Below, in pieces: positions 1-64,000 of a DNA stretch of 64,000 nt. The notes under the pieces are model-generated. The model ran no database searches, had not been told where the DNA came from, and saw only the letters and a list, made by a program, of their open reading frames with translations. Origin of the DNA: Gongronella butleri. Its lineage: Eukaryota > Mucoromycota > Mucoromycetes > Mucorales > Cunninghamellaceae. Location of the stretch: positions 62,001 to 126,000 of the forward strand of contig JAIWZP010000046.1 in the NCBI GenBank assembly GCA_025201375.1, written 5' to 3'. The position numbers were made by a program, and so were the translations under genes. Every line of letters starts with the position of its first letter. Position 1 is the stretch's first letter.

Positions 1-1677
<1,677 letters not shown>

Positions 1678-1889
1678 GCTGCATTAGAAACCTCCATGTA
1701 TTTATTTTCTTGATCCTATGAACCAGCTCGTAACCGGCAACCCTGCTCGCTGTTATCGCTTGTCTGGCACCGCATAAACTTATTATTTCGCTCTTTTTGT
1801 GACTTTTGCGTGCGCTTTCGCCGCCGTACGGGATAACTACGTGCTTTCCAAGCAGCTCATATTCGCATCTGAAGCGACAGGGCGCCGTC

Positions 1890-2750
1890 TCACGGTCAGG
1901 CGATGTGAATTGGGACGATGTCACCCATTTTAAAAATAATCACAGAAATTGCCATTTGCAGCAGATTGATCTAAGCACAACCACCCCCGAAATATACCCA
2001 AACGTGTTACTGTATAGTGAGCTACAGTATCGAGTGGGACCCAAAGGACGACAGCTGTTAAACACAAAAGAGTGTGCCCACGCGCAAATCAAACTTGAGC
2101 CATCATGGCGAGCCCCCAAAACCAAAATCGAGAAATAAGGTCTCCAGAATTGTGTCAAACTTTCACACAAGAAGAACTGCATGGAGAAACCAAGGGAAAT
2201 GCCAAAAAAGTGCGGCATCCATCTGCTGGTTGACGAGCAATGAGTGATTATGGATTAAACTTCAAGCGCGAATTGCACGGGATAAACGCGTCCATAGAGC
2301 CGCGCCGACACGTCTACTAGCAAGAGAGAACCCAAGTGCATGGATTGGGTGAGGATCAGACACGTGTCACTCGACGTCCGACGTGGTTTTTCACGCACCG
2401 AAGTTGCCCCGCGAACGAACTGTTCGCATAAATTCTTTCTGGAACTCGCTTTTTGCAGTGATCATTGACATCCACGTACGCAGCGAGCCGTGCACTTCCT
2501 GATGGTTTACGTTTTACGATTTTACGACGAATTTTGGTCGACTTGACCTTGGAGCGAAAAAAAGAGGCAAATTACATTTTACGAGGCAACTAGCCGATGC
2601 GCCCCCTTTTGTAATTGCATTTGCATCGTTTATTGTGGGGACAGAACCATGGGACTAAATAGCGTGGCGAACTGAGGACCTAAAATTTTACCCTTTTCGA
2701 CTCTCGACTCTACCCCTTAGAAAATCCGTGAAAATCGCGAATTTTTAAAA
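1890..2750 (+). repeat. Dispersed repeat family 2, copy 1
   Basis: Diverged copy of a repeat also found at about 31430-32140 (same strand) and 45480-46200 (opposite strand). Shared landmarks are the stretch around 2118-2140 (CCAAAACCAAAATCGA), the segment reading GAGCCGCGCCGACRCGTC near 2298, and the motif TTGACGAGCAAT near 2231. No terminal repeats or coding capacity were found. Boundaries are approximate and judged by eye. Confidence 0.6.
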
Positions 2751-2989
2751 TCGACATGGCACGCCACTTTTATTTCATGAAACCTTTTCCATTTGGGTAT
2801 TTTGGCCTCCTGTTTCTCAGAAATGACTTGAAAAATCAAGCGTTAATCATCAAATTGTCGGCGACAAATTGACATTTCCCACAAATCCACAATTTCTTCG
2901 ATCTTGGCGCGTCAAGTTTCTACTTGATCAGGCTGAAAACTTAAATGCGCAAAGAGACGCGTGCTGCGGTCATTTCGTCCCTGCCCGAC

Positions 2990-5200
2990 AAAGCCGATGC
3001 GCAACATTTATACACTTGCAGCAATCGATCAAATATTTCAAAGCCAAATTTCTCGATAACGTACAGGGTATCCACGGCAAACTTGCAAAGTTGCAATGAA
3101 AAAAATGCAGAATTTGATTCTCTGTCAAATGGAATCAGTTTCATTGGCGTGCGACCCACTGTAAACTAGTAGCGAAATTCGAGTTTTAGAATTTGATTTT
3201 GATCGCCTTTTCCTCACGATCCGTCAAGTCGACCCTCGATTTTTATTGCAGATTTGCTTACGAAGAGGGGGTCAGTGCATCTAATGATGTGAATCTCAAA
3301 GAGCTGTTGTGTATGTTGCCAAACAGATTTGGATTTCTGGCTGACAGCTTGAACCTCTCAAAGCGGGGGACCCTACAGATGTATTTTGGCCTGACCAACT
3401 TTTTTTTTCAAGAATTTGAAAAAAATTCATTCCGCCTCCAAGACTCATTGCAGAGCCACGAAATTTTCCCACCCATATGATTTGGCCTCTCTCTTTTCAT
3501 AAAAAATTAAAACCCCGATATCGAACGGCTGGTTCGACGAGTAACTTGACATTGCTGAAAATTTGGCTGTAGCGCGTTTTTTAGAAAATCATTTCGCGGT
3601 GAAATCGTGCTTCAATCAGTGCGAAAATTTACAACGTGGACGTGGATTTGAGTCTTTTTCCAGGAAAAAGTTGAAAACTGGGGGTCGGTCAGGCTGTTGT
3701 TGAGGCAGTCGCGAATATCACGAAAGTCTGCAATTTCAATGTGAACGGCAAAAACAAGGGTTGAATCATTGTCGAAAAATGCCGTTTGATGATTTTCCGC
3801 GTGTTTCGTTTCAAAAGAATCAGAGGTCAACCAGTCGAAGTTGTCGACAATTTTGAAAATGTGGCAATTTTTCATCGATTTTCCCAAATCCAATATTAAA
3901 AATCACAAACTATGGTCGGATCGCCTTCAAAACTCTTTCATTAGGCCATTTTGTTGCGTCTTTTTTCAACATCGCGTTGAAAACCAGAGGTCCATTGAGT
4001 TGTTGTGCAGATAAATCCAAGATATCGACATTTTTTTCACAAATAATATAACAATGTCTTGCCAATTACAGTATTATTCGATCGCAGTGAAATTGCATTG
4101 TTCAAATTAGACATGCTCAAACGACATTTCTGGAATGTTTGTGTGCCCGATATGTGACCTTTGTATGCTTGTGAAAGCCGCTCAAACATTGCATAAATTT
4201 TCAACCTCGATGTTCTCGGCAACAAATTAGACAACACTCACGGAGCTTTTAATGTGTCGAAAGCATCTGTTGAATCTCTATCGAATGAGTCCTGCAGTTT
4301 CACCGATGGATGGCTAAAACTCGCCGAGAAAGTTCACTTTTTCATCAAAATCTTTGATTGCGATTTGTTCGACAACGGTCTAGTCGACCCCCGATTTTTA
4401 TTGCAGTTTTGATAACAAATAGGGGGGCAAAGCATCCAATGGGATGACCTGCAGGGCGCTAGCTTTGGTTTTAATTTTTGCATCGGTCATTTCACCCGGC
4501 TGCAACCCACCACAGCACACAAAAAAATGCAAAATAAAAAAAATAAAAAAACTACAGAAAAATAAAAATTCCATGCAATCCACGCACTTAATTTGGCTTG
4601 TCAAACCTTAAATTTTTGCAAAAAAAACCTTGACCAAAGTAGGCACTTTTTCTCAGTCGATCGCCGTTCATGCGTCACTCTTTGGACTTTTTTCTTCAGT
4701 TGTGGCGATTTGCCATTTTGTCTGCTAATAGCAAATTGTCGGGTTTGCCTGTTTGGGATGCATTGATCATGCGGAGTTCGAAATTTCCCAAATTTGGCAC
4801 TTTCTGAGATTGAAATGTGTGACCCCTGAGTGACCCCTGAATTTTTTAAAAGTGGTCGTAGCGCTTTGGGGGTTAAGCTTTTTTGTTGTAAATTTTGCGC
4901 TGAATTCGATGTGGCTATTTTTGAGCGGGGTCAACCCTGCAGATGGACAGATGAATGCAAAATAGTAAAAATAGGAGGTTTTTTTTTGGCAATTTCGAGT
5001 GCAAAAAAAATCGGGCGGATCGGTCTTAAGCACCATGCCATAGTTTATGCCGTGACGCAAGTTTCATTGGCGGGCAAGCAGGCTGTAAAATTTTTTCTGG
5101 AGGCACAGCAGGCCGGCAAAGTCCGAAAAACACGTTCTGTGGTTTTAAAATGTAAATGTGTACGTTTTTGTGCCTTGTAGCGCGCTGCTTTAGGCATCGA
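2990..5200 (+). repeat. Dispersed repeat family 1, copies A and B
   Basis: Two head-to-tail, diverged units: B (about 2990-3480) and A (about 3950-5200), separated by a weaker related stretch. Family copies C (34480-35900) and D (60370-61720) share the order of landmarks: CTTGCAGCAATCGATCAAA-like start, a CCCGATTTTTATTGCAG block, TTTGCATCGGTCATTTCAC, AAAATTCCATGCAATC, TGTGACCCCTGAGTGACCCC, and AAGTGGTCGTAGCGCTTTGG. The minus strand of the last block is open in all copies, but stops and indels differ, so coding is not supported. Type of element unknown. Confidence 0.65.
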
Positions 5201-5949
5201 AATGATAGCACGCGTCAGTTTCTATCCACAGATAATGAAACACGAATGGACCGAATGCTTTATTTGCGGGCAAATCCGAGTGACAAAATGACAGGAGGAC
5301 AAGATTCCTTTTGTGCAGTAACATTTATTTTTTTCTAATAGGCAGACAGCGTGATGCAAGTGACAAACTTGTGTCTGATAAGACGCGCTTCATACTGTGG
5401 TAATATACAACTGTGTTTGAAAGGAACTTTTGAAAAAGGCGCGCACAAGGCGCAGCAAAAAAGAGCGAGCTGCTGTTTTCCTTGGTTTAACTTTTTTTTG
5501 TTACTGCATATGGGTGCTTGTTGTACAGCAAGCATCGAGGTTAGAGCATGTGTCTATCCAGTGCAACTGACAAAGCGTCACTATCTAATCGGATGGCGGC
5601 ATGTCGGCAACGAGCCGTTTCATCTGCAAATCACGCTTGTACAATGCGAAAACGCAGAAAAAGCCGTTCAGCCTGGAAACAAGCGATAGAAACGGTATCG
5701 GATGATGCGCTCTATACGACGCATCTGTAAGAATGAGATAACGCATGCGAGGGAGTGCAAAACGCCAGAAAAGACTAGGAAGATGAAGAAAAAAAAAAAA
5801 GAGGTGACACACATTTTTTATGCCCGCTAGGCTAAGGTGGGCGGCATAAACATTTCAATGGCCGTCGCGTTTCTCCCCCTTTTTGGCGTTTTTTCTCTTT
5901 GTTTCTCTTTGTTTTTGTGTTTCTCTCTTGTTGGGTACCTATTTTCTTC

Positions 5950-8904
5950 ATGTCGTACTTTTCGCGGCTATTTGTACCTGTGCTGGAGCGGTACGAGCAG
6001 AATGACGAGGACAAAAAGGTGGATGGCGGTGTGTCCGTCGCCAGCGAGACGGATACGACGCGTGACAAGCTGATCAAGACCGAAAAGGACGACAAAACAA
6101 GCCAGGTGGACGTGGCGCGCGTGTCGCCGCCCACGGCAGCCAAGTCTGAAACGGCCGTCACGACCAGCACAGCAACGGGTGCGCGGCCATTCGGGACGAT
6201 TACAACGCGGGGCGATGCCAGCCCTCAAGCCGCCGTCACGCAGCTGTCGATTGCCGCCAAAGACAAAACTGCAGGCAATGGCGGCGCCTTGGAAACGCCG
6301 GAGACGCCAGCGTCGCCAATGGACGAGGCTTCTCCTGCTGAGACACACGTGAAAGACATGGCCGTGGATGAAAACACTGCAAAAGACACGCCAATGGATG
6401 AAGCACCCGTGGATGAAAAGCTCACAGACGAAGCGCGCACGGATGATGACACGCGAATGGCTGAAAATTTTGTGGAAGACACCTTACGCAGCTCGAGCGT
6501 CGATGGCCTTCCCGAAAAGGAGGCCATGCAGGTGGACAATGACAACCAGTCGATGGGCGACGCGTTGTCTGTCGGCGACAATGATGACGACCAGCCAGTC
6601 ACGATTGACATCACCGCGGACACGGACAACGACAACGACGACGACGTCGATTACTCGCTGCTGGACGACGACGACGGATTTGCCGCGTCGGTGCGCGACA
6701 AAATGGCACAAAAACGACGAGCACCGGTCGACGACGACGAAGATGTGGGTGACGAGCGCGTCGATGGGCCGCCCGAGTCGTCCGAGCCGCCCAAGCCGCC
6801 ACTGCCTGTCAAACGAGGCCCTGGACGCCCTCCAAAGCACAAGGGTCCTGGGCGTCCACGCAAGTATCCCAAGCCTGAAAAGATCGCCAAATCAAAAAGA
6901 GCCTATACTCCACTGGTCACGCCTAATAAGCAGGACGACGAAATACAGAAAACACCGGAAAAACAGGGGAAAAAGGATAAAGAAGCGCGGGCAAACGGCT
7001 TTCAACCAGCATTTCAGCAATCTCTTCCTCAAATGTTCCCGACACCGTTCCAAGCACCGTTCCAGCAGCCGTACATGTCGCCTTTCCCGATGCAGCAGGC
7101 CATGGGCAGCTTTGTCGACCCAGCAACGGGGATCATGTACCAGCCGACCATCGTGTACCAACCTGTGTATCCGCCTGGCGCCATGCAACAACCATCGATG
7201 ATGCAGCCCATGATGCCGCCGCCCATGATACCAATGATGATGCCCCCACAACAGGGCACTGCTTCTTCTTCTTCTTCTTCCTCTGCTGCTGCTACTTCGT
7301 CGTCATCGTCGTCGTCGACGTCCATGGTCCCCGCCTATTGGCCGCAGCAACAACAGCAGGCGCAGATGATGATGATGCCTTGGATGAACATGCCACCCTA
7401 TACAACCACGCCGCCACAATCATCACCAAGCGCGCCACCCACGATGACGTCGACACCGACACCGGCCATTCAGCGTGTCGCGTCGCCTGTGCCGTCCACG
7501 ACTTCTGGTGAATCACGCGAATCGAGTGTTTTGTCCGATCCTGACGGTGGTGACGACGATGACAATCCAGAGGTGCACCGGGGACTGCGCCATCGGCGCA
7601 TTGAAAGAAGGAAATTGCACTTGGCCACCAGGGCGTCGCTCGAGGACCTCGACATTGATGAAACAACACCTCTGACAAAGGAAGATAAGCTGCTGATCGG
7701 CCTGTTCAACACGGCCACACGCAGGGATCTCTTTGCGCTGCGCCCGGATAATTATGTCAAGGACCGCGGCATGCATACGCTCCGGAGCCGCCGGCCACTC
7801 ATCAACAAGACCGACCTTGTGAGCTTTATGAATCAGGACCGTGTCAAATGGTCGAATATCAGCGTTGCCTACATCAATGTGCACAAACTCATCTCCAGGC
7901 TGGACAAATGGGTGTGGCCAAATGTTGACAAGGCCGGCTTGGAGCTGGAGCACGTCCTTTCGTCGTGGCGACGTCAATTGGAGCGCGACGACAACAAGGA
8001 TGACGACGACGACGACAACAAAGACGGCGACAAGGACAAGGCCCAGGACAACCAAGTGCCTTTGCTGACGTCGCCGCCCATCAACATGTCGCCTGCGCTC
8101 GACGAGTACCAGCTGATGGGGATCAATTGGATGGACACGCTGTTTGTGCAAAAGATGGCGGGCGTGCTTGTGGATCAGCAAGACCCGGCCAAGCGCGTGG
8201 CCATGATGGTAGCGTTTTTGGCGCGTCAGGTGCAGCTGCAAAAGCACAAGGCGGGCGTCCACCTTTTGATCATTGGCGCCGATGACGGGCCCATTGAGAT
8301 GTGGAAACGGCAATTCGACGCGTTCAAGCCATTGTTGACCATGAAGACGTACCTTGGCACTAATCCCGAGCGCGCGCGCACGCGACCCATCCTGGCAAGC
8401 ACGCCCGGCATTGACGTGATTCTGACCACTGCCACCATTGGCATCGAATCCATCCCGGATCGTACGTTTCTCAGCGGGCTCCACATCGCTTCGTTGATTC
8501 TGGACGGCTGCTCTGTCCATGGCAAGCCCACCACGTACCCCACCACCCTGTTCCAGTACAAGAGGATACAAGTGCGAATCTTGCTTGTCAGTGATGAACC
8601 CACCAACATCTATACCAATTATGTCCTTCTCTCGCGATTCATCTTGCCCCAGCAATTCTACGGACACACGCAGGTCATGGCTATTGACTTTAGGCCATTC
8701 TTCCGCACACCGCAAGAACTCGCAGCCATCAAAAACGACCCCGCGGACAATCATATGCCCCCAAGCGACCTAACAAACACCTTTGATAAAGTCGCTGCCC
8801 ATTTCCAAACCGCCGTCCGCAGATTCGCACTCTTGCACCACACGCGCCATGAGCTCGCCATAGCAATGGCATCAACACGCTCACTCCCCGCCACATCCAC
8901 CTAG
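5950..8904 (+). CDS. Fun30/SMARCAD1-like SNF2 protein with degenerate, half-length ATPase and AT hooks
   Basis: Single-exon gene of 984 residues if it starts at the ATG at 5950; an ATG at 5899 lies in the T-rich leader and would add a poly-Phe segment. Residues 1-280 are acidic and disordered. Two GRP-core AT hooks follow at about 287-308, which suggests DNA minor-groove binding. A Gln/Met/Pro/Ser-rich linker spans about 340-540. Residues near 585-650 (LFNTATRRDLFAL...LRSRRPLI) match the segment that precedes the ATPase in Fun30/SMARCAD1. Residues 716-900 align with SNF2 ATPase lobe 1 (LDEYQLMGINW...). However, motif I GxGKT is replaced by QQDPAKR, the DEAH box by LDGCS, and motif III TGTP by SDEP. 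The protein ends soon after lobe 1, with no helicase-C lobe. It should not hydrolyse ATP; a structural chromatin role is inferred. Confidence 0.78.
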   Translation: MSYFSRLFVPVLERYEQNDEDKKVDGGVSVASETDTTRDKLIKTEKDDKTSQVDVARVSPPTAAKSETAVTTSTATGARPFGTITTRGDASPQAAVTQLSIAAKDKTAGNGGALETPETPASPMDEASPAETHVKDMAVDENTAKDTPMDEAPVDEKLTDEARTDDDTRMAENFVEDTLRSSSVDGLPEKEAMQVDNDNQSMGDALSVGDNDDDQPVTIDITADTDNDNDDDVDYSLLDDDDGFAASVRDKMAQKRRAPVDDDEDVGDERVDGPPESSEPPKPPLPVKRGPGRPPKHKGPGRPRKYPKPEKIAKSKRAYTPLVTPNKQDDEIQKTPEKQGKKDKEARANGFQPAFQQSLPQMFPTPFQAPFQQPYMSPFPMQQAMGSFVDPATGIMYQPTIVYQPVYPPGAMQQPSMMQPMMPPPMIPMMMPPQQGTASSSSSSSAAATSSSSSSSTSMVPAYWPQQQQQAQMMMMPWMNMPPYTTTPPQSSPSAPPTMTSTPTPAIQRVASPVPSTTSGESRESSVLSDPDGGDDDDNPEVHRGLRHRRIERRKLHLATRASLEDLDIDETTPLTKEDKLLIGLFNTATRRDLFALRPDNYVKDRGMHTLRSRRPLINKTDLVSFMNQDRVKWSNISVAYINVHKLISRLDKWVWPNVDKAGLELEHVLSSWRRQLERDDNKDDDDDDNKDGDKDKAQDNQVPLLTSPPINMSPALDEYQLMGINWMDTLFVQKMAGVLVDQQDPAKRVAMMVAFLARQVQLQKHKAGVHLLIIGADDGPIEMWKRQFDAFKPLLTMKTYLGTNPERARTRPILASTPGIDVILTTATIGIESIPDRTFLSGLHIASLILDGCSVHGKPTTYPTTLFQYKRIQVRILLVSDEPTNIYTNYVLLSRFILPQQFYGHTQVMAIDFRPFFRTPQELAAIKNDPADNHMPPSDLTNTFDKVAAHFQTAVRRFALLHHTRHELAIAMASTRSLPATST

Positions 8905-9279
8905 CCTCCCCCTCTCCCCCTTTTATCATTTTGTGAATTGCACATGGAATTAAAATTGAAACATTGTTCTCCCTGACTAGTCTTTTGTGACATTTCGCGT
9001 CGCTTTTCTTCTTTTTCTCAGAGCAGTGATTGGAATCGATAATGGCACATTTTGAGGCAAAGAATGCGCAAAGAGTGACAAAACCACGCGGTACAATGCG
9101 TGTGACGCGTTGCATTTTCCGCCATTGGGGGCCAGAACAGTCCATTCTCCATTGCCGCTTTCGGACTTGGCTCCCGCACCCTCCGCCTGATTTTTTCTTG
9201 AGAAGCTTGGCAAGAGCGCCGCCTAGCGTTTTTTCTTTCTTTCGTTTCTTTCACCCTTTTTTTTTTTTTTTTGCACACC
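8905..9279. other. Intergenic, no feature seen
   Basis: 375 bases between the Fun30-like gene and the voltage-sensor gene. A T run directly before the ATG at 9280 is probably the leader of the downstream gene. No repeat landmark and no RNA gene was recognised. Confidence 0.6.
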
Positions 9280-10425
9280 ATGGAAGACGAAGAGCGACAG
9301 CATATGCTCGCCTATGACGAAGACACAGACGACGACAGGTGCGATAGTGCCACTTGAAATACAAGCAAAAAAAAAAAAAAAAGACGCTGACGTTGCTTTT
9401 TGCTTTTTTCTTTTTAAAAAAAGGCCTCTGCCCATGTCGTCGCGCACGCAGCATAGCCTAACGAGGTCTGAGCTCGTCCAGGGTATGGCCAATCGCCTCA
9501 TGTACTCCAATTACTACATTGCTCTGTATCTATGCCTTGGTCTGCTTAGCTTTATATCCATCATTCTCGTAAAATCACGAATTGCGCCGCTCCCCGTCGC
9601 GCCACGGTCTGCTCGTCTCACTTTTTTTTTTTTTTTTTACTCAACAGTCCATTCAGGAAACATGGTAAACCAAAAGGACGAACACAACCAGCGCGCTCAA
9701 TGGGCTCATCCCCCCCTTTTTTTCTTTTTCTTATAGTCCCTCGTTGATGTTCATCATCTTTGAGGCCATCATCAATTTTGCCATGATTCTCGAGGTGACG
9801 ATTCGCGTGCTTGCGTTGGGCCGCGTAAGTAAAAGCCAATGAAACAAGATGGGAGGCAATCATTTGCTCCTTTTCTCTCCTTTTTCACTTTTTGGAGAAC
9901 TGACGCCACGGCCCCTCTCCCTCTTTTCTTTTTCTCTCTCTCTCTTATTTAGGCTTATTGGCAATCGGTATGGAACCTGATAGACATTGTCCTTGTGATG
10001 ATGTGCGTGATCACGCTGATCGTGCTGGCCACGGGGTGCTCAGCCAGCGAACGCAACGAGGCCATCTTTGATACCATCCTCCTCGTCATCCGTAATTGCG
10101 TGCAATTCTTCAGACTGTTCATGATGGCCAAAAAGTAAGAAAATGCGAGAAAACGAGAGAAAACGCTAGAAAAAGAGAGTAAAAGAGAGAAAATGAGAAA
10201 AAGAGACGTATAAAAAAAAAAATGAGGACCCGTATCTCACCCTGTTCTCCGCTTAGAAACCAATATTCTATTCATGCAAAGACGACGCGTATCAATTTCG
10301 ACAACATCCCCGTGGACCGCCATGTGTCACTCGATTTTTCAGCCGCAGAGCGCGACCGTGGCCTGGATGAGAGCTTTTTGGAAGATGACGATTCGGATTC
10401 GGATGATCATCGACGACGATTGTGA
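9280..10425 (+). CDS. Small four-helix voltage-sensor-domain-like membrane protein
   Basis: Predicted 219 residues from six exons: 9280-9338, 9424-9568, 9648-9664 (17 nt), 9737-9824, 9953-10134 and 10257-10425; all borders are GT-AG and total length is divisible by three. Four hydrophobic segments resemble S1-S4 of voltage-gated channels: S1 NYYIALYLCLGLLSFISIIL; S2 PSLMFIIFEAIINFAMILE, followed by VTIRVLALGR; S3 WNLIDIVLVMMCVITLIVL, which has the usual N-x-x-D; and S4 LLVIRNCVQFFRLFMM with two Arg. There is no pore module, no phosphatase and no ankyrin domain. Both tails are acidic, the C terminus ending in an Asp/Ser cluster. It could be a proton-channel-like protein (Hv1 type) or a channel-related protein with no pore. 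Membrane location is likely; substrate unknown. It is convergent with zuotin, with 71 bases between the stop codons. Confidence 0.75.
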
Positions 10426-10434
10426 ATTACAACA

Positions 10435-10440
10435 AATAAA
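10435..10440 (+). terminator. Candidate poly(A) signal of the voltage-sensor gene
   Basis: AATAAA ten bases after the stop codon of the upstream gene, inside the 71-base space shared with the convergent zuotin gene. Confidence 0.4.
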
Positions 10441-10496
10441 AGAGTATTTCTTTATTTTTTTCTATTTATGATAAATGGGGGAGGTTTTTTTTTTTT

Positions 10497-11855
10497 TTAG
10501 GCAGTCTTGGAGGCAAAGACTTCGGCGAGCTTGCCATCCTTTTGGGCCTGCTCCAATTCCTCGCGCAGGGCAACAAGGGCCTCGGGGGTCTTGTTGGCGG
10601 CGACGAGGTCATCGAGCTTCAAGAGGTTAGCGTCGATTTGGTCGGGGGTGGCGTCCGCACCGGCGACGGCGTAGTTGTTGTCCTTGAGCAAGTTGCGCAA
10701 GTTCTTCTTTTCCTTCTTGATGGCCTTCTTCACGGCCTCCTTGTCCTTCTTTTGCGACTCGCGCGCAGCCTTGGCGTCGGCCTCGGCCTTTTCGGCAGCA
10801 AGGCGCTCCTCCTCTTCCTTGCGCGCCTTTTCTTCGGCAGCAGCCTTCTCGGCGGCGGCCTTGGCGTCCTTTTTGGCATTGCGGCGCTTCTTCTCCTCGG
10901 CCTTGAACACGGCAATACGGGGATCGACGCTCAGACACACATCCACGAGGTTGCGCAGGCGCGCATTGTCCTCCTTCTTGAGCTGCGCGCGTTGAGCACG
11001 GTTCTTCTTCTCCTGGTAGCGCTTATCGTCACGGTTGTCCGACGCCTCGGCAGCCTCCTTATCCAGCCACTCAAACGAGCGCCACGAATCAAAGTTGTAG
11101 AAAAAGTCGTAAAACGCCTCAACCTCCTCGCGCGACGTCGACGCGTCGCCCAATTGCGGGCAGGGCTGCTTGTTCGAGAAGCGCGACTCGCGTTCAAACA
11201 CAGGGCGCCACAATTCGTAGAAATCGCCCTCGGACTTGGCCGTAGGCACATCCGCATCCTCGTCTTGCATGCCAAAGTCCACAGAGTCGTACTGGCGGCG
11301 CGAAACAGGGTTCATCAGCGTGTCGTAAGCCTTGGCAATGCACTTGAAGAACGCGTCGTCGTTCTTGTCCGCCTTTTTGTCAGGATGGTGCAACAACACC
11401 ATGCGACGATGCGCCGTCTTGATGTCGTCGGGCGTCGCCTTGTAGCGCAGCTTCGTCAGACCAAGAATGGCATAGTTGTCCTGCGTCTTCCATTGCGTAG
11501 GATCTTGGTTCACCGTCGTGATGTCCACATCCTCGTACTCAAACGTCACCTTCTCAGATTCCTCGATGCGGCTGGCACGCTCCTCGGCCTGGTGACGCTC
11601 ATCCTCAGAGAACGTGCGGTTGAACTTCTTGCGACGAGCGTGCGCAAGGAAGTGGCGACCAACAGGCTCAAGAAGACGCTCCGTGGTCTCTGGAAAAAAT
11701 TAGAAAAACAATCAAAAATGAGCCATTTTAAACAAAAATCCCGTTTTTTTGGTGAAAAGGCGCTTACCGCTAACAGCACCACGCACAGCCGTGGGCTGCT
11801 CAACATTGTAGGAGGCAGGGGGAGGGGGAAGCAAAAAGTCAAGCGACAACGACAT
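10497..11855 (-). CDS. ZUO1: Zuotin, ribosome-associated J-protein
   Basis: Two exons (11768-11855 and 10497-11689) give 426 residues, close to yeast Zuo1 and the J-protein part of DNAJC2/MPP11. Zuotin pairs with the Hsp70-like Ssz1 as the ribosome-associated complex at the tunnel exit and activates Ssb-type Hsp70. The family segment EPVGRHFLAHARR lies near the N terminus. The J domain starts near residue 100 with NYAILGL and carries the essential HPD in LLHHPDKK. The zuotin-homology region contains FYDFFYNFDSWRSFEWLD. A long charged Ala/Glu/Lys helix (about 235-330) should contact the ribosome, and a small C-terminal helical region follows. No SANT domains are present, as in yeast. No oddities seen. 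Confidence 0.95.
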
Positions 11856-12339
11856 GATAAAGGGGTGGAAAAAGGGTAAAGAAATGGGAAAAAGAAAGAA
11901 AAAAAATAATTGAGAGGCTTATCATTAGAGCTCATGAATGTCAAAGAATTTGGCACATGGCCAATTCATCTGCAAGATGGTCTTGGGGGGAGTGAGTAGG
12001 GTTTGCCAATTTATCCGCAACATGGGCCTTCTTTCGTCTTTTTTTTTTTTTTTTGTCACACGCGCGTTGTTTCAAGCAATCACGCGCTAAAAAAAAAAAA
12101 AGATCACGACAAGACGCAGCAAATGCGTCGCCACGGACAAAAAAAGAGGTGAATTTCAAGGCGTTTTTTTAATTTTCGCAATTATTGTACACAATTGAAG
12201 AGGTCTAGAGCAAAACAACAAAAAAAAGAGAGAGAGAGAGAGCTATGTATAAAGGGAACAAGGGGGGAGCAACGAAAAGAGGGAAAAGTAAAGGGGGGTC
12301 ATAATACACGAATCATAAAAAGAGAGAATCTCTTTGGAC
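11856..12339. other. Intergenic, simple-sequence runs only
   Basis: Space between zuotin and the succinate-fumarate carrier, both on the minus strand. It holds A/T runs and an (AG)n run near 12230. The zuotin leader is purine-rich on the + strand, i.e. T/C-rich in the transcript. Nothing else was recognised. Confidence 0.6.
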
Positions 12340-13636
12340 TTATTTCTGGGCGGCGACGGGCGTGATTTCGGCCTGGCTCTTGACATTGGTAAAGACATCG
12401 ATCCAATTCTTCACCTTTTCGTACACCATGAAGGTGACGGCTTGGCCGGGGGCAACACGCAGCACACGGGGCGTCAGGCCCTTGTAGAACGCGCGGAAGC
12501 CTTCCTTGTAATAAATCTCGGCCGTGACCACCTTGAAGCGCTCCCAGCCCGAGCCCTTGGCAGACGACTTTTGAATACGCGTCTTGATGGTATCGATGGG
12601 CGCGTTCGACAACGGGCCCATGGCGCCAGACACACCGCCAAGAATCAAATGTTGGTAAGATGGCAATTCAGGGATATCCTGCATCTTTTTCGCCATCGAC
12701 TTGAATTCTTGATACGCCGTGAAGTTGGCAGCTTGGTTCGTGGCTAAGAAAAAGGAAACGCGTCAGAACAAAGCGTCGAAAGACAAAAATGACAAAAAAA
12801 CCAGAAAAGACGTAGCAATTCATTTTCTTTTTCTCTCGTTTTTTCTTTCTTTTGTTACCTTGTCGCAGAGCAGTCAAGGTGACACCCTTATACAGGGCGC
12901 GGATACCCTCTTCCTTGACAATGGTATAGGCGGCATGCGGCGCATTGCGATACTTGGGCACGTCCATGGGGTCGGCCATGGAGTGGCGCTGGGCTTGCAG
13001 GCGAATCTTGATCAAATCCATGGGTGACACCACCATGACAGCCTCGGTGGTACCAGCCATCAGACCAGCTAATGAAAACAAAAAAAAAATCAGGGGGAAA
13101 AAAATAGGGAGGTCAGGCTCCATGGACACAAGGTAGGGGGTTCGGGAGGGGGGGTGGGCATGGATCATGGGTGTTAAAACGCGGGTCTCTTACCAAAGAA
13201 CACGGCGCCAGTGCTGACCTTGCCATTGGCATCGGCAAGCATCTCCTTGTACATCTCGAACGAGCTGAAACGAATGGCCATCTTGGGCACAATGCCAGAC
13301 ACAACGGCACCAAGGCCCTTGTACAAGGCCCAAAACGATTCATTCTTCACGATACGCGTACCCACGCCAAAAAAGCCAAGCTTCTTGCCCTAGAAAACGA
13401 AGAAAAAAGGGTGGATCAGCTCCCTCTTTTTTCTTTTTTCTTGCTCGTTTTTGTAGAAATCATGGCTTTGTAAAACTTACAGCGGCATTGCGGTAGCCAG
13501 TCTTGGACAATTGCATGCGCACCTTGATCGTATCCAAAGGATGACACGTGCACGCTTCCATGAAGCCGGCGGCACCACCAGCCACCAAATGGGTCATCAA
13601 AGGAGTCTTTTGTTTGCCGTCGCCGTTTTTGCTCAT
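12340..13636 (-). CDS. SFC1: Mitochondrial succinate-fumarate carrier
   Basis: Four exons (13481-13636, 13194-13389, 12859-13068, 12340-12743) encode 321 residues. The inner-membrane antiporter brings cytosolic succinate into the matrix in exchange for fumarate and is needed for growth on C2 carbon sources. The three carrier repeats show their signatures HPLDTIKVR, SPMDLIKIR and APIDTIKTR. Family-specific stretches shared with yeast Sfc1/Acr1 are LYKGLGAVVSGIVPKMAIRF, NAPHAAYTIVKEEG and VLRVAPGQAVTFMVYE. The first residues are short and polar, with no presequence, as usual for carriers. The start ATG at 13636 follows a T/C-rich leader. A less likely alternative is another member of the citrate/oxodicarboxylate carrier group. 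Confidence 0.93.
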
Positions 13637-16636
13637 GATAAAAAATGGGCTATATTAAAAGAGAAGGGAGGGGAGCGTAGAAAGGAGAAAAAGAAAAAAG
13701 CAAGAAGAGCAAAGGCGAAGAAAAAAATCAAAAACTTGCCATTTTATATAAAGGCGTCATCCCTTTTGATAATCATCATGTGCGAGCCGCCCTCAAATGA
13801 TTGGAAGAGGGGGGCCACTTTTTTTGACTGGTGTGGGGGGAGCTCAAAGCAAAAAGCAATTGCGGGGTACGCGCATGGATGGAAGGATTCGGTAGGTCCT
13901 TCACATGAAAGGGGGGGCTCCGTGGCATTCCGCTAGCACGTTGGTAAGCTTTTTTTCAATTTGGGCAACCGCTGCCCTCCAAAATGGCAAGGCCAATGCC
14001 TCCACTCACTGATGGGCCGGTAACGTGGGAAATTGGAACGACAGGGCCGCGCGCTGCGGAAGGCTAAAAAACACGCAATCGCACAAAAAACATGAAAAAG
14101 CAAAAAAAAAAAAAAAATCAATCACTTCGTGTAAACGATCTTTGACCGGGTTGCCATGGATCTAGCTCGCGTGTCAATGGCAAGGCAAGGAGAGAGATCT
14201 CTCGTTTTATTTTTTTATCTCATTGCAATCTAGAATCCCTGTTTTGGAAAATCAGCATACCTGGGCTTAGTTTGAAATCCCTCGCATCATCAGTGGCCAA
14301 CAGGTCGACGTGGGTTGACTTGGACTGAACAATGGCCACCCAAAACCTTGTGTGTCAGCTTTTTCTTTCATCCAAAAAGTCAATCATCATGCGCAATTCA
14401 GCTTTGTCAAGATTTCCAACCTCGCCCCCCCCGCCCGCCTGCCACGAGTGAGTGACACACCTCCCTTTTATTGATTTTTGACTTTTTGGCGGGTGACGCA
14501 TGACATCAGCCCGCTTGCGGTCACGCGCATGACCATGTCATAATCATCGTAAATAAAAAAAATGACAAGTCAAGGGTCATTGTTGCCATGGACGCCCATA
14601 AATCGGATCAGCTCGACATTTTTTATTAGTTGCTTTGCACAATGAACCTAGCACAGGCGCGAGCGCAGGGCCGTCCAGACGCAAAAAAGCGCCAATGATT
14701 GGGCACACTCCCTAATTTGGCCGAATGGCCCGATGACAGCAAAAGATCAAGGATATTTGTAAATCCGCATAAACGACGAGACGCGCAAACCCAACAAGAT
14801 GAATTTGTCCTTCCGGACGCGCCCTAGGATCGGCTCACTTCCGTCGTGGTCAATGGAAAAATGGCCACACACATCGCAAAAAAAAATACAATGATGACAT
14901 GATAGCTTGCAGGGAGGGAAACACGCGCGCCAACCATGGCCTGTCAGCGCGCCAACGGCCTTCACCCCCACCCCCGTGGGCCAAGTGGGCGAAAGAAGGG
15001 ACACAAGGGTCCCTGAGAAAATCCAACGATTAGCCGCGGACTTTGGAAAATGACATCTTTTGACAAAAAGTTGAATTGTTTGCCTCATCCATCTCCTTTT
15101 TTTTTCTTAGATCACATTCGTCAGCACTTTTGATCCATTGGCCGCGCAATTCATTTACACGATAATGAAGCGACAACAGAATCAACCAGTTCAATAGAGC
15201 CGAATGCTGTCACTCTGTCAAAATTTAATCTTGTTGCGAGATGGTGCTTACAGAAACGCGTAAAACGCTGCTAAGAGAGCTCTTGCCATTCAATTTGCGA
15301 TTTGCTCTTGGTTTGAAGCACATTGCGTCGCTAAAATAGCAATGCGAGCCATCGTCATGGCTAAAACCTTCTTCTTTCGATGAATCTGCCCAATCCCGCA
15401 GGATGCATCTAATCCAAATGGCCTCAATCTTGGGAGAGCTTAATGGCTGGCACAAATTTGACACGAATAGGATCTCTGCAGCGCGAGAAATCTAGATTTT
15501 CAACAACTTTTGTCGTTTGGTGCGCAATATTGCAAGGTAGAGTCAATGACAGCACATCTATTCTCCCATCAAGATATTGTGCCATCGCCCACCCTTTCCA
15601 ATGATCCCTCATTTGCTGCTCTTGCAATGACCAGCTGAGCTATCTTTAAAGAAAATGCGAAAAACCCAATCATCGCGATAATCAGGCCGTAAAAAAAGAT
15701 TTAACAAGTATTTAAAGCATCTGTGTGGATGCAGAAAGCTCGTCTGGTTCGAATGAGCCCTTTGCCAGGGCACTGGGATGCCTGGGTCACGAGCAATCGC
15801 GCAAATCGAAAGGGGTAGAGTCGAGGACCGAAAATCGCGAAATCAAGATGCTTTCAATCACCTCGCCACAGAGTTCAATAGAAAATCATGTTCATGTAAC
15901 TGTTGGAAATCATGAAAAAATGGAACTTTATTAGCGCGTTTCGCTGAAAAATGCAAATTATGGTGCTGGAGGCCGTGTATTAAATCGCTTGCAGCGCGAC
16001 AGAAATTAGACCTAGAGACCTCAAACCAAGACCAATTGGAAAAGAAAAACCAGAACAACGATGTTTTTTGGAGGATCACAAGAAATTGCTTGCTGGATCA
16101 TGCGATAAACGCGGTCAAATTTGAACCATGGTTTAGCGATTTTTTGACGCGTGATTTCTCGCGATGCAATCAACAGGCATGCTCCTCGCGTATGAAAATA
16201 AGATGCGCCTTGCGTACGTCATGTTGATGGGTTTTGAGGAAGCGCGTCAGGTTACGTTCTTGGCCAGCGGGACGCGTCCAAAGAAAGTTCTTCGTTCATG
16301 TCTAGCACGAAATTGAGATGATTGACCTGCAGTTTTTATGTCATTTTTACCGTCAAATGGGCCACGGACTACTGCGTGTAAAAGTTTGGCCACGATTGGA
16401 GGACCCGGATTTTCAATTTTTCATTTTTCACGAAACCAACGAGAAACGCACGCATGTGCAAAACAGCTCAAGTCTGCTGGTGGAACACGTCCAAATGTAA
16501 TCCTGGCCCATTTTCTACGCAAGAGCACGTGACCTAGCTGCCGGCGGGCATTGAAAAAAATAAAGTACGCCGTCTTGCCATGGGCGCAAGCCTCCACTGC
16601 TCCTTTTTTTCACTTTTCTCATTATTTTGCGAGATC
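13637..16636. other. 3-kb stretch without a supported gene
   Basis: Only short, biased open frames are present. From about 14700 the composition resembles the other repeat zones (frequent ACGCGT and AAATCGCG-like words), but no clear sister copy was found by eye. A GGTTCGAATG word near 15747 is not embedded in a tRNA fold. Probable promoter of TAN1 lies in the last 100 T-rich bases. Confidence 0.55.
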
Positions 16637-17877
16637 ATGAAGCGCAGCGCGAGCAACAACAAGTCACCTCGGCAAAAACGCACAAAGTCATATCACTGTG
16701 GCAAGGTACAAGAACGTTCAATGGAGAAAGCGGGCAGAAAAAGGGTGTTTATTCACATTATTCACTCTTTTTTGTACTTTTTTTTAGGAGCGAGTCGGCA
16801 GCAAGAGTGACTTCAATATCCAGGCGGGCATGCGCGGTGTGCTGGTCATGGCCACGCGTGGCCGCGAGGCGCGTGCGCTGCGCGAGGCCATTGATTTGTT
16901 CATCCATGTAAGTGAAATCCATGGAATTGGGAGCTTTTTTGTGTAGCTGACCACGCTCTTTTTTTTTTTTTCTCAAGTATGCGGACCAGCTGTATCCGCA
17001 CATCAAGCCTCAACAAGCTGAGCCGGCCGACGAAAAGGACGAAAAGGATGACGACGACCTCGAGGCATCGATTGCCAAGGAATTGGCCGAGATCAAGGAG
17101 ACAAAGCACGAGGACAAGCGATTTGTCAATATTTCCACGGGCACTGACTGCTGTACGCGCGGGGTCAAGGGCAAAAAACACGTGATTGACGCGACTTTAC
17201 GTTTTTCGTAGTGTTGTTCATCAAGACGCACCCAGATATCGTGCCCACGGACTTTGTGCACGCGATTCTCAGCGACATTGAAAAGACCAAAGTCCAGCGC
17301 ACGCGTTATATTTCGCGCATTGTCCCGGTCGAGCGCACGTGCGCCGTCCATATTGACGAAATCATCAATGTCGCCAAACAGATCCTAAAGCCGCATTTTC
17401 ACGAGGAAAACGTTGACCCAAAGACTGTAAGGCAGCAGCAGCCAGAGGGCACAACAACGACGCGACGCGACTCACCTCGCTTTTTATTAGTTTTGTGTCG
17501 TGTACAAGTCAAGAAATTGCGACAAGGCCGATCGACATGCCATCACCGAGCAATTGGCCGCCGCCGTGGGCCGGCCGCATATTGTCGAGCTGAAGAAGCC
17601 CGAGTTTGTCATTGTCATTGAGATTCTGCAGGTAAAAAAAGAAAAAAAAGAAAAAAGGCACTGAGTGACGCGCAACGACGCTCAATTCCATTTTTAAACA
17701 TTTTTTTTTCAGTCCATTTGCATGATGTCGGTGGTCAAAGATTTTTATGCACTGCGCAAATACAATGTCGAGAGCATCCTGGGGCTTAATGAGGCAGACA
17801 AGAACAAGGCGGCGGCCAAGGCTGCGCCACCACCCACGGACAAACAGGACCAAAATGGCGATGACGCGAATAAATAA
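16637..17877 (+). CDS. TAN1: THUMP-domain protein, tRNA acetylation factor Tan1/THUMPD1
   Basis: Six exons (16637-16705, 16788-16907, 16978-17152, 17212-17426, 17491-17631, 17713-17877) give 294 residues, typical for Tan1. It binds tRNA and guides the acetyltransferase Kre33/Nat10 to make N4-acetylcytidine at position 12 of tRNA-Ser and tRNA-Leu. The basic N terminus (KRTKSYHCGK) leads into GVLVMATRGREARALREAID, the conserved Tan1 start region. An acidic linker follows. The THUMP domain (about residues 125-245) contains LLFIKTHPDIVPTDFVHAIL, the RIVPVERTCAV strand and the later VGRPHIVELKKPEFVIVIEI. The C-terminal tail is Lys/Ala/Pro-rich and probably disordered. All intron phases agree. Confidence 0.92.
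17869..17874 (+). terminator. Candidate poly(A) signal overlapping the TAN1 stop codon
   Basis: AATAAA forms the last two sense codons (Asn-Lys) just before the TAA stop, so the 3' UTR may be very short. Confidence 0.3.
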
Positions 17878-18349
17878 AGCCGACGATGATAGATTACATA
17901 AAAATAGTGTCAATTCCTTTGCAAAAGCAAAAGCAACGTGCACAGCCTCAATTGCTCAAAGCCCAAGTTGGGAAGGCAACGTCAGTGGGCCATTTGCTGG
18001 CGAGCGGAAGGAGAAAAGAAGCGCAAACGGAAGAAAGAGAATATAGTGGTTGGTCCAAGCGTGTTGCTCCGTTCCGTGCTTTCCACCCCCCACCCTCACG
18101 GGGGGCCAGGGTTCGAAACGGCACCTCATCCGACGGTGCATGAATTTTGTGATTTGTGATCGGATGACACCGCTTTTCGGATAAATTGTGCCGACAGGGG
18201 CATGGAGGCGCCGAAAAAGGAAGGCTGCGACTTTAGTGTATAAAAGTGCTTGGGAACCCAAGTTGATATATTTTTTTCATTCTTCATTTCCCAAGCTTAC
18301 TTTTTACACCAAGTTTCTCTTTTCTCTCTCACCCACCCCACTTTTACCC
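17878..18349. other. Intergenic, no RNA gene confirmed
   Basis: 472 bases between TAN1 and the monooxygenase. A GGGTTCGAAAC word at about 18110 resembles a tRNA B box but the flanks do not pair as T or acceptor stems. The last 90 bases are T/C-rich and are the likely leader of the downstream gene. Confidence 0.55.
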
Positions 18350-20592
18350 ATGTCAAAACACACTGCTGCAGACGTTGTCGTGTGTGGTGCTGGTCCTGTT
18401 GGCCTGTTTCTTGCGTACCAACTTACAAAGCACGGCCACAGCGTCTATATTTTTGACAAAAAGCCGGGCCCCACGGACCAAAGCCGCGCTTTTCTGATCA
18501 CACCGCGCACACTCGAGATTTTGCATCAATACGGCGTGGCATATCGCCCTCTGCAAGAATCTCTCAGCACGCGCGGCGCATTTATGAACCTGGATGGCCA
18601 CGAGGTAAGAATTTGCTGTAAAATCAATAAAACAAGGGCACTGACCACCTTTTTTTTTTTTTTTTTTTAGATTGGACGCGCTTATTTCACGGATGTGGAC
18701 ACACTTTTCCCGCAACTGACGCTGCTGGCGCAATCGAGTCTCGAGACAATGCTTGTTGATGAGCTTGCAAAGCTTCATTGCACAGTGCACTGGGACACGA
18801 CGCTCGAGAGCTACGAGCAGCATGACGACCACGTGAATGTGACGGTGTCCGTCGCGGATGGCACCAAAGCAACGGCAACAGGCGCGTTCCTCGTCGGTGC
18901 CGATGGCAGCCACTCACGCGTGCGCAAACAAGATCCCTCGTGGACGTACAAGGGCAATCGCATCCGATCCAAGTTTGCTCTTGCCGACCTCGAGCTCGAT
19001 GGCCCCAGCGTCAAGGACCTGCGCGACTATCAATGCATCTTTTATGGCGTCGATGGTAAGAAAAAAAAAAAAAAAAAAGAAAAAAAAACGCGTCAAAATG
19101 TTGATCTTTTTTTGCTTTTTTAGGCGGCGCCATTTTCCTGCCTCTGCCACACAAGGGCGAGCCGGAGCGCATGACGGTGCGCATGGTGGTGAATTTCGGC
19201 GATTACGTGACGGACAACGAGGACACGGTCAACCATGGCGTCCGAGACGATCAAGAAGATGTGTTGACCATGGAAGACGCGACGCGTCTCCTCAAAGAGC
19301 GCACCGGCAACCAATTGGATGTCACCGTGACCAAAGCGCCCTGGCTCACCTACTTTAGTGTCAATGAGCGCATGGCAAATGGTTTCCGACGCGGTCGCGT
19401 GTTCCTTGTGGGTGGTAAAGTGCTTTGCCCCAATTGGCCTCTCTCAATGGGACTTGACTTCTCGCTGATCCCCTCTTTTTTTTTTTACGTTTTGCGTAGA
19501 TGCTTGCCATTGCCATTCGCCTGCCGGTGGCCAGGGCATGAACATTGGCCTCCATGACGCAAACAATTTGGCATGGAAGTTGTCCCTAGTCCTCAATGGC
19601 CATGCCTCGGATGTGGAGAAGCTGCTCGAGTCCTACTCGACCGAGGTAAAACGCGTCGCGTGTTCAAAAAAAAAAAGGATTTGTGTGCTGAAGTGCCTTT
19701 TTTTCTTCGTTTTCTCAGCGCGAGCCCATGGTAAAGGAGGTGCTGCAGCTCACAGGCGCTACCACGCGCATGGCATTCAACAGCAGCAAGATTGTCGGTA
19801 AGTTTTGCAGGGCGACACGGGCCACAAAGTCGCATTTTTTCGGCTTACATTTCTCGTATTTTAGCATTTTTGCGCTTTGTTGCGCTTTCAATTGCGTTCC
19901 GCATGTCCTTCTTCCGCAACATGTTCACCTCACGCCTCATGCAGGTACGTTCTTTTTTTTTTTTTTAAAAAAAAAGAGGAAAAAGGGTGTACATGAGCCT
20001 GATTCTTGCTTTTTTTGTGAAAAACTAGATCAATTATCGCCTAGGTGCATCGCCCATTCTGAGCAATTCGAGCACGTCGTCGCTGATTGCGGCGGGCGAG
20101 TACATCCGTGAGTCGGATACGCTGACGCACCGGCTTGTGGCGGAGCAATTGACGCGCAAGACGTTGTACCAGATCCTGGGCGAGCTTCCCGGGCGTCACG
20201 TGGCCGTGTGGGTGCTTGCACGTGCAGCACATCAAGACGAACCTCCTCAGGCACTGACCGACGCGTTCTTGCAGCGCATCAACGACTACAAGAGCTGTGC
20301 ACCGCTCGTGATCCAGAATAGCGGGCATTACACGGGTTTCTTCAAATCTACCGCCAGTTCCACCGATGCCTACTGGATCGACCCTCACGCATTGACAAGC
20401 CCACACTCTCTGACCAGCCGCCTGGGCGTGGCGGCCGCCATTGGCAAGACGTCGGCTCGCGTCCCACCCGCCGCCCTCGTGCTCATCCGACCAGACCATT
20501 ACATCGCCTACAGCGGCAACGTCGCATCCGACACGGATCTCGACACCGCGTTTGCCTTTTTCGATACCTATTTGAGCTCTACAAAGTCGTAG
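18350..20592 (+). CDS. FAD-dependent aromatic-ring monooxygenase (class A flavoprotein)
   Basis: Seven exons (18350-18604, 18671-19055, 19124-19414, 19500-19645, 19719-19797, 19865-19944, 20029-20592) encode 599 residues. The family hydroxylates phenolic or polyketide-type rings using NADPH and oxygen. The dinucleotide motif GAGPVG is at about residue 14. The DG motif GADGSHSRVR is at about 161. The GD-type flavin motif is DACHCHSPAGGQGMN at about 311-325, followed by GLHDANNLAWKL; Cys replaces the usual Ala after Asp. The C-terminal 190 residues have the thioredoxin-like layout of phenol 2-monooxygenase, with VLIRPDHYIAYSG, the conserved RPDgyvaw-type end. Substrate cannot be read from sequence, and neighbours give no pathway. 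UbiH-like quinone hydroxylases are less likely because of the C-terminal domain. Confidence 0.88.
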
Positions 20593-21941
20593 ATCTTTTT
20601 GCCCAATTCCTTATTTTTTTTCCATAAAATAGCCTTTTTTTGCAGAAAAACACGCGCGTCATCCATCTGTCACATCTTTTATTTGTTCATTTTTCTTTGT
20701 TTGCCTGCTCAAAATAGTGGGACGCAGAGATCTCGCGGATCGTCCATGCTTCAGAAATGCACAAACGCCAAAAGATTTGTCGTGTCCATCGGCCATGTCA
20801 AACAAAAAAAAAAACAAAAAGAAAAGATCGTGCTGACATCTTGCTGCTATTTTTGGCATGTTGGCATTTTCTGTCGTCGTTTTTTTGCGCGAGGGGCTCA
20901 AGTCAGAGGTAAACGGGGACGTGTTGCGCCATCTCATTTCCACTATTTTTAGCTTTTTAGCTTTATGTCTTTGGGGATCGCCCTCGCCTACTGAGCCACA
21001 CTCGGCAAATGCACGCGCGCGGCGTAATGGCGTTGCATGGGGCAATTGTCAACGTGCGTGGCCTGCAAACAAGGCACTTCAACAGGTTTTTTTGTGCATA
21101 ACGGAGGGCCAATTTGTATTTTTGTCCATTCCAGCAAGCGCGCACTACTTGGACCTGCCGAAAACGGACAAATTATCCGCACCTTTTTTCCTGTTGTCGG
21201 CGGGGTATCATATTCCGCTCTCGCACAAATGGGCGCGTAACTTTTCGCTTGGCGCAAAAAGTGACCATAAAAAACAAAACATTGCTTATCAAAAACGGGT
21301 CCAGTGACGACCATTGGTGACGCTAAACCCCTCTTGGAAGATGGGCATCCATTGCTGCAGGGAATCTCGGGTTTGAGGCCCGCCCAAGGGTGAGTCAGCC
21401 CTTGTTCTCCCTGCGCAATTGGCAGTCCAGATGCACAAAAAAGAAGGGTGGGTCAAGAACCTCGCCGCCAATTATAGAATTGCGCGTGCCCACTACACCC
21501 AGATCACCTTACCGGTTTGTTTGTGTGTTGAGTTTCAATCGAAACGACATGAAACCAATACCGCGCCATAGTAAAAACGAAAAAAGAAAACTGCCCCAAT
21601 GGATACACACGCCTTTTTTTTTTTCGTGCAGGGGACGTGTCTGTTTCCGCAAAACCATAAAAAAAGAGTCCACTATTTTTTTCTTTTGCGCCAAAGGCTA
21701 TGATTTCGCACTGCATGGCAAAAAAAAAAAAAAAAAAAAAAAGAGCCAAGAACAAGGAAAGGGCGATGGCTGACGCCCTATTTTTGGCAACAAGCCGTAT
21801 ATGGCATCTCGCGATGCAAGCCGTCGTCCGCAATGCACAAAAGGGTTGGAGCGCCCTTTTTTCTTTTTCTTTGTCTTACTTTTTTTTTTTTCTCTCTTTT
21901 CTACTTTCTTTTTCTCTTTTTTTCGTCTTCTTTATATTTGC
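20593..21941. other. Intergenic, no gene seen
   Basis: 1.35 kb with A/T runs, among them 21 A at about 21720-21742. No homologous frame was recognised on either strand. The final 100 bases are almost pure T/C and probably the leader of the next gene. Confidence 0.55.
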
Positions 21942-22934
21942 ATGTCCTCCAGTGGTGGCCATTCTACTCCACCTTCATCCACATCAGATCATACAACATC
22001 GACTATGTCCTCCATCACATTTACGGTCCCGACGACGACCACGCCGCCGTCAACTACAACTCCGCCTTCCACGACGACGACCACGCCACCGTCCACGACG
22101 ACGACGACGTCTGTGCCTGAGACGACGACGACCACGCCTCCTGACACGACAACGACGCCTTTGCCGCCTTCCACGACGACGACGCCGCCCCCATCGACTC
22201 ACACGTCGCCAATCATTTCATCGACGCCCATCCCCATCACAACCATGTCCTCCAAGGACGGCAGCGTCGTGGTTGTGGTGACCACGTCGTATTCGGTGTC
22301 GACAATCCAGCCGACGACCGGTGGCGGCGGCGGGGGAGACAGCGGTCCCAATACAGGAGCCATTGTGGGCGGTGTGGTGGGTGGCGTCGCTGCGCTGGGC
22401 ATTGTAGCTGCCCTGATCTTCTTTTTCATGCGCCGCCGCCAACGCAAGAGGCAGCACCACCTGTCGTTTGGTAGCCATGCCGGTGGCGGCCTCAGTGGCC
22501 ACTTGTCGGGCCTCGACAATGACTTTTTCCCGGCGTCAAACAGCCAAAGTGGCACGCTCGACAATAGCGCCAATAATAGCCACCGCTTGTCACAGGCATC
22601 CAGCCATCTGACCAAGCCAAGACCCTTTGTCGCGCCAATGTACGCGACCGGCAATAACAATTCAAGCTCGGATGAGGCCGCCGCAGGCTATTACTCGCCA
22701 TCTCATCGCCCGCAGCCCATCCCACCCCCTCATCATTACGCGTCTGGCGGATCCACACCGAGCCACGAGTATTACGATTATCCGCAGCAACCACAGCAGG
22801 ATTATTACACCGCAGGCTATCAATATGCTCCCGCACAGCCGCCAATGTCCAATGTGCCGTTCCAACAACAACCAGAACGACACGTCCCTCATCTCGTTGA
22901 GCCAGAGGTGCCTCATTCCAAGGACGACGATTAA
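21942..22934 (+). CDS. Ser/Thr-rich single-pass membrane protein, sensor-like
   Basis: One exon, 330 residues from the ATG at 21942. Residues 1-125 are Thr/Ser/Pro-rich with a degenerate TTTTTPPS-type tandem repeat, expected to be heavily O-mannosylated. A Gly-rich spacer leads to one transmembrane helix (GAIVGGVVGGVAALGIVAAL, then IFFFM), followed at once by RRRQRKR, so the N terminus should face outwards. The cytoplasmic tail (about 150 residues) is low in structure with Tyr/Pro/Gln motifs (HEYYDYPQQPQQDYY). The layout matches fungal wall sensors (Mid2/Wsc type) but no WSC domain is present. There is no classical signal peptide from this start. An in-frame ATG at 21801 would add a Phe-rich segment from the T-rich leader and is less likely. 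Confidence 0.65.
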   Translation: MSSSGGHSTPPSSTSDHTTSTMSSITFTVPTTTTPPSTTTPPSTTTTTPPSTTTTTSVPETTTTTPPDTTTTPLPPSTTTTPPPSTHTSPIISSTPIPITTMSSKDGSVVVVVTTSYSVSTIQPTTGGGGGGDSGPNTGAIVGGVVGGVAALGIVAALIFFFMRRRQRKRQHHLSFGSHAGGGLSGHLSGLDNDFFPASNSQSGTLDNSANNSHRLSQASSHLTKPRPFVAPMYATGNNNSSSDEAAAGYYSPSHRPQPIPPPHHYASGGSTPSHEYYDYPQQPQQDYYTAGYQYAPAQPPMSNVPFQQQPERHVPHLVEPEVPHSKDDD

Positions 22935-23368
22935 TTGCTTCAGAAAAAAAAGGATTCGCCTCATTGATTCCCATTTCCCCTTTCCCCCCTTCAATTCTCC
23001 TTTTTTTTTTTTTTGTGTACAATAACTCTTTTGTCTTATTTTTACCCTCTCCTCTCGTTCCCGCCCCCCCCTTTCGCGTAGCCATTTTGCCTCCATTTGC
23101 TCAGTAGATCCACTCCCTTTTGTCACTTCATTTATTTTTATTTCTTTTTTTCGCGTTTTCCTCATTTTCTCATGCTTGTCGTATTCCCTGGTAGCCATTG
23201 ATTTCTCCTTTTTGACACAAATAATAAAAACAAACCGCGGGCGCGTGCCTCCCTTTGTCTCATTGTTTCCCTTTTGTATTCCACCAGGTTGCGGATCTAA
23301 ACCCTCTGGGAAGGTGCCACAGGGCTGGTTGACAACCCACCATCGTTGGCAATGGGGGACCGCGCGAC

Positions 23369-23411
<43 letters not shown>

Positions 23412-25738
23412 GAGCCATCTGATCCCCGATGGTAAGAGAAAGATGGGGGAAACCCCCCTGGCCCTGATGTTCTGCTTGCCATGATTCCCCACGCCTGATG
23501 CACAATGGTCTACCCCTGAGGTCAACTTGCGCGTCGTCATGCATGTTCCAATAAAAACGTCAAAAGGACAAAAGCGATGCGCGCCTCAGCCCAATTGACG
23601 CGCGCAGCTGCCCTGTCTTGCTCCGAAACATGTTGCCAAGCGCTTGCCCCGTTGGGCAAACCCTGTTTTTGCTTTTTTTTTTCCATTGAGATCAGGTGCC
23701 TTGAGGGGTCCTGCGCCCATTGTCCCCAAAAGAAGAAGGGCAAATTCCTTGGATCATGGAAAACGCCCATCTTGGACAGTTGACTTAGCCCACGCCCTGA
23801 CAAGCAAATGCGCGCGTCGCCTGGCCAAAAGCAGCAATGAAAACAGCCACGATTTCCACGCTTCTTTTGCTGCATGAACGACGATGCAACACGCAAAAAA
23901 GGCAACCAATGGCCCCATCAGCTGATCTCTCTTTTTTTTTTCGTTTTTCCCCTTTTCCCCTGTTTATCTTGCATCTGGCACGTACATTGCAGCCACGCAG
24001 CACGTGGCGCGCTCCATTCAAGATTGGGCGACAACGCTGGTCATGATGCAGCATACAAAAAAATAAAAAAAATCACCCACGACGCGTCACAAAAATAGGT
24101 AATGGTTGAAATATTCACATCCGTACTATTTTAAAATAGAATTTGCAACAGTCAAAACCATGCAGGTGCCATGCAGTCATCACCACGCTCTTCTCAAGAC
24201 CCATGGGTTCGCTATGCAGGCAGTATCGGTGCCAACTCCTGATTTTTCATTTGCAAAAAGCGAATTGCTCGAGAAGCAACAGGGAACTTGGAGTTGCCCT
24301 GCAAAGACAAATGGTGGTTCAGCTTCTTGGCTTTTGAATGGTAGTGGTTTTATTTGGAAGGACCGTCATAAATGCGAATAAATTAAGCAAAGGCGTTAAA
24401 GTCTCTATTTTGGCGTTTGGACCGACGTCTTCAAAGGCCATATGCTGATTTCTCGCGCTCAAACTTTGAGCGTCGCGACAGAATTTCATTTGAGTCCACT
24501 CTTGTCGCACGGCGATCATTAGATGGCGACCAACAGCCAGAATAAAACATGGCCAAAATCCCTAGATGAATCCCTGGCCTATTTTCAAAAACCAAAAAGG
24601 TCGCTGGATCGCCGCAGAACTAAAAGGGTAGCAGGATCGTGCTTCCTTCGTCATTTCTGACGCTGGCAACGGTCGAGCATTGTAAAGCAAGTTGGCGAGA
24701 AAATCGACTTTTTAAGCTTAAAAAATCGCATTCTAAAATGGACATCATTTGACGAAAACTCGCGCTAGCGGGCCCGAAAAAAAAGATCTCGCGCCTTTCA
24801 ACGATGCGCGTTCGAGGGAGCTCATGATCATTTGAAAGACGCGCTTTTGCGTGATTTACGACGCGCCGAAATTCCACTTGTTTGGACGCGTCCAAATTCG
24901 CGGTTGTACATTATCACCAGGTGCGCACTGTGCATGGATATGAAGCATTGAATGATGCTCTCCGTTGACACGTCGATCGTTCGGCTCTAGCGTGTCTTTC
25001 CTTCAAAGGATGGCCATTTGAAAATGGCCTTTCTGACACCGTCAAACTTCGTTTTCTCGAAATCTATAAAGTAGAATCCCATGAAACTTGTTTTATTGAA
25101 AAGTGATCCGTGGGAGCCATCATCCCTCCAAGTTTGACGATGATCAGAAGTTCTGATCTTTTTTCTACAAAAATCGGCGCGGCTGCGCTTAAAATTTATA
25201 AAAAGGTGTAGCATCCTAAATTATGCAATCAGAGGCACAAGGAGCGGCTCAAATGCAAATCTGCTTCCACTTTTTTACAAATGAAAAAAAAGTGGCACCT
25301 TAAATTTTGTTGCCATCCCACGAATGTGTGACGTTTACGCGTAAAAACTGAAAAGTTGATTGTTTCGACCTCTGTCGTCCTTTTTTTTTCGTTTCCTTTC
25401 GCCCTTTATTTAATTCTTCAAGGCAGTTGTCTGTCGCGTTCTATGATATCATCAACTTGGGGCAATTTTTGTCTAGTTTCGTACGAGAGCAAATTGCAAA
25501 AACACGATTTTGTTACAAATTTGCGACGTGTGATCCTTTTTACCTTGGATTCGCATGCCAGGACGGCAGCTTTAGATGAAGCCGGAGGTATCATCGTAAA
25601 AAAATGAGAGTGCAGATGAACAGTTTTCTCAAAACACGCGAATCGCGCTAGGTAAGCGTGTTTTTGCAATTAAACAATGATTTATTTGGATAGAAAAAAA
25701 AACCGAGTCAGAGAAGGCCAGGAACAAGCCATTCGGTT
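22935..25738. other. Gene-poor stretch with long A run
   Basis: 2.8 kb without a supported gene. It contains a 38-base A run at 23371-23408, the longest homopolymer in the window. From 24100 the sequence has the same word use as the repeat zones. No recognisable domain in any frame. Confidence 0.6.
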
Positions 25739-26781
25739 TTAAGAGCGCTTGAGATACTGGATGAACAGGAGGGAGAAGAGGCAGAGGTAAAGCATGGAGA
25801 TGAGCGTGGGCTGGGGTACGGCGCGGTGCGCGTCTGACTGGAACACGCCGATTTGTCCAAGGGCGGCGAGGTCGCTGCCTGGGGGCAACGACGGCTTGGC
25901 GGGCTGGGCGCCGCCGGGATTGTTGGGCCGTTTGGGTTGCGGACGAGGAGGTGGGCCACCAGGAGGCGGCAATTCCTTGCTTCCTGGCTGGGGCGGCCCT
26001 CCTGGAGCAGGATTCACGGGCTGCTGGCTGACGGGCGGGCCAGCAGGCACATTGGGCACGCCACCAGCCGCAGGCGGATTGGCCGGATTGGCCGGATTTA
26101 TGGGATTCACAGGATTCGCGGCCAATTGGTCCTTTTCCTTGTCCTTGTCCTTGTCCTTTTTAAAGTTGGCATGGACAAGCGTGTCGCTTGCACCGCGCGT
26201 CGGAATGGCATTCGCCGGTATCCTGTTGGCAGCCTGGACGCGCAAATCAATCAAATCCGGGTCATTCAGAGGATCGTCGTCGTCCTCGGGATGAATGGAC
26301 GCGCCAAGGATCGGATCCACCAGAACCGGCACACCGTCGGGCCCAACGGCCACCGTCGGCTCCATGGGTTCGCCCGTCAAGGGATTAATCGCGTCAGCCG
26401 GGGCTGCAGGTCTGAGAGGCGTAAGATCTTGTCCAGACCCAAGCGCCCAACGCGCAATAGCTGCACGGTGGTCAGGGTCATTCTCGTTCTCAACTGGCAC
26501 AGGCAGCTTGTTCACATCCTCGCCAGCCTTGTCGCCCAATTGGCTCCCCTTGTTCTTCGAATTCGACTTTTTCTTGGATGGTTTCTTGTCACCATCGTCC
26601 ATCGCATGCGACCCTTTGCCTTTTTGGAAAAATTGGCCATAAATGGTGGGTGAGCAACCTGCCTGACTTTTTTTGATTTTGATTTTTGATGTTTACCCGA
26701 GCTATGATGCGACTTTTTGCGCGGCGCGTCCTCTTTCAAGTCGTATTGCGACGCATCCATGAATTCGCTATCCAGAGTCAT
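25739..26781 (-). CDS. Unknown Pro-rich protein with C-terminal membrane anchor
   Basis: Two exons (26697-26781, 25739-26619) give 321 residues; the ATG at 26781 starts MTLDSEFMDASQYDLKED. I do not recognise the family. After a Lys/Ser-rich basic stretch, residues about 85-150 look most folded and conserved in style (DHRAAIARWALGSG, INPLTGEPMEPTVAVGPDG, VLVDPILGASIHPEDDDD). A KDKDKDKEKD segment follows, then roughly 85 residues of Pro/Asn/Gly-rich sequence (NPVNPINPANPANPP). The last 20 residues (SMLYLCLFSLLFIQYL plus KRS) form a hydrophobic helix with a short basic tail. This is the layout of a tail-anchored protein of ER, mitochondrion or peroxisome with its bulk in the cytosol. Function not inferred. 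Confidence 0.65.
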
Positions 26782-27573
26782 GGCGGGGCAAGCTTTTTTT
26801 TTCTTGTGGACAATGAAGAGAAAAAGAAAAAGAGAGCAATATACACCCGTGGTTTCCCCACTTCCCTTGATGGCAACAAAAGAAAAAAAATCGCCCTTGT
26901 TTGTTTGTTGTCCATTGTAGTGACAAATGGGATAGCTTTGATTTTTCCAATGCAATGCCCGAGGACAGTTCTACCATGGATTGTGAAGGGAAGGGAGGCG
27001 CCGGCGGGAAGCAAAATACCCCGAGAAGAAACATGGTGTTGGGCTCAATTCGCATAAAAATACCAACTTGACACTCCACACCGTGGATTTGACGTCGTGG
27101 TCGTACACACATGCAAATGGGAGGTGTCAAAGTCCCTCGTTGGGCATGACGCTCTTTGAATTAAGCGCGTCGCTTGCCTTTTATGGCCGGCTGATTGGCG
27201 GGAAAAAGTGGCTTTGGGGCAAGATCCGCTAAAAGTGTTGCTTGATTGTTGTTGAACTTTCAAGGTGGGTGTGTCTACAGATAACATTGATCAAAGGTGA
27301 TCTCATTCAGATTGAAGAGACGCAAAAAAGACAAATTGAGCACTGGTGGGGGCTCTTTTGGGTCAATTGGGCCAAAGACGACCCTTTTTGTTCTTTTTGA
27401 GTATGCGGGGCGGACGTTGATTTGTCCGAGGAAAAAGGCGCCGGACTACTTTTTCAAAGGGAGAGGGGTGGGTCGGCGGGCCGGGCTGGGGGGTGTTGTT
27501 GTTGTTGAAAGGGCCCTGTTTTTTATTTTTTTCTCTTTTTTTCTTCCCTCTTTCTTTATTTCATAGACTAAAG
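26782..27573. other. Divergent promoter region
   Basis: 0.8 kb between the tail-anchored protein gene (-) and ATP7 (+). Pyrimidine-rich tracts flank both ends. No other feature was recognised. Confidence 0.5.
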
Positions 27574-28308
27574 ATGATTGCCACTGCCGTCCGATCTGCC
27601 GCCAAGATTGACTGGTCCAAGCTGAGCGTCAGCGTTCCCCAGGAGACCGCCGCCTCGCTCCAAGCGTTCCGCAAGCGCAACGAGGAGGTCAAGCGCCTTT
27701 TGAACGAGCTCAAGAGCCAGCCCACCGCCGTCGACTTTGCCCACTACCGCTCCACCCTCAAGAACCAGAGCATCGTCGACCAGGCTGAGAAGGCCCTCGG
27801 CGGCTTCAAGCCCGTCGCCTACAACTTGGACGCCCAGCTCCAGGCCATTGACCAATTCGAGGCCAAGGCTGTAAGTTTTTTTTTTTTTTTGTATCCTTGA
27901 CACGCCTACATTTCTCGTTTTTATCGCAAAAAATCAATCCTCTGACAACCCATGGTTTTTTTTTTTTTTTTTATGAAAAAACAGGTCCAAAAGGCCCAAT
28001 CCACCGTCCAAAAGATCGACGCTGAATTGAAGGACCTCCAGGTCACCCTCGACAACATCCAGAGCTCGCGACCCATCGAACAGCTCACCGTAAGTGGATC
28101 AATGAGCTCCAAAATCGACATTTTGGTGGGATGGAATCTCGACACTCACACTTTTTTCCTCTCTTTTTTTTTTCTTTATCTGCTCTAGGTCGACGACATC
28201 ATTGCTGCCAAGCCCGACCTCACCACCGAAGTCGAGAACATGGTCCAAAAGGGTCAATACACCATCCCCGGCTACAAGGACAAGTTCGGCGACATCTCGT
28301 ACTTCTAA
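27574..28308 (+). CDS. ATP7: ATP synthase subunit d, mitochondrial
   Basis: Three exons (27574-27870, 27985-28089, 28189-28308) encode 173 residues, matching the family length (174 in yeast). The subunit is part of the peripheral stalk that links F1 to Fo in the inner membrane. Typical features are the start AVRSAAKIDWSKLSV, the helical stretch with FKPVAYNLDAQLQAIDQFE, and the C terminus YTIPGYKDKFGDISYF. Codon use is biased to C-ending codons more than in neighbours, as expected for a highly expressed gene. The first two introns start with GT followed by short spacers and carry long T runs. No missing elements. Confidence 0.95.
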
Positions 28309-29476
28309 GCCGTCTCATTTGTTGTCTTCTCACACCAATAAAGTACATGTTTGTGTGTCATTTGTACTAGAAATTCGTTCTTGAGATTAGCTTGGGGAGC
28401 GAGGGAGGGGGGTGAAGCGCGTCAGTGCTACACGATGCAAAGCCATGACGTCCATTTGACAAGAAATGAGAAAAAAAAAACGAGCCACGGCGCGATAGTC
28501 GCGCCCACTCCCGTCCATTGTTTCTTTGCACGCCACGCACGGGCACCACGCGAATTCCAAGGTGTGACAATACGTTTTGCTTCGTCAATAGAGCGAAAAG
28601 GGCCATTTTCATTGTCAATCGCGCATTTGCCAGTTTTTTTTTTTTTTTTTTTTTTTGCTCGCTTTTGCGTGACCGATGCACACAGCAAGCTTAGGACGGC
28701 TCTGGCAGCACGGTCCTATGCGTGTTGAGCGAAGTTTGAGCGCTTGCGAGGCCTAAAAAAGCGGCTAATTGTGGTCGGCTGCGCCCGTGCGCGCATCACG
28801 GCCTGTAACACATGTAAACACCCCCCTGCTTATGGGCCCGCTCAGCAACAATGGCACACAGAACGCAAGCGGCGCGCACGATTTGCCCGAAAACTCGCAT
28901 CGCGACGCGTTCCCACGGAGGATCGCTCTCAAAGAGCCAAAATACGCTCCCACAGTCCCCCCGCCGATCCTTTTGGAGCTGATAAACACACACGATCGAT
29001 CAAACAAAGAAAATGAAAAGCATGTGCACTTCATTTAGGGCATATTTGCGTGTTGGACTGGCCAGGGTTGCGCGCAAACAGGGTGTTTGACAATAGATGG
29101 ACACCAATTGCCACCAGAATGGGACCACCCGGCGCACAAAACAAAAGAAGGTTGGAAACGCGTTTCGCCATGCCTTCTTTTTTGGGGCCTTTTGTATCAT
29201 TTATGGGCATATTGCGTGTCAAGTGTCGCAGGTGCAAGGAAAAAAGGGTGATCAAGGAGCAAAAGTGGGGCAAGAAAGGGGCGTAGCTTCGTCCAGCATG
29301 AAAAGGCCAGGCGGCGGACTTTTTTAGTGCTCATTGGCCGAGTTTCAAAATTGGCATATAAAAAGAAAAATTGCCAAAATCTTTTTTTTTTCTATTTCTC
29401 TTTTTCTTCTTTACTTTTTTTTTCCCCCTTCTTCTATTCTTTTTGGCTTGTATATAGACCTAAATTATATCCTTAG
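28309..29476. other. Intergenic, no gene seen
   Basis: 1.2 kb between ATP7 and the PQ-loop gene. It contains a 21-base T run at about 28636 and GC-rich stretches with overlapping short frames on both strands, none recognisable. The last 100 bases are T-rich leader. Confidence 0.5.
28337..28342 (+). terminator. Candidate poly(A) signal of ATP7
   Basis: AATAAA 28 bases after the stop codon, followed by a GT-rich stretch (TGTTTGTGTGTCATTTGT), the usual layout of a cleavage site. Confidence 0.5.
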
Positions 29477-30684
29477 ATGTGGCAATCGGAACAATTATCA
29501 AGTATCGCAGGATACCTATCCATCGGGTGCTGGCTCATTGTCTTTGTGCCGTAAGTGGGCCATTTTTTTTGTTTTTTTCTCCTATGAGGCGCCCAATTGA
29601 CCTTTTTTTCTGACGACACAGTCAATTGTGGAAGAACTACAAGCGCCAGTCTGGCGATGGTCTGTCCATGACATTCTTGGTGATTTGGCTTGTTGGCGAC
29701 GTACTTTCTGAATTGGGCATTATTTTCCAGGATTTGCTTCCAACAATGGTAAAGGATAACAAAGCAGAAGGTGCCTTTGGGTTGCACTCCATGGCCGGCG
29801 GAATGCTTATGTTCCCCTTTTTTTATGTTTGTTAGTTTTTATTGTCTTTGTGGTACACGGTGGCGGACATGGGCTTGATTTGGCAGGTCATCCATTACCA
29901 ACGCATGGCGAACCTGCGTTACAGTGACGAGGAGGACGTGTTGCTTCCTGGGTACGACGGCCGGCGCCGTCGCAGCAGCGAATCGACGTCTTACAAGGTG
30001 TCTTGGTATTTCAATGCGTTTGCGGCCACGTCCATTGTGTTTGTGACCATTGGATCGCTCGCCTGGTACTACGGGATCCACGGCACCAACTTGCGCCACC
30101 CCAAGCTTTCCCAAATCTTTGGTTGGGGTAGCGCCATTCTGTACGTCGGTAGCCGCATTCCTCAAATCGTCAAGAATTGCCAAAAGCAATCCACCGAGGG
30201 TCTCAGCCTGGGCATGTTTGTATGCGCCCTGCTCGGCAACCTGTTCTTCACATCGGTAAGGAACAAAAAAAAAAAAAAGGAGAAAGCGCGCGCCGCGGTG
30301 GGACAAAAAAGTCACCTGGTTGGACGTTAGACTTACCCACCCCTTGTTTTTTTTTCTTTTTCTTTTTGCAATAGTCGATCTTTTTGCGCTCGACCGAATG
30401 GGATTACATCATTGTCAACCTGTCTTGGATCGTCGGTAGCTTGGGCACCGTCGTGCTAGATCTCACGGTAAGTAACCAAATACACCGATTTGGAAAATAT
30501 GGCGAGATGAAGGGGGTACAAGCACCGCACGCGCGCGTGGCTCGCTTTTTGTACTCATTTTGGCTCCGATTTTATCTAACGTTGCCCCTCAATCTCAATT
30601 GATTTTCCTTTTTAGATCTTTGTGCAATTCTTCCTCTACAAAGATGGATCGCACAAGCACAAGGACCCTGATTATGTTGAGTAG
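29477..30684 (+). CDS. PQ-loop membrane transporter, vacuolar/lysosomal amino-acid type
   Basis: Five exons (29477-29550, 29622-29748, 29836-30255, 30375-30467, 30616-30684) give 260 residues. The family (yeast Ypq1-3, animal PQLC2) exports cationic amino acids from the vacuole or lysosome through seven helices. Both PQ motifs are present: FVPQLWKNYKR at residue 25, formed across the first intron, and SRIPQIVKNCQKQSTEGLS at about 174. Each PQ is followed by a conserved helix (GLSMTFLVIWLVGDVLSELG and GLSLGMFVCALLGNLFFTS). A hydrophilic loop with RRRRSSES sits between the repeats. The tail is short and charged (KDGSHKHKDPDYVE) with no dileucine motif. The choice between cationic amino-acid and cystine carriers is not decided. 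Confidence 0.9.
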
Positions 30685-32811
30685 ATCAGATTATCATATT
30701 GGATTCTCTACACCTCTTCTATTTTACACTCTTTTATACCCTCCCACCCCCACTTTTTTTTTCATCTACACCAATTTTTTCACATTTAAAAGCCAACCTA
30801 TCATACATTTTGATGTTTGTCCGTATTTTTTTCAAAAAAAAGAAAGCCAATGCCTTTTTGACATCTTTGCGCATGTTGCCTGTGCCTTTTTCCCCTTGAA
30901 TTGCTGCATGGTCTGACATGAAACGAGGGCGTTTCAGCTTTCAGGCCAATTGACACTGAGAAACGTCAAAATGGGGAATAAAATGCCAGATGGGCCCTGA
31001 CGCTCACTTTGAAAATGGCCAATACGATTACATGCTTGCCTCCCCTTCCTTTGGAATTCTCAATGCTTGTCGCAGCATTGGGCCCCGACCTCGTGTGACC
31101 TCACTCGAACTCCTTTTCGTCTTGTTTCACTTAAGGCATGCGTCACGGCACCGACACCCACCCCACCCACATGGGGCCCTCGTCTCAAAAAAGCAAAAAA
31201 AAAAAAAAAAATAGGGGTCACCAAAGAGCACCTCCGGGGCGTGGACGACAGAGCGCCATTTTAGCGCTTTTCAATCACATCTCGCAAAATTGCTATGCGA
31301 TCGACGTGAACCACTCGGCTACTGAATAAAGACGCGTTTCGGCATCATTTCGGGTTAAATTGAGCGGGTTGCCTCCGATGGACAGCCTTTGCACGCCAGA
31401 AAAATGTTATCAATTATGTATTTTACTCGACATTGACAAGATCAAACAAATCCTGCTTTTGGGGCGCACATGCATCAAATCAAAATTGGGCTGTGGCGAG
31501 ACGCAAAACCAAAATTGAAAAAATGGGTCGTCTGAATTGCATCAAACTTGAGCACGAGATTAATTGTATGGAGAAACAGACAAAAATGCCAAAAGAGACA
31601 ACGGTCGCTCTCTTCGTTGACGAGCAATCCGTGATATTGGTTGAGACTTTGCAGATGGATTTGGTGGGAAAAACGCGTTCATCGAGCCGCGCCGACGCGT
31701 CCACTAGCAAGAGACACACCAAGTGCAGGAATCGAAAAGGAACAAGCGCGTGTAACCTGACGTTTGACGCGGATTAACGCGCGTCAAAACTGTCTATCCT
31801 TTGGGAAACGTGCCAAAGTGCCAATAAAAATTAGTTTTTTCATTAACCAATGGTACTCACATGCGCAGCAAGCCGTATTCTTTCTGAAGATACAACTTTC
31901 CGGGCGCTGCGGCCAATCCTCGTTGAGCGCACTCTGAGACGAAAAATCGCAGTTTTTGGCGTTTTACGCCGCGACCAGCCAATGGATCCCTGGTTTTTAT
32001 TTGATTTCGTCGGCAAACGAGGTGTTTTTACCCTGTTTACCATGTGATTGAATATGGTGATTCGAGAGCTTATATTTTACTGTTTTCAAATCCTCGACTT
32101 CACCCCTTGGAAAATCCGCCATTTTCGAAAATCATCATTGCGCGCCATCCAGTGGCACCAGCATCCAAGCGATGGGCTCATTTGAACGAGAAAAAAATTG
32201 GACTCGATGATTTAAAGAGCTGAATTCCTTGCAGTGTTAATTCCACCGAAAAACGACCAAAATGCAATAAACCCCCTTCCCACGCGCGATATTCTCGAGC
32301 ATATTTTCATGGTTGCGCGTGTATTGGTTCACGATGCTTCATGCGGTATAATTGGGACCGTGCGTGGACTGCCACGGGTCTCCAACTTTGAAAATTATGA
32401 TACAAATGTGACTTTTTTGACGCCACTGATATGCGGCACGCAATTTCAACCCTTAATGGCGGTAAAAAAAAAAGGGTGCATAAAAAATTAGGCACAGCGC
32501 GTCTGAAGCTCCGAATCATGCACCGCGCGTTTTTACGGCCCTGAGTGGCTCGCGAAATGCATCTACTTGGTCACATCAAGATTAAATGTTCTAATTGCGC
32601 GTATTTTATGTGATGGCAACCAAGGAAAAGAACTGTCGAGCAAAAAAAATTCACAACGGCGCCTGTGACTCAAATTGGGGTGCAAACAAACACAAAATCT
32701 TTGTGACACGCGCACGCATGCTCTTTTTTTTTTTATAAAAAAAAAAAAAAACACCGTCTCTGCCTCTCCCCGGTCCTCATTCTTTTGTCCTTTCACTATC
32801 TTTTCGCGTTT
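30685..32811. other. Repeat-bearing intergenic stretch
   Basis: 2.1 kb with no supported gene. It holds dispersed repeat family 2 copy 2 (about 31430-32140). The 60 bases before 32812 contain A and T runs and form the likely leader of the HTH gene. Confidence 0.6.
31430..32140 (+). repeat. Dispersed repeat family 2, copy 2
   Basis: Shares ordered landmarks with 1890-2750 and, reversed, with 45480-46200: CAAAACCAAAATTGAAAAA, TTGACGAGCAATCCGTGAT, TCGAGCCGCGCCGACGCGTC, CACTAGCAAGAGA and CAATCCTCGTTGAG. Divergence is high (roughly a quarter of positions by eye), so these are old copies. The short frames are not conserved between copies. Confidence 0.6.
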
Positions 32812-34149
32812 ATGTACCCCACAGTCGATCAAGCCAAGCGCGACGAAATTCAGGCATACCTGCTGAAAGGCTACAATATCAGCAAAACAGTGGAAAAATG
32901 CAAGGTTAGCTGTACCGTTGTCCAGGCCGAGCGACGCAAGCTCAATCTCACCTTGCCTACCTCCAAGTTTGAATCGTGCAGCGTTGGCACTGTCAACAAA
33001 ATTAAAAGGCTTCTCCGCGGAGGGCAATCAATGGCATATGTTGCAAAAGTGTGTGGTCTTCACCGGTCAACAATCAAAGCATATCAGCTGAAATACGACC
33101 TTCCCCCTGGACGGCCGCGCAACGTACCTGTGAGCGACGAAACGAGGGAAAAAATCAAGCAGCTGCTTCTTGACGGCATGTCAATCTACAAGGCGCGAAA
33201 AGTATGCAAAGTTTCAACGGATGTCGCTCGAGAAGTGGCTTTTTTCAACGATATTCCTTGCCATTTGAAGCCTTGTGACGAGAAGACCGTTGAAAAGATC
33301 CAAAAGCAGATCATCAGTGGCAAAACGCCTCACGAAATCGCGAAGGAACACGGCGTCTCGGCTGTCTTTGTCCGATTGGTGAAAAAAAAGTACAATATTC
33401 GGATACCCACCAACATTGGCGTGCCAATCAGTGATGAAAAAGTCGAGCATGTCAAGAAATGCCTTGAGGAGGGCATGCCAGCCATCACAGCAGCGAAATC
33501 GTGCGGTATTTGCATGTCGACAGTCACCAATATCGCCAACAAACTCAACATTCCTCTCAAGTTTGCAAAAAAGCCCAACATCACGCCGTCTGAGAAAGAG
33601 GAAATGAAAAAACGACTCGAAGCTGGCGAGACCTGCGTAAATGTGGCTGCAGCCCTTGGCCTCTCCCCGTCCAGTGTATACAACTTCAAAAAGCGAAACA
33701 AAATCATCAGTCCGCCAAAGCCCCGTGCAATCCCTGTGCCTCACTTGCGCAAACCATTACGCGCACGTATAAATATGGAAGACAAGCTCAAGATCAAGAA
33801 CCTCCTCGAACGCTTGCCAAGCACTTACGTGGCGGGGATCACTGGCTACCCACAATGGACAGTGAACAAGATTAAAAAGGACTACCAAATACCCACCCTG
33901 CCAAAGCCATCCGTGCCCTTCCGCAGGTTTGTAAAGATCAAGCAACTCATGGCCAGTGGTGAGGATCCATACAGAGTGGCAAACTCGTGCCGCATTAGCG
34001 TGCAGATGTTAGAACGCCTGAAAACGGAATATGAAGAGGTTTTGTCGCTTATCGAGGAGCAGCAGCAGGATTCCAAGAGGGCGCTTGGCACCACACCCTT
34101 GAAGCGCATCGAATTTTTGGACGAGATTCCTTTTTGCGTGCTTCTTTGA
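32812..34149 (+). CDS. Protein of eight tandem helix-turn-helix units
   Basis: One exon, 445 residues from the ATG at 32812, preceded by a T/C-rich leader; earlier in-frame starts are not ATG. The whole protein is built from eight related units of about 50 residues with starts near 4, 55, 105, 154, 204, 256, 318 and 368. Each unit is a charged helix ending in a Gly turn (LLKGYN, LLRGGQ, LLLDGM, IISGKT, LEEGMP, LEAGET, and MASGED in the last), then an HTH with an Ala-x-x-Cys core (AKVCGLHRSTI, ARKVCKVSTDV, AKSCGICMSTV) and a basic third helix, closed by an Ile-Pro linker. This is the shape of Hin/resolvase-type HTHs, used here as a ladder with no catalytic domain. It should bind a long DNA stretch. 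It lies between repeat zones. It may be a host regulator or a domesticated element protein; I cannot name a family. Confidence 0.8.
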   Translation: MYPTVDQAKRDEIQAYLLKGYNISKTVEKCKVSCTVVQAERRKLNLTLPTSKFESCSVGTVNKIKRLLRGGQSMAYVAKVCGLHRSTIKAYQLKYDLPPGRPRNVPVSDETREKIKQLLLDGMSIYKARKVCKVSTDVAREVAFFNDIPCHLKPCDEKTVEKIQKQIISGKTPHEIAKEHGVSAVFVRLVKKKYNIRIPTNIGVPISDEKVEHVKKCLEEGMPAITAAKSCGICMSTVTNIANKLNIPLKFAKKPNITPSEKEEMKKRLEAGETCVNVAAALGLSPSSVYNFKKRNKIISPPKPRAIPVPHLRKPLRARINMEDKLKIKNLLERLPSTYVAGITGYPQWTVNKIKKDYQIPTLPKPSVPFRRFVKIKQLMASGEDPYRVANSCRISVQMLERLKTEYEEVLSLIEEQQQDSKRALGTTPLKRIEFLDEIPFCVLL

Positions 34150-34173
34150 TCCGTTGGCATCCTCTGCTTTATC

Positions 34174-34179
34174 AATAAA
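34174..34179 (+). terminator. Candidate poly(A) signal of the tandem-HTH gene
   Basis: AATAAA 25 bases after the stop codon, just ahead of a T run. The first TATCATA array begins 18 bases further on. Confidence 0.4.
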
Positions 34180-34196
34180 TTTTTTTAAAAAATTCA

Positions 34197-34233
34197 TATC
34201 ATATCATATCATATGGCATATCATAATATCATA
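34197..34233. repeat. Nested TA-TCA-TA array
   Basis: Reads as TA units spaced by TCA: three consecutive TA-TCA steps, then TA-TGGCA-TA, TCA, TA, A, TA, TCA, TA. The same 7-bp TATCATA or its complement TATGATA recurs near 34566, 35985, 36033, 36239, 36262, 36320, 36360, 36404 and 36460. Confidence 0.6.
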
Positions 34234-34792
34234 CGGTGCTTTGCTCATCGTCAGTTTCAATACTTTCAATAAGTTACGTAAGGCGTGAATTGACGTAACA
34301 ATCCGTTGATTTTCTGTCATAAAACCGTCGTTGCTTGACAATGACATGCTACAGTAGTTGACCTTGGCCCTTGGATCTTTTTGACACCAGGCGTGCTCAA
34401 CTTGGGTCTTGGGATCACTGGTTACAGTGATGGCCTGCGTGTAAGCTGCCAAATATCATACTGTAGATTCGAGGTTTGTCAAGGGGTGAAGAATCACTCA
34501 AAACGAGGAATCATCCTGAAGCATTTTGACTTGATCCACTCTTTTTTCTTAAAAAAAATTCATGTGATATCATATCATAACCAAGGACTTGCTGCAGCGC
34601 CACGAACCTTTTCCACATGGATGATTTGGCCACCCTCTTCTCATCAGAACAAAATAAAAGCTCAGCTACCGAGTACGTATCTGTCAGCCACTCAGCCTCT
34701 ACTTTTCAGAAAAAAATAAAAACCGGAAGTCGCTCTGGCCGTTGTCGAGACATGCACTGATTTTATGAGTTTAGGAGTTTTCACATATGCAA

Positions 34793-34824
34793 TACTGTAC
34801 TGTACTGTACTGTACAGTACAGTA
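34793..34824. repeat. Footprint array of six units
   Basis: Seven TA dinucleotides separated by CTG four times and then CAG twice, with no other base in between. CTG and CAG are complements, so the array is a near-perfect inverted repeat able to form a hairpin. Confidence 0.85.
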
Positions 34825-34949
34825 ATGCTGACCGCTACAGACCGTAACTCCCTAGGTGGTGGATCGGTTCCAAAATTAGCCATTAATAGTAATTTTGGCA
34901 CATTGATTCATACTGTAAATACAGTAGTATTTGCTGCTCGAGAACGGCC

Positions 34950-35005
34950 TACTGTACACTACCCGTACAGTACAACAGTACCGTACTGTACAGTACTGTA
35001 CAGTA
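34950..35005. repeat. Footprint array of ten units inside repeat copy C
   Basis: Eleven TA dinucleotides separated mostly by CTG or CAG, with CAC, CCG, CCCG and CAACAG as variant spacers. The 56-bp array stands exactly where copy A of the repeat has the single TA at 4381-4382 (context ACGGTC-TA-GTCGAC). Confidence 0.85.
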
Positions 35006-35995
35006 GTCAATCCCCGATTTTTTTATTCCAGAAGATTTACTAGCAAATACCACCGGTAATAGCGGGCAAAGAAGCATCTACTGTAATGGGGTGACTTGCG
35101 GTGCGCTACGTAGCTTGGATTTTATAAACATTTTGCATCGGTCATTTCACCAACCTGCAGCCTACTACTGTACTGTACTCAGCGCAGACAAATGTGCAAA
35201 ATAAAAAGTAAAAAATAATAAAAAAATAAAAATTCCATGCAATCCACCACCTTCGTTTGGAAGTGTCAAACCTTAAATTTTTGCAAAAAAAATCTTGCTC
35301 AAAGTAGGCAACTTTCTCAGTCGATCATCGCCGTTCATGCGTCACTCTTTGGACATTTTTCTTAGTTTTGAGGCGACCTGCCATTTTGTCTGCCAATAGC
35401 AAATTGTCGGAATTACCTGTCTGGAATGCATTGATCACTCGGAGTTAGAAATTCTCCAAATTTGGCATTTTCTGAGACTGAAATGTGTGACCCCTGATTG
35501 ACCCCTGAATTTTTCAAAAGTGGTCGTAGCGCTTTGGGGGTTTAAGCTTTTTTGTTGCAAGTTTTGCGGTGAACGCGATGCGGTTAATTTGGAGCGGGGT
35601 CGACCATGCAGATGACGAGACGAATGAAAAATAGGACAAATATCTGGTTTTTGACATTTTCCAGTCCAAAAAAAATCGGGCGGGTCCGTCTTGAGCACTG
35701 GGCCGTAGGTTAAGACGTGGCGCATTTTTCATTAGCGGCCAAGTATGCTGTAAAAAAATTTCTGGAGGCACAGCTAGCCGGGAAAGTCCGAAAAACACGT
35801 TCTTTGATTTTTATAAGGTGAATGTGTAGTTGTGTACGAGTTTGTGCATTGTAGCGCGTTGCTTGGTGCACGCATTGTGGCATTGATGTGATGGCACGCG
35901 TCAGATGATCCTGTCTAGAATTGTATCATATTAAGATTGAAAATGGAGCGATCAACATCGCATTTGCGTGTAAAATCCATCAAATATGATATCAT

Positions 35996-36060
35996 ATCAT
36001 ACATGAAATTATGCTTCGTGCATTTTGATATCATACATGAAATTATGCTTTGTGCATTTT
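35996..36060 (+). repeat. 34-bp tandem duplication
   Basis: ATCATACATGAAATTATGCTT, then C or T, then GTGCATTTT occurs twice in a row with one mismatch, the two copies starting 34 bases apart and each led by a TATCATA string. Confidence 0.7.
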
Positions 36061-36769
36061 TCAGACAATTACGACTTTATGAGCAGTCCAATTTTTCTTA
36101 AACAGAGACAAGATCCGCTATTCTTACGGTAAGCATGACTTGTTGTGCGCTTGTGCTTGTGCCCCACTGTGTGCTTGCAACAATACGTATGATAACGCCG
36201 CCATCCCGATTTGAGAGTGTGATATGAGAGGTGCTGTAAGAATATGATAGAAGAACTGTATGTACGTATCATAAATGGTGGAACGTGCAGTAAAATAATG
36301 AAACGAATATATCCATACAGTATCATACGTACCGGTAGCCATCGAAAAAAACATCTTATGATATGATATTGTCATAACCACGACATCAACATCAATAATT
36401 TACGTATGATACTGTATTCATTTGATTTTTTTTTTAGGACCGCGCTAGGACATCATATCATACGGCGCTTATAATGCGTGCCATCGATGAAAAATGACGC
36501 ATTTCACAAATTGACTATCATAAAATTGGCACACGTGTCACTCGCGCAAATGTGTTGATGTTTTGGGTTTTTTTTATTAGAGAATTTGCAGCAAGCAGGG
36601 GGAATTTGAGACAATAAAAAGATGCAACCAAGGGAAGGCCAAGTGCCAACCAACAAAAAAAAAAAAAAAAGGAAAAGAACCCAATGTATGTACGAACCAA
36701 AACGAAAGCCAAAAATAAAGAAGCATGATACACAAAAATGGGAAAGAGCGTAGGGGGTTGAAGCATAGC

Positions 36770-37365
36770 CTATGCAGGTACAGACACCTGCGAGGCGTCC
36801 AAGCCGAGCGAGTGCAAAAACAGGTTGGTGTTGTCGATGCGGTGCGACGCGTGATCCCTGGAAAGGCGGTTGCTCTTTGACAAGATGATGTTGTCCATGA
36901 CGCGGTCTCTGTTGGTGGCGCGTAATAAAAAAAATTATAATTTTTTGAGCATCCCAAATGGGCAAGTCGCAGACTTTTTGGTTTTACCTGACTTCTGTGA
37001 CAAGGATGTGTTGTTGGTCCATGGATGCGCCGACGGCAATGGCGGCGAGGAATTGCCAGACGTACATGTCGTCGGCATTGATGAGGACCTGGGCCATGTC
37101 GATGTGTGGGCTGGCGGGCGCGAGGAAGTAGACGGACGGGAAAATCGCAGCAAAGTGGCCCTGCAGCTTGCTAAACAGCGACGCATACACGTCCTGCCAC
37201 AGGCTCAGCTCATCCGCCGAGGGGGGAGCAAACCCGTGCAGCGCACCGCCACCTTGACGCAAAATCTCCGCGCGCGACAACAACATGGTCAAAAACGCAA
37301 GTCCAGGCTAAAAAATGAAGAAAAACCAAAAAAAAAAAAAATCAGCCCCATTTCATTGCGTTTGC

Positions 37366-37401
<36 letters not shown>

Positions 37402-39431
37402 CATTTCTTACCTTGGTTTGAGCGACCCATCGGATGTCATTCTTGTCCATGAGCAGTCGCGTGAGACCAATGACCACCTTCATGGGGGCCTCGGTGATAA
37501 ACGAGAGGAGCGCGGGCGCAGTGGCGTTCATGAACAAGTCCATGTCCTCGTAGGCGACGAAGCGTTGACGCTGGGCCTCGTCACTGTTGGCGACCTGGGT
37601 GCCGGGGTAAATGACAGGGCGGCACACCTGCAATTGGCTGAAATTGGCGAGGATCACGCTCAACATGGACAAGTTCTGGTCGTGCGTCAATGGGCGGATA
37701 ATACGCGGAATCAGCTTCTTGCCCTTGTTGATCGTCAGCATCGACACAATCAATGGCGTGCTGGTTCATAGAAAAAAAAAGGACACGATGGGGTGAGATC
37801 AAAAATGCCACTTTTTTTTTCTCTCTCTCTCTCTCTCTCTTTCTTTTTACCTCTGATCATTGTTGGTGTCTTCCATGACGTGGAGGGACTCCCAGAGCGA
37901 TTGGACCTTGGCATTGTACTGCTCGTTCCACTCCTCGAGCTTGCGCTCTTGTTCCTCCTCGTCGTCGCCGCGTGATCGCGCGGGGCCCTGGCGGCGCATC
38001 TGCTCGAGCTCGAGAATCTTGCTGTACAGGCTCTCGACAAAGTTGAGCAAGTAGCGGCGGTCATTCGTCGACACCTTGCCCTTCTAATGAAACAAGATAA
38101 AAAGATGAGCAATCGCGTCATTTAGCAAAAAAAAGGACAAAAATGGGCCTTTCTTCCATGGTCTCTTACCGGCGTGCTTGTGGTGCCGTCGCCGGCGCTG
38201 TCCTTTGCGCTGGTGGGCGACCCTTCGCTGGACTGGGCCTTTTTCTCGGACACCTGCAACACCTGACGAGGATTGCGCGTCGACAGCGTCGTGATCTTGC
38301 CCAGGGCGCCCTCCAAGGTGACTAGGTTTTAAAGAAACAGGGTGAGCAGGGTGATCCATTCCGTCGCATTTTTTTTATTTTTACCTTGGGTCTGCTTGGG
38401 ACGGCGCTTGGCGTCATTGACGATGCGCTGGACCTGCTGATGGATGCGATTCATCATGTTGTTATCGCGACGGCCATCGCGAGTGCGACCTCCGGTGGGT
38501 CCGTCGGCTGGCTTGCTGTTGTTGGTGGCGCCCATGGCGCGCAAACGGAGCGACGAGTACACTTGATAGTAGAAATCGTCCGCATACGGGTCGCCCGACG
38601 CCAATTGCTGCAGCTGGATACGCTGAACAAGATCCTTGTCGTACTGCGTCATCAGGTTGTCGTAGCGGCTCTGCAAAATAAAATAAAAAGAAAGCTGGAT
38701 GAGAAGCTGAAGAGACGAAGACGCGTTTTTTTTGTAATACCTTTTGGACGTTTTGGGTCTGATTGGCACGCTGCATGGCCTGTTGTTCCTGTCGCATCAA
38801 TTCCATCTGCTCGACAAATTCCTGGTGTTGGCGCTGCAGGGCAGCGACGCGCAATGGGTCCATGTTGGGGATGGCCTGGGCACCGAGAGGCGGGGTGCCA
38901 GGAGACATGTACATGTAGCCGCCTTGCTGTTGCGGTTGCTGCTGCTGTTGCTGCTGGTACATTTGCTGTTGTTGTTGCTGGGTCTGAGGAGGCAGCTGAT
39001 GTTGCATGCGTTGCTGCTGAAGCATGGCCGCCTCGACCTCGGCAAGACTGAGCATCTTTTTGCCCTGTTGGTCGCCAGCAAAGTGTTGCTGTTGCTGCTG
39101 TTGCGGCGCGTGCTGTTGTTGGGCGCGCTGCTTGCGATACATCTCGGCCTCAATCTCATCGAGTGACATTGGCATGCGTGCATGCGCATTGCCCTGGCGT
39201 TGCATGAAATCCATCGATGACGACGGCGACATGCCATAACCCTGCGCTTGCTGCTGTGGCTGCGGCTGCTGCTGACCATACCCGGGCTGGCCCATTGGAC
39301 CGAAATCGCCCCAAATCGACTTGGCCTGGACAAAAAAAAAAGTATGAATACCCAGAAAACGTACCAAACAATTAAAAAAATCGCCCTTTACCGCCTCGTC
39401 CTTTGGCCAATTGAGCGAGTCACGTTGGCGC

Positions 39432-39463
<32 letters not shown>

Positions 39464-39945
39464 TTGTTGTTGGTGCAATTGGCGCTGTTGGTGCAATTGC
39501 GCCTCGTTGGCGACCTCGTTTGGCTTGTGGTGGCGCATGCGTTCGTCCGCGGGCAGATCTGACGTGAAGCGCGCAGTGCTGGCTGCAAAATCAAAATCCT
39601 TGCCGATCGAATCATCGCCAAACGTCTCGTCGTTCAAATCGTCGCCGGCTTCCTCGAGCTGGTCACCAAGGCCATCGTCAAAATCGTCGTCGCCAAGCTC
39701 CTGGCGCAAGGACGCAAAGTCGTACACATCCGCATCCTCGCGTGCCGCGCGTTCCTTTTGCGCCATGCGCAGCTCATCATCCGTCATCCGAGGCATCTCA
39801 GCGCCAAATCTACGAAAAAAAAAGAGGTGTTTAGATCGTGGACGGGGCCATGGCGGTGTGTGTCCGCGCGTCGTCCGTCGTCCTTTTTGCGCGCCACACT
39901 TGCGCCCAAGCCTCGCCCAACTTACCCAAAAAACGAATCTCCCAT
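36770..39945 (-). CDS. PAT1: mRNA decapping activator Pat1
   Basis: Nine exons (39926-39945, 39392-39809, 38741-39325, 38385-38670, 38170-38321, 37851-38083, 37412-37760, 36988-37307, 36770-36908) give about 833 residues. Pat1 binds the Lsm1-7 ring on deadenylated mRNA 3' ends, recruits Dhh1 and Dcp1-Dcp2, and represses translation in P-bodies. The first 20-nt exon encodes the conserved start MGDSFFG. The N-terminal acidic Dhh1-binding segment shows LNDETFGDDSIGKDFDF. A 15-residue Gln run lies near residue 115. Repeats MSLDEIEAEMYRKQRAQ and MLSLAEVEAAMLQQQ precede more Gln-rich sequence. The middle domain has DKDLVQRIQLQQLASGDPYA, and the C-terminal alpha-helical repeat domain ends NTNLFLHSLGLDASQV. 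One intron carries a (CT)n run at 37821-37840. Confidence 0.94.
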
Positions 39946-40340
39946 TACAAATTCACAGAAAAAGGGAGTGCGTTGAGTGAGAGGGTGGTTGCTATTCTGC
40001 AAAACAGGCAAAAAAAAAAAAAGTGGATATGAGAAACACGATGGAAGTTTGGGAGGTCAGATAAAAAAATAAGTGTTGTGCAGGGAGGGGGGGAAAGGCT
40101 TTTATTATATAATACAAGTGGCGGTTTACCTAGACAAAATAAAGCCTTTTTCCTTCCGAGCGAGCAAAAGGTATCAAAATAGGATGGGAAAGGGTGGAGA
40201 AGAAGAAAGAAAGATGGGAGAACAAGGGAAAAAAAGAGAGAGAGAAAAAAGTGTGTCTATGTGGCCATTGGCGTCGGGGCGACAGCAAAAAGGCAAAAGA
40301 AAAAATAAAAAGTGACTGTGGCTGCCCAAATCAAGCCCGA
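39946..40340. other. Intergenic, no feature seen
   Basis: About 395 bases between PAT1 and the esterase gene, both on the minus strand. Purine-rich on the + strand. Nothing recognised beyond a run of A near 40011-40022. Confidence 0.5.
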
Positions 40341-40757
40341 TCATGAGAGGCCGTTGAGCTCGTTTCTCAATTGATCCGCAAAAACTTTGTGCACATGCGT
40401 CGTGGGGTGTAAATCGTTCAGCCAAAAGTAGCTAAAAAGAGATCGATTCAATCCACAAATACAAAACAAAAATGAACCAAATGCTTCTCTTTCTTACTCA
40501 TTGATGGGGTCGCAGCCATGCTGCTGAGGGTGTGCGACATCAGGGCAGAAGCCAGTGACATTTTTAAAGCCGTAAAAACGAGGGAACGACAACAAGTCGT
40601 TAAAAATGGCCCACGCGTCCACATAGTAGAAAAAGCCATTCCTTTGATTTTGCAGACCAAGCACCATGGTCTTTAACAATTGGTTGTATTCTAAGAGAAA
40701 ATGCGGCGCGCGCGCATTGCACATTAGAAAACACGTGCCTTTTTGCAAAGTGTTGCG

Positions 40758-40797
<40 letters not shown>

Positions 40798-41806
40798 CGA
40801 ACCAGGTTGGGCATCTTGTCACCCGCGCCGGATTTCCATTTTGGGCTTTTCTCAATAGGGGGCACGTTGATGAAGATAAAATTTCTTGCATGATGCTCAT
40901 GTAAATAAACCTGCAGTGGGGGAGAGACCGCGTCATGGTGTGGGTCAATGGCAAATTTAAGCAAAGAGCGCAGAAGCAAGGCACATAATAATGAGTTGGA
41001 TTGTCACCTGGTATCCTTTTTTTTTTTCTTTTAAGAGCTGGGGTCACTCACGACAAGATTGCGGTAATACTCGATCAAACGCGTCAATGGCACTTTTTGG
41101 TCACCCGACACCTCCAATCCGAGGTCATTGATGCCCACAAAGACTGCATACAGTGTGTTCTCACTTTGCCATGTCTTGCCGTCCTTGAGGAAATACTTTG
41201 GAAACAGGTGCGTCACTTGGCGCGTCACATCAATCACACTTTGGCAACAATAAAAAAAAAATAAACGGATCAATCGGCTTTGCTCTCGTCCACTCAGATT
41301 GCTCGCCCAACCAGCCGGTCGTGCATTCATTAAAAAGAAAGTTTTGAGGAGTAAAGAGCTCACCTTGCATTCTGGCAACAGCCAAGCAATAGAAAAAGAA
41401 AAAAAAAATAGAAAAAAAATTAGCTTGTTAGCCTCACCTTGCTTGCCATCCCGTTGCCCCCATTGCTAATGGGCATTTCCTATTTTTTTTTTTTTTCATC
41501 GTGTCTGCGTACCTGATGGACCAATTCGTCGCTAATGGGCGCGCTGTTGTATGCAATGTCCCAGACAGTGAGATTTTGCTCTTTTGTAAAGTAATCGACC
41601 CAATTGAAGCCATTGGTGGACGAGACCTGGCTAGGATCCGGGTACGACAACGAGTTGAGGTCCAGATACTTTGTAGAGTATGAATCCCCAAAGACAAACA
41701 GCGTTTTGATGCCATTGAGTTCAAAAGCGTGTCGCGCCGCAAGTGAGACGGGTCGCGCCGAACCCAGCAAGACAAACAAAGCAATGCAAATCAGCGCGTC
41801 TATCAT
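40341..41806 (-). CDS. Secreted GDSL/SGNH-type esterase or lipase
   Basis: Seven exons (41513-41806, 41438-41479, 41364-41371, 41052-41238, 40796-40910, 40498-40690, 40341-40431) encode 309 residues. The third exon is only 8 nt; joining it gives one open frame (NGGNGMASK-NAS-VIDVTRQV) where direct joining does not. The protein starts with a signal peptide (ALICIALFVLLGSARPVSLA). Catalytic blocks are FVFGDSYS (Ser nucleophile), VFVGINDLG (oxyanion Asn) and LNDLHPTTHVHK (Asp-x-x-His pair). NFIFINVPPIEKSP and FYGFKNVTGFC are typical of fungal carbohydrate-esterase-16-like members, which deacetylate plant or wall polysaccharides. Lipid or sugar ester specificity is not decided. Confidence 0.85.
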
Positions 41807-42454
41807 GGAGAAGAGTGTAATTGAAAAAGGGCGAGGGGCAACCAGAGAAAATGGAGGAGAAAACGGGAGACAATGAGAGAGAGAAAAGAGAAAAGAGAAA
41901 AGGGGGAAAAAGAGGGGAAATTGACCGTTAAAAATTGATGGATCGCAACCGGGCAGGTGTTTCCTCTCCTTTCAAAAAAAAAAAGTGCGGGTGTGCGCCA
42001 AACTGCGCATCTGATGGGGCGGCTGGCCGGCCATGCCCCCCCCCCCTCGCACACACACAAAAATAAAAAAATGACCTCGTTTCTGCATCCTCTGTTATTT
42101 TTCGTGTCACTTGGTGCTCCGCTGATCAAATGTCAACAACACGCTTGACAAGCAAATCATCGGGCCAGGCACACACCTTTCTGCTGTGCCAATGGCGATT
42201 GGCTCGCCCTTGGTCACGCCCTCCCTTTTTTTTTTTTTTCGCCATTTGGGCCATGTGACCCTGAGCGGAGTCGTCGGCGTCCATTGTCGCGCCCATCGGG
42301 CGGGTGTGGCGTGCGGGCGCGCGCTTTTCTGCAAGCTGCGGGATGCCTAAAAAGGGAGTGCTTCTTTTTACTACAACTTGTGTGTTTCAAGGGAAAAAAG
42401 AAAAAGAATAAAAACAAATACAAAAAACAACAAAAACAAAAGGGGTCTAAAGCA
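41807..42454. other. Intergenic, no gene seen
   Basis: 648 bases between two minus-strand genes. The left part is purine-rich on the + strand (leader of the esterase transcript). The rest holds short frames without recognisable features. Confidence 0.5.
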
Positions 42455-44316
42455 CTACAACTTGGCCTGGACCGTGGTCTTGGCGGGCTTGAAGAAGATA
42501 TCGGGCATCTTGCGGCGTTGGACCTTGCCGGTGCCCGTCTTTGGCAATTGGTCGGCAAAATAGATGCGCTTGGGCATTTTGAACTTGGCGAGCTTGGAAA
42601 CGACAAAATCCTGCAACTCCTTTTCTGTGGTCTTGCCCTTTTGCTTGAGCACAACCGCCGCGTGCACTTCTTGGCCATACATTTCGTCGGGGACGCCAAA
42701 GCACACGGCCTCGGCAACATTGGCGTGCGACAGCATCACGGCATCCAATTCCAAGGGCGAGATCTTCTCGCCACCACGATTGATCAGCTCCTTGATGCGG
42801 CCCGTGAGGATCAAATAACCGTCCTTGTCCTTTTTGCCTTGATCGCCCGTGCGGAAATAACCATCTTGCGTGAATGCCTCGGCATTGGCCTTTGCATTGT
42901 TCAAATAGCCCTTGGTCACGTTGCTGCCCTTGATGCACACCTCGCCTTCCTCCACGGGCTTGCCCTGGTCGTCCAAAATCACAATTTCGACACCTTGGCC
43001 CAAGCCCACGGAACCAGGCTTGTGCTGGCCATACTTTGGCAGCGGATTCGATGTCATCTGATGCGTCGCCTCGGTCATCGCATACGCCTCAAGAACAGGT
43101 GCCTTGAACGTGGCCTCGAGCGCGTGCAACGTCGTGGGCGCAAGACTCGATGAACACGACCGGATAAATCGAATCGACGGCACTTGCGCAGGCGGCTGAC
43201 GCAGCAAGATCTGGTGAATCGTCGGCACTACAAAATTAAAAAAAAAGGGGAGGCGGGGCAAAGCGTCAGCGCATCTTTTTTTTTTTCTCCTTTCCATGGA
43301 ATCACGTGAATCCATGTGTCCTGTGCAAACACTTGGCAGCAAAAGCACGAGTGAAGAATGGTGTCATCCACCCACTATTTTTTTTTTCTATTGTCATTTT
43401 TACCTGCGGTATACCAATTGCATTGATTGTCGGCAAAATCGGTCCAAAAGTGCGACGCGCTGAATTTTTCGGGGATGACGACGGCCGCGCCGGCAAACAG
43501 CGACGCCAGCAGGCCACAAATGAGACCGTGCACGTGGAACAAGGGCATCACAAGCAGTGTGCGGTCTTTTGGCGTCAATTCATACGTTCCAACGATGTTT
43601 TTCATCGACGTGCCCAAGTTCAAATGCGTCAATGGCACCCTGAACACACACACACCCAAAAAAAAAAAATGAGCCCCACGGTTCAACTCTTTCCCGCAAA
43701 ATCACGGTGCATCACGCATAATTTTTTTTTTTGATTTTCCTATTTTCCTCTTTTTGCTATTTTTGGTTCCCACTTACGCTTTGGGTCGGCCTGTGGTGCC
43801 ACTGGTATGGAGCAAGAGCGTGACATCCTGGGGGTCGGGTCGGAAGGCAATGGCGGGAGCCGCCGCAAGTGGCCGTTGCGGGGTCATTCGCAGCTTTTGC
43901 CCGTCGAAAAAGAGCTCGAGCACCTGCACATTCATGTGTTCCGCGGCCTGGACCGCCGGTGTATGATGGCGGATGGACCCTGGAGGCACAATGAGCACCG
44001 ATGCCTTGGAGTCCTCCAGATAAAAGATAAACTCGTCCTTGGTGTACGCCGGATTCAATGGCGCGGCCGTCAGGCGCATAAAGCCGGCACCCAGGAAGCT
44101 GAGGACAAATTCAAGGCTGTTGGGATACGCAATGGCCACGGCATGGCCTGGCTCCATCGCGTGCGGCGCCGCATTCCTCAATTGCGCAGCAAAATCACGA
44201 ATGTGCTCATAAAGCTGCTTGTACGAGAGTTGACAGGGGACTCGGCACGACTGGGGGATAATCAATGCAAGCTTGTCATCAAAATGCGTCTCAAAGATAC
44301 TGTGCAATGTCGTCAT
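42455..44316 (-). CDS. PCS60: Peroxisomal AMP-forming acyl-CoA synthetase, oxalate-CoA ligase (Pcs60) type
   Basis: Three exons (43778-44316, 43404-43639, 42455-43227) give 515 residues, close to Pcs60/Fat2. The enzyme makes an acyl-AMP and then an acyl-CoA; yeast and plant relatives act on oxalate. The P-loop LLLHTSGTTGRPKA ends at the first intron. Later motifs are LFHVHGLICGLLASL, AYAMTEATHQM, DGYFRTGDQG, GRIKELINRGGEKISP and the C-terminal LPKTGTGKVQRRKM with the catalytic Lys. The last three residues AKL form a type 1 peroxisomal targeting signal, which fits with Pex14 elsewhere in the window. Substrate choice (oxalate or other short acids) is inferred from overall resemblance. Confidence 0.88.
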
Positions 44317-46771
44317 GGAGGAAGAAAATGCGATCAAACACCGTCTATGTATATACAAAAAGAGAGGGAAAAAAAAGGGGGGAGGGGCGAGAAAAAGAAG
44401 AGATAAAACAAAAAGCTCTTGAAAAAAGAAAAAAAGAAAGAAAAAAAAAGATAAAAATGAACAGACCACGGTGACATCTTTTGTACTCACAAATTGCGGT
44501 TTCAGACTCAGCCGCAGCTTAGGGAAAAATAAGGTTCGTTTGGAGCACGTCATTGAATCATGCCTGCCTTACAAAAAAAGATCTTAAATTTCGCCCAACA
44601 AGAAACTAAGCGTATTATAAAGATTTTTGGTCACGCTCTCTGGCTAGATCGTGTCAGGCCAAGGCCAAACATCGCACTCAACACCTACATCACGGGCCAA
44701 AACAAAAGAAAACGTGTGTTTGCATGGTGTCATCGGCCGCGAAAATAGTGCCGGCCCCGGCGGGCGGCGGGCCCTTTTTCTCGCTTTTTGGCCTGCATTG
44801 CCTTTTTCTGGCAAGCTGGTGGGGATTAGCAGGTCATTGATGTGTTTTACTTTTTTCGCGAAAATGGACATTTTATGGACTGGAGTCCCTCCATTGCCTT
44901 TCAATTGCTTTTTGTTCTTAGAGGGATGCACAAGGGCCTTTTTTCAAAAAAAAATAATGCAAGAGTCACGTGCACGCACCCATTGCTCATGCTTGGCAAA
45001 GCCTTGTCGACGCGTTTAGCCGCTCTGTAAAATGAAGACTCTTTCTGACGCATGATGAATATGGTCCAATGTACAATTCCTTGTGCTCACCGAGCTTGTA
45101 CAAACGCCCATGGATGATCGCCACTAGGGCGGTCGAGTCTCTGCCCGCGAGAATGGCGTCCATGGTCGGGATACTTGGAATGACAAGCGCGATTCTGGTT
45201 TCCGATTCAAATTGCCATCTCAAACTTGGTGTAGCGCTCTCAATGACACTTGTGGATCACTGTTTCCAAAGTTGCCAGTGATCGGACGCTCTGCAGCACG
45301 GAGCAATCCACACAGATTGATGTGTTTTCGTCTTTTGGTGATATTTGCCCAGATGATTTTATATGTGCGTCCAGCATTGTGCTCGTATTTCAGGTTGCGT
45401 ATCGACCCAGCATTGCATGCAGCACATTAAAAAACAAGAGGTCCATTACGTGACAAAGGAGAAAATCGCTATTTGAATTTTTTTACCGCTTTTTGGTTAC
45501 TTATCGATGAAAGAGACACCTGCAATGCCCCATTGTGTTCCTTTGTATTAAGAAGTCTATGTCTTGCGGTTCAAACAAGCCCACCCTCGAAACATTTGGA
45601 CCACTGGATGGCGCGCAAAAGACGATTTTCGAAATTTGCTTCCAGGAGATACAATCGTGGACCGTAAAATGGTCAAACTTAGGACCTCAGATTGCCACGC
45701 CATTCACACACGGTGAACGACGTTGATTTGCTGATGGAAATGCAATAAAAGCCAAGGGTCCGTTCTTTGGTTTTGGCAAAAAGTCGCGAAAATCTGTAAA
45801 TTTTCACCTCAGGGCAAACTCAACGAGGATTGACTGCAGTGCTTTGCAAGTTATTTCGTCAAAAACAGCCCGTCTTGCTGCGTATATGGCCATTAGTGAT
45901 CAATGAAAAAAGTGGATTTTTGACCATTCTTTCGCGTATTTAAAAACATATATAATTTTCGACGCGTAAAAAACCGCGTCTATCGCCGAGTTACGCGTGC
46001 CTACTCGTATTGAAATCCATGGCCCCGCCGTATTTCTTGCTAGTGGACGCGTCCGAACGCGCTTCAAGACGCGTTTTCCTAGTGTCATTCTGGGGACCTC
46101 ATTTTTCGATTTTGGTTTTGGAGGCTCGACATGGCTTAATTTTGATTTGCGAGTGGTGCGCGTCGACGATCTTTGACAGCTTGCGAATTGCATTCACCTA
46201 GGGTTTTTAGCTTTCCTTTTCACATGAGGATGTGTTTCGAGGCACTGGGGTTGCCAGGTTGAGCTGCTCTCAGGTGACGCTTCGCTAAAATGACCTTTTT
46301 TCTATGTTTCTCCGGCTGAACGGCGTCCTGATGCTCTCAAATTCGAACTACATGAGAAGAGAGACATGAGATCAACGATGACAGCATTTCTCGGTGCGTC
46401 GATTAGAGCCAAACGGCAGATGTTTGCAGATTAGCATGGTTGGGCGTTTTTTTTATGCCTTCATACTGCTACGTCGAGGTAAGTTGCATGCATAAAGCCG
46501 TGCTCCTGATGCTTGAGCATCCGCGCGTTTCGTGCTGCGCATGCAACATGGAGCTTGCCAAAGAAAAAAGCGCGACTCGTAATGAAATGGGTGGTGTTCA
46601 CAAACTATTCCCCTTTTTCTCTCGCTCTCTTGTAACGAGGCCATGGTAGAAAAAGCATCTCTTTGTAAACAGGTTGTGATTCTATGCGGAACAACGAGGG
46701 GAGAGGAAATGAGAGGAAGCTACAAAAGGGGAAAAAGGAAGAAAAAAAAAAGAGAAAACAAAAAAGAAATT
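44317..46771. other. Gene-poor repeat zone
   Basis: 2.4 kb with no supported gene; contains repeat family 2 copy 3 reversed (about 45480-46200). Short frames are not conserved. Confidence 0.6.
45480..46200 (-). repeat. Dispersed repeat family 2, copy 3 (reversed)
   Basis: On the minus strand it matches the order of landmarks of the copies at 1890 and 31430: CTCCAAAACCAAAATCGAAA, the segment ACGCGTCCACTAGCAAGA, CAATCCTCGTTGAG, and GTGGCAATCTGAGGTCCTAA. No footprints of the TACWGTA type are seen in this copy. Confidence 0.55.
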
Positions 46772-49700
46772 CTATGGGGCTGGAGGGGTAAAGTCGGTGG
46801 GATCTTGTTTGACGATGACCTGGCCCTGGTGTGTGAGGATGACGGAGCGTGCGAGGTGGTTGTTGCTGTTGCCGTTCATTTCTGGGATGTGCTGGCGAAT
46901 GACATCCGAATGATGCTGGTGCGCAGAGGCATAGACGCCAAGGCCAATGTTCATGTATTGGCCGAGCGGGCGCGGGGTGATCTGTGCAGCGGCAGGCGAC
47001 TCGATGTGCTGCTCCTCCTTGGTATAAAGTGGCTGGTGTTGTGGATGATGTTGGTGCTGTTGGTGTTGATGTTGTTGTTGGTGTTGCTGTTGTTGCTGCT
47101 GTTGTTGTTGCTGTTGATGGTGATGATCATGCTGGTGCTGATCCTGTGCAGTCCACAGGATGCCTGTATCTGAGGAGGCGGACGACGACGTGGACGTGGA
47201 CGTGGGCAACGCGTGGATGGGGGGATGATGCACGTGGTTGGCATGGTCATGATGATGCGAATTGGACGAAATGGACGATGACGACGGTGTGGACTCGTGT
47301 AATTGCTTGAACCACGTGGACAACGTGGCCGGGTCGTTGAGCTTTGCGTGGCTCATGAGGAGACCGCCGCCATTGAGCAAGTCATCGCCGGCGTGTTCGA
47401 CAATGGACCGTGATTTGTACAAAAGCGCGTCGAGACTCGAGGGTGCCATGCGTTCAAACCAAGTGGTGGGCTGGTGCAAAAAGGCGAGCGGGTCGTGCAG
47501 TTCCTCGGCCTGTTGTTGGTGAAGGTGCGTGGTCATGGTACCGTGCTGGTGGAAGAACGGATGCGTCGAACTATGTAACGACGCCGTCGTCGCAGGCGTG
47601 TCGGGTATATGGAAGCCGGAATGCGCCTGTTGGTGATGCAACGCATGCGACGAAGACGAAGACGAAGACGACGCGGCCGACGACGATGCTTCGGCAGACC
47701 CATTGATGTAAATGGATGGACTCTCGAGCAACGATGCGGCAGCCGCAGCCGCAGCAACAGCCGCCGCCTCGGCCGCCGCCGCAGATGAAGACGCGTCAGC
47801 GCGCTTCAATTCTTGATCCACACATTGAATGTACTTTGCAAGATCCGGCACCGCGAAATGACGCTGACGCGTGATTTTGAGCAAAACACGCGTCGTGCGC
47901 TGGAAACATTGACGCGCCCGGTCGGCGTTTGAATTCGCTTGCAGCAGCAGGTGTGCGCGTGACGCGACGATGGCGGCGGTGCCGACGAGGGCATTGGACA
48001 ATAACGCGACGTCCTTGTCGACAAGTGCGTCGACCAGCATGGTCAGATGCGTGGCGACGGTGGTGCATCGCGCGTGCAAAAGATGATCTGGCTGCAAAGC
48101 ATAAGGTGTGAGGACGCGTAGCTGGATCAAGAGGAAAACGAGGTGGATATGGCCGACCAACGACGTTGGTGCGTGCACAGGGTCATTAACGTTGGTAGGT
48201 GCGTGCCATTGGAGGTGTGGTGGCAACATGCGCAGCCATTGGAGCAATTCTTGATCTTTTTGGTAGTCGTCATCGTTGTTGTGGTTGTTGGTTTCCGAGT
48301 GACGCATGATCCGCTCGGCCAGTTGCATCAATTTGATATGCGCCACTTGCCATTCCATGTGTTCGTGGTCCTCGTTGGGCCAATGCAGCACGGGAATCTC
48401 CAAGGGGACATTGTCCAGCGTCAACATGGGCGGTGTGTCGCGCGCCACACACGTCAATTTGTCCAACACATAGCATGCCCATGCCACGCGCTTGCGCAGC
48501 TCCAATTGCGCGTAATCCACGTGAGCGCATCGCCGGAAAAGACCCAATTGGTGCGAAAATTGGATCGCCATGCCCACATACGCCTGTCCGCGCGTCGTTG
48601 CATACGGCGATTCGTAAAGGGCAACCAGGCACAAGGCGACCACCGTGCTGATATGTGCCTCGGCATCCACAAGCAATAATTTCGCCTGTCGCGCATACAA
48701 TTCGGCCTGATTGGCATCATCGTCCGCCAGCGCAGCGTGCGCAAACAGGGCAAGCAGCAAAACAGGCGAATGCGAAACCAGCGGCCCATGGTGGTCGAAT
48801 TGATCCATGAAATAGTCCTTTGGAAGAATAGGAAAAAGCGCGTATTTTTGTTCGTAATACACATCGATCCAATGGCGCTGCTGTGCCTTGGCAGGAAGAT
48901 TGAGCCCGGCGGCCGCCACCATCCCCATCGACTGGTTCGTCACCGTGCCACGCTTTTTCTTCTTTTTCGCCTCGTCATCGGTGCCCACGGATGTCTTGTT
49001 TTCATGCGTTGGCGTGTCGAATTGGTAAAATGGCTCCAACAATCGCTGCGCCTGTACATGCCACTTGCCACCGCGCAGCTCCTGCTGGCTCAGACGCTCG
49101 AGCCGTTGCTCCGTCGCATCCATCTGCTGGTGCCATTGTTTCTTCCATTGCTCTGCCGATGGAATCGATTGCGAAACACCGAGAATCAGCGCGTCTTGAG
49201 CTGTGGTGCGCTTGCCTTGGTGCGACGGCGCCTGTGATGGTGCCGATGGCTGCTGTGCCGCGGGTGGAGGAGCGGCAGGCGTCGACGCCTCGCTATTCCC
49301 CCCAGACGCCGCCGCTTCATTGATCGCCACATCTTCTTCATCCATTGTTCCGTCCAAAGAAAATGTACATGGCCGCTGGCGTGCTAATAATAGGAAAAAA
49401 AAAAAGGACGGGGTGAGATGAATTTGGGACATGGGGCTGGGAGGAGCGAGGGGGGAGCGAGCGCGCGGCACTTTTGCCAGGCTTTTTTTTTGGCCCAAAA
49501 AGAAGCTTTTCGTACCTTTGCACTACCAAAAAAAAAAAAGGAAGGGTAAGCGTGCGTCCCGCGGGAAGGAGGGACCTGTTCCTCGGATTTTTTTTTTTCG
49601 GTCCATGGTTTGTCATTGCCACAAAAAAAAAACGTACCTGCATACAGGGTTGCACGCCATCACACTAAATCAAATCGATAAAAAAAGCAACAAAATCGAT

Positions 49701-49944
49701 CAGTCCCGCGGAAATAAAACGGAGCGGGCCCAAAAAAATAAGGGTCGTCTGCAAGCTGTGGCTAGAAGCGGAGAGCCGCATAGCCCCCAATCCCTTTTTT
49801 ACAAGTTTTCTTTTTTTATACCTTGATCTTTTTGACACGGCACGCGTAGCACGCTTTGCCCACTTTGAACCGCTTCTGTCGGTGTTCTTTGGCATTGGTC
49901 GTCCCTGGGTCGTCACGCTTGCTGCTGCTGCTACTCGAGTCCAT
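46772..49944 (-). CDS. Zn2Cys6 fungal transcription factor
   Basis: Four exons (49822-49944, 49638-49664, 49516-49522, 46772-49383) encode 922 residues. The DNA-binding cluster is spread over all four: CYACRVKKIK / CDGVQPCMQ / CK / ARQRPC, giving C-x2-C-x6-C-x5-C-x2-C-x6-C. The third exon has only 7 nt yet supplies the fifth Cys. A basic stretch (KRFKVGK) precedes the cluster, and a linker with coiled-coil potential (ATEQRLERLSQQEL) follows. Residues about 190-440 form the fungal transcription-factor middle domain (WIDVYYEQKYALFPILPKDY, AYVGMAIQFSHQLGLFRRC, RKRVAWACYVLDKLTCVARD). The last 400 residues are Ser/Ala/Gln/His-rich with a Gln run and a His/Gln run, likely activation sequence. Target genes unknown; no co-regulated neighbour is evident. 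Confidence 0.9.
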
Positions 49945-50336
49945 GATGAAGGCCGTCGTTTATCGATGCGATAAATAAAAATCGTCAAAAAGTTTAAAAT
50001 ATACGAGTCTGTGGTGACTAAAAGGCACGTGAGGGCAGGTGTGTATATGTATATGAGCTGCAATTCAACACTATGTACAAGAGCGAGAAGAAAAAGGGCA
50101 GGGTATCACGCGGTGTATGCAGTCCCAGAGGATGAAAGCAAAGAAAAAAAAAGAAACAACAAGAAAAAGCAAAAAAAGGTGGTCGATTTCCCCCCGCCTT
50201 TTTCATACCAAATTTGAGGTGACACAAGGCTTTTTTACACACAAAATGAACCGTAAAAAAAAAGGGACCACATGAATGGGACACGATTGGACTTTAAGAT
50301 GAAAACAAAAAAAAAAAACAAAAAAAAAAAGAGCTA
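49945..50336. other. Intergenic, no feature seen
   Basis: About 390 A-rich bases between the Zn2Cys6 gene and the 3' end of the kelch gene, both minus strand. Nothing recognised. Confidence 0.5.
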
Positions 50337-52971
50337 TTACAAGGAACGTGATGATGCCATGGATGCCTCATCCTCATCGTCCTCATCATCACCATCATCA
50401 TTCTCTTCATTATCGTCGTCGTTGGTGTCGTCAATGACCGTGCACTGATCGGACGTGGAGATTTCATCGGCGTGCAGGACAAATTCTTGCCTGTCAAAGC
50501 CATTGTCGTCGTCTGCGAGCAGCACCGTCGTGGTGATATTCGGCAAAAGGTTCATTTCCGCGGTCAATGACACGGCCACGGTCGCCAGCGTCGTGGCCGC
50601 GCGTCGCACACCCCCGGCGCCCGCGCCATCGCGCCTACCGGGCTCATCTGGCTTACTGAGTGCCATGGTCGTTGTCGTGACGGACCGTTTGATCGCCGTG
50701 GCCGCAACAGAGGCCGCAGAGGCCGTGGTGGACATGGCAATGGGTGGTGCGGCCGATGGCAATGGCGGAAATGGCGATGGAAGCGATGAGTTGCCACGTT
50801 TTCCGGTATTTTTGAGGCTTGCTGGTGACAATGGCAACGACGATGACGTGGACGGGGTCCATGGATCGCCGCTCGTGCTGCTGATCGCCGTCTTTGTCGG
50901 CGACAGGCCCGCATCTATGGACAATTTGTGCCTGCGCGATCTTGGTGGCCGTGGGGAGTGCGATGGTAGCATAGGTTGCTGCGTTTGTGGTGGTAATGCC
51001 GAAGGATGGAATTGCGGCTGTGAATACGATGGCGATGGCGCGTCGTACAAATCGCGACGCGTCGGTGATGGTGGCGTCGTGGACGAAGCGGACGAAATCA
51101 TGTACGGATCCGACGGATGCCTCCGATGCGATGGCGAGCTGCGCACCGCGTCTTCCTGTTGTTGATGTCGTTGCTTCTGCTGATAATGCAGCAAATAGAG
51201 CGCAACAATGATCAGAACGAACACAACAAGCCCACCCGTCACCGCACCGGCCACAATCGCCACAGAAGGCGCGCCAGACATCACCACCGTCGGATTGCCA
51301 TCACCACGCGCACCAGAATACGACATGGACGGCATATAATACGACATCCAGCTCCATGTCGTAATGTCTAGCACCTCAATGTCCGACATGACCGTCAAAG
51401 ACGTCGAAACACCTAGGTTTTTTTTTTTCCATTAACATGGCCGTTTGAATCAACGCCTAATTCTCTCTCGATTTACCCGTGAATCCAAAGGCCACAATCA
51501 TGTTGGTGCCGATCAACGTGGCTAAAACAAGAGAAAAAAAGTGAGAAATGGGCTTTTTGTCAACATATGACCCGCTTTCAAGAAAAAAAAAAGGAGAGCG
51601 TACCTGTGTGCTAAAACTCGCGCCAAAGGGCAAAAAGAAAGTGTCAATGGCATGAATTCCATCAAGACGCTTGCAAAACCTTACATCGGCACGGCCCTGG
51701 ACAGCCGCATTAGTGTTTTTCACCGTCCATGTCCATGTTCGCGTGTCCAGCACCGCCACGTCATTAAATACATGATATCCGTCGTAGCCGCCATAGCTGC
51801 ACGCACCAAAAAAAAAAAAAAAAAAAACACGGTAAGCCAACTGGCGGCCAATTGGGCGTATTTCCCTTGGTTATTTTTCTTTCTTTTTTTTACGTGCATC
51901 AGAATAGAGACACCATCCGGCATGAGGACTTGGCTATGCGAGCTTCTATTGGCGGGCTTTTGCTCCTTGTCGAGATTGGCGCGCACCTGGGACCAGCCGT
52001 GCGACACAGTGTCAAAGAGCCAAATGTCGGCCATGGAGATTGCGTCGCCCGTAGACCCGTCAAACCCGCCCAGCAGTACAATAAAGTTGCCGCCCACGAG
52101 CGTCTGAGTGTGTGAGTACCGCAGCGGTGGCGCAATGATCGACGGCGACACAATCATCGACGAATTGGACGGGTAAATCGAGTCTAGCCGGTACATTGTC
52201 GATGGCAGCGTGCTGTTGGACGTGTGTAGCGGATTCGCACGCTTGCCACCCCAAAGCTTGTGTAGCATGGCAAGGAAGGCGAGGCAAACAAAAAAAATGG
52301 GGAAAAGGATGAGAAATCTCGTATTTTCTACTTTTTTTTGGATTTTTTTTTCATTTTTTGCGCTTTTACATAGGCGACGCCCGGCTGTGTTAGTGTGCAC
52401 GCTGCTCCCTGTCTATTGAGCTGATTGCCGCGCGGCAGAGTAACCGTATTCCAGCGGCCAAGGTTGCAATCGTACGTGTATGCAACCAAGACGTCGTCTG
52501 AGAGATCCATGTTACTGGTAACACCGCCGACAATGATGATATTGTCGCCCTTGAGCCCGCCCAAAAAGGCAGAGTGTGAGTAGACCATGGGACCGCCCAC
52601 ACTATTTTGGGGGCCAGACGATGCTTTCCAAGGAAGGTCGACAAGTCCAAACGGCATGTCGATCGGTAAGATGGCCAAATCAGAGATCCACAGCGGACTA
52701 TCCTTTGGTGCTCCCACCGCCGTGTCGCCACCATAGAAATAAAGACTTTTTTTTGTGCAAAAAAAAACAAAAATCAGTCCTGTTGTCCCCTCTTTTTGCG
52801 ATGGTTCATTGTTTTTGAATGTTTTTTTTTTTTTTTTTGCTTTTTTTTCTTTTACGAGTGGAGCGGATACCTATCGTTGACGAGGATGGCCGAGTGACCG
52901 AAGCGCCGAATTGCCTTGTAAGCATGGCATTCAATCCATAAAAAGCTGGGGAAAATAAGCAAGAGGATCAT
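50337..52971 (-). CDS. Kelch-repeat single-pass membrane protein
   Basis: About 693 residues from exons 52871-52971, 52370-52745, 51894-52256, 51685-51796, 51604-51610 (7 nt), 51477-51521 and 50337-51412. A signal peptide (MILLLIFPSFLWIECHA) is followed by a kelch propeller: RRFGHSAILVNDR, YSHSAFLGGLKGDNIIIVGG, RYSHTQTLVGGNFIVLLGGFDG, YGGYDGYHVFNDVAVLD, and GRADHTATLIGTNMIVAFG. The 7-nt exon supplies the HT of this last blade. After VMSDIEVLDITTW comes a transmembrane helix (VAIVAGAVTGGLVVFVLIIV), then a 270-residue Ser/Pro-rich cytoplasmic tail with an acidic C terminus. Fungal proteins of this layout act at the cell surface in polarity or wall sensing. Joining exons 3 and 4 with standard GT-AG ends leaves one base too many, so that border (51796/51894) is unsettled. 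Confidence 0.78.
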
Positions 52972-53515
52972 GTCGCGCTTTCAGGGCGTGAAAAAAGAAA
53001 AGCGGGAGAATGAGACTGCAACAGGCTCTTTGATGGAAAAAAAAAAAAATAGAGAGAAATCAAAGATGATTGTACTTTGTCCGTTGTCAAAAGGAATAAA
53101 AAAGAAAAAAAAATAAAAAAAAAAAAAAAGGCAATGAGTGCACCTTGCATGGCGAGCGGCCGAAAATAAAAAAAAGAGGGGGTTGGGGATCATGGATTGC
53201 ATTTCGACCGTGGTGCGTGACAATGCAAATTTAAGCTGGGGGGAAGTGGACAAAATCATGCAGCTTCGCGCCGGATCACAAAAAATGAATGACAGGCGGA
53301 CAAAATAAACAAAAAAAGGTGCACTGTGACACCAATTGACCATATTCGGCCCTGACGCTGGGGCGTCTGGGTTCGTTTTTTCGCATTTTTAGCTTGGCAT
53401 TGAGGATTTAGCTTGATTGTCTTTTTCATTTCATTAGCAATTGTGCTTGTTGCTCCTTTTTTTTTTTCAAAACACCTCTCTTTTTTTCCCTTTTGTCTTT
53501 TTATTTTTTTTGGCT
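52972..53515. other. Divergent promoter region
   Basis: 544 bases separating the kelch gene (-) from the glycosyltransferase-like gene (+). A-rich on the kelch side, T-rich on the other, consistent with the two pyrimidine-rich leaders. Confidence 0.5.
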
Positions 53516-54947
53516 ATGGCCACTCTTTTTGAGCGCTGGCGGCGGTATGGCGACTATTTCAGTACACTTTCGCTTCGATCGCGGCTGCTGTCGCTACTGC
53601 TCGTCGTAAATCTCGTCAGTGTACTTTTGTATTGCTCAACGGACCCGACATACTTTCCCGATACCATGGACGGCTTTTTGTTTGCGCAGAATGCGTCTCA
53701 TTTGCTGTCGTCGCATCAATTCGACTGCAGGGGATGCGAGCGGCCGCGCACCATCGATTACTCGGACGCGGAGCTGCTGCAGGCGTGCCTCGACCCAGGC
53801 ATCGTCCCCGAATACTACTTGTCCATTGTCATGGTCACGCGCAACGACGATCACGCCGGAAATCAGCGCCATCGTCTTCAAAATGCCATTGATAGCACCT
53901 ATTTAATGGCTGAACACACAAAAACACGCATGGAGCTGCTGCTCATCGAATGGAACCCCGAGTCGCACCGTCGGTCCCTGACTGACACTTATAGGTACCG
54001 CGCAATAAAAAAAAAGAAAAAAGAAAAGGAGGACTCATTGCTTGATGTATGATAGATTCCGCCGCTCGGCATTCTTGACATATCGCATCATCACGGTGCC
54101 CAATGCCATCCACGACCTCGTCCACCCAATTGAGCGCGCCGCCGTCTATGAATTCGAGGGCAAGAACCTCGGCATCCGGCACGCGCGTGGCGAATTCGTT
54201 TGTACGACCAATCAAGGTAAAAAAAAAAAACAAGGGGGGGGTGAGCGCACAATAGAAAAAGAGAGAGCCCCTGATCACCCATTTTTCTCGATCAATTTCA
54301 TCATCCAAAAAAAAAAAAAAAAAGATGATCTCTGGACACCCAATATGTACAATGCGATTGTGTCGCGGTCTTGGCGTAAAAACACGTTTTACGCGCAATT
54401 CCAAGATCCACATCTTGGCGTGCAACCTGCGGATGAGCGGCCGTCGACCATTGTCGACTTGCCCGTTTTCCCGACGGACGCGATGGTGGCGGGCGTGTGC
54501 CGGCAGCACGACCTGTATCCGTCGGGCGCGTTTAAAATGCCGCGCGCCGTCGCGCTCAACAGCACCAATTACGCGTCCATTGCGGCCGAGGCGAGCGATT
54601 TCACGCTCGCGCACCGCGACACGTGGCAGCGCACGCACGGCTACCGCGAGACTGGCGCGCGCGACTGGATGGACATGGAATTGCTGCTGACCGCTGCATG
54701 GACCCTCGATTTGCCCATTGTCCACGACCGCACGGTCACGTACACGTGCCACCAGCAACATCCCGTCGTCGGCACACACGACAACAATGAAAACGACAAA
54801 TCAAGCCAAGATGATGTCGATCTCGACGCCCTCCAGCGCGGATCGCGCAAACATCTCAACCACGACGAACGATGGGGGCTAAAGAAATCACATCTCGACG
54901 AGGGCCTACAATGCCGCGTGTTCCGCGGCGGCCTAGGCATCTCTTAG
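53516..54947 (+). CDS. Type II membrane protein with glycosyltransferase-like domain
   Basis: Three exons (53516-53994, 54056-54216, 54325-54947) give 420 residues. A short basic cytoplasmic segment leads to one hydrophobic anchor (LLSLLLVVNLVSVLLY, about 25-41), so the bulk should face the Golgi or ER lumen. The lumenal part begins with YLSIVMVTRNDDHAGNQRHR and MELLLIEWNPESHR, the first strands of a GT-A-like fold. GKNLGIRHARGEFVCTTNQD then ends in an acidic pair (QDD) that could bind metal, followed by WMDMELLLTAAW. I recall the same order of motifs in uncharacterised eukaryotic and bacterial proteins, but not a tested activity. The last intron ends in 18 A and AG with no T-tract. The C-terminal tail is charged and probably disordered. 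Confidence 0.7.
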
Positions 54948-54997
54948 CGTCTTTCTTACCTTCCCCATTCTTATTTCATTCATCCTTGCTTGTAAAT

Positions 54998-55003
54998 AAT
55001 AAA
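54998..55003 (+). terminator. Candidate poly(A) signal
   Basis: AATAAA 51 bases after the stop codon of the glycosyltransferase-like gene. Confidence 0.35.
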
Positions 55004-55202
55004 AAAAAACCTGGTTGTACATTTGTCATTCTTTATTCACAGAGGTCCAGGTTCTAATTCGCAGGACGAAAGAAGATGCGACACTAAAAAAAAAAAAAAA
55101 GGTACCGAAATGGAGCGGAGCATAGCGTGGTGAGAAAGAAAAAGAAGAAAAAAAAGGGAATCAATGGCGTGGAAAAAAAGGAGATGCAATGAGGATGGAA
55201 TG

Positions 55203-55821
55203 CTACAGGGCACGGTCAACATCGACGGGCTCGGGCGACGACGACGACCATGAGAACTTGGAGACCAGACCAGATCCATAGTAGAGAATAAAAAAGACGG
55301 CGACGGCAATCGTCACGTAAAAGCACAATTGTCGTTGGTGCCGCTTGGACACCATGCGGTTCATGCGGCCCAACGACGCGCGCAGCGTGTTGCCAAAGCC
55401 GGCAAAGACATTGTCCTACCGCACGCAGAGGAGAGAAGATAAAAGAATGAGAATCAGCCATTTGTCACGGTCCCAGGGTGCCACGTGCGCTTTGTGATCA
55501 CTTACAGAGTCATTCAAGAGCCGGTCTTGGTCATTGACGTCTTGGTGCATATCAATGGTTATCTATGAGGTCGCAAAATTACATCCCATGTGAATAAAAA
55601 TGCAAAAGAGTGGCAAATAAAAAGGGTCGTGTCGTTACATTTTTCAGTGCCGAGATCTTGGAGCCAAGCTCGTTCATCCTAACGTCATTCTGCTGCTCGT
55701 ACAAGAATCCGCCATCGTTCCTGTTGGACCCAGACGCTGTGCCAGCCCTACAACCATGAAAAACAAAACAATAATAATGAGTATGGTTATGGCGTTTTGA
55801 CGGAAAAAAAAGAGCATACAT
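55203..55821 (-). CDS. BET1: Bet1-like Qc-SNARE, start codon split by an intron
   Basis: Predicted 126 residues from exons 55820-55821 (coding part), 55639-55747, 55506-55562 and 55203-55415. The first coding exon holds only AT; the intron GTATGC...TTGTAG ends at 55748 and the next exon supplies G, giving MAGTASGSNRND. Without this splice the only in-frame start would add an unlikely Phe/His/Tyr-rich segment. Bet1 is the Qc-SNARE of ER-to-Golgi transport. The SNARE helix runs through NELGSKISALKN, DMHQDVNDQDRLLND and NVFAGFGNTLRASLGRM, with Gln at the expected zero layer (HQDVNDQ). A C-terminal anchor follows (LCFYVTIAVAVFFILYYG). Sft1 is a close alternative. The gene is divergent from the tRNA-binding protein, 144 bases away. 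Confidence 0.83.
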
Positions 55822-55965
55822 GGAGAAAAAGGCGACAAAAAAGAAAAAGTGGTAAGAATAAAAAGAGGGGCACGGAATCCCAGGCGGAAAATGCAGGGCC
55901 TTTTATATTCAGACACGGGCGGCATTTGAATCCATTCCTTTCTCTTTCTGTTTGCTCTTTTTGAC
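55822..55965. promoter_or_regulatory. Compact bidirectional promoter
   Basis: Only 144 bases separate the start codons of the Bet1-like gene (-) and the tRNA-binding protein gene (+). Both sides end in pyrimidine-rich leader on the coding strand; TATATT lies at 55903. Shared regulation is possible but not shown. Confidence 0.5.
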
Positions 55966-56727
55966 ATGTTTCGATCTTTGGCTCGTCTGCCCGCCGCCGT
56001 CGTGCGCCCTGTCACGACAACGCGCACTTACACGGCCCCTGCTACTGCTGTGCGCGCCGATGACTTGTTCCATCGCGTCCATTTAAAAGTGGGCACTATT
56101 ACAAACGTTGAGCCCCACCCACAAGCTGACCATTTGTATATTGAGACTTGTAAAAAAAAAAAAAAAAAAAAAGAAAAAAGAACATAAAGTGACACGGATG
56201 AGGGGCCGTGCGCAATCAACTCGCTCGAGACGCTCGCTCTGTATTCACCCTTTTCTCTCTTTTTTTCCCCAATTGACGAATTAGTGGATGTTGGCGAGTC
56301 AGAGCCGCGCACCATTGTCAGCGGTCTTGCCAAATTCATGCCGGCGTCGGACGTCCAGGGCAAGCAGGTCGTTGTCGTGGCCAACATGAAGCCCAGCAAG
56401 TTCCGCGGCGTGCTGTCGCAGGGGATGTTGCTGGCCGCATCGACAAAAGACGCCACACGCGTCGATTTGCTCACGGTTGCGCCTGGCAGCGCCAATGGCG
56501 ACCGCGTCACACTCGCACAACACGCGCAGGATGACGTTGACAACCGCGACGCGTCGCAAATGGTCGAGCCCGACACCGTGCTCAAACCAAAGCAAAAGGT
56601 GTTTGAACAGGTCGCGCCGCACCTCGTCACCGACAAGGACGGCATCGCCATGTACAAGGGCCACGCGCTAGTCACTCCACAGGGGCCCGTCCGCAGCACC
56701 AAGATCCCGGACGGTCAAATTTCGTAG
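55966..56727 (+). CDS. tRNA-binding OB-fold protein, Arc1/AIMP1 C-domain type, probably mitochondrial
   Basis: Two exons (55966-56149, 56285-56727) give 208 residues. The OB-fold of the Arc1p/EMAPII/MetRS-C family binds tRNA without base specificity. It starts with VHLKVGTITNVEPHPQADHLYIE, continues after the intron with LDVGESEPRTIVSGLAKFM, and includes VVVVANMKPSKFRGVLSQGMLLAAS and the C-terminal KVFEQVAPHLVT. The protein is only this domain plus a 30-residue leader (MFRSLARLPAAVVRPVTTTR) that is rich in Arg and lacks acidic residues, as in mitochondrial presequences. No synthetase or GST-like domain is attached. It may assist mitochondrial aminoacylation. Confidence 0.85.
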
Positions 56728-57881
56728 CCATGTTTTTTAAACCATAGATATCCTTGCTGTAGAAAAACGTCATACAATAAACTACTTTATATTGCGCGTT
56801 TACACCACCCAATTCCTCAATGGTTTTGTAGAATTTTTGTCGGCGTGAGAAAAAAAACGCATTTTGGTTTTCTCGCGTCGCCACAACGTGCCGAATTTCT
56901 GTTCTAGGTCTCGAACAGCGGACTGGCCGGGCAAGCCATCCACGTACTGTCATACTCAGCTCAAATGTCCTTGCAGGACGACAAATCACGGCTCAATGTG
57001 TAAATTGAGTCGGCTGTTTCGGCTGTCTGGGCGTGCTGAGAAGACTGGGAGGGCTGCTGGCTGCTGTCTGGGTTGACAAGGCTGAACTGATGGAGAGGCA
57101 TGAACATCTTGGAAAAGCGCGGATTGCTGTGTGGTGTTTTCAATGCCAGATTTTCGTATCTCAACCAATTGCTTGAAAAAAAACGGCGCTGTTTTTCTTC
57201 CGCAGCAACGGACGCTTGTCTTGATTCCTCTAATTGAGCCGCCATATCCTTCATCAGCGTGCCCAGGCCTTCAAACTCGCTTACAGTATTATCATCTTGT
57301 TTCCTAGGGCTTCCACGCCCTGGTTAAGCTGATTCGTGCGATGGTCCACGACTGCCGCCATTTCTGGCATGGCCCGCGCCAGGGCTCCATCCATTTCATA
57401 CCGGCGGGCCTCTATCTGTTGCGCTTACTGGTCCTCGCCAACGGTCGAGCTTCGAAATCCTTGAAGGCATCCGTCGATCCGTGTAAAAAAGCTCAGTGCT
57501 TTTCCACTCACGAAAAAATCAGGACATTGCTGTTTCAACAGCACAACATCCTACAAATTGCAAAGCAAATCGTTGAAATTTTAACATTCAATACTTTTCT
57601 TACGCTTTTTTTACGCAATTCGACGCGTTTTTCACGCAATTATTCGACGCGCTATTCTCAAATGAATGCGCCCCTTGCTTGGTTTTTAACTGCAAAAATA
57701 CCGTATCCTGCGAAGCTGCACAAGCATGTTCAGGAAATTTTCGCGTGCCATATTATCTTTTTCCATTCCATTGTTCATTTGTTCTTGTCTTGCTTGACTT
57801 TTGCAAGCCAGCAGTGCTCAACGTCTGGGAAAATTTGCTGCATCAATTCCTCTGCTGGTGGCTCCTCCATTGCGCGTGGTA

Positions 57882-57905
57882 TTACAGTACAACAGTTATA
57901 CAGTA
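57882..57905. repeat. Footprint cluster inside the dead recombinase
   Basis: About 24 bases composed of TACAGTA-like units interrupt a segment that otherwise reads GFF-IPRAM on the minus strand. The length is a multiple of three, so it adds eight codons without changing frame. Confidence 0.6.
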
Positions 57906-58292
57906 TAAAGAAGCCTTGCTCAAGAGGCACGTCGGCCAAACTCTTCATGGCCCTCTTGAGTACAGAGGACGTGTACAGTACTTGCCAATTACTGTAGCAC
58001 TACTGTAATTTGGGCGTCCAGCGGCCAATATCATAATTATCTTCTGGGTTCTGGCGCTCAACAATTGGAACATTGTCGTTTGCCATACTGTATTATTTTT
58101 TGTTGGCAGCACTGACGCGAAAAGCGATGAACGTGCATGCGTCACCTTGGTCGAGTTAGGTAATATTGGCGGCCTTGAGGGCCTCCTTGGTGCATACAGT
58201 ATATTTGTACGTCAAAGTGAGTAGCATACGAAATTGGCTTGTCATTTTGCTCATCGGGGCTCTTGGGAGAGAGCACCACACATTATTGATCG

Positions 58293-58320
58293 TACAGTAT
58301 ACAGTAAGTACAGTACTGTA
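58293..58320. repeat. Footprint array of four units
   Basis: TACAGTA, TACAGTA, AG, then TA-CAG-TA-CTG-TA. Lies at the 5' border of the readable recombinase remnant. Confidence 0.75.
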
Positions 58321-58997
58321 CCGGCCACGATCCGCGTACGTTTCAAGCCGTCTGTTAGGTGTTAGAGTAGCAGCCTTTCTTTTCATCAGGGTTTTTATGA
58401 CATCCTAAGCGAGCGAGCACAAGATGAATAAAGAATCAGCAATGTAAATAAAATAGCCAAAATGACGCTTCGCGACGCGCGTGGCGCGTAAAAAAACGAT
58501 TTTTTTGCATTTTACAGTACCTGAGCGAGCATGCTACGAAGCTTTTCTTCATCCGTGCGTTCCTCCCGCCAGGTACAGTATTTATTGCTCATGGTGGAGA
58601 CATCGCAGTGCCTTCACGTACATTTTGATGGAGGCCTCGTAATTACTGTAGCTATCCAACAATAATAAATCCCCATTCTTATTACTTTATTATTCGATAA
58701 TAACGATAATCTGTTTTGAGGACAAATAGAATTTTCCGTACCTCTTGTTCGACTTAGCCATTTTTTGCCCAATTTTCGAACTTAATCTCGAGTTTGCCAG
58801 AAACTTTTGCGTGACATGTTGCAATATGAAAGGTGTTTTATATGTTATCAGCAGGGACGTAGAATCGAATGGCACTGTTCAAATTTTATTTTGATTTGAT
58901 GGATTTCGAGAAATTGATGATTTTGCCGCTTTTTTTCCGTTTGGTCTTTCTTTCTTTTTCTCCTTCATCATTCTTCATTGCCTTTTCTTACAGTACA

Positions 58998-59275
58998 ATG
59001 TGCTTTAATGATGAAGACCCTGGCTACAGTATGATCAAGATGGCCACCATTACTTCCAGCCTGAGATTGTGAAAAGGGCTTACCCCCCGACGCACATCGA
59101 CTTTCGGCAATTCAACGCTTTTGCCCTTGTGCCGAAGGATCTTCTTTTTCTGGTCTGCTTTTATTTGTCCAAAGCACACCTGCTGCAATTGCGACTGGTG
59201 TGCGCAACGTTCAAGTGCCCTGCCACAACACATGCCATCAACTTTCGAAAGCTTGGCGCCTACTCTGTGCATTGA
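58998..59275 (+). pseudogene. F-box-like fragment
   Basis: Reading frame starting MCFNDEDPG at the ATG 58998, shifted by a TACAGTA string at 59025-59031, then continuing as DQDGHHYFQPEIVKRAYPP to the stop at 59275. The second half contains LVPKDLLFLVCFYLSKAHLL and LRLVCATFK, which fits the F-box pattern (LP-x-E-LL ... L-x-x-L-R-x-V-C). F-boxes bind Skp1 in ubiquitin ligases. No substrate-binding region follows. A second TACAGTA string lies at 58989, nine bases before the ATG. Probably a dead gene or part of an element. Confidence 0.5.
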
Positions 59276-61887
59276 CTTGCTCCTCGTCGTATGAATTAGA
59301 CTTTGAATTGGCCTCAATGCCGCCCCCTTTTTTTCGCGCATTGGCACGCGCATGCAACCTACTTATTAAATTCGTCTCTGCGGGGTCTGACGCGCATAAC
59401 CTTCTTATTCACAATTCTCACGCTGATGATCATGACACCACACGACGGCCAGATTAGACTTTTCTTATTTTTTTACATTTCAGCAGCTGCTGTCAAACCA
59501 AAAAATGATGATACATTATCTCAGGTGGGGAAAGGCCCAAAAAATGTTGAGCGGGGGGACTCCCACAAAAAAGAGTGAAATGGCTTACCTCGTCCCAAAT
59601 GATGAACTTTGTTGCATCGATCATCAAGCTCGAGCAACATTCTTGGCGGCTACTAACAAAGAAAACAGACCAAAGGCGCGATTTCTCGCGAAAAGTAAAA
59701 GAAAGCAGGAAAGAAAAAAAGAGACCGCGGCGGCGGGCTAAAAGGGGGCCTATGTTGAATTGTGTGATATAAAGTAAGAATTGGGCAATGCCATTGGCCT
59801 TTTGAGTACACTTGGCTTTGCGTTCTTGATGCTTTGACAGACGTTCTAGAGGTAATTGATGATTCTAAATCGCATGGTGAAGTCTAAAATGCACGTCAGA
59901 TTGCTGGATTTTGAGCACTTAGCGATTTGCGTCGATTTCGCCCTGTCATTGCAGTTTCTGCTCTAATACAAGTGCCTCAAAAATCGCTCAATTCGTAATT
60001 CTGTTCCGCGTTGCCGATGTAAAATTTGGTTTAGAATCGAATAAAGTTCTCACACGATGTCCGTTAACTTAATAAAATTTCGAGATAATCGCACTTTACG
60101 CGATTTTATGCCACTTTTTTGGCCGTGGGCGGCGGCAAAGGCGCAATTATCAAGTGTTTTTACTAAACGAGCTTGGCTCGAAAGTAACACCATTCGATTC
60201 CAAATCAAATTTTACATCCAGGGGCAACGCGTTAGTTCATCCCAGCGCACTCCTGGGCGCTCAGCAGAAGAGATTAAAGCCAAAATGCAGCTGCCCAATT
60301 CTTAATTTATATCACACAATTTAATGTAGGCCCAAAGTCAGCCATTATGAAATTTTGGCACGTCGATTCATAAAGAAACGTCAAAAACCAGTGGGTGATT
60401 AAGCTGTTGTTGACGATTTTTAAAATAAAGTTTGGCATTTTTAGCATGATTTTCACCAATCCAGTCTTAAGGACCCCAAACCATGGATACGAACCTACAC
60501 ATCAAGTTATTTTGGGGCGTTATTTTGCTACAAACTCTTAAAAACCAAAGGTCGGCTTGGCCGTTATGCAGATGAATCCAAAATGTCGCTATTTGCACAA
60601 ATTTAGCACAGAGTCTCGAAATATCTTGTGGTTCGCGGTGAAAATACAGTAGCAACGGTCGAAAGAGACAAACACGGATGTCATTTCTGAATTGTTTGCT
60701 CGCCCGATGGACGAACTTTGCACGCTTGCAAAAGTCGATCAAACATTGGATTAAATTTCAGACTCACTTTTCTCGACAACCGGGAACACAACCCAAGGTG
60801 CTTTTGACGTGTCAAATGCAACTGCTGATTCTCTGTCAAATGACGTAAGTTTCACCGCGATCTGATCAAAACTGACAGAGAAAACACCTTTTTTCGACAA
60901 TTTCTTAAGTGGCGATTTGCTCGATAATAACGGTCTAATAAACTTGTGATTTTTGTTTCAGTTTTACTAACAAATAGGGGGTGAAAGAATCTAATGGGAT
61001 GACTTATTACAGCGCGCTAGCTTGGGTTTAACCTTTTTGCATCGATCATTTCACAGCCTGCAGCCTGCAGCCCACTCTGCGCACAAAAATGTGCAAAATA
61101 AAAAAATAAAAATTCCATGCAATCAAAACGTAACGTAATTTGGAAGTTTCAAACTTTAATTTTTTGTAAAAAAAAATCGCACCAATGAAGGCAGGTTTCT
61201 CTGTCGATCGCCTTTCATGCGTTACTCTTTGGGCATTTTTCTCAAGATGGGGCGCTCTGCCATTTTGTGCGCAAATAGCAAATTGTCAGACTTACCTGTT
61301 TGGGGTGCATTGATCATTCGGAGTTCGAAATTTTCCAAAATTGGCATTTTCTGAGATTGAAATGTGTGACCCCTGAGTGACCCCTGAATTTTTCAAAAGT
61401 GGTCGTAGCGCTTTGGGGGTTTAAGCTTTTTGTTGTAAATTTTGCGCTGATTGCGATGCGGCTACTGTATTTTTGAGTGGGGTCGACCATGGAGATAACC
61501 AGATGAATGCAAAATAGTACAAAGAGGAGATGTTTGGCATTTTCGAGTTCAACAAAATTCGGGCGAGTTCGTCTTGAGCTCTGGGCCGAAGTTTATGCCA
61601 TGCCGCATTTTTCATGAGCGGGCAAGTACTGTAGGTTGTAAAAAATTCTGGAGGCACAGCAGGCCAGTAAAGTCCGAAAACATGCTTTTTGTTGTTGTTT
61701 TTCAGGCAAATGTACTGCATGATAATTCATGTGCAGTCTTGCCTTCGCAATCGTCAGCACAGCAAATCAAGACAACCGATGTCCGCACTCCGAAGTGCCG
61801 GTACAGTATTACAGTATTCACTCTAAATGGTGCATTTCTTCCTTGCTTTACATTTTTGTTTGCTTTTATTGTACTGTAGATGACAAT
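59276..61887. other. Gene-poor repeat zone
   Basis: 2.6 kb with no supported gene. It contains repeat family 1 copy D (60370-61720) and isolated TACWGTA strings at 60645, 61463, 61627, 61802, 61810 and 61872, the last ten bases from the stop of PEX14. Confidence 0.6.
60370..61720 (+). repeat. Dispersed repeat family 1, copy D
   Basis: Collinear with copies A and C. Footprint differences against copy A: GGC-TACTGTA-TTTTTGAG at 61463 where A has GGC-TA-TTTTTGAG (near 4912), and AAG-TACTGTA-GG at 61627 where copy C has AAG-TA-TG. Confidence 0.7.
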
Positions 61888-62363
61888 CTAGAATCGGCGG
61901 TTCAGGCAGATGCCCTTGAGGCTGCGCAGCTCTGTCATGAGAGATTTGGCGCTGGCGTTGGCGTGCGGCTTGCGCAATTCGTCGCGGACGGCGTCAGACC
62001 AGCTGGTGATGGATGTGTGGATATCGTGCAAGCCTGTGGCGGCGGACGACCGCGTGCTGGCGGCCGTGTAGGCCCTTGTTTTGGCGACGAGCTGCGCAAT
62101 GCGGTCGGCCATCTGCTCCTGCTCGCTGACCAAGGCAAACACACCCGGCTTGTCAAGCGTGTCCAGCTCATCCTGCTCATCCTTGTCCTCCTTGATTTCC
62201 TTGTCCACCGCCGACACAACCTTCTCGAGCAGTGCACGCTGGTGCGCATATCGCGAGTGCCGGTAGCCCGCATAGGTCGCAAATACAGGGTACAAAAGAC
62301 GCTGTCAATTAAAAAAAAATAGGGAATAAGTCGTTGGATTTGCCTCCCTCTTTCACGCAATGA

Positions 62364-62398
<35 letters not shown>

Positions 62399-62884
62399 TT
62401 TTACCTTGACAATGCCAATGACGCCAGACGCAATGCCGGTCAGACCGACACCAAAGATGATGGCAATGGCAAGAACTTGCTGTGTGGGCACTTTTGGTGC
62501 CTGAGGCGCGCGTTGGTAAAGAATCACGGGTTCGGGCGCAGGCTGGGGTATCAGCGCCGCAGGCGGTGGGGTGTATCGTGTCTTGACAGGGGCAGAGACC
62601 AGCTCAGAGGGTGGCGACGACGCCGCGGTCGCCGCAGGTGCAAGTGTAGACGCTGAATTTTCTGTGGTTGTCGTCGTGCTGGTGCTGGCGCTGGTGCTGC
62701 CACTTGTGCTGCTGTTTGACAGGGCCCCAACATCCACTCGCTCAAAGGCAATCTTGATTTCGTCGTCCGTGAGGCCCTTGCTCTTCAAAAAAGCGACTTT
62801 TTTGTCCTTTGCAGCGGCCTGTACCTTGGGAGACGACAGGAATGTGTGTGCAAGCTTCAGCAGATCGTCTCGTGGCTCGGCCAT
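61888..62884 (-). CDS. PEX14: Peroxin Pex14
   Basis: Two exons (62405-62884, 61888-62301) encode 297 residues. Pex14 is the docking protein for the cargo receptor Pex5 at the peroxisomal membrane. The N-terminal three-helix domain (about 5-48) shows DDLLKLAHTFLSSPKVQ, KKVAFLKSKGLTDDEIKIAF, the part that binds WxxxF motifs of Pex5. A Ser/Thr and Pro-rich linker follows, then a Gly-rich hydrophobic segment (LAIAIIFGVGLTGIASGVIG, about 140-160) and a coiled-coil C terminus (LLEKVVSAVDKEIKED). The intron has a 30-base T run on the + strand. The protein is a little short for the family, mainly at the C terminus. Confidence 0.9.
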
Positions 62885-63520
62885 GGTGTGAGTGTAAGTG
62901 TGAAGAAAAAAAAAAAAAGTAAGGGGAAAGAAAGAATTGTTGGTCAGCGTCAATCGTCTATTTGTCATGTGATTCTCGCCCCGCAAAAAAAAGTTGGGCA
63001 CCCAAATTGGGAAAGTCCCCCCCTGGACCTGATTGCAGGATCACGCGGGGACGCGTCTCTACTTTGATCACACACTCTCTCACACTTATCGAAATTGCGA
63101 TATGAGCATCATCGCAGGGGCAAACAGCTCGTTTTCACTTGATCTCGACCTCATTCTACAAGCTCCGACCCGCGGCACATTGACAACCTGCGGCTAGGTG
63201 GCGTAGTTTTTGTCTTTTTCCCTAGTTTTTCAACACCTATTGGTTCTGCGACGCGTCGAGATCAGAAGGTCAATGAGTCAAAATGGTGTCACTGACCAGT
63301 GAGAGACGCTCCAGGACGTTCCAGAATGGTTGCCAGTGACAAAAAAAACAAGCAGCGGGCTGCGCCTGTGTCCAGCCTCCCCTGATTTGGTCAGCCCTTG
63401 GTATAAAAAAGGTGCGGTGTGGCAACACCCTCCTTTGTTTCGTCACCCCCTCTCCTTTTTTTTATATTTACCATTTCTTTTTTGTGTTTTAATCCCGTTT
63501 TTGCTTCCTAGTTCCAAAGA
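62885..63520. other. Divergent promoter region
   Basis: 636 bases between PEX14 (-) and the last gene (+). A TATAAA-like element (GGTATAAAAAAGG) at about 63400 lies 120 bases before the ATG at 63521. The rest shows nothing recognisable. Confidence 0.45.
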
Positions 63521-64000
63521 ATGACAGTAGAAGCCACATCAAACCATTCTCACCTCATGGTGCCTAAAAAAGTAAAGCGTCGTAGTGTCAAGCTCGCTTC
63601 AGAGAACAAGACCCCGCTGGCGCAGCCACCATCCCCACTGCCGTCGCACCGTGCGACGCCCGGCAAATCAAAACAAGGTACGCAGCCATCGTCACCGTCC
63701 CCGACCACCGTTAAAAAACGGCCACGGAGCAAGAGTGCTGGCAAACTCAAGGTCGAAATCGCGCTTCCGCCGCCCATGGTTCCCCTTCCGTGAGTGAACA
63801 GGCAAAAAAAAAGAATCAAAAGTGTGTGTGCAAGCTTTGAGGCGTGCACACGACGGATGCACGCAACGACGTCATCATGGACGAATTGACGGGGGATGGG
63901 GAGGAGAGGGGGGAAAAGCTGATGTTTCCCTTTTTAGGCGTGGCAGCAAGCATTTGTTTGCCAATGCCGTGTTCCAAAGTGCGCCGCTCGCAAGCGACTT
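63521..64000 (+). CDS. 5' part of a basic protein with a PNRC/Edc1-like motif
   Basis: Exons 63521-63789 and 63938 to the window edge. Residues 1-88 are Lys/Ser/Pro-rich with basic clusters (KKVKRRSVK, KKRPRSKS) and look disordered and nuclear or RNA-binding. The intron splits a Pro codon; the reading then gives PLPRGSKHLFANAVFQSAPLASD, cut here by the window end. Phe-Ala-x-Ala-x-Phe-x-x-x-Pro followed by Ser-Asp resembles the short motif of PNRC proteins and yeast Edc1/Edc2 that activates the Dcp1-Dcp2 decapping enzyme. Such proteins are otherwise unconserved, as this one appears to be. The next residues would be needed to confirm the LPxP part. Confidence 0.45.

Follow-up and report, generated by a model that had tools for sequence, protein, structure and literature searches.

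TACWGTA arrays as probable excision footprints of Tc1-like transposons and possible preferred targets for their insertion

The window, a 64-kb stretch of Gongronella butleri DNA forming part of contig C52, carries short arrays in which TA alternates with CTG or CAG (Table 1). The product of a zuotin-like gene in the window matches Gongronella butleri at 100% identity over 350 aa, with Hesseltinella vesiculosa following among the listed matches at 85%. The initial annotation had described three of these, at 34793-34824, 34950-35005 and 58293-58320, as pure; the first is, but the other two are interrupted. Among the 32 TAnnnTA classes in the window, CAG/CTG (TACWGTA) is the most abundant, with 47 units against a mean of 1.16 (maximum 7) in 200 dinucleotide-preserving shuffles, so that the suspected excess over shuffled controls was borne out. 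Adjacent pairs of units (TACNGTACNGTA) occur 11 times, against 0 in the shuffles. None of the 47 units is inside an ORF of at least 250 aa (counted from the first ATG), compared with 293 of the 1960 TAs. The second-ranking class is TCA/TGA, with 30 sites. A 445-aa ORF is present just upstream of the arrays (32812-34149); its product resembles repeated helix-turn-helix modules, and 12 HTH-type families match it, HTH_23 best.

Table 1. Candidate scar units and arrays in the window, and transposase coding regions elsewhere in the genome
Location	Feature	Triplets or domains
34194-34233	Imperfect TCATA array, second scar-like class	TCA (TA-TCA-TA)
34793-34824	Pure array of six units	TA, then CTG CTG CTG CTG CAG CAG with TA after each
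34911-34926	Two single units	CTG (34911-34917), CAG (34920-34926)
34950-34972	Two single units, no pure array	CTG (34950-34956), CAG (34966-34972)
34979-35005	Pure five-unit array	CCG CTG CAG CTG CAG
35079-35085	Lone unit	CTG
35166-35177	Array of two units	CTG CTG
58293-58320	Broken cluster	CAG, CAG, then a two-unit array CAG CTG (58309-58320)
L048:1789-2814	Transposase, above Pfam cut-offs	DDE_3 and Tc3-type HTH
L029:2342-3361	Transposase, above Pfam cut-offs	DDE_3 and Tc3-type HTH
L024:1078-2109	Transposase, above Pfam cut-offs	DDE_3 and Tc3-type HTH

The same units were counted across the whole genome (33.0 Mb in 110 contigs; one genome only). TACTGTA occurs 8154 + 8059 times (16213 on both strands), whereas the pattern read backwards occurs 3179 + 3176 times (6355). 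The difference widens with array length: 2059 against 92 for two consecutive units and 908 against 4 for three. For closer analysis we used a sample of 315 kb in 64 non-overlapping segments, which is biased in that the part outside the window was fetched for its arrays or transposases. In this sample 622 of the 710 arrays are one unit long, and 822 candidate scars of the CAG/CTG class were found along with 76 of the CCG/CGG class.

The initial annotation had looked to TA-target transposons with CAGT...ACTG ends as the source of the units, and Tc1-like elements with such ends are present in the genome, where DDE_3 matches 76 stretches and the pogo-type DDE_1 matches 3. Elements of ~1.33 kb (L040-L048) have the ends TA-CAGTG...CACTG-TA, and MITEs of ~1004-1006 bp are bounded by the same CAGTG...CACTG ends; some copies are identical over 1334 bp (full-length) or 1004 bp (MITE). 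The MITEs (L049-L078) are near-palindromic, with one copy 91% identical to its own reverse complement. The CAG-type end pattern has 117 matches genome-wide, and relatives with the end CCGTMCCCTA have 49. Ends of other relatives are CAGTGCCCTCC and CAGTGCCCTAGC (L079); L079 has CWG on both sides, and L080 has CTG outside one end. The terminal inverted repeats are bordered by TA on both sides, and the elements are 1.3-1.7 kb long. The transposase combines a DDE_3 catalytic domain with a Tc3-type HTH (HTH_Tnp_Tc3_2) and is of the DD34E type, with 34 residues, counted by eye in two translations, between the second and third residues of a triad that we take to be catalytic. A separate Tc1-like family of 1635 bp (L029-L039) has 212-bp inverted repeats and the ends CCGTGGC...GCCACGG. 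Since its 11 copies are about 99-100% identical, this family probably was active recently; 10 of the 11 copies are at plain TAs.

Six further DDE_3 matches of equal score (L016-L021, on C5, C6, C15, C54, C86 and C104) lie ~0.3-1.1 kb from a contig end in five cases and ~18 kb in on C54; clear terminal repeats were looked for around these six and none were seen, and the copies are perhaps subtelomeric. BLAST of the 34 fetched element rows and one 1635-bp copy against the window detected no element copy there, the only matches being two short ones within poly-A stretches.

The triplets of the CAG/CTG and CCG/CGG unit classes equal the end bases of the resident elements, and the CCG unit in the array at 34979-35005 is consistent with a scar of the CCG-ended relatives. 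CCG/CGG scars are fewer than the copies would suggest (76 against 822 CAG/CTG scars in the sample, with 49 against 117 matched ends). TATCATA/TATGATA forms a second scar-like class, with 30 occurrences in the window against 1.8 expected. It is nested with CWG units, and no source of TATSATA scars was found among the listed TA-flanked inverted repeats of the 315-kb sample.

Repeat copies, mostly about 75-85% identical in the pairs behind the five-base steps, served in place of strains. All-against-all comparison of the 64 segments gave 1926 alignments with 2239 clean gaps, where keeping a gap required at least 8 of 10 matching bases to either side and the absence of another gap nearby; gaps were merged by position in the longer copy, and an event seen in two copies may count twice. 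The exact form TA to TA-nnn-TA was observed in 53 of the 104 five-base gaps, with the triplet CAG/CTG in 38, TCA/TGA in 7, CCG/CGG in 6 and another in 2. TA framing was less frequent among shorter gaps (three-base, 14/216; four-base, 15/123) and longer ones (six-base, 1/51; seven-base, 1/27; eight-base, 3/33; nine-base, 5/24; ten-base, 7/29, several of which are two nested units; eleven-base, 0/31; twelve-base, 2/7). Five-base gaps differ in framing from the pooled four-, six-, seven- and eight-base gaps at Fisher p 4e-17. At one site in the 1635-bp family, which is also an example of one event counted twice among the gaps, TA is found in 20 of the 22 repeat arms and TACAGTA in the other two, each from a different one of the 11 copies; because 20 of the 22 read TA, the unit is most simply taken as a gain.

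The matching elements, the TA-framed five-base steps and the mixed orientation of the units support the initial annotation in reading the units as excision footprints of Tc1-like transposons, as far as can be judged from comparing copies within this genome. The absence of CAGT...ACTG elements, and of length changes at single TA sites, had been named as evidence against that reading; such elements exist, and five-base steps at single TAs were found between repeat copies. The consensus footprints of Sleeping Beauty are reported to be TACAGTA and TACTGTA (PMC4378557), and the TA target and putative three-base footprint of the elements here resemble those of Sleeping Beauty and other Tc1-like elements.

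A point that the initial annotation missed is that almost all of the extant copies examined are flanked by a scar unit on either side. C-N-G lies flush outside the TA in 96 of the 100 CAG-ended rows listed (of 117 matches) and at 48 of 49 CCG-ended ends, all 49 having been used; the end-pattern searches required a first base other than C, and some ends therefore went unmatched. Both sides are C-N-G in 35 of 35 paired CAG-ended copies, among the matches listed, and in 16 of 17 paired CCG-ended copies. In an overlapping set of fetched copies, 33 after dropping one of the 34 rows that joined the ends of two elements, both sides are CNG in 31; the two exceptions lack CNG on one side and have GATTG there. 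CNG-TA-CNG (CNGTACNG) makes up about 0.5% of TAs (4928 sites among ~1.01 million, the total being extrapolated from the window) and by itself is not enriched, as the backwards pattern occurs 14936 times. The 1635-bp family serves as a control from this genome: 1 of its 22 ends has CNG, and none of its 11 copies has it on both sides.

The initial annotation had proposed that repeated hits at TAs, each creating new TA targets, would be enough to grow the arrays. This proposal fails quantitatively: a simulation of 17000 random TA hits gave 268 pairs and 2 triples, against the 2059 and 908 observed. A two-parameter growth model, which ignores chance matches and decay, gave 1955 pairs and 907 triples when TAs beside one unit were favoured ~5-fold and TAs between two units ~100-fold.

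Even these weights place most insertions at plain TAs, where most scars lie, yet almost no extant copies of the CAG and CCG families were seen there. The extant copies (51 of 52 pairs with CNG on both sides, among the matches listed) are thus far choosier than the scar record, and no CAG-ended family that uses plain TAs turned up among the families fetched. Possible reasons for this tension are that present families are more specific than older ones were, a longer residence in arrays, a promiscuous relative that was not seen, or carriage of the outer bases by the element itself, considered below. Single CTG scars have A before them at a frequency of 0.43 and T after them at 0.37, against 0.29 and 0.29 at other TAnnnTA, although units adjoining CNG were removed for these counts, which itself lowers G and C at those positions. 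This lean toward A and T is closer to the preference for an AT palindrome described for ZB, SB and Bari (PMC7913693) and would fit a conventional source.

We consider it probable that the arrays are footprints of CAG-ended Tc1-like elements that prefer to insert at their own scars, in a self-reinforcing loop. Under this proposal, cut-and-paste transposons with CAG...CTG ends, or CCG...CGG ends in the relatives, would duplicate the TA upon insertion. After excision the two TAs would remain with the three terminal bases of the element between them, in one orientation or the other, and the site would read TACWGTA or TACSGTA. Elements and MITEs would then integrate preferentially at a TA with C-N-G on both sides, that is, between two adjacent scars, and each cycle of insertion and excision inside an array would add one unit and one preferred TA, a positive feedback. 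The choice of CNG-TA-CNG sites would be made by the transposase itself, which may recognise the flanking CWG through its resemblance to the transposon's own end (TA-CAG). That CWG-TA-CWG mimics the ends, with scars being the family's own preferred target, each visit strengthening the landing pad, insertions channelled into non-coding arrays and the genome keeping a branching, countable log of transposition, is a reading toward which we lean only slightly.

The placement of extant copies between units could also reflect retention. Insertion would be unchoosy, copies at CNG-TA-CNG would be excised less often, and copies at plain TAs would leave and give rise to single scars, which would account both for the promiscuous spread of single scars and for the strict placement of extant copies. 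We consider this unlikely as the whole explanation. Arrays of at least three units need completed cycles at interior TAs, and there are 908 triples against 2 expected from random hits; insertions therefore also come and go more often at interior sites. Retention bias and target choice may nonetheless operate together.

Somewhat less likely still is that the outer CWG-TA belongs to the mobile unit, so that insertion at a plain TA would bring a unit on each side. A single step would then explain why copies are flanked on both sides and why single scars are so frequent at plain TAs. One site (C26:115681) is without the unit in 8 of 9 alignments of repeat copies spanning it (72-79% identical), although the informative repeat copies across junctions are mostly 64-80% identical, and most repeat pairs are old. 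Among the matches listed, 86 of the 127 counted ends (68%, about two thirds) have just one outward unit, exceeding the 56% predicted by uniform choice of interior TAs (p 0.007). The left outer triplet, in element orientation, also is biased: CTG in 23 of 33 copies, including 7 of 7 in one full-length group, with 7 CAG, 2 CCG and 1 TTG (CTG over CAG, p 0.005).

The right triplet is unbiased (16 CTG, 14 CAG, 2 CCG and 1 CAA; n = 33). Against carriage of the outer bases, copies identical over 1334 or 1004 bp differ in their outer triplets, CCG included, whereas inherited ends would have been copied. In the four copies identical over 1334 bp (on C28, C39, C48 and C56), the right triplets are CAG, CCG, CAG and CTG, and the left triplet is always CTG; four MITEs identical over 1004 bp have CTG, CTG, CTG and CAG on the left and CAG, CTG, CTG and CTG on the right, the right-hand CAG being the end of an abutting element. 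Of 16 difference-free pairs, 12 share the left triplet and 6 share the right one. Triplet sharing among such pairs is at p 0.175 in a permutation over the 33 copies, and near-identical copies have outer bases in common no more often than under permutation (p 0.16-0.24). In addition, 41 of the 127 ends have at least two outward units, among the matches listed, which is above the plain-TA expectation, abutting copies have one TA in common, and the inner end type is used at plain TAs by the 1635-bp family. An extended terminal repeat was thus disfavoured, as the outer bases vary among difference-free copies. Inheritance of the outer bases with the element is unneeded, and on the right side difference-free copies carry different triplets, which excludes strict inheritance there; the CTG bias on the left could reflect a one-sided target preference or partial carry-over.

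Growth of an (ACTGT)n pentanucleotide microsatellite by replication slippage is very improbable. The units are tandem and five bases long, and TRF reports period-5 arrays. Slippage duplicates a neighbour, and adjacent units are expected to be mostly alike. Genome-wide, 733 neighbouring units have the same orientation and 880 the opposite one, a slight excess of opposites (p 0.0003); since opposite neighbours are at least as common as same ones, slippage is contradicted. In the sample, units one, two and three steps apart agree in 78 of 162, 48 of 93 and 24 of 44 cases. We rejected slippage on these orientation counts and on the five-base steps at single TA sites, and most arrays in the sample are just one unit long. 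The units resemble simple microsatellites in being short tandem repeats and differ from them in their mixed orientation, single-site steps and the elements nested inside. The initial annotation was right both that orientations are mixed and that a plain ACTGT microsatellite does not suffice. A host regulatory or binding site incidentally targeted by transposons, in line with the location of all 47 window units outside ORFs of at least 250 aa, is just as improbable, as the TA-framed five-base steps fall into three triplet classes, two of which match resident element ends, and mixed orientation and variable unit number are unlike a constrained site.

For ZB, as for SB and Bari, a preference for the AT palindrome ATATATAT has been reported (PMC7913693), whereas the extant copies here are at CWG-TA-CWG, mostly inside footprint arrays. 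The target TA is preceded by G and followed by C in most extant CAG- and CCG-ended copies, and these do not follow a Sleeping Beauty-like preference for AT-rich palindromes. Bacterial IS30 is described as having two modes of targeting, inserting either at hot spots or adjacent to its own inverted repeats (PMC9333248). The likeness is one of logic and not of ancestry, and IS30 moves by copy-out-paste-in and targets its own ends, whereas the putative targets here are excision scars. Coral CMITEs are MITEs reported in tandem arrays (PMC2872659); these are piggyBac-like, use TTAA and form arrays of whole elements, whereas the arrays here would be of footprints. In the titles and abstract beginnings of the PMC open subset, we found nothing on footprint arrays or footprint-targeted integration.

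If true, the proposed loop would offer, as an object of study, a sequence-specific Tc1 integrase that reads its own footprint, and, for a compact genome, would amount to a safe-haven strategy. Short tandem repeats might originate by the same route, their unit counts and orientations then recording the history of transposition. Even without targeting, this genome would hold thousands of readable Tc1 scars.

A further short repeat was noted in the window. An 11-base unit, GTGACCCCTGA (or, shifted, TGACCCCTGAT), occurs as tandem pairs at 4819-4840, 35488-35508 and 61366-61387, and there were 31 eleven-base gaps between repeat copies.
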